Source of the DNA: Oscillospiraceae bacterium
GTDB lineage: Bacteria > Bacillota > Clostridia > Oscillospirales > Acutalibacteraceae
Assembly: GCA_009785335.1 (NCBI GenBank)
Contig: WQWM01000027.1
Span: forward strand, 1 to 32,752
Reading direction: 5' to 3'
Length of the DNA: 32,752 nt
Each line of letters begins with the position of its first letter. Within the stretch, counting starts at the first letter, position 1. The notes under the pieces were generated by a model. The model did no database searches. It was given only the letters and a program-made list of their open reading frames with translations, and was not told the origin of the DNA. The position numbers were made by a program, and so were the translations under genes. Shown one piece after another: positions 1 through 32,752 of the stretch.

Positions 1-145
1 GTTTACAAAACCAGTAAACTGAGAGAATAAGTAAGCAGTATGATTTGATGGGTGGGGGCGGGGGGGCTGGGGTCGGGGGGGTGGGGAGGGTTAAAATAGA
101 TGATGGACATATTGTTTTAACAAGTTGAGAGAGGATTTTTTACAC
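1..145. other. G-rich contig edge and leader of first gene
   Basis: No gene is seen here. Positions 1-19 form an inverted repeat (GTTTAC, 7-base loop, GTAAAC). Positions 51-90 are almost only G, with several runs of four to seven G broken by single C, T or A, so the plus strand could form a G-quadruplex. The other window end also has homopolymers, so an assembly-edge artefact is possible. An AT-rich stretch (92-120) and a GAGAGG ribosome binding site (129-134) follow. Confidence 0.5.
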
Positions 146-1153
146 ATGAACATGAAAAAACTACTTGCTACGCTACTGGCAGTTGTGATGCTGGCGGCTG
201 GCGCGGTTGCTGCAATCAGCAGCGTGGCGGCACCCGTTGCTGCACAAGACGACTACTCATTCTTTCCCGATTGCGATTTTTGTTTGGACGAAAACTGCGA
301 ATACTATAAATCACATCTTGAGTTTATCTTTGCTTACTACCCTGGTTATTTGGGAGCTAATTTAGCGGCGCTAACCCAAATTCCGCAGATGTTTAATAGT
401 GCTGCTGCAATGATGTCCTTTAATCTTGCTTTGAATGAATTGAGTGACCCTTATACGACGCTTACGCTGGAAATGCTAAGGGCTCTTGATGCGCTTGCGA
501 ATGAGTATATGCCGCCAGAAATGATTGCTTTTAGTGTTGAGTATTACCGAATAATATTTCTTTTTCAGCTCTATGAAGAGGGATACACATTGCCTTGGAT
601 GGAATTTGAGACGACGCTTGAACCTGCCTTTTTCCAAATGATGTCTGGTTATCAGGAGGAAGCGATGGCTGCCGTCGTCCAGATGAATGAGACATGGGTG
701 GAACTGTTGGAAGCCCAAGGCGCTGATGTGCCCAACTGGCTGCGCAGCAACCCAGCTGCACCAGTTTGCCCCGAAGACCCCAATGCAGACGAATGCCTGT
801 GTGATGTTGTAACCACGACTGTGCCTGCTGAAACAACCACCGTGAATGGTGACACCACAACCGTGGCAGGCGAAACCACGACCTTGGCTGAAACAACAAC
901 AACTGTTGCTACTACAGAGGCTACGACCACCACAACAGCAACAACAGAGGCTACAACGACAACGACCGCAACAACTGAAACCACGACGACGGTAGCAGAA
1001 ATCACAACCACAACCACAACCCAAGCCACCACGACTACGCCTTCTGAAGGCAACAGAACAGCCGACGTGCTGGGCATCATCGGCATCATCGTGTTAGTGC
1101 TGATTAATATCTTTGCCATCTTTGGCTTTGTGCGCATTTTGATTAACCTGTAA
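146..1153 (+). CDS. Thr-rich stalked, C-terminally membrane-anchored secreted protein
   Basis: About 335 aa. A Sec signal peptide (MNMKK, then about 25 hydrophobic residues ending near PVAAQ) precedes a 180-residue domain that I do not recognise, with a Cys-rich N-terminal patch (CDFC, ENC) and a second one near residue 215 (CPED...ECLC). Residues about 222-300 are a low-complexity stalk of TTT blocks with E, A and V. The last 30 residues are a single hydrophobic helix containing one Arg (FVRILIN) and no basic tail or LPXTG. The ATG at 146 is preferred over the upstream TTG at 125 because GAGAGG lies 11 bases before it; ATG 152 is also possible. The anchor is almost identical to that of the next gene. 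The likely role is an exposed cell-surface protein; the ligand is unknown. Confidence 0.8.
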   Translation: MNMKKLLATLLAVVMLAAGAVAAISSVAAPVAAQDDYSFFPDCDFCLDENCEYYKSHLEFIFAYYPGYLGANLAALTQIPQMFNSAAAMMSFNLALNELSDPYTTLTLEMLRALDALANEYMPPEMIAFSVEYYRIIFLFQLYEEGYTLPWMEFETTLEPAFFQMMSGYQEEAMAAVVQMNETWVELLEAQGADVPNWLRSNPAAPVCPEDPNADECLCDVVTTTVPAETTTVNGDTTTVAGETTTLAETTTTVATTEATTTTTATTEATTTTTATTETTTTVAEITTTTTTQATTTTPSEGNRTADVLGIIGIIVLVLINIFAIFGFVRILINL

Positions 1154-1191
1154 CGCTAATTATCACAAAACCACCCTCACAAAATTAAACA

Positions 1192-1221
1192 ACAGGCGGC
1201 TCGGTTGGGCGGCCTGTTTTT
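1192..1221 (+). terminator. Intrinsic terminator
   Basis: ACAGGC and GCCTGT form a six-base stem around a 14-base G-rich loop, followed by a run of T. It lies 39 bases after the stop of the first surface protein. Confidence 0.65.
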
Positions 1222-1261
1222 CGTTGTTTTGCACAAAGTTGAAGAAGTTGTCGAAAAGTGC

Positions 1262-1290
1262 TTGACAAAACACATGAGCAAGGGTATCAT
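1262..1290 (+). promoter_or_regulatory. SigA-type promoter of CAP-domain protein
   Basis: TTGACA (1262-1267), a 17-base spacer and TATCAT (1285-1290). A TTGT-GAAAA motif 14 bases upstream and the sequence around the -35 box recur at 14564-14605 and at 32603-32622. Confidence 0.8.
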
Positions 1291-1321
1291 AGTAATATCC
1301 AAAATTTAGGAGGAAAATTTC

Positions 1322-2278
1322 TTGACTAGGAAACTATTGGCAATTGTTTTGGCGCTAGGATTGGTCATTGGTGCGTTTGCGGTAATCGGCAGTTCGTGGG
1401 CACAGGGCGATGAATTTATTGCTGAAGTGCATCGATTGGTGAATGAGGAGCGCGCGAAAGAAGGGTTGCTCCCGCTTGCGCTGCACCCGAACCTTGGCTT
1501 GATTGCACAGCTTCGTGCAGTGGAACTTGAGGAGCATTATTCGCACAGCCGCCCCGACGGCTCAAATTGGAGGACACATTTTGATGATATCCCCGTGACG
1601 GGCCAAAATGCCTCGGGAGAAAACATCGCTCGCGGGCAAACAACGCCTGCCGCGGTCATGAATTCTTGGATGAATTCGGAGGGACATCGCAACAACATTA
1701 TGAACCCAATCTACACGCATCTAAGTGTTGGTGCGCATGTGGATGCGCAGGGACGAATCAATTGGGTGCAGTTGTTTGTGCGCATTCCCAATGTGCTGGA
1801 TGTGTGTGTGAATGATCCGGGCGCAAGTGTTTGCGATTGTCCGCCTGAGGAGACCACGACAACCGAAGCCACCACGACGGAAGCGACGACAACTGCAGCT
1901 GAAACCACGACCATGATAGAGACTACAACGGTAGCCACTACCACAGAAGAAACAACAACAACGACAGTGCCGACGACTACCACAACAGAAGCTACGACCA
2001 CGGCTGCGCCGACTACCACGACAACAACGGTAGCCACTACCACAACAGAAGAAAGCACAACAACGACAGCACCGACTACAACAGTAACGACAACAGAGGC
2101 GACGACTACAACAACAACTGAAACCACGACGACTGTAGCCGAAACAACGACCACCGCAACCACGCCTTGCGAAGGCAACAAAACGGTCAATGTGCTGAGC
2201 ATCATCGGCATCATCGTGTTAGTGCTGATTAATATCTTTGCCATCTTTGGCTTTGTGCGCATTTTGATTAACATCTAG
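1322..2278 (+). CDS. CAP/SCP-domain surface protein with Thr-rich stalk and C-terminal anchor
   Basis: 318 aa. The signal peptide is residues 1-27. Residues 32-155 form a CAP (SCP/YkwD-like) domain: LVNEERAKEGL, HSRPDG (H75), GENIA (E100) and SEGHRNNIM (H122) carry the usual CAP cavity residues. Residues about 172-280 are a Thr/Glu/Ala stalk, then a C-terminal hydrophobic helix matching that of the previous gene. The TTG start at 1322 is chosen because AGGAGG (1308-1313) lies eight bases upstream and the next Met is far inside the protein. CAP proteins are extracellular and occur in spore, adhesion and wall contexts; the activity here is unknown. It is probably monocistronic, with its own promoter and terminator. 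Confidence 0.9.
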   Translation: MTRKLLAIVLALGLVIGAFAVIGSSWAQGDEFIAEVHRLVNEERAKEGLLPLALHPNLGLIAQLRAVELEEHYSHSRPDGSNWRTHFDDIPVTGQNASGENIARGQTTPAAVMNSWMNSEGHRNNIMNPIYTHLSVGAHVDAQGRINWVQLFVRIPNVLDVCVNDPGASVCDCPPEETTTTEATTTEATTTAAETTTMIETTTVATTTEETTTTTVPTTTTTEATTTAAPTTTTTTVATTTTEESTTTTAPTTTVTTTEATTTTTTETTTTVAETTTTATTPCEGNKTVNVLSIIGIIVLVLINIFAIFGFVRILINI

Positions 2279-2292
2279 CGTTAGCCATAACA

Positions 2293-2320
2293 AAAACCAC
2301 CCTCGCTTGGGGGTGGTTTT
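2293..2320 (+). terminator. Intrinsic terminator
   Basis: AAAACCACCC and GGGGTGGTTTT pair over a short TCGCTT loop, ending in four T. It closes the CAP-protein transcript. Confidence 0.8.
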
Positions 2321-2379
2321 CGCATAGCCACGCCAAAACCGCTCCATACTATGGGTATATCATAGTTGAGGAGCTGGCC

Positions 2380-3183
2380 ATGACTTTTAATAATAAGCAA
2401 ACCAAGTTGCACGCAAAACAACTCACACAGGGGCACCGCGGCACGGGTTTTGTGCTGCTAGCCGTGAGCTTCATCGTTGCGGCAGCGGCGGGTTTGTTGC
2501 CTTTTTTGCATGATTTCACTGCCGCACAAGCCGTGGCTGTGTTGCCCTACCCACACAATGACTTCACGCCGTGGGCAGCGCAAGGCATACAAGTTGGCAT
2601 TGCGCTGCTGCTGGTGGCGCTGACGGCATTGCTGGTTGCGCCGCTGCGCGTGGGTCGCGAGGCGTGGTATTTCGGCGGCGCGGATGCCCGCAAACGTACC
2701 CGCAAGCGTGTGATGTTTTGGCTTCAACCGCGCTGGGCATTGAAGGCCGCGTGGTTTGTGATTAGCCTGCGTGTGCGAAAACTGCTGTGGGCGGTGCTGT
2801 TTTTCGTCCCCGGGGGATTTCTGTTGGGCGGCACACTGTGGCAAGCGCAGCAAAGCAATCTGGATGTTGCGTTGTTTGTTGCGGCTGCGGCTGGCGGGGC
2901 GATTTTGCTGCTGGTTGGCGCGGGGTTTTACGCCGCCACCGTGCAGCGATATGCGCTGGTGTTGCCCATTTTGGCAAAGCAGCCGCGCTGCAAGCTGCGC
3001 AACGCCGTGCAATTGAGTTGTGCGCGCACCAATGACAACTGTGCTGCGTTGCTGCGTTATAAACTTAGCTTTTTGCCTTGGTATGCGCTGTGCGCGCTGG
3101 TGGTGCCGCTGCCGTTTGTGCTGCCCTATCTTGCGCAGGCGCGGGCATGTCGTCATGCGGAGCTACTGCGTGGCGGTGTGTGA
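2380..3183 (+). CDS. Polytopic membrane protein of unknown function
   Basis: 267 aa, which I do not recognise. Hydrophobic segments near residues 23-45, 68-90, 131-152, 163-188 and 228-250 suggest about five membrane helices. Between the second and third is a basic loop (ADARKRTRKRV), probably cytoplasmic. A Cys/Arg-rich loop (PRCKLRNAVQLSCARTND) lies near residues 205-220. GAGGAG (2368-2373) is six bases before the ATG. GC content is high and the gene has no obvious functional partner; the CAP gene upstream ends in a terminator. Confidence 0.7.
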   Translation: MTFNNKQTKLHAKQLTQGHRGTGFVLLAVSFIVAAAAGLLPFLHDFTAAQAVAVLPYPHNDFTPWAAQGIQVGIALLLVALTALLVAPLRVGREAWYFGGADARKRTRKRVMFWLQPRWALKAAWFVISLRVRKLLWAVLFFVPGGFLLGGTLWQAQQSNLDVALFVAAAAGGAILLLVGAGFYAATVQRYALVLPILAKQPRCKLRNAVQLSCARTNDNCAALLRYKLSFLPWYALCALVVPLPFVLPYLAQARACRHAELLRGGV

Positions 3184-3191
3184 ATTTTCTG

Positions 3192-3220
3192 TTGACATTT
3201 CACGGATATTATGGTATAAT
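3192..3220 (+). promoter_or_regulatory. Perfect consensus SigA promoter
   Basis: TTGACA (3192-3197), exactly 17 bases, then TATAAT (3215-3220). It drives two microprotein genes, and such a strong promoter suggests high expression. Confidence 0.9.
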
Positions 3221-3257
3221 GCGAGGGATTGGAAAACAAAGAAAGGAGAATGAAACC

Positions 3258-3347
3258 ATGGGTATTTTCTTTGGTGTTGTCAGCATCGTGTTTGGCGGAA
3301 TTTTGTCTGTTGTCACGCTTGTGCCCTTCATCCGCATTTTCATCTAA
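3258..3347 (+). CDS. 29-aa hydrophobic microprotein
   Basis: The short frame MGIFFGVVSIVFGG... ends in PFIRIFI. It is hydrophobic over nearly its whole length with one Arg, so it is predicted to be a single membrane helix. AAAGGAG lies about ten bases before the ATG, and the perfect promoter at 3192-3220 is just upstream. It is too short for ordinary gene finders. The end (F-I-R-I-F-I) resembles the end of the two surface-protein anchors at 1074-1147 and 2199-2272 (F-V-R-I-L-I). The role is unknown; a small membrane regulator, a type I toxin-like peptide or a secreted amphiphilic peptide are possible. Confidence 0.7.
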   Translation: MGIFFGVVSIVFGGILSVVTLVPFIRIFI

Positions 3348-3393
3348 TGTGAGCAACCCGCAATTTTCATTCCTCAGAAAGGAGAAAACATCA

Positions 3394-3477
3394 ATGGATA
3401 ATTGGTTGGCCTTTGCTGGCTTTTTTAGTGGTTTGGCACTGATTGCGTTTGGCGTGTTTTCTATTATCTTTTTATAA
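3394..3477 (+). CDS. 27-aa hydrophobic microprotein
   Basis: MDNWLAFAGFFSGLALIAFG... is a second single-helix peptide, 46 bases after the first and in the same transcript. AAAGGAG (3378-3384) is nine bases before its ATG. It has one Asp near the N-terminus and no basic residue. The two peptides share size and glycine-punctuated hydrophobic character but little direct identity. A strong bidirectional terminator follows. Strong ribosome binding sites on both frames and the consensus promoter make a chance ORF unlikely. Confidence 0.7.
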   Translation: MDNWLAFAGFFSGLALIAFGVFSIIFL

Positions 3478-3504
3478 TTAAGTGCATACACATCACATAA
3501 AAAC

Positions 3505-3532
3505 AAAACCACTCCGTTTTGCGGGGTGGTTT
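3505..3532. terminator. Bidirectional intrinsic terminator
   Basis: AAACCACTCCG and CGGGGTGGTTT pair around a TTTTG loop, with A-rich and T-rich flanks on either side. It lies between the microprotein genes and the convergent zinc-ribbon gene and can serve both strands. Confidence 0.8.
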
Positions 3533-3551
3533 GTTTATGTGTTGGTTTTGT

Positions 3552-4028
3552 TTATCTGCGCAGTAATAATTGCACCCATTGGTCTTTTTCGCGCTTGGGC
3601 ACTTTCATTTTATAGGCCTGGCCGTCGCTGGTGCGCACCACGATGGCCTTGAACAGGCCGATTTTGTCCTCGTCCACTGCAACTACGTTTGCGCGGGGGA
3701 TTTCGAATTCAAATTCGTATTTGCCTGCCACTGCGGCGGCCACCAAGCCGCCCACCACACCGCCCAATGCGCCTGCAACCCCGGCTGCGCTAACTTTTTC
3801 TTTCAGTGCAATCAAGCGATGCGTGGTGAGCAACAAATCGCCATTTTGCGCGCCGATTGCGCCAACCTTGAATTTCTCCACATTGCCGAACATGGTGTTG
3901 TCTACGCGCAAACACAGTGTTTCAACCGGGGCGACGATGTTTGTGCCGCAGCAAGGGCAAAACTCGGGAGCAACTTCCACTTTGCTTGTGCTGGCGCAAA
4001 CATGACAGTTTACTTTAATTTTAGCCAT
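3552..4028 (-). CDS. Zinc-ribbon protein with bacterial PH-like domain
   Basis: 158 aa. The N-terminus has two CxxC pairs (NCHVC and FCPCC, about residues 8-28) typical of a zinc ribbon. The rest looks like a GRAM/bacterial PH-like fold: ...GDLLLTTHRLIALKE..., then a Gly/Ala-rich insert (VAGALGGVVGGLVAAAVAG) that could touch or enter a membrane, then EFEIPRANVVAVDEDKIG and a C-terminal strand-helix. The start at 4028 is chosen because GGAGG lies eight bases before it; an in-frame ATG at 4043 overlaps that Shine-Dalgarno sequence. It has its own promoter (4058-4086). Function is unknown. Confidence 0.75.
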   Translation of the reverse strand: MAKIKVNCHVCASTSKVEVAPEFCPCCGTNIVAPVETLCLRVDNTMFGNVEKFKVGAIGAQNGDLLLTTHRLIALKEKVSAAGVAGALGGVVGGLVAAAVAGKYEFEFEIPRANVVAVDEDKIGLFKAIVVRTSDGQAYKMKVPKREKDQWVQLLLRR

Positions 4029-4057
4029 TCTCTTTTCCTCCAAATATTGATTTATTT

Positions 4058-4086
4058 ATTTTAACACGTTTACGTGCAACAGTCAA
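4058..4086 (-). promoter_or_regulatory. Promoter of zinc-ribbon gene with internal palindrome
   Basis: On the minus strand: TTGACT, a 17-base spacer, TAAAAT. Inside the spacer, CACGT-TT-ACGTG (4065-4076) is a perfect inverted repeat placed where a repressor would block polymerase. Confidence 0.7.
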
Positions 4087-4107
4087 GCAAAAAATCTCTT
4101 CAACCTC

Positions 4108-4136
4108 TTGCAATTGCGCATCATTCGTGTTATACT
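4108..4136 (+). promoter_or_regulatory. Promoter of the nifS-nadA operon
   Basis: TTGCAA (4108-4113), 17 bases, TATACT (4131-4136). It faces away from the zinc-ribbon promoter and would give a leader of about 135 bases before the nifS start. Confidence 0.75.
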
Positions 4137-4152
4137 AAAAAGTGAGTAATTG

Positions 4153-4250
4153 TAGCCCCCACCGTCATCGCGTGCGCGATGCCACCTCCCCCGCAAGCGC
4201 CACCCCACAAATGCAAGCATTTGCGGGGAACCCCGGGCGATGGAGGCTGA
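4153..4250. repeat. Palindromic element (family E) in the nifS leader
   Basis: Contains a perfect inverted repeat CATCGCG-TG-CGCGATG and a second near-palindrome at 4203-4228 (CAAATGC...GCATTTG flanked by CCCC and GGGG). The core TGCAAGCATTTGCGGGGA recurs at about 15554-15571 inside repeat B1. In RNA it would be strongly structured; it could be a stray repeat or a regulatory leader. Confidence 0.6.
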
Positions 4251-4278
4251 AATGATAATTTTTCAAGGAGAACCGCGC

Positions 4279-5445
4279 TTGAACGCTTATTTCGACAACG
4301 CAGCAACCACAAAACTCAGCCAAACAGCACGTGAGGCCATGCTGCCCATGCTGGATGAGATATACGGCAATCCCTCGTCGCTGCACAGCCACGGGCAGGC
4401 CGCCGCACGGCAATTGCAGCACGCACGTGAGGCGATAGCCCGCTGCATTGGTGCAACCGCGCGTGAAATCACTTTCACCGCAGGCGGAACAGAAGCCAAC
4501 AATCAGGCGATTATTTCAGCGGCGCGGCTGGGTGACAAAGCCGGCAAAAAGCACATCATCTCCACGCAAATTGAGCACCATGCCGTGTTGCATTGCTTAG
4601 AAATGCTGGAAAAAGAGCAGGGTTATGCCATCACGCTCTTGCCCGTTGACCCAGCCACCGGCATTATGCGCATGGATGACCTGCAAGCTGCGCTGCGCGA
4701 CGACACTTGCCTAGTCACCATCATGATGGCAAACAACGAGATTGGCTCGTTGCAACCCATTGCGGAAATCGGCGCGTTGTGTCGTGAACGCGGGGTGACC
4801 TTCCACACTGATGCGGTGCAGGCGTTGGGGCATATTCCCGTTGATGTGAACGCGCTGAATGTGGACATGCTGAGCCTTTCGGGGCATAAATTTCATGGGC
4901 CGAAGGGCGTGGGTGCGCTTTACTGCCGGCGCGGTGTGCCGTTGCGGCCGCTGCTGCGAGGCGGCGCACAAGAGCGAAATCGTCGTGCGGGCACGGAGAA
5001 CACCCCTGCCATTGTGGGCATGGCTGCTGCGCTGGTGGAAGAATTTGCAGAATTAGACGAAACGGCTGCACGTGTTGCGGGCTATCGTGATCAGCTCATC
5101 CAGGGCCTATTAAAGATAGAGAAGAGCCACCTCAATGGTTGCGCGACAAATCGCTTGCCGGGCAATGTAAACCTGTGCTTTCATGGCATTGAGGGCGAAG
5201 CATTGCTGCTGCTGCTGGACATGCAGGGCGTTGCGGGCTCGTCGGGTTCGGCTTGCACTAGCGGTTCGCTTGACCCCAGCCATGTGCTGCTTGCGCTTGG
5301 TTTGCCGCATGAGATTGCCCATGGCTCGCTGCGGCTGAGCCTGAGCCGCTACACTACGCAGGAGGAAATCGATCATGCGTTGCGGGTGATACCTGGTGTG
5401 GTGGCGAAGCTGCGTGAGATGTCGCCTGTGTGGCAGGAGGGATAG
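4279..5445 (+). CDS. nifS: Cysteine desulfurase (NifS/IscS family)
   Basis: 388 aa PLP enzyme that takes sulfur from L-cysteine for Fe-S assembly. It begins MNAYFDNAATT, the standard family N-terminus. The PLP lysine is K204 (SGHKFHGPKG) and the mobile catalytic cysteine is C326 (GSACTSGSLDPSHV), both close to the usual IscS positions. The TTG at 4279 is chosen because AAGGAG (4265-4270) lies eight bases upstream and the family begins here; in-frame ATGs at 4240 and 4252 would add an unconserved tail. It heads a same-strand gene run that also encodes the scaffold NifU and the Fe-S enzyme NadA, so NadA maturation is a likely job (in Bacillus, NifS serves NadA). Confidence 0.95.
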   Translation: MNAYFDNAATTKLSQTAREAMLPMLDEIYGNPSSLHSHGQAAARQLQHAREAIARCIGATAREITFTAGGTEANNQAIISAARLGDKAGKKHIISTQIEHHAVLHCLEMLEKEQGYAITLLPVDPATGIMRMDDLQAALRDDTCLVTIMMANNEIGSLQPIAEIGALCRERGVTFHTDAVQALGHIPVDVNALNVDMLSLSGHKFHGPKGVGALYCRRGVPLRPLLRGGAQERNRRAGTENTPAIVGMAAALVEEFAELDETAARVAGYRDQLIQGLLKIEKSHLNGCATNRLPGNVNLCFHGIEGEALLLLLDMQGVAGSSGSACTSGSLDPSHVLLALGLPHEIAHGSLRLSLSRYTTQEEIDHALRVIPGVVAKLREMSPVWQEG

Positions 5446-5446
5446 C

Positions 5447-5809
5447 ATGAAGTTTACTGATATATGCTTCATCACGCTGGATGTATTGCGGCTGCGTGGT
5501 TTTTACGAAGCCGTGTTTGGCGGCAAAGCCGAGGGCGATGAAGTGCATTCTGCGCTGAAAGCAGACGGCTTGTATTTCATCTTCATGGCGGAAAAGACCG
5601 ATGTGTTTTATTATGAGTTTACCCATGGCATGAGCAACACGATTTTGAGTTTTAACGTAGACGACGTGGACGCAGAATATCAGCGATTGCAGGCCTTGGG
5701 TGTGCAAATGCTGTGTGAACCCACCACGCATGGATGGGGTGCACGCTCGTTTCAGTGCAAAGACCCGGATGGGAATATGCTGAATTTTCGCAGCCCGCCA
5801 AAGGAGTAA
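5447..5809 (+). CDS. VOC (glyoxalase/bleomycin-resistance fold) family protein
   Basis: 120 aa single VOC module: MKFTDICFITLDVLRLRGFYEAVFG at the start and HGWGARSFQCKDPDGNMLNF at the end are typical half-motifs of the beta-alpha-beta-beta-beta fold. Two copies or a dimer would be needed for a metal site. The ATG is one base after the nifS stop, with AGGAGG (5435-5440) inside nifS, so the genes are translationally linked. The substrate is unknown; small Clostridial VOC proteins next to an APH-like kinase are often annotated as resistance-like, but that is unproven here. Confidence 0.85.
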   Translation: MKFTDICFITLDVLRLRGFYEAVFGGKAEGDEVHSALKADGLYFIFMAEKTDVFYYEFTHGMSNTILSFNVDDVDAEYQRLQALGVQMLCEPTTHGWGARSFQCKDPDGNMLNFRSPPKE

Positions 5810-5810
5810 C

Positions 5811-6593
5811 ATGCACAAGATTTACGCCAATTTGAACGCCTGCCCGCGCGAGTTTCGGGCACTATTGCACGGTGCCGCAATGCAGGAAATCACGATTGGA
5901 CATTCAGGAGCGGCAGTGTGGTTTATCGATAAAGACAGTGGGTATTTCCTCAAGCGTGCCGAAAAAGGCAAGCTGCAACGCCAAGCCGACATGACGCGCT
6001 ATTTTCACGGCAAGGGATTGAGCGGCGAGATGCTGAGCTATGTTTCGGCGGAGCAAGACTGGCTGCTGACGGCGAAAGTGCAAGGTGATGACTGCACGGC
6101 GGCGCAGCATCTTGCGCAACCCGAGCGACTTTGTGATATTCTGGCAGAACAGCTTGCACGGCTGCATGCCCTTGATTTTGCCGATTGCCCGGTGCAAAAC
6201 CACACTGAGCAATATCTGGCCACGGTGGAGCGAAATTATCGCACAGGCGAGTATGACAAGAGCCATTTTCCTGATAGTTATGGCTATGCCAGCGCTGAAG
6301 AAGCTTGGGCGGTGGTGCAAACGCAAGGGCATTTGCTGCAAAACATCACCCTATTGCACGGTGATTATTGTCTGCCGAATATCATGCTGGACGACTGGCG
6401 GTTTTCGGGTTTCATCGACTTGGACAACGCTGGTGTGGGCGATCGTCATGTGGATTTGTTTTGGGCGCTTTGGTCGCTTGAGCACAACCTGCAAGCGCCG
6501 CAATATAACCAGCGGTTCATCGATGCCTATGGGCGCGATAACATAGACGAAAGCATGCTGCGCGTGGTTGCTGCGTGCGAGGTGTTTGGATAG
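5811..6593 (+). CDS. Aminoglycoside phosphotransferase (APH)-family kinase
   Basis: 260 aa. The C-terminal half has the APH/choline-kinase catalytic motif LLHGDYCLPNIMLDD (Brenner motif, catalytic Asp) and FIDLDNAGVGDRHVD (metal-binding Asp). The N-terminus carries a short nucleotide-binding lobe with YFLKRAEKGKLQRQ (candidate ATP-contacting Lys). The length matches APH(3')-type enzymes. It starts one base after the VOC stop, with AAGGAG inside that gene. The family phosphorylates aminoglycosides, macrolides or other small hydroxylated substrates; substrate and resistance cannot be read from sequence. Confidence 0.9.
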   Translation: MHKIYANLNACPREFRALLHGAAMQEITIGHSGAAVWFIDKDSGYFLKRAEKGKLQRQADMTRYFHGKGLSGEMLSYVSAEQDWLLTAKVQGDDCTAAQHLAQPERLCDILAEQLARLHALDFADCPVQNHTEQYLATVERNYRTGEYDKSHFPDSYGYASAEEAWAVVQTQGHLLQNITLLHGDYCLPNIMLDDWRFSGFIDLDNAGVGDRHVDLFWALWSLEHNLQAPQYNQRFIDAYGRDNIDESMLRVVAACEVFG

Positions 6594-6607
6594 CAAGGGG
6601 GATTTGC

Positions 6608-7747
6608 ATGAAAAAAGCGTTCGCGTTCATCGTGTGTCTGTTGCTGCTATGCGGCGTGGTTTTGCTGCCGTCATGCACGATAACCCGCAACGACGATAGC
6701 CCGCCACTGCCTATTTTTAATCACTATGAAGACCTCCCACCTGATTTTGAACCCGCCGCCCCACTGCCCGACGATGCTATTATCCTCAACGATGAAGCTG
6801 GAATACCCGATGTAGCGTTGTATATTGCCGTTTTAGGTGCGATAGATAGGGAAAGAGCGTGGCATTTCAAGGCAACAGGCGAAGGCGCCTTCACCGCTGG
6901 GGAGGCGGCTTCGGTAACTCGTATAATCATCGCACCTCCTAACCCAGATTGGGATGAAGTAATTTGGAAACCCCTGCGCAATTTAAGAGGGATAGAACAT
7001 TTGAGGAATTTAGAAGAACTCCGGTTATCTCTGGAAGGTGATTTGGACCGCTGGGGAGGGCTTGACAACAATAGCGAATTAAGACGGCTTGAACATTTGC
7101 CTCGTTTACGAACATTTAGTTTCGGAGATTTGCACTTTATTAACGACCATCCTGATAATCTTCGTAATTTAAAGCCGTTGCGTAATTTAACACAACTAAC
7201 GCGCTTGAGCTTATTCGCTGACGGTCTAACAAGCTTGGATGGCATACAAAACTTGACAAACCTTGAACACTTAAGTATTAATACCACGAACGCTAATCAA
7301 ACTGGTGTCCTTTCAAATTTGCGAGGAATTGAGCACTTAACCAATTTGAGAGACCTTCGTATCAATGGAAGCCTACTGACAAGTTTAGATGAAGTGCGAT
7401 ACTTAGTTAACCTTACGACTTTATGGGTAAGCAACAGCCAGTTAACAGATATCAGCGCTATTGCGCATTTAACAAATCTAGAGGACATTAATGTTAGTCA
7501 AAACCAGCTGACAAATTTAAGCGACGTGCGTAATCTCGTCAACCTTACGAACCTTGCGACAAATATGAATCAACTAACAAATTTAGATGATGTGCGCAAT
7601 CTTGTCAACCTCACGCGTCTTATGGCACGCGAAAACCCATTGACAGATGTCAGCGCAGTTGCATACCTTCCAAATTTGCAGTTTTTTGATGCGCGCAGTG
7701 GCTTTTTGAGTGATACTAACCCAGAATTCTTTTTTGATGAAAGGTAA
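6608..7747 (+). CDS. Leucine-rich-repeat lipoprotein
   Basis: 379 aa. MKKAFAFIVCLLLLCG... ends in the lipobox LPSC (Cys near residue 24), so it is predicted to be lipid-anchored outside the cell. From about residue 115 it holds a run of internalin/SDS22-type repeats of about 22 residues (NLTNLEHLSI, LTSLDEVRYLVNLTTLWV, LTDISAIAHLTNLEDINV, LTNLSDVRNLVNLT). Start 6608 is chosen for the signal peptide and the AGGGGG just upstream; an earlier in-frame start at 6575 would overlap the kinase gene. The second half is AT-richer than its neighbours. Likely a surface binding protein; the ligand is unknown. Its place between nifS and nifU has no obvious functional link. Confidence 0.9.
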   Translation: MKKAFAFIVCLLLLCGVVLLPSCTITRNDDSPPLPIFNHYEDLPPDFEPAAPLPDDAIILNDEAGIPDVALYIAVLGAIDRERAWHFKATGEGAFTAGEAASVTRIIIAPPNPDWDEVIWKPLRNLRGIEHLRNLEELRLSLEGDLDRWGGLDNNSELRRLEHLPRLRTFSFGDLHFINDHPDNLRNLKPLRNLTQLTRLSLFADGLTSLDGIQNLTNLEHLSINTTNANQTGVLSNLRGIEHLTNLRDLRINGSLLTSLDEVRYLVNLTTLWVSNSQLTDISAIAHLTNLEDINVSQNQLTNLSDVRNLVNLTNLATNMNQLTNLDDVRNLVNLTRLMARENPLTDVSAVAYLPNLQFFDARSGFLSDTNPEFFFDER

Positions 7748-7794
7748 GTATCATGAAACGGACAACACGTTAACACTTAAGGAGTGAAAATAAT

Positions 7795-8235
7795 ATGTAT
7801 AGCGAAAAAGTAATCGACCATTTCACCAACCCGCGCAACGTGGGCGAAATCGCAAACCCCAGCGGTGTGGGCGAAGTGGGCAACGCCCAGTGCGGCGACA
7901 TCATGCGGGTGTATCTGCAAATTGAAGACGACGTGATTACCGATGTGAAGTTCAAGACCTTCGGTTGTGCCTCGGCGATTGCAAGCAGCAGCATGGCTAC
8001 AGAAATGATCAAAGGCAAAACTGTGGCGGAGGCGCTTGAGCTGACCAACAAAGCCGTAGCCAATGCGCTTGACGGCTTGCCGCCGGTGAAGATGCATTGC
8101 AGCCTCCTCGCCGAGCAAGCGGTGAAGGCCGCCATTAAGCAATACTACGACAACAACGGCATTGCCTATGATACTGCGTTGTTTGCCAAGCTTGGCGACG
8201 ATGCGCATGAGCATGGGGATTTGGTGGAGGAGTAG
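7795..8235 (+). CDS. nifU: Fe-S cluster assembly scaffold NifU/IscU
   Basis: 146 aa, the IscU-type N-terminal domain only. The three cluster ligands are C33 (NAQCGD), C58 (FGCASAIAS) and C102 (MHCSLLAE), with the conserved Asp35 next to the first; H101 precedes the third. It receives sulfur from the desulfurase encoded upstream at 4279 and passes Fe-S clusters to apo-proteins. The strong AAGGAG site is at about 7780-7785. The next gene begins one base after its stop. Confidence 0.95.
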   Translation: MYSEKVIDHFTNPRNVGEIANPSGVGEVGNAQCGDIMRVYLQIEDDVITDVKFKTFGCASAIASSSMATEMIKGKTVAEALELTNKAVANALDGLPPVKMHCSLLAEQAVKAAIKQYYDNNGIAYDTALFAKLGDDAHEHGDLVEE

Positions 8236-8236
8236 C

Positions 8237-9145
8237 ATGGCTTTATATACCGAGCGACACGGCATGAGGAAGCCCATTGAACGCACCTCGACAATCACTA
8301 TCGAGATGTATTCGATGCTTTTGGATTGTTGTGAAAAATATTACTACTATCTCTCATGGAAATTTCCTGAGAATTGCTTTGATGGGCGCGGCTGTTGTGG
8401 TGTGGATGAAAATAAATTGAATCAACACTTATTATTTGACATTCCTTCGCTATTTAGAAATTCTGATGGCGTGATTGCCAAACCTCAAAAAAATTATTAT
8501 GGCGAAGCAGATAAGTATGATCAATATGCTTTATTAGACTTAATTGAGTACATCGCTCAGAATTGCAAAGATGTTAAAGAACTTGACTGGCATGCCTTTT
8601 TTAAACATTATCATCTGCGGACGCTAACTACAAACGAAATTGCGGGAACTTTCCGTGATGAAATTAATGAAGTCTTCTATAAAACAGGGCTATTATTTAC
8701 ACTCACGAGTGACTTGGTTGTTGAACGGATTATAGAAGATGGCACGTTAACGACAGCGGTCGAAAAGATAATTAGCGCAGTGAAAGAAAAAGGATTGAAA
8801 GACCTATTGAATGAGGCGGTGTCGTTATTCAAACAACCCAATCCTGCGCTGCGAAATGATGCTGTGGAAAAGTTGTGGGATGCGTTTGAGCGACTTAAAA
8901 CATATTACACGACACTCGACAAGAAGGACTCGGCAGAAAAAATCATTAAAGAGATGAGCAATAACCAAATTGAATTTGAAGAGCTTTTTCGCACGGAGTT
9001 TTTTGCTCTAACAAAAATAGGTAATGATTATCGAATTCGCCACCATGAAACCAATAAGATTGACATCGTAGATATTCACCATTATGACTATTTTTTTAAT
9101 CGCTGCCTTGCTTTGATTGCTATGGCATTGCGAAACTTGCAATAG
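8237..9145 (+). CDS. Uncharacterised protein, possibly abortive-infection/HEPN-like
   Basis: 302 aa, mostly helical. The N-terminal region has MALYTERHGMRKPIERT and a Cys-rich patch (ENCFDGRGCCG, about residues 45-55). The C-terminal part has RNDAVEKLWDAFERLKTYY, then LTKIGNDYRIRHHETNK, then a hydrophobic helix FFNRCLALIAMAL. The RxRHH segment is reminiscent of HEPN RNase motifs and the general pattern recalls AbiJ-type proteins, but I cannot confirm a family. The gene is clearly AT-richer than nifU before and nadA after, suggesting transfer. The start at 8237 is one base after the nifU stop. No toxin or antitoxin partner is adjacent. Confidence 0.7.
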   Translation: MALYTERHGMRKPIERTSTITIEMYSMLLDCCEKYYYYLSWKFPENCFDGRGCCGVDENKLNQHLLFDIPSLFRNSDGVIAKPQKNYYGEADKYDQYALLDLIEYIAQNCKDVKELDWHAFFKHYHLRTLTTNEIAGTFRDEINEVFYKTGLLFTLTSDLVVERIIEDGTLTTAVEKIISAVKEKGLKDLLNEAVSLFKQPNPALRNDAVEKLWDAFERLKTYYTTLDKKDSAEKIIKEMSNNQIEFEELFRTEFFALTKIGNDYRIRHHETNKIDIVDIHHYDYFFNRCLALIAMALRNLQ

Positions 9146-9164
9146 AAGACTTTAGGAGCAACCC

Positions 9165-10082
9165 ATGACCATCCACGAACTACAACAAGAAATCATCAAA
9201 CTCAAGCGCGAAACCGACACCTGCATTCTCGCGCACAGCTATCAAGCGCGTGAAATCCTCGAAGTCGCTGACGTGTGCGGGGACTCCTTTGCGTTGGCGC
9301 AAGCCGCCGTGCAGCAACCGCACCGCAACATGCTCATGTGCGGCGTGCATTTCATGGCCGAAAGCGTGAAGCTGCTCACGCCCGAAAAAACCGTGCGGCT
9401 GGCGAATCCCCAAGCGGGCTGCCCCATGGCCGAGCAGATGGACAAAGACATCATCAGCGCGGTCAAGCAAAGTCTGCCGGATTACACCGTGGTAGCATAT
9501 ATTAATACTACCGCTGCGTTGAAGACGGTTTGTGATGTTTGCGTCACGAGCTCAAGCGCGGTGCAGATTGTGCAGCGCATCGACAACCCGAATATCTTGT
9601 TCATCCCCGACAAAAACCTGGGTGCATGGGTAGCTGACCAGTGCCCGGAAAAGAACATCAAGCTCCTCGAAGGCGGCTGTCCCATTCATGCGGCGGTGAC
9701 GGTTGCCGATGTGCAAGCCGCTCGCGTCGCGCACCCTGAGGCCGAATTGCTGGTTCATCCTGAGTGCGTGCCCGCTGTGGTTGCGCTTGCAGATTACGTT
9801 GGCTCCACCACGGGGATTATGCAGTATGCGAAACAATCAAGTGCTAAAGAGTTTATCATTGGCACAGAAAGCACCATTGCCGAGCATTTGCAATATGACC
9901 GCCCCGACAAGCGTTTTTTTGCGCTGGGCACCAAGTTGGTTTGCCCGAACATGAAGCTCACCACACTGCCTGATGTTCTGCTTGCGCTGCGCGGCGAGGG
10001 CGGCACGGTGATTGACATGAGCGATGAGTTGATCCGCGATGCGCGGCGCTGTGTGGATAAAATGATTGAGCTGGGTGGATAG
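9165..10082 (+). CDS. nadA: Quinolinate synthase A
   Basis: 305 aa. It condenses iminoaspartate with dihydroxyacetone phosphate to quinolinate in NAD synthesis, using a [4Fe-4S] cluster. The three cluster cysteines are C86 (NPQAGCPM), C201 (VHPECVPAV) and C260 (LVCPNMKLT). Substrate-binding motifs AHSYQ, CGVHFMAES and GTES are present. nadB and nadC are not adjacent, which is unusual since nadA normally travels with them; they may lie elsewhere. The same-strand run nifS...nifU...nadA supplies the cluster machinery for this enzyme. Confidence 0.95.
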   Translation: MTIHELQQEIIKLKRETDTCILAHSYQAREILEVADVCGDSFALAQAAVQQPHRNMLMCGVHFMAESVKLLTPEKTVRLANPQAGCPMAEQMDKDIISAVKQSLPDYTVVAYINTTAALKTVCDVCVTSSSAVQIVQRIDNPNILFIPDKNLGAWVADQCPEKNIKLLEGGCPIHAAVTVADVQAARVAHPEAELLVHPECVPAVVALADYVGSTTGIMQYAKQSSAKEFIIGTESTIAEHLQYDRPDKRFFALGTKLVCPNMKLTTLPDVLLALRGEGGTVIDMSDELIRDARRCVDKMIELGG

Positions 10083-10120
10083 TGCTAGCCTGTATGCTGG
10101 CGATAGGTTGTGTAAAATCC

Positions 10121-10290
10121 TCGCTCCGCGAGCCTTCCTCAGTCGCGCCAAGCGCGCCAGCTCCTTCCCAAGGAAGGAGCCATGGGGCTTAAGGATATAA
10201 CGACATCAAAACTTGAAGAAACAAGCTTCGGCTCCTTCCTTGGGAAGGAGCTCCCGAGCTCGGCGAGGGTGAGGAAGGTTCGCGGAGCGA
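10121..10290. repeat. Long palindromic repeat A1
   Basis: The ends are a 21-base imperfect inverted repeat (TCGCTCCGCGAGCCTTCC... and its complement at 10270-10290). Inside are a second hairpin arm pair (AGCTCCTTCCCAAGGAAGGAGC) and a core TTAAGGATATAACGACA. It is nearly identical to A2. No ORF is inside. It fills the nadA-GNAT gap together with short flanks in which I see nothing else. Confidence 0.85.
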
Positions 10291-10353
10291 CCGCGGCTTG
10301 CTATTATCTCATTCGTCGTGGCTACTTTCCGCCTGACGCATAAAGGAAAACCA

Positions 10354-10794
10354 ATGACTTTCTTCGATGAATTCGCACAGCTCTCCAAGGGTAACATCAC
10401 CCTGCGCTTGTGCGAGCAATGCCCCGGCGATGACGAATTGCTGCCGTTTTACTACTACGATATTTGCGATGCGAATGGCAACTCCGTGGGCAAAATCAGC
10501 ATACGTATTGGCGATAACGTGCACTCTTACTACAATGGGCATGTGGGCTATGAAGTTGATGAAGCCCATCAGGGCAAGGGCTATGCGCGGCAGGCCTGTG
10601 AACTGGTGCTGCCCATCGCTCGTGCGCACGGCATGCACCGTGTTTATCTCACCTGTGGTGAAAGCAACGCTGCCTCGCGCAAGGTGATTGAAGCACTGGG
10701 CGCGCAATTGTTAGAAATCGCGCAGGTGCCGCAAAGCTGCTTTTTCTGGCGGCTGAATATGGAACGATATTGCATTTATCGCAAGGAGATTTAG
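10354..10794 (+). CDS. GNAT-family N-acetyltransferase
   Basis: 146 aa. The acetyl-CoA-binding signature is HQGKGYARQACELVLPIARAH (about residues 71-90), followed by the usual beta-5 and NAASRKVIEALGA helix. ATG 10354 is chosen because AAAGGA lies just upstream; the alternative GTG at 10318 has no ribosome site. The substrate is unknown. The gene is bracketed by two near-identical direct copies of repeat A, the second starting five bases after its stop codon. Confidence 0.88.
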   Translation: MTFFDEFAQLSKGNITLRLCEQCPGDDELLPFYYYDICDANGNSVGKISIRIGDNVHSYYNGHVGYEVDEAHQGKGYARQACELVLPIARAHGMHRVYLTCGESNAASRKVIEALGAQLLEIAQVPQSCFFWRLNMERYCIYRKEI

Positions 10795-10798
10795 CTCC

Positions 10799-10966
10799 TC
10801 GCTCCGCGAGCCTTCCTCAGTCGCGCCGAGCGCGCCAGCTCCTTCCCAAGGAAGGAGCTAAGGATTAAGGATATAATGACAACAAAACTTGAAGTAACAA
10901 GCTTCGGCTCCTTCCTCGGGAAGGAGCTCCCGAGCTCGGCGAGGGTGAGGAAGGTTCGCGGAGCGA
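10799..10966. repeat. Long palindromic repeat A2
   Basis: Near-copy of A1 in the same orientation (168 against 170 bases), with the same terminal inverted repeats and the core TTAAGGATATAATGACA. A short AT-poor stretch and the ribosome site of the next gene follow up to 11030; nothing else is seen there. Confidence 0.85.
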
Positions 10967-11030
10967 CGCGACTTGCTCCTTTTGCCTTTGCTACGGTTAC
11001 GCACTGCCCATAACATACAAGGGAGCACAC

Positions 11031-11693
11031 ATGATACAAAACTACACTGATTTTTGCACCGCCCTGCTCGCCGCCGGGTTCAGCTTGGGCGACAAAGACG
11101 CGCACATCTTCAGCCTGTTCACCAACAGCTGGAATGAAGATGGTCCGCAGCAATGGCACACCGGCAATCCCGAAACCGACCCTTGGGAGTGGCGCATGCG
11201 CGTGCTGCAAGAGCGCAGCGACATCGCCTATGGCAAGATATTCTTTAAGAAATCTGGCTACATCACGCAGGAATTTTACCCGTATTTCCTCGCAGCAAGA
11301 CGCGATGGCGTGAGCTTCTATGAAGCCTATGCAAATGGCACTATCAGCCACTATGCCAAGCGGATTTACGATGTAGTGGCCGAGTTCGGCAGTCTGGCGC
11401 TGGATAACATCAAGCGTGAGGCGGGCTTCACGCGCGATGAGAAATCGAAGTTCGACAGCGCATTGACAGAACTGCAAATGCGTATGTATCTTACCATGCA
11501 GGGTCAGCAGCAAATTGGCACGTGGCCCAGCACGGTGTTTTGTACCACGGAGATGTTCTGGGATGGCACGGACGTGTTTGAGCGAGCGGCTGCCCTTGAT
11601 GCCGACGAAGCCGCAGATATCATTGAGCAGCGGGTGCTGGAGCTAAACCCGGCAGCGCAGGCGAAGAAAATCGCGAAGTTTATTGGAGGATAA
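11031..11693 (+). CDS. Uncharacterised protein, possibly AlkZ-related
   Basis: 220 aa, cytoplasmic, no signal or membrane helix. Features include SLFTNSWNEDGPQQWHTG near the N-terminus, WEWRMRVLQERSDIAYGKIFF, and GTWPSTVFCTTEMFW in the second half, followed by an acidic helical tail. Clostridial proteins of this type are sometimes annotated as AlkZ-related (a DNA glycosylase-type fold), but I recall this only loosely and see no catalytic motif. It is 5 bases from the next gene, probably co-transcribed with it. Confidence 0.75.
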   Translation: MIQNYTDFCTALLAAGFSLGDKDAHIFSLFTNSWNEDGPQQWHTGNPETDPWEWRMRVLQERSDIAYGKIFFKKSGYITQEFYPYFLAARRDGVSFYEAYANGTISHYAKRIYDVVAEFGSLALDNIKREAGFTRDEKSKFDSALTELQMRMYLTMQGQQQIGTWPSTVFCTTEMFWDGTDVFERAAALDADEAADIIEQRVLELNPAAQAKKIAKFIGG

Positions 11694-11698
11694 GTGCA

Positions 11699-12175
11699 AT
11701 GTTCAAACGAAACATAGCGTATTATATCAAGAAAAACCTTGCGGGTGATATGCAAAAAAACGCTCTAGCGTTTGTTGCGTTTTTGCGGGCGAACGACATG
11801 CAGTTTGAGCGAGGCGGCGGCTATTGGGCTGACAAACTTTACTTTGTGATAAACCATGTTGGCAAGAGTGTGTGCTACATATTGATTGAGCAAGATAACT
11901 GGACGATTTGGTCAGATGACAGCGGCGAGGATTCGTTTGCGGGTGCTTCGTTGGGCGAGCATAGAAATGAAATCGTTTGGGATAACGTAAATGTCTGCGA
12001 AAGCACCAGCAGATGTTTTGATGGTTGCCAGCGGAAGCGCAGAACAATCTTTGGCAAGAGCTTTGACAACGTCTGTGGCACGGCAATCAAATTCACAAAC
12101 CCGGACGCCGAGACTGTGGCGTGCATGCAAGAGATTTTTGCGATACGAAAGACTGATATTTTACATCGGGGGTAG
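11699..12175 (+). CDS. Conserved hypothetical protein
   Basis: 158 aa. Its pattern resembles a widespread Clostridial hypothetical: FVAFLRANDMQFERGGGYWADKLYF, then WTIWSDDSG, then a Cys-rich part VCESTSRCFDGCQRKRRTIFGKSFDNVCGT and NPDAETVACMQEIFAIRK. The Cys set suggests a metal or disulfide element. Function is unknown. It lies between the previous gene and minD with 3-5 base gaps. Confidence 0.75.
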   Translation: MFKRNIAYYIKKNLAGDMQKNALAFVAFLRANDMQFERGGGYWADKLYFVINHVGKSVCYILIEQDNWTIWSDDSGEDSFAGASLGEHRNEIVWDNVNVCESTSRCFDGCQRKRRTIFGKSFDNVCGTAIKFTNPDAETVACMQEIFAIRKTDILHRG

Positions 12176-12178
12176 ATT

Positions 12179-12907
12179 ATGCAACAACGCATCGCCGTAA
12201 TTTCGGGCAAAGGCGGAGTCGGCAAAAGCACCATCAGCGCATGCCTTGCGGTAGAAATGGCTGCGCGGGGCAAGCGCGTGCTGCTGGTAGACTGCGACAT
12301 CGGCCTGCGCAGCCTGGACATGATTTTAGGCGTAGACGAACACGTGCTGTTCAGCTGGGCAGATGCCGCCCTAGGTCGCTGTACGATTAAACAGGCGGTG
12401 CTGCCTTTTGGCGGCATTCACCTGCTGTGTGCGCCCCTGGCCGGCGAAGATGCGCTGGAGGAAGATGCCCTTGCCCAGTTGATGACCACTTGCGGGGACT
12501 ACGACGTGGTGATTTTGGATGCACCAGCGGGCATTGGTTTTGGCTATCGCTGTGCGGTGTTGGCGGCCGACCGCGCGTTGGTGGTGTGCACCGCAGATCC
12601 GGTGTGTGTGCGTTCGGCAGCACTGGCGGGCACAAAAGCGCTGCGCATGGATGTACGTGACGTGCGGCTGGTGATCAACCGCTTTGACCGCAAGATTGCC
12701 CTGCAACGCCGCCACCTGGCCATTGACGAAATCATCGACCAAACTGAGCTGCAGCTCATTGGCGTGGTGCCGCAGCAAAGCCAGCTATTCTTTCAAACCA
12801 GCAACGCCAACGCCCTAGAGGCAAATCTGGTGACTCAGGCGGTGGCGCAAATTGCTGGGCGGCTTGCCGGTGAAAATATCCCGTTGGTTGTTCCCAATGC
12901 AGTGTAG
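12179..12907 (+). CDS. minD: MinD-like P-loop ATPase
   Basis: 242 aa. Deviant Walker A SGKGGVGKST (residues 9-18, with signature K11 and K16), LLVDCDIGLRSLDMILG (switch I), and VVILDAPAGIG (Walker B/switch II) mark a MinD/ParA-type ATPase. MinD positions division-site inhibitors. Known MinD proteins are about 265 aa and end in a short amphipathic membrane-binding helix; this one stops at ENIPLVVPNAV with no such helix visible. minC and minE are not adjacent. It could be a MinD with another partner or a related ParA-type ATPase. Confidence 0.85.
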   Translation: MQQRIAVISGKGGVGKSTISACLAVEMAARGKRVLLVDCDIGLRSLDMILGVDEHVLFSWADAALGRCTIKQAVLPFGGIHLLCAPLAGEDALEEDALAQLMTTCGDYDVVILDAPAGIGFGYRCAVLAADRALVVCTADPVCVRSAALAGTKALRMDVRDVRLVINRFDRKIALQRRHLAIDEIIDQTELQLIGVVPQQSQLFFQTSNANALEANLVTQAVAQIAGRLAGENIPLVVPNAV

Positions 12908-12927
12908 CAGCGGAGGAAAGCCTCAAA

Positions 12928-13027
12928 TCGCTCCGCGAGCCTTCCTCAGACACGCCCGAGGCGTGCCAGCTCCTTCCCAAGGAAGGAGCTCTCCGCGCAG
13001 CGCGGGGTGAGGAAGGCGTGCAGAGCA
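12928..13027. repeat. Palindromic repeat A3 (short form)
   Basis: Starts like A1/A2 (TCGCTCCGCGAGCCTTCCTCA, AGCTCCTTCCCAAGGAAGGAGC) but lacks the TTAAGGATATAA core and ends in a degenerate arm (GAGGAAGGCGTGCAGAGCA). From 13028 to 13186 the gap is AT-rich with a GGAGG site at 13171; I see no clear promoter. Confidence 0.75.
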
Positions 13028-13186
13028 CAAGCTTGTTTAGCAGTCGCAGTAATTGACCGAAGAGAAATATACTCATCAAAGTGAGGAATTTCAGCCAAAC
13101 TGAACGACAAACTATCGAAACCCTAATTTTTCTCAAAAATTTACTATTCATATGTCTAAAGTCTAACAATGGAGGAAACACTAACC

Positions 13187-14536
13187 ATGAAACGTGTATT
13201 AGCGATCATTCTTTGCCTGCTGCTGACCGCAGGTGTGGCTACGCTGTTTGTGGCTTGCAGCAACGGCAGCAACGACATCACCTTGGCGGAATTCCCCAAT
13301 CTCAGCCCCAATGGCGGTGATGTGGAGGCCATGGCCACCGCAGGCAACGCCACCCTCATTCCCTTTGCCACCCTTGACGAAAACGACAATGCCACCGTGC
13401 TTGGTCTGGTTGACCTATTCAGCACGCGTGGGCAACGCATTACCCTCAACGACCGCAGCGAAGTGACGGTTAATCGCGGCGAATGTCCCTTGCGTGGCGA
13501 CGAGCGTATACTGAGTATAACGGCACAAGGGCAAGAAGTCCTCGTTAGTGTGCAGGAAAGCAATGGCACACGCACGTTATATGGCCGCGGCTGGATTGCC
13601 GGCAGCGAAAATGACCCCTACACTGTTCGTGTTGACCTTAACGCGCCTCTCACCACCCGCGCTGTGGCTACCATTGCCACCGTGCCGACCACGCATCGCA
13701 CCACCACCACGGTTGATCCCATTGAGGCGGCACGCAACCAAATTCTTCAGGGCAACATGACGCAGCAAGAGCAACAACGTGCCTTCCGCATGCTCAGCTA
13801 TCGCATGGACGGCAACGGCGTGTTCTACACCGAACGCGACCCCTGGCAAAAACAATTCGGCTTTAATGCGCTGTTTGACATGGCGTCGCCGTTCCTGCAA
13901 ATGGTATATGGCACCATTCGCCTGAACTTCCGCTATGGCTATGTGTATGATATTTATCAAGAAGGCCCCAACCGCAACCGCGTGCGCCACGACGAAAACG
14001 GCAATCCCATGTTCCTGTTGGATGAACGCGGCAATCGAATCCCCAAAGATTGGCTGATTCAAATGTGGAAAGGCCGCTATGGTTTAGCCATGCTGGGTGC
14101 TGAAATTGGTGTGTATACCAAGCCCAGCACGCAGGCTGCACAGCACTTTTTCTCGGCAGTTGAGCAAGAATATGTCATCATGACCGTTCGTGTATATCAA
14201 CACGACTTTGACACCAACCGCACGGCGCACCTGTTCAGCCGTGGTCCGCATCCCACTTGGTGGATTACCGGCTTTGTGCCCGGCGCATTCCATCAGCCCG
14301 AGCGCAACAACCGCGGCAAAAGCGAAGTGATCACCGTGGGCACGCTAACCTTCCCCAGCCCGCAAATGATGAACCTGGTGGCCGACGCATGGGTGCGTGC
14401 GGGCTTCCGTGAGATCAACGGCATCCCCACACACATCAACCCCGAAACGCTCACACGGCGCGGCAACAGCATCCATTTTAGCTGGCAGTTTATGGACCAA
14501 GATGTGCCCAGCCACCGTTTTGGACGCCCTAACTAG
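13187..14536 (+). CDS. DUF4474-domain lipoprotein
   Basis: 449 aa. The signal peptide ends in a lipobox-like VAC (Cys near residue 24), followed by a linker. Residues about 190-440 match the DUF4474 pattern: FYTERDPWQKQFGFNALFD, a tyrosine-rich strand, then WLIQMWKGRYGLAMLGAEIGVY, and a C-terminal region ending in WQFMDQDVPSHR. The domain is of unknown function and is usually secreted or membrane-bound in Clostridia. ATG 13187 is chosen for the signal peptide with GGAGG 11 bases upstream. A TTT-rich piece (HRTTTTVDP) precedes the domain. Confidence 0.85.
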   Translation: MKRVLAIILCLLLTAGVATLFVACSNGSNDITLAEFPNLSPNGGDVEAMATAGNATLIPFATLDENDNATVLGLVDLFSTRGQRITLNDRSEVTVNRGECPLRGDERILSITAQGQEVLVSVQESNGTRTLYGRGWIAGSENDPYTVRVDLNAPLTTRAVATIATVPTTHRTTTTVDPIEAARNQILQGNMTQQEQQRAFRMLSYRMDGNGVFYTERDPWQKQFGFNALFDMASPFLQMVYGTIRLNFRYGYVYDIYQEGPNRNRVRHDENGNPMFLLDERGNRIPKDWLIQMWKGRYGLAMLGAEIGVYTKPSTQAAQHFFSAVEQEYVIMTVRVYQHDFDTNRTAHLFSRGPHPTWWITGFVPGAFHQPERNNRGKSEVITVGTLTFPSPQMMNLVADAWVRAGFREINGIPTHINPETLTRRGNSIHFSWQFMDQDVPSHRFGRPN

Positions 14537-14576
14537 ACATTTTATGACTTTTCAGAAAAAAGTTTGTGAAAAACAC

Positions 14577-14605
14577 TTGACAAACGCATGAATATCTGGT
14601 ATCAT
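14577..14605 (+). promoter_or_regulatory. SigA-type promoter of TGD-anchored protein
   Basis: TTGACA (14577-14582), 17 bases, TATCAT (14600-14605). The region from TTGT (14564) through CATGA to GGTATCAT closely matches the CAP-protein promoter at 1248-1290. Confidence 0.8.
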
Positions 14606-14699
14606 TATAACTGCGAATGGTATTTTAGCTTGGGCAAAGCTCAAAATCCGTTGCAATAAACATTGAACTCAACCCATTTTACGAAAGGAACCTAACCCC

Positions 14700-15176
14700 A
14701 TGAAAAAAATTCTGACTATCGCAATTGCCCTTGTTATGGCACTTTCCCTGATGGTCGGCGCTGCTGCAAACACTGCAGGCACCGATGCCATCGACAACAT
14801 GCGTGACCTCGTTGCTGAACTGGCTGAAGCCGTTGGCGGCCTGGACGTGCTTGCTGCTATCGTGAACGACTTCTTCGTAAGCGCTGGCATTGATGTTGAA
14901 GGCGAACTGCCCGAAGGCGCAGACGAAGCCCTCAACAACACCATCACCGCTCACCTGATTGCCAATGGCCACGACGAAGAAGGCCGTCTGGTAAGCAGCC
15001 TGAACAACATGTTCAGCAGCGACTTCATGAACTTCTTGGCTCGCCTGTATATCCCCTGCTGGGAAAATCCCGTTGAAACCGGCGACAGCAATGCAATCGC
15101 TATCGCAGCCGCTGCTATCGTTGCAGTTGCAGGCGCAGGCGCATTCGTCGTGCTGAAGAAAAAAGAAGAGAAATAA
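14700..15176 (+). CDS. Secreted protein with ETGDS C-terminal anchor signal
   Basis: 158 aa. Signal peptide to about residue 23 (LMVGAAANTAG). The mature part is small and acidic (about residues 24-125), with no recognised domain. The C-terminus has NPVETGDSN, then an Ala/Val-rich helix, then KKKEEK. This is the NPxTGD-like anchor common in Clostridia, possibly recognised by a sortase; the motif is not a standard LPXTG. The ribosome site GAAAGG is about ten bases before the ATG, with its own promoter and terminator. Confidence 0.85.
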   Translation: MKKILTIAIALVMALSLMVGAAANTAGTDAIDNMRDLVAELAEAVGGLDVLAAIVNDFFVSAGIDVEGELPEGADEALNNTITAHLIANGHDEEGRLVSSLNNMFSSDFMNFLARLYIPCWENPVETGDSNAIAIAAAAIVAVAGAGAFVVLKKKEEK

Positions 15177-15195
15177 GCCCAACTTTTCTCACATC

Positions 15196-15229
15196 AGAAC
15201 CCTTAGTTAACGCTGAGGGTTCTTTTTTT
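15196..15229 (+). terminator. Intrinsic terminator
   Basis: AGAACCCT and AGGGTTCT form an eight-base stem over an 11-base loop, followed by seven T. It closes the transcript of the TGD-anchored protein. Confidence 0.9.
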
Positions 15230-15241
15230 ATATAATGAAGC

Positions 15242-15466
15242 ATGAACATTACACAATTGAAGCGCGGCCAAAGCGCGATCATCAAACAAGTGCATGGTGC
15301 AGATGCAATCGCTCTGCGCCTGCAAGAGCTTGGGCTCACCCTTGGCACGAAAGTTACCCTGCAATGCGCCGCGCCGCTGGGCGACCCGCTGTTGCTGCGC
15401 CTGCGGGGGTATTCGCTTGCTTTGCGGCGGGAGGATGCGATGTTACTTTTTTTGAAAAAAAAGTAA
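15242..15466 (+). CDS. feoA: FeoA-domain protein
   Basis: 74 aa SH3-like FeoA domain: ITQLKRGQSAIIKQVHGADAIALRLQELGLTLGTKVTL and GDPLLLRLRGYSLALRREDA match the family. FeoA supports the ferrous-iron transporter FeoB; no feoB is adjacent. There is no Shine-Dalgarno sequence; instead TATAAT (15231-15236) lies five bases before the ATG, with TTAACG 17 bases further up, so the transcript may be leaderless. The C-terminus (LLFLKKK) is encoded by a T-run/A-run hairpin that recurs after another gene at 17750. Confidence 0.85.
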   Translation: MNITQLKRGQSAIIKQVHGADAIALRLQELGLTLGTKVTLQCAAPLGDPLLLRLRGYSLALRREDAMLLFLKKK

Positions 15467-15481
15467 CCAAAAAAACTTTAG
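15441..15481. repeat. T7-GA8 hairpin 3' element, copy 1
   Basis: GTTACTTTTTTTG followed by AAAAAAAAGTAAC is a near-perfect hairpin covering the feoA stop, then CAAAAAAACTTTA. The same arrangement is at 17750-17786 after the cysteine hydrolase. It may act as a transcript 3' end. Confidence 0.6.
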
Positions 15482-15504
15482 CCGCTTCGCGGGGGAAAGA
15501 ATTT

Positions 15505-15676
15505 GGCGCTTTTAATTGTATTGATATGCTTTTTTCGTGAAACCCCTCTACTTTGCAAGCATTTGCGGGGACCTCGAAGGGGAGACTCTGGCGAAACTCG
15601 ACCTTTCAGGTGTTGCCAAGGGCTCCCCCTGTAGGGGAGCTGGCACGCCGCAAGGCGTGACTGAGGGGTTGGCATG
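15505..15676 (+). repeat. Dispersed repeat B1
   Basis: It runs from GGCGCTTTTAATTGTATTGA to GACTGAGGGGTTGGCATG and includes the hairpin GGGCTCCCC...GGGGAGCT and GGCACGCC...GGCGTG. It matches B2 (24695-24827, opposite strand) except for an extra segment of about 40 bases at 15548-15588 whose core is shared with the nifS leader. No gene is inside. Confidence 0.8.
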
Positions 15677-15695
15677 CAGCTAAGAATTTTATTGT

Positions 15696-15724
15696 TTGCA
15701 ATTTCGGACAAGTTGTGGTATAAT
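15696..15724 (+). promoter_or_regulatory. Promoter of S41-like gene
   Basis: TTGCAA (15696-15701), 17 bases, TATAAT (15719-15724). The start codon is about 67 bases downstream. Confidence 0.8.
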
Positions 15725-15791
15725 AGACATAGACACGTGATTTTAGATGTTAGACGAATGGACACAGCGAAGTGACTTGGAGGTGTATAAC

Positions 15792-17114
15792 ATGAGCAGA
15801 AAAATGTCTATTGGCGCAGCATTGGCGTTGGCGTTGATTATGGTTGCGGTGGCCATTCCGGTCACCTATTTGTTTGCAGAAAACCGTTTGAATGCCTTGA
15901 TGGGCGACCTGCATCACCGCGTGGCACAGGCACACACCCTGGAGGAAATCCGCGGCGTGGTGCAAAGTGAATTTTACCGTAGTTTCAACGAGGATGATAT
16001 CATTGCTGAAATGGTGAGTGGTTTTGTGCAGGGCTTGGGCGATGAACATAGCCGCTATCTTCCGCCGGAGCAATGGAATGCGTTCTTGCAACGGCTTGAG
16101 GGCCAACAACCCGACCTCGGGCTGGAACTGCGTTATGTGCCCAGCGATATCGCCATGGAAAATGACGAAGAGGATGACCAGCTAGCAAACGAACCCGGCA
16201 TATTGGTGATTGCACAGGTTGCGCGCGACAGCCCTGCGGATCGGGCGGGTTTGCAAAGCGGTGACCAGCTGGTGCGTGTGGAAACCCCAACGGTGGTGCT
16301 GTTTGACGAGGAAAACCTCACCACATATAACGCAGAGAACTTTATATCCGGCATCAACAATGTTGAGACCGAGGGCGAGCCCACCGTGTCTGTTAACTTC
16401 ACTTTTTTGCGCGATGATGAACGAATGACTGCCAATGTAAGGCTGGGGGCAGGAATCTCCACGGTGGCAACAGAGTTGATGGCTGATGCTAACGGCCAGG
16501 ATACCATCGGATATATCCGTGTTATCTCTTTCTTCCGTGACACCGCAAGTGACTTAGATTCGGCTGTGCGTGCCCTTGAGGCTGCCGGTGCCAGAGCGTT
16601 TATTATCGATGTGCGCGGCACCTACGACGGCACTCTTGGCTTTGCAGCAGAAGCTGCGAATCTGCTGTTGCCTGTTTCTCAGCCGGGTGATGCCATTGCC
16701 ACCATTCATTTTCGTGGTGGCCGCGAGCCGCAGTCGTTCACTTCTGATGCATTCAATATTTTTGATGGCATCGTCACGCAAGGCATGGCGGTGCTCGTTG
16801 ACGAAAACACGGCAGGCCCGGCAGAATTGTTCGCCTATGCGCTTTCGGTTGCACGTGCCGAAAGTGTGGTGCTGGTTGGCCGTCCAACGCGCGGGATTAA
16901 CACGGTGCAGGGGCACTTTGCGCTATCCCAAGTGGGCGGCGGTGTAATACTCAGCGTGGGCACGATCGTCCCCGTTGGCGGCGATGTGGCCTGGAACGTA
17001 AATGGCGTGCAACCCAGCCCGCCCAGCGAAACGTTGCAATATAACCCATACAGCGATACGTCGCAGCTGCAAGGTGCGATCAGGCACCTTTCGCCTGTTA
17101 TATCAGAAGAATAA
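15792..17114 (+). CDS. S41 (CtpA-like) family protein, predicted catalytically dead
   Basis: 440 aa. An N-terminal signal-anchor helix (residues 6-29) is followed by the CtpA N-terminal helical region (FVQGLGDEHSRYLPP), a PDZ domain (about residues 100-190, with VARDSPADRAGLQSGDQLVRVE) and an S41 fold (IGYIRVISFFRDTASDLDSAV onward). Active CtpA-type enzymes have Ser in GSASASEI, and Lys then Gln in GKGTVQ. Here the aligned segments are TAGPAEL and GINTVQ: Ser is replaced by Gly342 and Lys by Ile369, while Gln373 remains. The usual NPGG loop is TYDG. It therefore looks like a pseudoprotease that may bind peptides. GGAGGTG precedes ATG 15792. Confidence 0.85.
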   Translation: MSRKMSIGAALALALIMVAVAIPVTYLFAENRLNALMGDLHHRVAQAHTLEEIRGVVQSEFYRSFNEDDIIAEMVSGFVQGLGDEHSRYLPPEQWNAFLQRLEGQQPDLGLELRYVPSDIAMENDEEDDQLANEPGILVIAQVARDSPADRAGLQSGDQLVRVETPTVVLFDEENLTTYNAENFISGINNVETEGEPTVSVNFTFLRDDERMTANVRLGAGISTVATELMADANGQDTIGYIRVISFFRDTASDLDSAVRALEAAGARAFIIDVRGTYDGTLGFAAEAANLLLPVSQPGDAIATIHFRGGREPQSFTSDAFNIFDGIVTQGMAVLVDENTAGPAELFAYALSVARAESVVLVGRPTRGINTVQGHFALSQVGGGVILSVGTIVPVGGDVAWNVNGVQPSPPSETLQYNPYSDTSQLQGAIRHLSPVISEE

Positions 17115-17138
17115 ATGCGTGAATAGAAAGGCAATACG

Positions 17139-17744
17139 ATGCAAACAACTCCAAAGTGGGATTTTATCCATGAAAAATCAGCCCTGCTTGTGGTAGACAT
17201 GCAAAACGATTTCGTGCTTGAAGGCGCGATAATGGAAGTACCCAATGCGCGCCCGCTGATTGAGCCGATTGCGCAAATCATTAGCCGCTGCCGCGAAATC
17301 GGTGTGCCGGTGGTATATACCGAGCACGAAACACATCCCGACCGCTGCCCCATGGAAATTGCCAACTGGCCGCATCTGGCGCATGCGGGCATGCGTGCGG
17401 GCACAAAGGGCATTGAAACCATCGACGAACTTGCCCCACAGCCCGGTGACCCTGTGGTGCGTAAACACCGCTACAGTGCATTTTTCGAAACCAACCTTGA
17501 GCTGATTTTGCGCAACTTGCGCGGTGGCAACAACACCGTGGATACCCTCATCATCGTGGGCATCATGAGCAACATTTGCTGTGAATCCACGGCACGGGAC
17601 GCAGTGTATCGTGACTACAAAGTTGTGTTTGGCGGCGATGTGACTGCCAGCGTTTGGGATGATGCACATCGCGCCACCTTGGCCAACATGGATATTTTCG
17701 GCCGCGTGCTGAACTTTGATGAAATCATGGCAAAGTTGGGCTAG
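17139..17744 (+). CDS. Isochorismatase-like cysteine hydrolase
   Basis: 201 aa. The catalytic triad of the family is present: D20 (LLVVDMQNDF), K109 (VVRKHRYSAFF) and C147 (MSNICCESTARDA); C148 follows directly. Members hydrolyse nicotinamide, isochorismate, carbamoyl-sarcosine or similar amides and ethers. The substrate cannot be told from sequence; a nicotinamidase metal triad (DxHxxxH) is not evident. AAAGG is about nine bases before the ATG, and the gene lies 24 bases after the S41-like gene, probably in one transcript. Confidence 0.9.
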   Translation: MQTTPKWDFIHEKSALLVVDMQNDFVLEGAIMEVPNARPLIEPIAQIISRCREIGVPVVYTEHETHPDRCPMEIANWPHLAHAGMRAGTKGIETIDELAPQPGDPVVRKHRYSAFFETNLELILRNLRGGNNTVDTLIIVGIMSNICCESTARDAVYRDYKVVFGGDVTASVWDDAHRATLANMDIFGRVLNFDEIMAKLG

Positions 17745-17749
17745 ATTTT

Positions 17750-17827
17750 GCAACTTTTTTGAAAAAAAGTTGCGCAAAAAACTTTAGATTATATGAAACC
17801 CACCCTCTGGAAAACAGAAGGTGGGTT
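17750..17827. terminator. Two hairpins between convergent genes
   Basis: GCAACTTTTTT-G-AAAAAAAGTTGC (17750-17773) is the second copy of the element at 15441, again followed by CAAAAAACTTTA. It is followed by AACCCACCCTCTG paired with CAGAAGGTGGGTT (17797-17827). It separates the hydrolase from the convergent permease gene and probably ends both transcripts, although classic T-tails are weak. Confidence 0.55.
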
Positions 17828-17887
17828 GAGCTATATTGAGAATCGTTTTCTGCTGCAAAATCCGCCCGGGGTTTTAAACCGCAAGTG

Positions 17888-19030
17888 CTATTTCCAGATT
17901 TTGATGACGCCTTCATCGTTCAGCACCTTCAGCAGTGTCATGAGGATGGGAGCCAGTAAAATGCCGATGATGCCGAACAACTGCAAGCCCATATACATCG
18001 CCGCAATGGTCACCACCGGCGGCAGCCCAAGGTTGGCGGCCATGACTTTCGGCTCCACAATTTGGTGCACAATGGTGATGGTGACGTAGATGAGAATTAA
18101 CCCAAGCGCCAGCCAAAACTGCCCCATAATTAGGCTATACAATGCCCAAGGGGTGAGCACAAAGCCGGCACCCACGGCAGGCAGGAAGTCCAGCACAGCA
18201 ACCACAGCAACGATTGTCCACAGATAGCTGCCATTGTAAATGCCTAGCAGACGCATGATGGTGAGACCAATCGCCACCTGCCCGGCAGTGGAAACCATGA
18301 TGATCGTGTAGGCCTTCAGCAGCTTGCCCAGCGAAGAAAATAGAATGCGTTTGGCGGCGGACAGAGCATCTTGGCGTTTTTGCGGCAGTTGCCGTTTGAT
18401 AAAGCGCACGATGTCGTCATAGCCGATAGTCATGAAAAAACTGGTGATGACGGTAATCACCACAGCAACGGCCATGGCGGGAATGCGGCCGGCAAAGCTG
18501 AGCACACCGCTCACCGGTGCGCGGAACCAAGCGAAATCGATGTTTGACACCAAGCTTGTCAGCGCGCCATCTTCGCCATAAGTCATTGGCACGATGACGT
18601 TGTATGACAGCCAGGTATCAAGGCTATCGCGCATGCTGGCGGGCAGCCAACGTGTTAGTTCGCTTGCGCGCTCAGCCAAACTGATCACGAGATCAGGCAA
18701 GTTTTGCACTTGCTCGGTCAGAAAGCTTGCGAAGTTCGTGGCACTTGCCCACAACCGCATGCCAAGGGCAGCGATGATGCTCACAATCACCAAATAAAAC
18801 AGCAGCACAAGCATCACAGCGGTGAATTTTTTCTTCATCTTGAACTTGCGATGGGCGAAGTTCATGGGGCGTTGCATGATTGCGGCCAGGAAAAACGCAA
18901 ACATAAACGGAAACACCAGCCAAAAGGCATAGCGCATGAACAGGTAAAACGCCACCAGTATCAGCAGATAGTAGGTGGTGTCGATAATGCGCTCAAGGCG
19001 GCGCTTGGTTGGGTCACGAAGCGTGGGCAT
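17888..19030 (-). CDS. AI-2E family transporter (PerM/YtvI-like permease)
   Basis: 380 aa with about eight membrane helices. It has paired N-terminal helices (YYLLILVAFYLFMRYAFWLVFPFMFAFFLAA), a middle extracytoplasmic region rich in helices (residues about 90-190), then helices through PKVMAANLGLPPVVTIAAMYMGLQLFGIIGILLAPI, the most conserved part of the family. Members export varied solutes and one exports autoinducer-2; Firmicute YtvI-type proteins also occur in sporulation. The substrate here is unknown. Start 19030 is set by AAGGAGGG seven bases upstream; the upstream in-frame ATG at 19081 lacks support. Confidence 0.88.
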   Translation of the reverse strand: MPTLRDPTKRRLERIIDTTYYLLILVAFYLFMRYAFWLVFPFMFAFFLAAIMQRPMNFAHRKFKMKKKFTAVMLVLLFYLVIVSIIAALGMRLWASATNFASFLTEQVQNLPDLVISLAERASELTRWLPASMRDSLDTWLSYNVIVPMTYGEDGALTSLVSNIDFAWFRAPVSGVLSFAGRIPAMAVAVVITVITSFFMTIGYDDIVRFIKRQLPQKRQDALSAAKRILFSSLGKLLKAYTIIMVSTAGQVAIGLTIMRLLGIYNGSYLWTIVAVVAVLDFLPAVGAGFVLTPWALYSLIMGQFWLALGLILIYVTITIVHQIVEPKVMAANLGLPPVVTIAAMYMGLQLFGIIGILLAPILMTLLKVLNDEGVIKIWK

Positions 19031-19268
19031 GGTATCCCTCCTTTGTGCTAGATATATGCGGGATGTAGGGGCAGCTTGCAAGCCCCCGGGATTTTGATGT
19101 CATGACTGCCGCCCCTACATGTTGGTGAAGATTAAGAGGAAGGGGCCGTGCCGCAACACGCCGCAGTAACATGATAATTGCAGAGTGCAAATCCAAACCT
19201 GCGTGTTGAGCAAACAGCAACAACTCTGCATGGAGTTCATCATCTAATTCAATAGTGACAGTTTCCAT
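19014..19268 (-). CDS. RelB/DinJ-like RHH ORF with repeat-derived tail
   Basis: 84 aa. The first 50 residues (METVTIELDDELHAELLLFA, then a second helix with a basic end, LLRRVAARP) look like a ribbon-helix-helix antitoxin of the RelB/DinJ type. AGGAGG lies seven bases before the ATG. The rest is encoded by palindromic repeat D1 (19063-19120) and overlaps the start of the permease gene by 17 bases, so the C-terminus that would neutralise a toxin seems replaced. No toxin gene is adjacent. It may be an orphan or a decaying antitoxin. Confidence 0.55.
   Translation of the reverse strand: METVTIELDDELHAELLLFAQHAGLDLHSAIIMLLRRVAARPLPLNLHQHVGAAVMTSKSRGLASCPYIPHISSTKEGYHAHAS
19063..19120. repeat. 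Palindromic repeat D1
   Basis: ATGTAGGGGC and GCCCCTACAT bound the element. Its minus-strand start ACATGTAGGGGCGG is identical to repeat D2 inside the methyltransferase gene. Confidence 0.7.
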
Positions 19269-19301
19269 TGCCGTTCCTCCTGTGGTTATTTTATGCGCAA
19301 C

Positions 19302-20426
19302 TTAACCCAAGAAGTCCTTCAATCGCTTGCTGCGGCTGGGATGGCGCAGCTTGCGCAACGCTTTCGCCTCAATTTGCCGAATGCGCTCACGCGTGACCTC
19401 AAACTCGCGGCCCACTTCTTCCAGGGTGTGCGGGTGGCCATCCTCAAGCCCAAAGCGCATGGCTAGCACCTTCGCTTCACGCGGGGTGAGGGTCTTCAGC
19501 ACGTCGGCCAATTGCTCTTTCAGCAGCAGCATGCTGGCTTTGTCGGCAGGAGCGGGGGCGTCTTCGTCGGGAATAAAATCGCCCAACAAGCTGTCCTCTT
19601 CCTCGCCGATGGGGGTCTCGAGACTCACTGGCTCCTGCGCCACACGCAAGATTTCGCGCACACGCGCCACTTCCATTTCCAGCCGCACAGCAATTTCTTC
19701 CACTGTGGGGTCGCGGCCGATTTCGTGCAGCAGCTGCGTGTTGGCTTTCTTCACTTTGTTTATGGTTTCCACCATGTGCACGGGTATGCGAATCGTGCGG
19801 GCTTGGTCGGCAATTGCGCGGGTGATGGCTTGGCGAATCCACCACGTGGCATAGGTGCTGAACTTGAAGCCCTTGCTATAGTCAAACTTGTCCACGGCTT
19901 TAATCAGCCCCAGGTTGCCCTCTTGAATGAGATCAAGAAACTGCATGCCGCGGCCAACGTAACGCTTGGCGATGCTGACCACCAAGCGCAAGTTTGCTTC
20001 TGCAAGGCGCTTTTTGGCATAGGCATCGTCGTCGCTGATGCGGATGGCCAGCTCGATTTCCTCCTCGGGCGTGAGCAGCGGCACGCTGCCAATTTCCTTC
20101 AGATAGACCTTCACGGGGTCATCCAGCAGCAGGCTTTTGTCTTCGGTCACCAGCCCCAAGTCGATGTCCTTGGGTGTCTCTAGGTCAAAATCATCCAGTT
20201 CCAAATCTAGCCCAAGCGTGAGATCGGCGGTGAGGTCCGCAAAATCATCAATGATTTCTACGCCTTGCTTTTCCAGGGTTTCATACAGGCGATCAAGGTC
20301 GTCGATATCAATGCCCGGTTCTGCAAAAATCAGGTCGATTTCTTGCATCGTCAGCTTGCCGGTGGCCAGCCCCTTGTTGATGAGCGCTTGGATAGACGCG
20401 CTGAAGCTGAAAGTTTTCTCTTCCAT
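19302..20426 (-). CDS. rpoD: RNA polymerase primary sigma factor (RpoD/SigA)
   Basis: 374 aa. Region 1.1-like acidic N-terminus, region 1.2 ([22 protein letters not shown]), region 2 ([61 protein letters not shown], as family-defining blocks), region 3 and region 4.2 ([34 protein letters not shown]) are all present. It directs housekeeping transcription from the TTGACA/TATAAT promoters seen across this window. AAGGAG lies upstream of ATG 20426. It follows the ECF ATPase gene by 10 bases and lies downstream of dnaG, as in the classic dnaG-rpoD arrangement. Confidence 0.97.
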
Positions 20427-20436
20427 ACTGTTCTCC

Positions 20437-21261
20437 TTATCTTGTGTACGCCTGCAAAATTGCTTGCACGCATTCGTCTTCTGTTAAAATATCGTCGCCA
20501 AGCCCGGCGGCTTGTGCAAAGCGCGCTGCAGCCGGCAATGTGAGCCCTGCTTGTTGCAGCATCTCGCGCTGCGCAAAAACCTCGCGCGGCGTGCCTTGGG
20601 CAATCAGACCGCCGTTGTGCATCACCAGCACGCGATCGGCCTGCAGCGCTTCTTCCATGAAGTGCGTGATGAGTAATACAGTTTTGCCTTGTTGGTGCAA
20701 TTTTATGACGGTGTCAAGCACTTCCTGTCGTCCGCGTGGGTCAAGCATGGCGGTGGATTCATCCAGCACAATCATCTGTGTTTGCATGGCGAGCACGCCG
20801 GCGATGGCCACACGTTGCTTTTGTCCGCCGCTGAGCTTGTGCGGCTCGGCGGTGGTGAAGTCGCTCATGCCCACTTGGGCAAGGGCGTCGTCCACCCGTG
20901 TGCGAATTTCCTCGCGCGGCACACAAAGATTCTCGGGGCCAAAGGCAACGTCATCCTCAACAATGGCGGCGATAATCTGGTTGTCGGGATTTTGAAATAC
21001 CATGCCCACTTGGCGGCGGATGTCGAATAGATTATCTTCGACAGAAGTATCTAAGCCATCCAGCAGCACTTGTCCTTCATCGGGCGCAAGCAAGCCATTG
21101 CACAGCTTGGCCACAGTGGATTTTCCGCTGCCATTGTGCCCCAGCATGGCCACGAACTCACCTTGTGCAATGCTGAAACTGAGGTTGCGCACGGCCAGTG
21201 GGGTTACGGTGCTTTCATCTAAGGCAGGGTAAGCGAAACTCACGTTGTGAAATGCTAGCAT
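20437..21261 (-). CDS. ecfA: Energy-coupling-factor type ABC ATPase
   Basis: 274 aa. Walker [11 protein letters not shown]-loop VFQNPDNQI, signature [13 protein letters not shown], Walker [14 protein letters not shown] and switch His in LITHFMEEA are intact. QNPDNQ and AFGPENL are typical of the EcfA/CbiO group that powers vitamin and metal uptake. EcfA normally works as a pair with a second ATPase and a T-component; neither is adjacent. Start 21261 follows AAGGAGG by six bases and overlaps the end of the methyltransferase gene by seven bases; the TTG at 21279 would overlap the ribosome site. Confidence 0.92.
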
Positions 21262-22124
21262 GTGTCGCCTCCTTGCCAAATGGCGGTGCTGCCGCAGGGG
21301 AGCACGCGTCCGGTGCTCTCAACCGGCAGCCCGATTTCCTCACAGCTCACCGTGCCGCCCAATGGTAACACGAGCGTTTGCCCCAGCAGATACTCCATCA
21401 CGCCCGGGGAAAATTCTGCGCTGTAGCTATTGAGCAACAGCATGCCATCGGAAGCTAACAATTGCGCGCAAGCCTGCAAAAAGCCTTGCAATTGTTCGCC
21501 CAGCTGCCACACTTCGCCGCCGGGCCCGCGGCCATAGGAAGGCGGGTCAAGCAAAATCACGTCATAGGTGTTACCGCGGCGAATTTCGCGCTGCACAAAC
21601 TTGATGCAGTCATCCACCATCCAGCGCACAGGTTTTTCGCTAAGCCCGCTTAATGCGGCATTCTCTTTCGCGCGCTGCACCATGCCCTTGGAGGCATCAA
21701 CGTGCGTCACATGCGCGCCCGCAGCAAGGCATGCCACGGTTGCGCCGCCGGTGTAAGCGAATAAATTTAAGATGCGGGCGGATTTTGCATCCGCCCCTAC
21801 ATGTGTTCGCAGAAAATTCCAGTTAGTCGCTTGTTCGGGAAACAGCCCCGTGTGTTTAAATCCCATGGGCTTGATGTGAAAACGCAGGTCGCCATAGCCA
21901 ATTTGCCATTGCTCAGGCATAGGGCGCAGGTTTTCCCACGCGCCGCCGCCGCTTTTGCTGCGTTGATAACGTGCATGGGCTTTCATCCACAATGGATGGT
22001 TGCGGCCGCTCCAAATCACTTGCGGGTCAGGGCGAATGAGTACGATGTCGCCCCAGCGCTCCAAACGTTCGCCGTCGGCGCAATCAAGCAGGGCGTAGTC
22101 TTTCCAGTCGGTGGTATAACGCAT
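21255..22124 (-). CDS. RlmI-like class I SAM-dependent methyltransferase
   Basis: 289 aa. The SAM-binding motif is ILNLFAYTGGATVACLAAGA, with VDASKGMVQRAKENA as motif II and VILLDPPSYGRGPGGEVWQL as the DPPSY catalytic/substrate motif. GFKHTGLFPEQATNW upstream is typical of the RlmI/YccW (23S rRNA m5C) group. Residues about 107-116 (HVGADAKSAR) come from palindromic repeat D2 inserted in frame just before motif I. Start 22124 has GGAGAATT directly upstream. It lies 20 bases after dnaG and overlaps ecfA. Confidence 0.88.
   Translation of the reverse strand: MRYTTDWKDYALLDCADGERLERWGDIVLIRPDPQVIWSGRNHPLWMKAHARYQRSKSGGGAWENLRPMPEQWQIGYGDLRFHIKPMGFKHTGLFPEQATNWNFLRTHVGADAKSARILNLFAYTGGATVACLAAGAHVTHVDASKGMVQRAKENAALSGLSEKPVRWMVDDCIKFVQREIRRGNTYDVILLDPPSYGRGPGGEVWQLGEQLQGFLQACAQLLASDGMLLLNSYSAEFSPGVMEYLLGQTLVLPLGGTVSCEEIGLPVESTGRVLPCGSTAIWQGGDTC
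21776..21802. repeat. Palindromic repeat D2 inside a coding sequence
   Basis: GGGCGGAT, TTTGC loop, ATCCGCCC, then CTACAT. The minus strand reads ACATGTAGGGGCGG, identical to the start of D1. It sits in frame within the methyltransferase gene. Confidence 0.7.
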
Positions 22125-22144
22125 AATTCTCCAATGCTGAATGC

Positions 22145-23977
22145 TTAATTCTTAATGCTTAATTGTGAAAATGCATCTAGGAATGAGTGATTATCTTTTA
22201 AGTCGGGCTTGGTTTGCGGTTGTTCGGCGAGGAGTTTTGCTGCCCAACCCTCAGCGTTTGCCCAGGGATTATCGACGTTTTCGCAGGTGATCTTCATGCG
22301 CATGGCTTCGTTGAGCTCCTCGGGGGTCAACACGCCGCTGAGCAACTCGGGTTCGATGCCGTGGCCATCTTCCAGCCTTGCAAAGAGCTTGAATGCCAGC
22401 TCCCGGTTAACGCGCGTGATAAAATGCTCTGCGCTTATTTTGTCCCGCAACCTAGCATAAAAATCCGGGTGTTGCAACAACAGACCCAGCAAGCCTTCTT
22501 CGGCTTTTGCCGCCTGCGGGTGAATGCCGCGTTGCGGGTCAATCGCGGTGTGCTTATTGTCTTGCAATTGCATGAGTTTGCGGTGCTGTTCGCGCTCGTT
22601 GCGGCGCATGTCGCGCTTGCGCACTTGCTCCACCTGCGTGAGAATCGCTTGCTTGTCCACCGTAAGCTCTTCGGCCAACCGCGCGGCATAGATATCACGC
22701 TCAATGGCCGTGCAACGCGCCAGCACGCGCACCGCTTCACGCAGATAATCCGCTTTGCCGGCAGGAGTGGTTAAGTCAAGCTCACCGCGTGCGCCCAACA
22801 ATGCAAATTCAATGTCGTTGGCGGCACCCTCCAGTAGCTGGCGGTAGCGCTCTGCGCCGTAGGTACGCAGCACATCATCGGGGTCTTTGCCGCCGGTGAG
22901 TTGAATCACCCGCAGCTTCAGATTCGTTTGCCCCAGCACATCAAGTGCCCTGGCTGCGGCGCGTTGCCCCGCTTCGTCAGCATCGTAGCTCAGCACCACT
23001 TCATTGGCATAGCGCGCCAACAGCTGCGCTTGGTCGCGCGTGAGCGCCGTGCCCAAACAGGCAACTGCCTGCGTGAAGCCCGCTTGATGCAGCGCGATGA
23101 CATCCATGTAGCCCTCGACCAAAATCAACCTGCCATTGGCGGTGTTTTTCGCGAAGTTAAGCGCGTAAATATCGCGGCCTTTTTTATAGGCCAAGGTATC
23201 GGATGTGTTGATGTATTTGGGCTTTTCGTCGCCCATCACGCGGCCGCCAAACGCAACAACATTGCCGCGCAAGTCGATAATCGGCACCATCACGCGGCCA
23301 CGAAAACGGTCGTAGTAGTTCACCTTGCCGTTCTTGTCGCTGCGGCTAACGAGATTGGCCTCTACCAACTCTTCAGGCTTGTAGCCCAAGCCGCGCATGT
23401 GGTCTAGCAGTGCGCTCCAGCCCGGGGGCGCATAACCCAGCCCGAACTGCCGCACAATCTGCGGCGAAAGATTGCGCGCGCCCAGCCAATAGTCTAAGCC
23501 AACTTTGCCGGCGGGCTCTTTCAGCTGTTGATGAAAAAACTTGGCAGCTTCGCGGTTGGCGGATAAAATCCGCAGGCGGCGTTTGCTGAGCCCGTCGTCG
23601 TAGTTGTCCTCGGGCAGTTGCATGCCCACGCGCTGGCTGAGTGCTTTCACGGCCTCGATGTAATCCAGGCGCTCCATGCGCATGAGGAATGACACGGCAT
23701 CGCCGCCCGCGTTGCAGCCAAAGCAGAAAAACGAGCTGGTGTCGGGATACACGGCAAACGAAGGCGTTTTTTCGTTGTGAAATGGGCACAGGCCCATGAG
23801 CAAACGTCCGCCGCGCCGCAGTTTTACATACGGCGAGATGATTTGCTCAATGTCTGCGCGGGTGCGCAGCTCTTGCAGGTAACTGTCGGGGATAGCGATA
23901 CTACGCACCTTCTTTCTGCGCGTTTTATCTGCTGCGGCGCGTGATACGCTCTGCCTATAACGTGTGTGCGACCGCAT
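22145..23977 (-). CDS. dnaG: DNA primase
   Basis: 610 aa. It makes RNA primers at the replication fork. Zinc-binding C64, H67, C85 and C88 (LCPFHNEKTPSF...FFCFGCNAGGD), the catalytic core, and TOPRIM motifs (LILVEGYMDVIAL, LSYDADEAGQRAA) are present. The C-terminal helicase-interaction region is residues about 440-610. ATG 23977 has a GGAG nine bases upstream and gives a basic 28-residue extension ahead of the usual IPDSYLQELR start; a GTG at 23908 is an alternative without a good ribosome site. It is followed by the methyltransferase, ecfA and rpoD. Confidence 0.95.
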   Translation of the reverse strand: MRSHTRYRQSVSRAAADKTRRKKVRSIAIPDSYLQELRTRADIEQIISPYVKLRRGGRLLMGLCPFHNEKTPSFAVYPDTSSFFCFGCNAGGDAVSFLMRMERLDYIEAVKALSQRVGMQLPEDNYDDGLSKRRLRILSANREAAKFFHQQLKEPAGKVGLDYWLGARNLSPQIVRQFGLGYAPPGWSALLDHMRGLGYKPEELVEANLVSRSDKNGKVNYYDRFRGRVMVPIIDLRGNVVAFGGRVMGDEKPKYINTSDTLAYKKGRDIYALNFAKNTANGRLILVEGYMDVIALHQAGFTQAVACLGTALTRDQAQLLARYANEVVLSYDADEAGQRAAARALDVLGQTNLKLRVIQLTGGKDPDDVLRTYGAERYRQLLEGAANDIEFALLGARGELDLTTPAGKADYLREAVRVLARCTAIERDIYAARLAEELTVDKQAILTQVEQVRKRDMRRNEREQHRKLMQLQDNKHTAIDPQRGIHPQAAKAEEGLLGLLLQHPDFYARLRDKISAEHFITRVNRELAFKLFARLEDGHGIEPELLSGVLTPEELNEAMRMKITCENVDNPWANAEGWAAKLLAEQPQTKPDLKDNHSFLDAFSQLSIKN

Positions 23978-24040
23978 GATGTTGTGCTCCGCGCCTCTCC
24001 ACGGTAAACAATAACGAAACATTCGGCTGCAAGCCCCAGT

Positions 24041-24230
24041 CCCCCTCTTCAGAGGGGGATGTCGCCGCAGCGACAGGGGGTGTGAATCGCTCCGCGAGCC
24101 TTCCTCAGTCCGACCCGAGGTCGGCCAGCTCCTTCCGCAGGAAGGAGCTAAGGCTTAAGGATATAACAACAGCGAAACATTTGATTGTAAGCGCACGCTC
24201 CCTCTTTGTGAGGGAGGGGTGCGGAGCACG
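24041..24230. repeat. Palindromic repeats including A4
   Basis: 24041-24082 holds CCCCCTCTTC...GAGGGGG and GTCGCCGCAGCGAC. Repeat A4 follows (about 24087-24230) with the TCGCTCCGCGAGCCTTCCTCA arm, an AGCTCCTTCC...GGAAGGAGCT hairpin and the core TTAAGGATATAACAACA; its right half is diverged. It occupies the gap between dnaG and the small membrane protein gene. Confidence 0.75.
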
Positions 24231-24231
24231 A

Positions 24232-24630
24232 TTACACCTCCGCTTGCGCCTTCACCATGGCAATCACTTCGTCAATGTACATCACATAGGCTTTGCGACC
24301 AGTGCGTTTTTGCCCGTTATATGTTTTGGTTAGCGAGCTGATGATTTGGTTAAGCTTAAAGCGGTCACCCATGCGCCAAATGCGATAGTTCACCAATTGC
24401 AGCAGCAGCTCACGCAGATGCAGCAGATGCTCATCTAGGTCGCAGTCGGCGTTTTCACGCACACAACTGCGGATGGTCGTCAGTTGTGCCAGCAGGCTTT
24501 CGCGTTGTTGCAAAAAGCGCTGTTTGCCCAAGCTGCGATCGATTTTTCCGCGGATGTTGAGCATCATCAGCAGGGTGAGCACGGTGATAATCAGCCCTAG
24601 AATACTTGCCCAGTTGCCTAAGTTGTCCAT
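24232..24630 (-). CDS. Small membrane-anchored protein of unknown function
   Basis: 132 aa. One N-terminal membrane helix (WASILGLIITVLTLLMMLNI) is followed by a cytoplasmic, mostly helical domain rich in Leu and charge (RFLQQRESLLAQLTTIRS, LDEHLLHLRELLLQL) that could form a coiled coil. I do not recognise a family. AAAGAGAG lies upstream of ATG 24630, and TATAAT lies about 30 bases upstream on the minus strand (24662-24667) without a good -35 box. Confidence 0.7.
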   Translation of the reverse strand: MDNLGNWASILGLIITVLTLLMMLNIRGKIDRSLGKQRFLQQRESLLAQLTTIRSCVRENADCDLDEHLLHLRELLLQLVNYRIWRMGDRFKLNQIISSLTKTYNGQKRTGRKAYVMYIDEVIAMVKAQAEV

Positions 24631-24694
24631 AGTTTTTTCTCTCTTTCACATCGAAAAATAAATTATAGTTGGCTATTTTAGATTTTTGTATTGA

Positions 24695-24827
24695 CATGCC
24701 AACCCCTCAGTCACGCCTTACGGCGTGCCAGCTCCCCTACAGGGGAGCCCTTGGCAACAGCCGAAAGGTCGAGTTTCGCCAAAGGGGTTTCGCGAAAAAA
24801 ACATCAATACAATTGTCTAAAAGCGCC
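24695..24827 (-). repeat. Dispersed repeat B2
   Basis: Reverse-strand copy of B1: CATGCCAACCCCTCAGTCAC through AAAAGCGCC on the plus strand. It lacks the 40-base insertion seen in B1. It ends ten bases from the dgt stop codon. No gene is seen in 24631-24836. Confidence 0.8.
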
Positions 24828-24836
24828 TTTATTTTA

Positions 24837-25823
24837 TTACCGCATCGTCCAAGCGCGCGGCACAAAGCAGCGTTCAAACACGTGCACGGCAAAACGATCA
24901 GTCATGCCGGCGATGTAATCCACTGCGGCACGCTCGTTGCCTTCTTCCTTGCCGATGTTGCGAAAATCTTCGGGCAGTTTTTCGGCGTGGCGGGTGAAGT
25001 GTTCATATAGCCACGCAATGATATCAATCACTTTGCTTTCTTCGCTTTTGCACAGAGGATTGAAATACACGTGGTCAAACATGAATTTGTGCAGGGTATC
25101 AAACGCGGCTTGGGTGGCGTCGTCAAGCGCGATGGTATCGCCGCTGTTTTCTACGGCCGAAAGCACAAGGCTGTGAATGCGCTGCCGCTTGCCATCACCC
25201 AAGATGGATGGCGGAATATCGCGTTCATCTAACACACCGGCGCGGCGGGCATCGTCAATGTCGTGGTTGATGTAAGCAATGCGGTCAGCCAAGCGCACGC
25301 ACTGCCCCTCCAGAGTCGCTGGCTGCGGGCCTGTTGTGTGTCGCTCAATGCCGTTGCGCAATTCCCACGTGAGATTGAGTCCACGGCCACGGTCTTCAAG
25401 CTTGTCTACCACGCGCAGGCTTTGTTCGTAGTGATTAAAGCCAGCGGGATATACCTCACGCAGGGCACGCTCGCCAGCATGACCAAAGGGCGTATGTCCC
25501 AGATCATGTCCCAGTGCAATCGCCTCGGTGAGATCTTCGTTCAATTGCAGCGCCCTTGCGATAGTTCGAGCTATCTGCGCAACTTCAAGGGTATGGGTCA
25601 AGCGTGTGCGGTAATGATCACCCTCGGGCGACAGAAATACCTGCGTTTTGTGCTTGAGTCGCCGAAACGCACTGGAGTGCAAAATGCGGTCGCGGTCACG
25701 CTGGAAGGCGGTGCGCAGGGGGCATTCGGGTTCTTCGCGTTGGCGGCCACGTGTGTGCACGGCCTGCGCCGCGTGGGGCGAAAGCTGCTGCTCAGCTTGT
25801 TCTAAGCGTTGGCGAATATGCAT
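24837..25823 (-). CDS. dgt: dNTP triphosphohydrolase (Dgt-like, HD domain)
   Basis: 328 aa. It hydrolyses dNTPs to nucleosides and triphosphate. The HD metal site is visible: RLTHTLEVAQIARTIA (His), ALGHDLGHTPFGHAGE (His-Asp) and NHDIDDARRAG (Asp). The N-terminal FRRLKHKTQVF motif is typical. Start 25823 is set by AGAGGTGAT upstream; an in-frame start at 25925 would add an unrelated tail. In many Clostridia this gene precedes dnaG and rpoD, as it does here with one small gene between. Confidence 0.93.
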   Translation of the reverse strand: MHIRQRLEQAEQQLSPHAAQAVHTRGRQREEPECPLRTAFQRDRDRILHSSAFRRLKHKTQVFLSPEGDHYRTRLTHTLEVAQIARTIARALQLNEDLTEAIALGHDLGHTPFGHAGERALREVYPAGFNHYEQSLRVVDKLEDRGRGLNLTWELRNGIERHTTGPQPATLEGQCVRLADRIAYINHDIDDARRAGVLDERDIPPSILGDGKRQRIHSLVLSAVENSGDTIALDDATQAAFDTLHKFMFDHVYFNPLCKSEESKVIDIIAWLYEHFTRHAEKLPEDFRNIGKEEGNERAAVDYIAGMTDRFAVHVFERCFVPRAWTMR

Positions 25824-25913
25824 AACATCACCTCTACCATAGATATACGCGCGAATGTTGCAATTTCCTGCAAAAAAGTGAAAAAAATTTGCGGGTGGGG
25901 GTGGATGGGTGAG

Positions 25914-26070
25914 ATGTCGCGCCAAGAGCTACCCTCAGTCCGCCCGAGGCGGCCAGCTCCCTCCCGAGGAAGGAGCGTGGGCTTGCAGCCGAACGTTACG
26001 CTGTCGTTATATCCTTAATCCTCCGCTCCCTCCTTGGGAGGGAGCTCCCCGAGTCGAGAGGGGTGAGGGT
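25914..26070. repeat. Palindromic repeat A5 (variant)
   Basis: CCTCAGTCCGCCCGAGGCGGCCAGCTCC... and GAGCTCCCCGAGTCGAGAGG arms flank a reversed core (minus strand TTAAGGATATAACGACA), so it is in the opposite orientation to A1, A2 and A4. It fills the gap between dgt and the first cassette. No ORF is supported. Confidence 0.7.
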
Positions 26071-26079
26071 GGGGACGAA

Positions 26080-26118
26080 AAAAACCAACGGCAGAGCTAA
26101 AAGCCCTGCCGCTTTGTT
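26080..26118 (-). terminator. Cassette terminator T1
   Basis: On the minus strand, GCGGCAGGGC and GCTCTGCCG pair over a TTTTA loop and are followed by TTGGTTTTTTT. All 39 bases are identical to 27365-27403. Confidence 0.85.
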
Positions 26119-26130
26119 TGTCACCACCTA

Positions 26131-26862
26131 TCAGCCGTCAACTCTAGTGTAACTATAACTCGTGTTGGCTACTTGGCGACTGGTGAGCGTGAGCACGTTG
26201 TCCGTGATGTGATAGTCCCATTGTTCAAACGGCAAACCGCCTGGTGGCACATCGGCGTGGTCTATGCTCATATACACACGGCCATTGCCGGGGATCGACC
26301 ACCAAAAGCGTTGAAGGCTCATGCCCGCGCCGCCACGCACGCCCGTGCCATCTGTGTTGAACATATAGATGTAGTCCACGTTGTCGTTCCAAGCCCAAGT
26401 GCCCACCAGTGCGTGGTTGCTCAGGATTGCAACGTCTGCGGGGGTTGTTGTTGGCATTGTCGCTTTAGGCGGCGTTTCGCCGGGCATAACTCTGCTATAG
26501 CTATGGCGCACGCCGATTTCTTGGCGGCTGGTAATAGTAAGTACATCGTCTGCAATCACATACCCCCAGCGTTCGTCGCGCCGCTGACCCAGCACGATGT
26601 CTTCGCGATTAGTGCGCATATACAATCGACCATCGCTGGGAATTGACCACACGAAGTGCTGTCGTGCCACGCCGGTTGTGTCACCGCGCGAACCCGTGCC
26701 ATCTGCGTAGAAGACATAGGTATAACTTGCGCCTTCAGTCCAAGCCCAAGTGCCTACCAATGCGTGGTTGCTCATGTCAGTGCTGTTGCAGCCGATGAAG
26801 GTGAGCACTAAGCCAAGCATCACCACTAATGCCAGTGCCGATGCAAAAATCCGTTTCGCCAT
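26131..26862 (-). CDS. Lipoprotein A with tandem GTW/DGTG repeats
   Basis: 243 aa. Signal peptide with lipobox TFIGC (Cys near residue 25). Two copies of an about 95-residue domain follow: HALVGTWAW, then a strand with F(Y/N)(A/T)DGTG, (F/W)WSIP(S/G)(D/N)GR, and a closing LT(I/L)TSRQ...YSRV/YTRV. The pattern resembles small lipocalin-like beta-barrel domains (DUF5640-type), which is inference. Close paralogue of the gene at 27416. GGAGG lies nine bases before ATG 26862; an earlier in-frame start at 26946 would overlap the upstream regulator gene. A terminator-like hairpin lies between that regulator and this start. Confidence 0.85.
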   Translation of the reverse strand: MAKRIFASALALVVMLGLVLTFIGCNSTDMSNHALVGTWAWTEGASYTYVFYADGTGSRGDTTGVARQHFVWSIPSDGRLYMRTNREDIVLGQRRDERWGYVIADDVLTITSRQEIGVRHSYSRVMPGETPPKATMPTTTPADVAILSNHALVGTWAWNDNVDYIYMFNTDGTGVRGGAGMSLQRFWWSIPGNGRVYMSIDHADVPPGGLPFEQWDYHITDNVLTLTSRQVANTSYSYTRVDG

Positions 26863-26878
26863 GAGAAATACCTCCAAT

Positions 26879-26904
26879 AAAAACGACAGAACCGAAGCCC
26901 TGCC
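26879..26904 (-). terminator. UUCG-loop terminator ahead of lipoprotein A
   Basis: The minus strand reads GGCAGGGC-TTCG-GTTCTGTC then GTTTTTATT: an eight-pair stem (three G-U pairs) with a UUCG tetraloop and a T-tract. It lies seven bases after the RHH stop and 16 bases before the lipoprotein A start codon. Confidence 0.65.
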
Positions 26905-26911
26905 CGCATGC

Positions 26912-27082
26912 TTATACATCTTCGCTCTCCAAATGCTCCAGTGCATATCTCAACGCGATATCCACAAACCGATTCATTGAAATATTCTTCTGCGTACAAA
27001 CGACCTCGACGTCATTGATTAGCTTCACATTTAGTCGAAATGTCTTGTTTGCAAATTCTTCGCGTTCAATTTTTAGACCCAT
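26912..27082 (-). CDS. Ribbon-helix-helix (Arc/MetJ-type) small regulator
   Basis: 56 aa. The N-terminal strand (NKTFRLNVKLINDVE) and two helices (VEVVCTQKNISMNRFVDIAL and RYALEHLESE) fit the RHH fold; the ISMNRFVDIAL segment is the usual turn and second helix. AGAGGT lies upstream of ATG 27082. It is divergent from the 48-aa gene at 27220 and most likely regulates that promoter and its own. It occupies the place held by an unrelated XRE regulator in the second cassette. Confidence 0.75.
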   Translation of the reverse strand: MGLKIEREEFANKTFRLNVKLINDVEVVCTQKNISMNRFVDIALRYALEHLESEDV

Positions 27083-27148
27083 GCACTTACCTCTTTTCTT
27101 ATCATTACAAGATAATTATAAGTGCTAGAACGATTAATTGATATACAG

Positions 27149-27175
27149 TGAATTTACACTTGATTTTTCAGTGCA
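27149..27175. promoter_or_regulatory. Candidate RHH operator
   Basis: CAGTG, ACACTTG and CAGTG alternate across the -35 region of the 27160-27188 promoter, giving overlapping inverted pairs (AGTG-N6-CACT). RHH repressors often bind such tandem short sites. This is inferred from position only. Confidence 0.4.
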
Positions 27176-27188
27176 ACCGTGTTATACT
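27160..27188 (+). promoter_or_regulatory. Promoter of 48-aa protein gene
   Basis: TTGATT (27160-27165), 17 bases, TATACT (27183-27188). Confidence 0.75.
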
Positions 27189-27219
27189 ATAAAAAACTAG
27201 GTGATGAAAGGAATAGCAC

Positions 27220-27366
27220 ATGAATAATGTATATGAAGACCTGTACGAACACATCAAAGCATTTGAGCAGCGCATGACAACCGAACCCGAAGGCTGGGAC
27301 GAATTCATCGCGGACATCAAAAAGAAAATTCTTCTGCAGCAAATTGCATCATATCAAAAGAAATAA
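27220..27366 (+). CDS. 48-aa helical protein, cassette 1
   Basis: It begins MNNVYEDLYEHIKAFEQRM and contains TTEPEGWDEFIADIKKKIL. It is probably two amphipathic helices around the EPEG turn: the first half is acidic, the second Lys-rich. It differs from the 49-aa protein at 28527 by only a few residues in the shared 46. AAAGGAA is six bases before the ATG, as in the other copy. No family is known to me. It ends within two bases of the bidirectional terminator T2. Confidence 0.8.
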   Translation: MNNVYEDLYEHIKAFEQRMTTEPEGWDEFIADIKKKILLQQIASYQKK

Positions 27367-27403
27367 AAACCAACGGCAGAGCTAAAAGCCCTGCCGCTTT
27401 GTT
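27365..27403. terminator. Cassette terminator T2, bidirectional
   Basis: Same 39-base sequence as T1. CGGCAGAGC and GCCCTGCCG pair, with A-rich and T-rich flanks. It closes the 48-aa gene on the plus strand and lipoprotein B on the minus strand. Confidence 0.85.
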
Positions 27404-27415
27404 ATGCGATTTGCA

Positions 27416-28132
27416 CTAGCGTGTGTAGGTGAATTCCATGCCTGCCACTTGCTGGCTGGTAATGGTCAAGCTGTTGGTGCCCAGCGCGTAGCTCCACATT
27501 TCGGGTTCGATGCAAGTGCTCATTTCTGCGTGTCCGGAGATTTCGCAGAGATCTGGGGTAATGCAGATATACAATGTGCCATCCACGGTGGTCCAAGCGA
27601 TTGCACTGGGGGCTTCAAACTGCCCGCTCACGTCGCGCACGCCTGTGCCATCTGCATTGAAGGTATAGTAGACCGAGTCCAGCCAGTTCCAGTTGCCAAC
27701 GATGCTTGCTGGTTCAACTTGTGCAGGGGCAGTGGTGGTGGTGACTTCGGGTTCGGCATCAACTCTGGTGTAGCTAAAGCGCACGCCGGATTCTTGGCGG
27801 CTTTCAATGGTCACAACATTGCCTGCGATGCTATAGTCCCAACGTTCGGCGCGACGAGTGCCTTGCACCACGTCAGCGCGATCAATGTCGATGTTCAGGC
27901 GGCCATTGCCGGGAATTGACCACGAAAAACCTTGACGAGGCATGCCTGCGCCACCGCGCACGCCAGTGCCATCTGCGTTGAATACGTAGGTAAACGCTGC
28001 GTTGGTGTTCCAGGTCCAGGTGCCCACCAGTGCGTGGTCGCTTACGTCTGCGCTGCCGCAGCCTGCGAATGCTATGCCCATGAATGCTGCCATTGCCAGT
28101 GCTAGGATAATTGCCAGTGTACGTTTTGCCAT
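27416..28132 (-). CDS. Lipoprotein B with tandem GTW/DGTG repeats
   Basis: 238 aa. Signal peptide with lipobox AFAGC (Cys near residue 25). Domain 1 (DHALVGTWTW ... FNADGTGVRGGAG ... WSIPGNGRLNI ... SRQESGVRFSYTRV) is closely similar to both domains of lipoprotein A. A TTTT linker follows, then a diverged second domain (VGNWNWLDSVYYTFNADGTG) with an extra Cys-containing loop (YICITPDLCEISG, STCIEP). GGAGG precedes ATG 28132. It has its own promoter. Confidence 0.85.
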   Translation of the reverse strand: MAKRTLAIILALAMAAFMGIAFAGCGSADVSDHALVGTWTWNTNAAFTYVFNADGTGVRGGAGMPRQGFSWSIPGNGRLNIDIDRADVVQGTRRAERWDYSIAGNVVTIESRQESGVRFSYTRVDAEPEVTTTTAPAQVEPASIVGNWNWLDSVYYTFNADGTGVRDVSGQFEAPSAIAWTTVDGTLYICITPDLCEISGHAEMSTCIEPEMWSYALGTNSLTITSQQVAGMEFTYTR

Positions 28133-28167
28133 GTGTTCTTTTCCTCCAAAATTATGTTGATATAACT

Positions 28168-28196
28168 ATTGTACATGACTGCGCGTGCATTGTCAA
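28168..28196 (-). promoter_or_regulatory. Promoter of lipoprotein B
   Basis: On the minus strand TTGACA, 17 bases, TACAAT. It lies between the XRE stop codon and the lipoprotein start, so this lipoprotein need not depend on read-through from the regulator. Confidence 0.8.
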
Positions 28197-28201
28197 GTGT
28201 T

Positions 28202-28432
28202 TTATTTCTTCTTTGGATAGGGTGTTGCGACGTCAGTTCGCTCAAGCAGATAGTCCGTCGAGGTATTATAATAATCGGCCAAACGCTCTAAAACATCCAG
28301 AGGGATGCCGCGTATCCCTCGCTCGTATTGGCCATATGTTCCTGTGCCGCAGGAAAGATATTTTGCGATTGCTGCCTGCGAGAGGTCTGCGTCTTCGCGC
28401 AAGTCGCGAATTCTTCGATACATGTTAGTCAT
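28202..28432 (-). CDS. XRE-family helix-turn-helix regulator
   Basis: 76 aa. RIRDLREDADLSQAAIAKYL, a recognition helix region with TGTYGQYERGIRGIPLDVL, and ERLADYYNTSTDYLLERTD form the compact Cro/C1 HTH of Clostridial XRE repressors. There is no ribosome site before either Met (28432 or 28423), but TAAAAT lies six bases before the first, so the message may be leaderless. Divergent from the 49-aa gene, whose promoter carries a palindrome fit for this repressor. Confidence 0.88.
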   Translation of the reverse strand: MTNMYRRIRDLREDADLSQAAIAKYLSCGTGTYGQYERGIRGIPLDVLERLADYYNTSTDYLLERTDVATPYPKKK

Positions 28433-28464
28433 GCAAAAATTTTACACTATTTTACCATTAGGTA

Positions 28465-28493
28465 TTGACATTTGACTCGTTTTGAGTCATAAT
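28465..28493 (+). promoter_or_regulatory. Promoter of 49-aa gene with operator-like palindrome
   Basis: TTGACA (28465-28470), 17 bases, CATAAT (28488-28493). TGACTC-GTTTT-GAGTCA (28473-28489) is a perfect six-base inverted repeat inside the spacer and touching the -10 box, the classic place for a repressor. Confidence 0.8.
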
Positions 28494-28526
28494 ATTATCA
28501 TAACCAAAACGCGAAAGGAATAACAT

Positions 28527-28676
28527 ATGAGCAATGTATACGAAGAGTTGTATGAACACATCAAGGCATTTGAGCAGCGCATGACAACCGAACCCGAAGG
28601 CTGGGATGAATTCATCGCAGACATCAAAAAGAAAATTCTTCAGCAGCAAATCGCCAGCTATCAACAGAATACGTAA
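28527..28676 (+). CDS. 49-aa helical protein, cassette 2
   Basis: It begins MSNVYEELYEHIKAFEQRM and is near-identical to the 48-aa protein at 27220 (N/S, D/E and L/Q changes, different last three residues). The ribosome site (AAAGGAA, then six bases) is conserved too. Most differences between the copies are synonymous or conservative, which points to selection on the protein. Function is unknown. Confidence 0.8.
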   Translation: MSNVYEELYEHIKAFEQRMTTEPEGWDEFIADIKKKILQQQIASYQQNT

Positions 28677-28682
28677 AAACAA

Positions 28683-28707
28683 CGGCAGAGCTTTGTGGGC
28701 TCTGCCG
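28683..28707. terminator. Cassette terminator T3 / pnp terminator, bidirectional
   Basis: CGGCAGAGC and GCTCTGCCG form a perfect nine-base stem over a seven-base loop, with A-rich left and T-rich right flanks. The stem is related to T1 and T2. It separates the 49-aa gene from convergent pnp. Confidence 0.85.
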
Positions 28708-28721
28708 CTATTTATGCTGTT

Positions 28722-30923
28722 TTATCTGCGCGGGCCGCGGTTGCGGTCACCATCACGGCGGGGCGGGCCGCTGTTTGCACGGCGGGGGCCACTGGGAATG
28801 GTGTTTTCCGGCACAAGGCCTTCCACTTCGATGAGTGCGTCGCGACGCGACAGGTTCAAGCGGCCTTTGTCGTCAATCTCAAGCACTTTCACCATCACTT
28901 CGTCGTCAATTTGCACCACATCGCTCACTTTTTCAGTGCGTTTCACGTCAAGGCGGCTGATGTGCACTAGGCCCTCAACGCCGGGCACGATTTCCACAAA
29001 CGCGCCGATTTCAATCATGCCGGTGACCACGCCTTTGTAAATCGCGCCGATTTCGGGTCCATTGGCGATGGTCTCCACCACAAAGAGTGCTTGCTGTGCT
29101 TTTTCAATGTCCATGCCGGCGATGAACACATTGCGATGCGTGGTGCCTTCTTCGTCAATGTCAATCTTAACATCAAACAGCTTTTGAATTTTCTGCACCA
29201 CTTTGCCTTGCTTGCCGATGACATCGCCCACTTTTTCTTCGGGGATGCTGACTGTAAGCATTTTTGGTGCCCATTTGCTCAGCTCGGCACGCGGTTCGGC
29301 AATGCAGGCATCCATCACGTCGAGAATATCCATGCGGGCTTTTTCGGTTTTGGTGAGTGCTTCGTGGATGATTTCGGCGGTCAGGCCGTCAATTTTCAGG
29401 TCCATTTGAATGGCGGTGATGCCAGCTTTGCTGCCTGCTACTTTAAAGTCCATGTCGCCGTGGAAATCTTCCAGGCCTTGGATATCCACCATGGTCATGA
29501 AGCGGTCGCCTTCGGTAATCAGCCCGCAGCTGATGCCCGCAACCGGTGCTTTAATCGGCACGCCGGCGGCCATCAGGCTCAGCGTGCTGGCACAAATTGC
29601 GCCCTGCGAAGTGCTGCCGTTGGAGCTGATGACTTCGCTGACGGTACGAATGGCATATGGGAATTCTTCCACTGGGGGAATCATGGGCAGCAGCGCGCGC
29701 TCGGCCAGTGCACCATGCCCGATTTCGCGGCGGCCGGGGCCACGGTTGGGGCGGGTTTCGCTCACCGAATAGCTGGGGAAGTTGTAGTGGTGCATATAGC
29801 GTTTGCTGGTTTCTTCGTCAATGCCGTCCAGCATTTGGTCCATGCTGACGCTAGCAAGGGTGGTAACGGTGAGGCACTGGGTTTGCCCGCGGGTGAACAT
29901 GCCGCTGCCGTGTGTGCGGTCAAGCAGGTCAATTTCGGCATGCAGGTCACGCACTTGATCAATGCCGCGGCCATCCACGCGTTTGCCTTCATCCAGCAGC
30001 CAGCGACGCACCACATGTTTTTGCAGTTTATAAAGGCAATCGTCAATCTTGCCAGCTTCTTCGGCGAATTTCTCGTCGAACTCAGCATGCACTTTTTCAT
30101 AGATGGGCTTCATGCGTTCGTCGCGCACACGTTTGTCGTCAGTGTCAAGCGCGAACTTCACGTCTTCAATGGCGAAATCTTTCACGGCGGTGAAGAGCTC
30201 GTCCGATGGGTCATTCGAGGGGAAATCAAGCTTTTGCTTGCCGCAGTCTGCTTGGATATCTTGAATGAATTTGACCAAACGTTGATTTTCTGCGTGGCCA
30301 AACATGATGCCTTCGTACATTTCCTGGCTGGACACTTCGTTGGCGTTGGCTTCAATCATGGCAACCAAATCAGCAGTGCTGGCCACAATCACGCTCATGC
30401 GGCTATCTTTGCGCTGCGCTTGGGTAGGGTTGATGACATATTCGCCATCGACCAAGCCAACACAAACACCGGCAATCGGCCCACGGAAGGGGATGTCCGA
30501 AATGCTCAGCGCGATGGACGCGCCCAGCAAGGCGGTCATGTCGGGCGGGCAATCTTGGTCAACGCTCATGACGGTGGCAACCACGGCCACATCGTTGCGC
30601 ATGTTTTTGGGGAACAGCGGGCGCAGGGGACGGTCGATGACGCGGCCAGCGAGGATAGCTTTTTCGCTTGGGCGTGCTTCGCGACGCTGAAAGCTGCCGG
30701 GGATTTTACCCACGGCATACAGTTTTTCCTCAAAGTCAACGCTCAGCGGGAAAAAGTCAATGCCATCGCGGGGTTTTGCGCTCATGGTGGCGCAGCACAG
30801 CACATTTGTTTCTCCATAACGCACCATGCAGCTGCCGCCTGCCAGTTGGGCCATTTTGCCCACTTCCACCACAAACGGTCTGCCGCCGATGGTGGTTTCG
30901 TACTTCTTGTAGTCCTTGAACAT
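28722..30923 (-). CDS. pnp: Polyribonucleotide nucleotidyltransferase (PNPase)
   Basis: 733 aa. 3'-5' phosphorolytic RNA decay enzyme. Two RNase PH-like domains (GKIPGSFQRREARPSEKAIL and the second core with GPGRREIGHGALAERAL), followed by a KH domain (IPEEKVGDVIGKQGKVVQKIQ) and an S1 domain (IYKGVVTGMIEIGAFVEIVPGVEGLVHISRLD). A short Arg/Gly/Pro tail (GPRRANSGPPRRDGDRNRGPRR region) ends the protein and could add RNA contacts. GGAG lies 12 bases before the ATG. In most bacteria it directly follows rpsO; here two genes lie between. Confidence 0.97.
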   Translation of the reverse strand: MFKDYKKYETTIGGRPFVVEVGKMAQLAGGSCMVRYGETNVLCCATMSAKPRDGIDFFPLSVDFEEKLYAVGKIPGSFQRREARPSEKAILAGRVIDRPLRPLFPKNMRNDVAVVATVMSVDQDCPPDMTALLGASIALSISDIPFRGPIAGVCVGLVDGEYVINPTQAQRKDSRMSVIVASTADLVAMIEANANEVSSQEMYEGIMFGHAENQRLVKFIQDIQADCGKQKLDFPSNDPSDELFTAVKDFAIEDVKFALDTDDKRVRDERMKPIYEKVHAEFDEKFAEEAGKIDDCLYKLQKHVVRRWLLDEGKRVDGRGIDQVRDLHAEIDLLDRTHGSGMFTRGQTQCLTVTTLASVSMDQMLDGIDEETSKRYMHHYNFPSYSVSETRPNRGPGRREIGHGALAERALLPMIPPVEEFPYAIRTVSEVISSNGSTSQGAICASTLSLMAAGVPIKAPVAGISCGLITEGDRFMTMVDIQGLEDFHGDMDFKVAGSKAGITAIQMDLKIDGLTAEIIHEALTKTEKARMDILDVMDACIAEPRAELSKWAPKMLTVSIPEEKVGDVIGKQGKVVQKIQKLFDVKIDIDEEGTTHRNVFIAGMDIEKAQQALFVVETIANGPEIGAIYKGVVTGMIEIGAFVEIVPGVEGLVHISRLDVKRTEKVSDVVQIDDEVMVKVLEIDDKGRLNLSRRDALIEVEGLVPENTIPSGPRRANSGPPRRDGDRNRGPRR

Positions 30924-30958
30924 GTGGTATCTATCTCCTCTTTATTTAATCCATGTTA

Positions 30959-31082
30959 AACCACCCCGTCACCGCTTTGCGGTGCCACCCCTCCACGGAG
31001 GGGAATTGTTACGTTGTGCTGGGGGTGGGTATTCCCCTCCGTGGAGGGGTGCCCGAAGGGCGGGGTGGTGTTCGCGGAGCGA
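30959..31082. repeat. Long palindromic repeat C
   Basis: CACCCCTCCACGGAGGGGAAT and its exact complement near 31031-31051 form a 21-base stem, nested in a second pair (CCACCCCG / CGGGGTGG). The right end TTCGCGGAGCGA equals the end of repeat A. It fills the gap between the GNAT gene and the pnp start. Confidence 0.8.
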
Positions 31083-31086
31083 CTCG

Positions 31087-31572
31087 TCACAACGTCTTCG
31101 CAAAATACAACGTCGCCTGCGGGTCGCCATCTTCATGGCAGCCCAGCACAAATTGCGTGTAGCCCCAGTGCTGATAAATTGTGAGCGGGGTGGTATCTTT
31201 GACCTCCACGCCAATGGTGAGCTTAGTGTACCCTTTTTCGCGGGCGTAGTCTTCCATCTGCTTGACCAGCGCGGACACATGCCCCTTGCCGCGATAAGGC
31301 TTGTCTATGCGCAACCCAACGATTTGGGCAACGGTTTTGCCATCAGCCAATTGCATGCGACCACCGATATCGTCGCACTCGGGCGAAAAGCATAGCGTGC
31401 CGCAGCCAATGGGGTCTTCGCCATTGAAAATGACAAAAGTCTGCGCCATGCCGCTTTCGTTTTCGCGAATGGAGCCGTCGCGCCATTCGGTTGGCCAATC
31501 ATGTTGGGCTAAATCGTGCGCCCAAATGGCATCGAGATCAGTGGCGCTAGCGGGGCGGGCGTGGATATGCAT
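31087..31572 (-). CDS. GNAT-family N-acetyltransferase
   Basis: 161 aa. The acetyl-CoA loop is VGLRIDKPYRGKGHVSALVKQMEDYAREKG, followed by YTKLTIGVEVKDTTPLTIYQHWGY, the beta-5/alpha-4 region typical of GNATs. AAGGAG precedes ATG 31572; an earlier ATG at 31596 would overlap the upstream gene. The substrate is unknown. Downstream partner of the GyrI-like gene, which stops 16 bases before. Confidence 0.88.
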   Translation of the reverse strand: MHIHARPASATDLDAIWAHDLAQHDWPTEWRDGSIRENESGMAQTFVIFNGEDPIGCGTLCFSPECDDIGGRMQLADGKTVAQIVGLRIDKPYRGKGHVSALVKQMEDYAREKGYTKLTIGVEVKDTTPLTIYQHWGYTQFVLGCHEDGDPQATLYFAKTL

Positions 31573-31588
31573 GATAAACTCCTTGTGT

Positions 31589-32101
31589 CTAATCAAGCGG
31601 AATATAGCAATCTAAAATGGTTTCGCCGTTCTCGTTGGGTGTTGTGGAACGTGATGGATGAAACACATCGGCGCACCAAGGCATGTTGGCGCAGCTGCGG
31701 CCACTTGCGGTGATGGCTTCGTCTGCTGAACCCCAAGGCACGGCGCGCGTTTCCATCAAGTCTTTCGATTTTGCCCAAATCAGTGCCACGTCGGTTGCTG
31801 CGATTTCGTATGATGAGTAGCCAGGCGGGATGGTCGCGCTTTCTTTCATCAGCAAGCCGATGATGTAGGAAAAGTTGCTATCGCGTCGCCAATCGAAAAA
31901 CACGCCAGCATGCGAACCATTGAAAACATGCTCGGCTTGCGATTCAAGCGGGGCGAAAATGTTTTCGGCATAGCATTTAGCCCAAAAGCTGGGCAGACGA
32001 TTATCACCGCTATCGAGCGCTTCATGGCTATAACGGAACTTCTTGCCCACAGCAATAAGCTTGGGCAGCTGGATAATCTCAAACTTGGCAATGTCACTCA
32101 T
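31589..32101 (-). CDS. GyrI-like effector-binding domain protein
   Basis: 170 aa. KFEIIQLPKLIAVGKKFRYS at the start and a central LPSFWAKCYAENIF, then YSSYEIAATDVALIWAKSKD fit the GyrI-like (SOUL/effector-binding) fold, usually the ligand sensor of AraC/MerR regulators; here it stands alone with no DNA-binding part. GAGGAAC precedes ATG 32101. It probably binds or hydrolyses small amphipathic compounds. Confidence 0.8.
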   Translation of the reverse strand: MSDIAKFEIIQLPKLIAVGKKFRYSHEALDSGDNRLPSFWAKCYAENIFAPLESQAEHVFNGSHAGVFFDWRRDSNFSYIIGLLMKESATIPPGYSSYEIAATDVALIWAKSKDLMETRAVPWGSADEAITASGRSCANMPWCADVFHPSRSTTPNENGETILDCYIPLD

Positions 32102-32119
32102 ATGTGTTCCTCGCAATAA

Positions 32120-32151
32120 ACAAAACAAGCAGGCACAAGGCGTGCCTGCTT
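32120..32151 (-). terminator. rpsO terminator
   Basis: On the minus strand AAGCAGGCAC, GCC loop region and GTGCCTGCTT form a ten-base stem (32127-32151) followed by GTTTTGTTT. It lies between rpsO and the GyrI-like gene. Confidence 0.85.
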
Positions 32152-32161
32152 ACACCTAAAC

Positions 32162-32425
32162 CTATTTGCGGATGCCCAAGCGGGCGATCAGCGCACGATA
32201 GCGCTCGATGTCTTTGTTTGCCAGATAGTTGAGCAGGTTGCGGCGTTGACCAACCATCATCAGCAAACCACGGCGGCTGTGGTGGTCTTTTTTGTGCACT
32301 TTCAGGTGCCCGGTCAGTTCGTTGATGCGGGTGGTGAGCAGTGCAACTTGCACTTCGGGGCTGCCAGTGTCGCCTTCATGCGTAGCATATTCAGCGATGA
32401 CGGCTTGTTTTTTCTCTTGGGTCAT
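32162..32425 (-). CDS. rpsO: 30S ribosomal protein S15
   Basis: 87 aa, full family length. [49 protein letters not shown] is the S15 signature and contacts 16S rRNA helices 20-22. GAGGTG lies upstream of the ATG. A promoter and a structured leader precede it. It is normally paired with pnp. Confidence 0.97.
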
Positions 32426-32506
32426 GTTGTTTCACCTCGTAAAAATATTCACCGGTTGCCCAGCAGGGGATGGTGAACCCCACCGCCGCGCAACGGCACA
32501 TAGATT
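32426..32506 (-). promoter_or_regulatory. Candidate structured rpsO leader
   Basis: From the predicted start near 32500 to the ATG the RNA is GC-rich and can pair GCCG...CGGC and GGTGGGG...CCCC. S15 represses its own mRNA through leader structures in several phyla; whether this is such a site is inference. Confidence 0.4.
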
Positions 32507-32535
32507 AGTATACCACATCTTGGTGCGTTTGTAAA
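32507..32535 (-). promoter_or_regulatory. Promoter of rpsO
   Basis: On the minus strand TTTACA, 17 bases, TATACT. Confidence 0.8.
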
Positions 32536-32752
32536 GGGGTTTGGGTGCGTGGGTGAAAATATTTTTTGCGGGCGTTCGTCACATTGCACAAACATGAAAA
32601 ACTTGTCCGAAAAAGCTTGACAAAATGGGGGGGGGGGGGGGGTAAATTTTTTTTTTTTTTTAAAAAAGGGAGTGTTTTGATAAAAAAAAAAAAAAAAAAA
32701 AATTTTCCCTTGTGGTTGGGGGGGGCGGGATCTCATTCCCTTGGCAACCGAA
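32536..32752. other. Homopolymer contig edge with a truncated plus-strand promoter
   Basis: 32603-32622 (TTGT, CCGAAAAAGC, TTGACA) repeats the upstream half of the surface-protein promoters, facing out of the window. From about 32627 the sequence is runs of G, T and A of 14 to 21 bases, which looks like an assembly artefact. I support no gene here. Confidence 0.6.

Follow-up and report, generated by a model that had tools for sequence, protein, structure and literature searches.

A recurrent pair of a short DNA-binding regulator and an orphan protein of about 50 residues, a candidate compact switch with an exchangeable repressor

A short DNA-binding regulator and an orphan small protein recur together as a two-gene unit in a gut bacterium of a Clostridia lineage and in one relative of the same genus. 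The unit is probably (roughly 0.55) a compact autoregulated switch that would release one cytosolic protein of about 50 residues. Two such units lie in tandem in the window, the whole stretch of 32,752 nt that was analysed.

The order and coordinates of the two-unit layout proposed in the first-pass annotation were confirmed in the window (Table 1), with the same gene order in both units. The small proteins, described there as near-identical, share 90 % identity, and a 157-base block over their genes (27206–27362 and 28513–28669, spacing 1307) is 89 % identical. Lipoprotein 2 is 56 and 57 % identical to the two halves of lipoprotein 1, in agreement with the proposed paralogy, and hairpins T1 and T2 are indeed identical over 39 bases. 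The two regulators had been called unrelated, an RHH protein in unit 1 and an XRE protein in unit 2. The XRE assignment is secure (HTH_3, 47.4 bits against a Pfam cut-off of 23), while the RHH assignment stands on sub-threshold matches, and the protein is referred to here as RHH-like.

Table 1. Features of the two-unit locus (positions in the window)
Feature	Position	Strand	Basis
T1 hairpin, 3' of lipoprotein 1	26080–26118	minus	repeat comparison, fold score
Lipoprotein 1, 243 aa counted from the start before the lipobox (mechanical ORF, 271 aa), two DUF5640-type domains, probable bystander	26131–26862	minus	DUF5640 E 1.8e-11
Hairpin between RHH-like gene and lipoprotein 1	26885–26904	minus	aligns with G002 inter-lipoprotein hairpin
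Unit 1 RHH-like regulator (56 aa), transcribed divergently to small protein 1	26912–27082	minus	sub-threshold matches
Promoter-like site of small protein 1, TTGATT, 17, TATACT	27160–27188	plus	
Small protein 1 of orphan family A, 48 aa	27220–27366	plus	
T2 hairpin, where small protein 1 and lipoprotein 2 converge	27365–27403	no strand	
Lipoprotein 2, 238 aa, two DUF5640-type domains, probable bystander	27416–28132	minus	DUF5640 E 1.3e-13
Own promoter of lipoprotein 2, TTGACA, 17, TACAAT	28168–28196	minus	promoter aligns with those of G010 and G002
Unit 2 XRE regulator (76 aa), transcribed divergently to small protein 2	28202–28432	minus	HTH_3 E 1.9e-12
Promoter of small protein 2, TTGACA, 17, CATAAT	28465–28493	plus	
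Putative XRE operator TGACTC-GTTTT-GAGTCA, between -35 and -10	28474–28490	no strand	p 0.040
Small protein 2 of orphan family A, 49 aa	28527–28676	plus	
T3 hairpin, after small protein 2	28683–28707	plus	

The small proteins belong to a family (family A) of seven copies, four in the bacterium's own genome (G000) and three in the same-genus relative (G010). Conservation of the short frame at the protein level, a check put forward in the first-pass annotation, was found. Differences were in excess at third codon positions in 15 of 15 pairs of six copies, the seventh, frame-shifted copy being left out of this count, and NG86 estimates for the six pairs of four copies gave dN of 0.05–0.19 against dS of 0.54–1.89 (dN/dS approximately 0.08–0.19). 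This indicates that the frame is a real gene under protein-level purifying selection. The predicted product has about 50 residues and is soluble and acidic. Three family A proteins had no match over the cut-off in Pfam, PHROGs, NCBIfam or PADLOC; sub-threshold Pfam matches, among them Herpes_U15, Ku_PK_bind and ACOX, were attributed to chance, and the best match of the small-protein profile in a sequence search of the PDB (E 0.33) was dropped. The sporulation inhibitor Sda, to which a likeness had been considered, appeared in none of the family or PDB search results for family A.

A DNA-binding regulator adjoins six of the seven family A copies (a divergent XRE at four, a divergent RHH-like protein at one and a co-directional RHH-like protein at one), a count which, like the p-values given below, is not independent since the copies are related. 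The contig of the seventh locus (C44), at which no regulator adjoins, has only 294 bases upstream. The G000 genome of 2.25 Mb holds 29 HTH_3 matches, so that by arithmetic a random site would lie within 500 bases of one in about 1.5 % of cases. Tabulation of neighbours, as had been suggested, thus showed the small protein recurring beside regulators of different families. Regulators are short (67–80 aa for the XRE and 56–57 aa for the RHH-like proteins). The XRE partners at C25, C21 and C36 are over the HTH_3 cut-off like that of unit 2, whose relatives at G000 C25 (71 %) and G010 C21 (77 %) are both divergent from a family A gene. For the unit 1 RHH-like protein and its G010 counterpart, which are 18 % identical, the best Pfam matches were sub-threshold (CopG_antitoxin, E 0.073, 14.3 of 28 bits; RHH_1, 15.2 of 20.5 bits) and PHROG Arc-like repressor matches had E-values of 0.0057 and 0.00034, respectively; the best PDB match of the RHH-like protein by sequence (E 0.13) was dropped. 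The coding sequence and ribosome-site region of the small gene, when sequences are compared, are kept while the neighbouring regulator changes, and the family A proteins of unit 1, unit 2, C25 and G010 C22 are 78–90 % alike. Likeness is discordant between the two partners: the unit 2 XRE is nearer to that of G010 C21 (77 %) than to that of C25 (71 %), and the unit 2 small protein is nearer to that of C25 (84 %) than to that of C21 (60 %).

At all four family A loci with an XRE, an inverted repeat overlaps the small-gene promoter. Within promoter cores, which were regions of our choosing, these repeats gave p-values against resamples of 0.040 (unit 2), 0.008, 0.009 and 0.054, although over a longer intergenic stretch the unit 2 repeat was not significant (129 of 1000 resamples were as good). 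Four further XRE loci, which carry a second small-protein family described below (family B), gave 0.081, 0.004, 0.389 and 0.019 for the same kind of region, the promoter with p 0.389 having no good repeat. The predicted repeats are therefore significant at five of eight XRE loci, and the three lipoprotein promoters used as a control gave p-values of 1.0, 0.47 and 0.35. No significant inverted repeat was found at the RHH-like loci (752 of 1000 resamples as good for unit 1 and 649 of 1000 for G010 C22). The repeats of unit 2 (TGACTC/GAGTCA) and C25 (TGGACC/GGTCCA) share register and N5 spacing and differ in their arms; at G010 C21 the in-register repeat matches at only 5 of 6 positions, with the best palindrome 10 bases further upstream. 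Differences among the XRE proteins cluster in residues 29–42, a stretch selected by us in which the recognition helix is expected (p 0.003, 0.051 and 0.008 for three pairs). As both the repeat sequence and the recognition region differ between copies, this suggests that the paralogous XRE copies have private, differing putative operators.

Family B came to light when further short XREs in both genomes were compared (five stretches and L035). A divergent small gene was present only at L035, and from it the family was recognised. It consists of an orphan protein of about 50 residues, dissimilar to family A, whose gene lies divergent to a short XRE at four of four loci, and comparison by hhalign gave no link between the two families (probability 0.1 %, E 0.47).

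The arrangement points to a two-gene switch consisting of a very short DNA-binding repressor and a usually divergent single small gene. The regulator would bind the putative repeat and repress the small gene and probably itself, and the small gene would be expressed once the repressor has been lost, outrun or inactivated. Individual copies would probably be controlled independently, given that paralogues have different putative operators and XRE recognition regions. The repressor would be exchangeable, XRE or RHH-like, and the effector fixed. Since the small protein stays alike whichever regulator adjoins it, it may have an intracellular target that all copies share, most likely a host or phage protein which it would inhibit or modulate; this is the least certain part of the scheme. 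It is possible, at somewhat under even odds, that a single lineage holds parallel insulated one-gene switches with at least two dissimilar effector families of about 50 residues and private operators, in which the repressor fold is replaceable without change of the effector.

The main rival is a toxin-antitoxin system in which the small protein is the toxin, the XRE or RHH-like protein is antitoxin and repressor, and antitoxin families have been exchanged; we consider it unlikely but serious. Exchange of XRE and RHH partners around one toxin family has a precedent in type II systems, as two reports describe (PMC2701414, PMC6929052), and the claim in the first-pass annotation that no system of this make-up had been described was accordingly too strong. 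The mixed-partner modules (RelE or MazF with XRE, RHH, AbrB or Phd) resemble the units here in having an XRE or RHH partner beside a conserved small protein, two small genes, several copies per genome and an expected operator over the promoter. Further points in favour are that at G010 C22 the RHH-like gene and the small gene follow one another in one operon, co-directional and 4 bases apart, that in G010 C21 the XRE frames remain open next to two disrupted small genes, and that the family B unit on G000 C31 has a RelB/DinJ-YoeB pair as its direct neighbour. However, type II modules form one operon with a known toxin, and here nine of ten regulator-linked loci of the two families (five of six in family A, the exception being C22) are divergent and no toxin family was matched over the cut-off by the three family A proteins searched. 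Type II antitoxins are usually longer than the regulators found here, which at 56–80 aa have little beyond the DNA-binding domain with which to neutralise a toxin. Divergent orientation and very short regulators together disfavour a canonical type II system.

It is distinctly improbable that the small protein is an anti-repressor, releasing its own regulator by binding to it, a mechanism proposed for WhiJ/BldB-type XRE-DUF397 pairs. The resemblance lies in lineage-expanded pairs, in many copies, of an XRE and a small acidic protein, as described for BldB/WhiJ (PMC10294661); such actinobacterial pairs were once proposed as toxin-antitoxin systems (PMC2701414, PMC10364602, PMC6262351). The units here differ in that the XRE has no large C-terminal domain, RHH-like partners also occur and the lineage is Clostridia, and for the two small proteins of the window no DUF397 match with E of 1 or less was obtained. 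A single conserved binding surface would, moreover, need to fit unrelated partners, given that one family stands beside both XRE proteins and two such dissimilar RHH-like proteins.

In the first-pass annotation the locus was interpreted as an envelope-linked module whose swappable regulator governs both the lipoprotein and the small protein as outputs, a reading consistent with the two tandem units and with a lipoprotein beside the G010 C22 copy. Both lipoproteins are over the DUF5640 cut-off of 28.5 bits (44.2 and 51 bits), a literature search for DUF5640 returned no papers, and lipoprotein 2 is 81 % identical to its G010 relative. However, the recurrent linkage of small protein and lipoprotein that had been anticipated was not found: DUF5640 lipoproteins directly adjoin only three of the seven family A copies, those at the dgt-pnp locus, and none stands directly beside the other four. 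In a third species (G002), the lipoprotein pair occupies the dgt-pnp locus with neither regulator nor small protein, and the promoter of lipoprotein 2 is kept in all three species. On this comparison the tandem units consist of an older lipoprotein pair interspersed with pairs of regulator and small protein, and the lipoproteins are probable bystanders that form no part of the switch. The envelope reading is therefore very improbable. What survives of the proposal that output is kept while the control gene is exchanged is a small protein that is fixed beside varied regulators; the lipoprotein is not a co-output. A DUF5640-like gene does lie about 1 kb from the G010 C21 unit, behind another gene, and one is present about 3.7 kb away from the G000 C5 family B unit, which leaves room for a looser tie.

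Hairpins T1, T2 and T3 fold better than shuffled sequences (z -5.3, -5.6 and -4.5), T3 being 62 % like T1/T2, and the hairpin that separates lipoprotein 1 from the RHH-like gene folds weakly (z -1.03). This hairpin type is present at five sites of the G000 genome (three at the window locus, one at C25 and one at C3; seven pattern matches counting both strands, none in the control) and also between the lipoproteins of G002. The identity of T1 and T2 was thus rejected as proof of cassette duplication, and the hairpin goes with the locus rather than with the small gene alone. Its presence at C25 with no lipoprotein beside it suggests that the C25 copy came from the window locus. Recent tandem duplication of the whole unit is not favoured, given the G002 lipoprotein pair without small genes and a dS between small genes 1 and 2 (0.54) close to the values for the distant C25 copy (0.62 and 0.67).

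Regulator and small-protein pairs were found here in two genomes only. Family A matches with E of 1 or less occurred in 8 of 60 genomes of the relatives set, those in G000 and G010 alone being strong, and in 3 of 14 genomes of the genus set at E 0.01, the third (G013, E 0.0018) being a match inside a 1176-aa frame. Among 398 genomes drawn from the family the only one with family A was G000, G010 not being part of that draw. The draw from the order gave 5 of 394, G000 and four at E 0.007–0.041 that were dropped as chance because they lay inside frames of 191–569 aa, two of them with stops. A pattern scan of the genome contigs collection gave 116 matches at three loci, all of G010. No credible distant relatives of family A were thus found in the relatives, genus, family or order sets. 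An anti-defence or host-takeover cassette of the acr-aca kind from a mobile element, with a small effector and an HTH or RHH autorepressor, would likewise pair a small orphan protein with an autorepressor (predicted here) and inverted repeats over -10 and -35, as bound by Aca1 and Aca2 (PMC8434428) and as predicted at the XRE loci, but is highly unlikely, since the units are divergent, families A and B had no relatives among 50,697 phage or 72,556 plasmid records or, at pattern-scan sensitivity, in viral contigs, and an unsystematic look noticed no phage genes beside the units.

The compact switch proposed here also recalls phage-type repressor/early-gene switches. In these (RstR, cI/cro), an XRE protein is divergent from the gene it represses. 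The XREs matched the RstR model below the cut-off (E 3.6e-10, 40 of 80 bits). The units differ from the phage-type switches in having a single small gene, a transcript that would end at a predicted hairpin and no noticed phage genes. A literature search for a divergent XRE and small ORF gave no paper that matched at least 5 of 6 terms.

The analysis sets a lipoprotein locus apart from a module that merely sits in it, and adds two orphan families of soluble, acidic proteins of about 50 aa with no match over the cut-off in the libraries searched. If the switch reading is true, the units would provide a small, clear example from nature of a constant output whose regulators have been exchanged, in which paralogous operators and recognition regions could be read side by side and tested.

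The two neighbouring units of the first-pass annotation, each with a hairpin, a lipoprotein, a regulator and a divergent small gene, are present in the window as described. The minus strand carries pnp, a short XRE regulator, lipoprotein 2, an RHH-like gene, lipoprotein 1 and dgt in this order, with both small genes on the opposite strand. NCBIfam equivalogs confirmed pnp and dgt, and DUF5640 scored above cut-off in both lipoproteins. The 48–49 aa small frame (family A) is a gene: third codon positions differed most in 15 of 15 pairs (six intact copies), and dN was 0.05–0.19 against a dS of 0.54–1.89 (six pairs among four copies), bearing out the expected protein-level conservation. The gene encodes a soluble, mildly acidic product (pI 4.7–6.0 in six of seven copies). 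No match was found above the curated cut-offs of Pfam and NCBIfam or at E 0.1 in PADLOC, and PHROG matches were weak throughout (best E 0.009). Four copies reside in the genome of the window (G000) and three in a same-genus relative (G010). The genus search (14 genomes) gave no further copy apart from one chance match in G013, and wider searches gave nothing credible.

Tabulation of neighbours upheld the idea that regulators of varied families accompany the small protein (six of seven loci, at least two families, two orientations) but not a constant lipoprotein, which the C25 copy lacks. The RHH-like proteins of unit 1 and G010 C22 are only 18 % alike. The unit-2 XRE is closest to that of G010 C21, whereas the unit-2 small protein is closest to that of unit 1 (90 %), then C25 (84 %), with only 60 % to C21. 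The similarity between units 1 and 2 starts 14 bases ahead of the start codon, indicating that the small gene and its ribosome-site region were kept while the upstream part differs. On these comparisons, the history of the family A units appears to be one of exchange rather than simple duplication. Next to the copies on C44 and C25 are GC-rich palindromic repeats (GGGCGGCAA..TTGCCGCCC..CTACATG) that resemble short interspersed elements.

Coordinates and partners of the small-gene units and of other features (C, contig; L, DNA stretch examined)
Feature	Location	Regulator	Remark
Family A, unit 1	window, within 26080–28707	RHH-like, divergent	
Family A, unit 2	window, within 26080–28707	XRE, divergent	
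Family A, G000 C25		XRE (71 % like unit-2 XRE), divergent	
Family A, G000 C44		none seen	294 bases of contig remain upstream
Family A, G010 C21	L035:3828-3999	XRE (77 % like unit-2 XRE), divergent, frame open	small frame broken by frame shift near start
Family A, G010 C36		pair of XREs, divergent	
Family A, G010 C22		RHH-like, upstream, co-directional, ending 4 bases before small gene	also dgt-pnp locus; one lipoprotein adjoins
Family B, G000 C5	L074:1189-1650	short XRE, divergent	
Family B, G000 C31	L075:1201-1650	short XRE, divergent	
Family B	L073:1498-1967	short XRE, divergent	
Family B, G010 C21	G010:C21:19113-19501	short XRE, divergent	
RelB/DinJ-YoeB toxin-antitoxin pair, G000 C31	L075:622-1162		directly adjoins family B unit
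Palindromic repeats, G000 C44	L006:4560-4650		
Palindromic repeats, G000 C25	L005:2850-5020		
Tandem XREs (two), G000 C54	L062:3879-4415		50 % like unit-2 XRE; no family A gene; adjoining ribosomal-protein genes and a contig end
Hairpin match	G000:C3:77230-77255		only match in G000 to unit hairpins T1–T3 besides C27 (window) and C25
Two putative secreted proteins	window 125–2278		T-rich repeats, similar C-terminal hydrophobic ends; the second presumably of CAP/SCP-domain type

At XRE loci, an inverted repeat lies inside the small-gene promoter. The repeats of unit 2 (TGACTC-GTTTT-GAGTCA) and C25 (TGGACC-AAGAT-GGTCCA) share an identical register between -35 and -10, and their arms differ yet remain complementary; G010 C21 has an in-register repeat (5/6) and a longer palindrome 10 bases upstream. 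Against resampled promoter cores, the best repeat gave P=0.040, 0.008, 0.009 and 0.054 at four family A XRE loci, compared with 1.0, 0.47 and 0.35 for three control lipoprotein promoters, all P values here being guides only because copies are related and stretches were chosen by us. The unit 2 repeat was not significant over the longer intergenic stretch (129/1000 resamples equally good), nor was any repeat at the RHH-like loci (752/1000, 649/1000). Differences among three close XREs cluster at residues 29–42 (P=0.003, 0.051 and 0.008), which we take to be the site of the recognition helix. Together with the different arms, this fits paralogues with putative operators that are no longer common.

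The lipoproteins are separable from the regulator/small-protein pair, and the envelope-linked system first proposed was not borne out. In a third species (G002, genome 70 % complete), the genus search found no family A gene, and one contig reads dgt, hairpin, lipoprotein, hairpin, second lipoprotein, hairpin and an apparent pnp end (recognised by eye), with nothing inserted between these elements. Lipoprotein 2 has its own promoter immediately upstream, which aligns with G010 and G002. The hairpin ahead of lipoprotein 1 aligns with the inter-lipoprotein hairpin of G002, its fold in the window being weak (z -1.03; 30/200 shuffles equally good). Counter to full separation, a DUF5640-like gene lies ~1 kb past the C21 unit, with another gene intervening, and G000 C5 has one ~3.7 kb from its family B unit.

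Examination of further short XREs of G000 and G010 revealed a second small protein, family B (49–52 aa), with two copies in each genome, one G010 copy being broken by a stop, and none in the remaining 12 genomes of the genus search. No phage or plasmid relatives were found, nor any in a pattern scan of viral contigs. Families A and B show no detectable kinship (hhalign probability 0.1 %), whereas their XREs are related (39 % across 62 residues). Family B promoter cores gave P=0.081, 0.004, 0.389 and 0.019 against the same resampling.

Most likely, the regulator represses itself and the divergent small gene, as the anatomy and putative operators suggest. Its loss or inactivation would then release a burst of cytosolic small protein acting on an intracellular target common to the copies, a guess prompted by the constancy of this protein across regulator types. 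The next candidate is a toxin–antitoxin module, since passages of PMC2701414 and PMC6929052 describe XRE/RHH exchange around a fixed toxin; a canonical one is disfavoured because nine of the ten regulator-linked loci are divergent and the regulators are short. A short repressor paired with a small protein is a known kind of arrangement. New here are two orphan families, putative private operators, and a locus at which the fold of the regulator appears to have been exchanged from one species to another.
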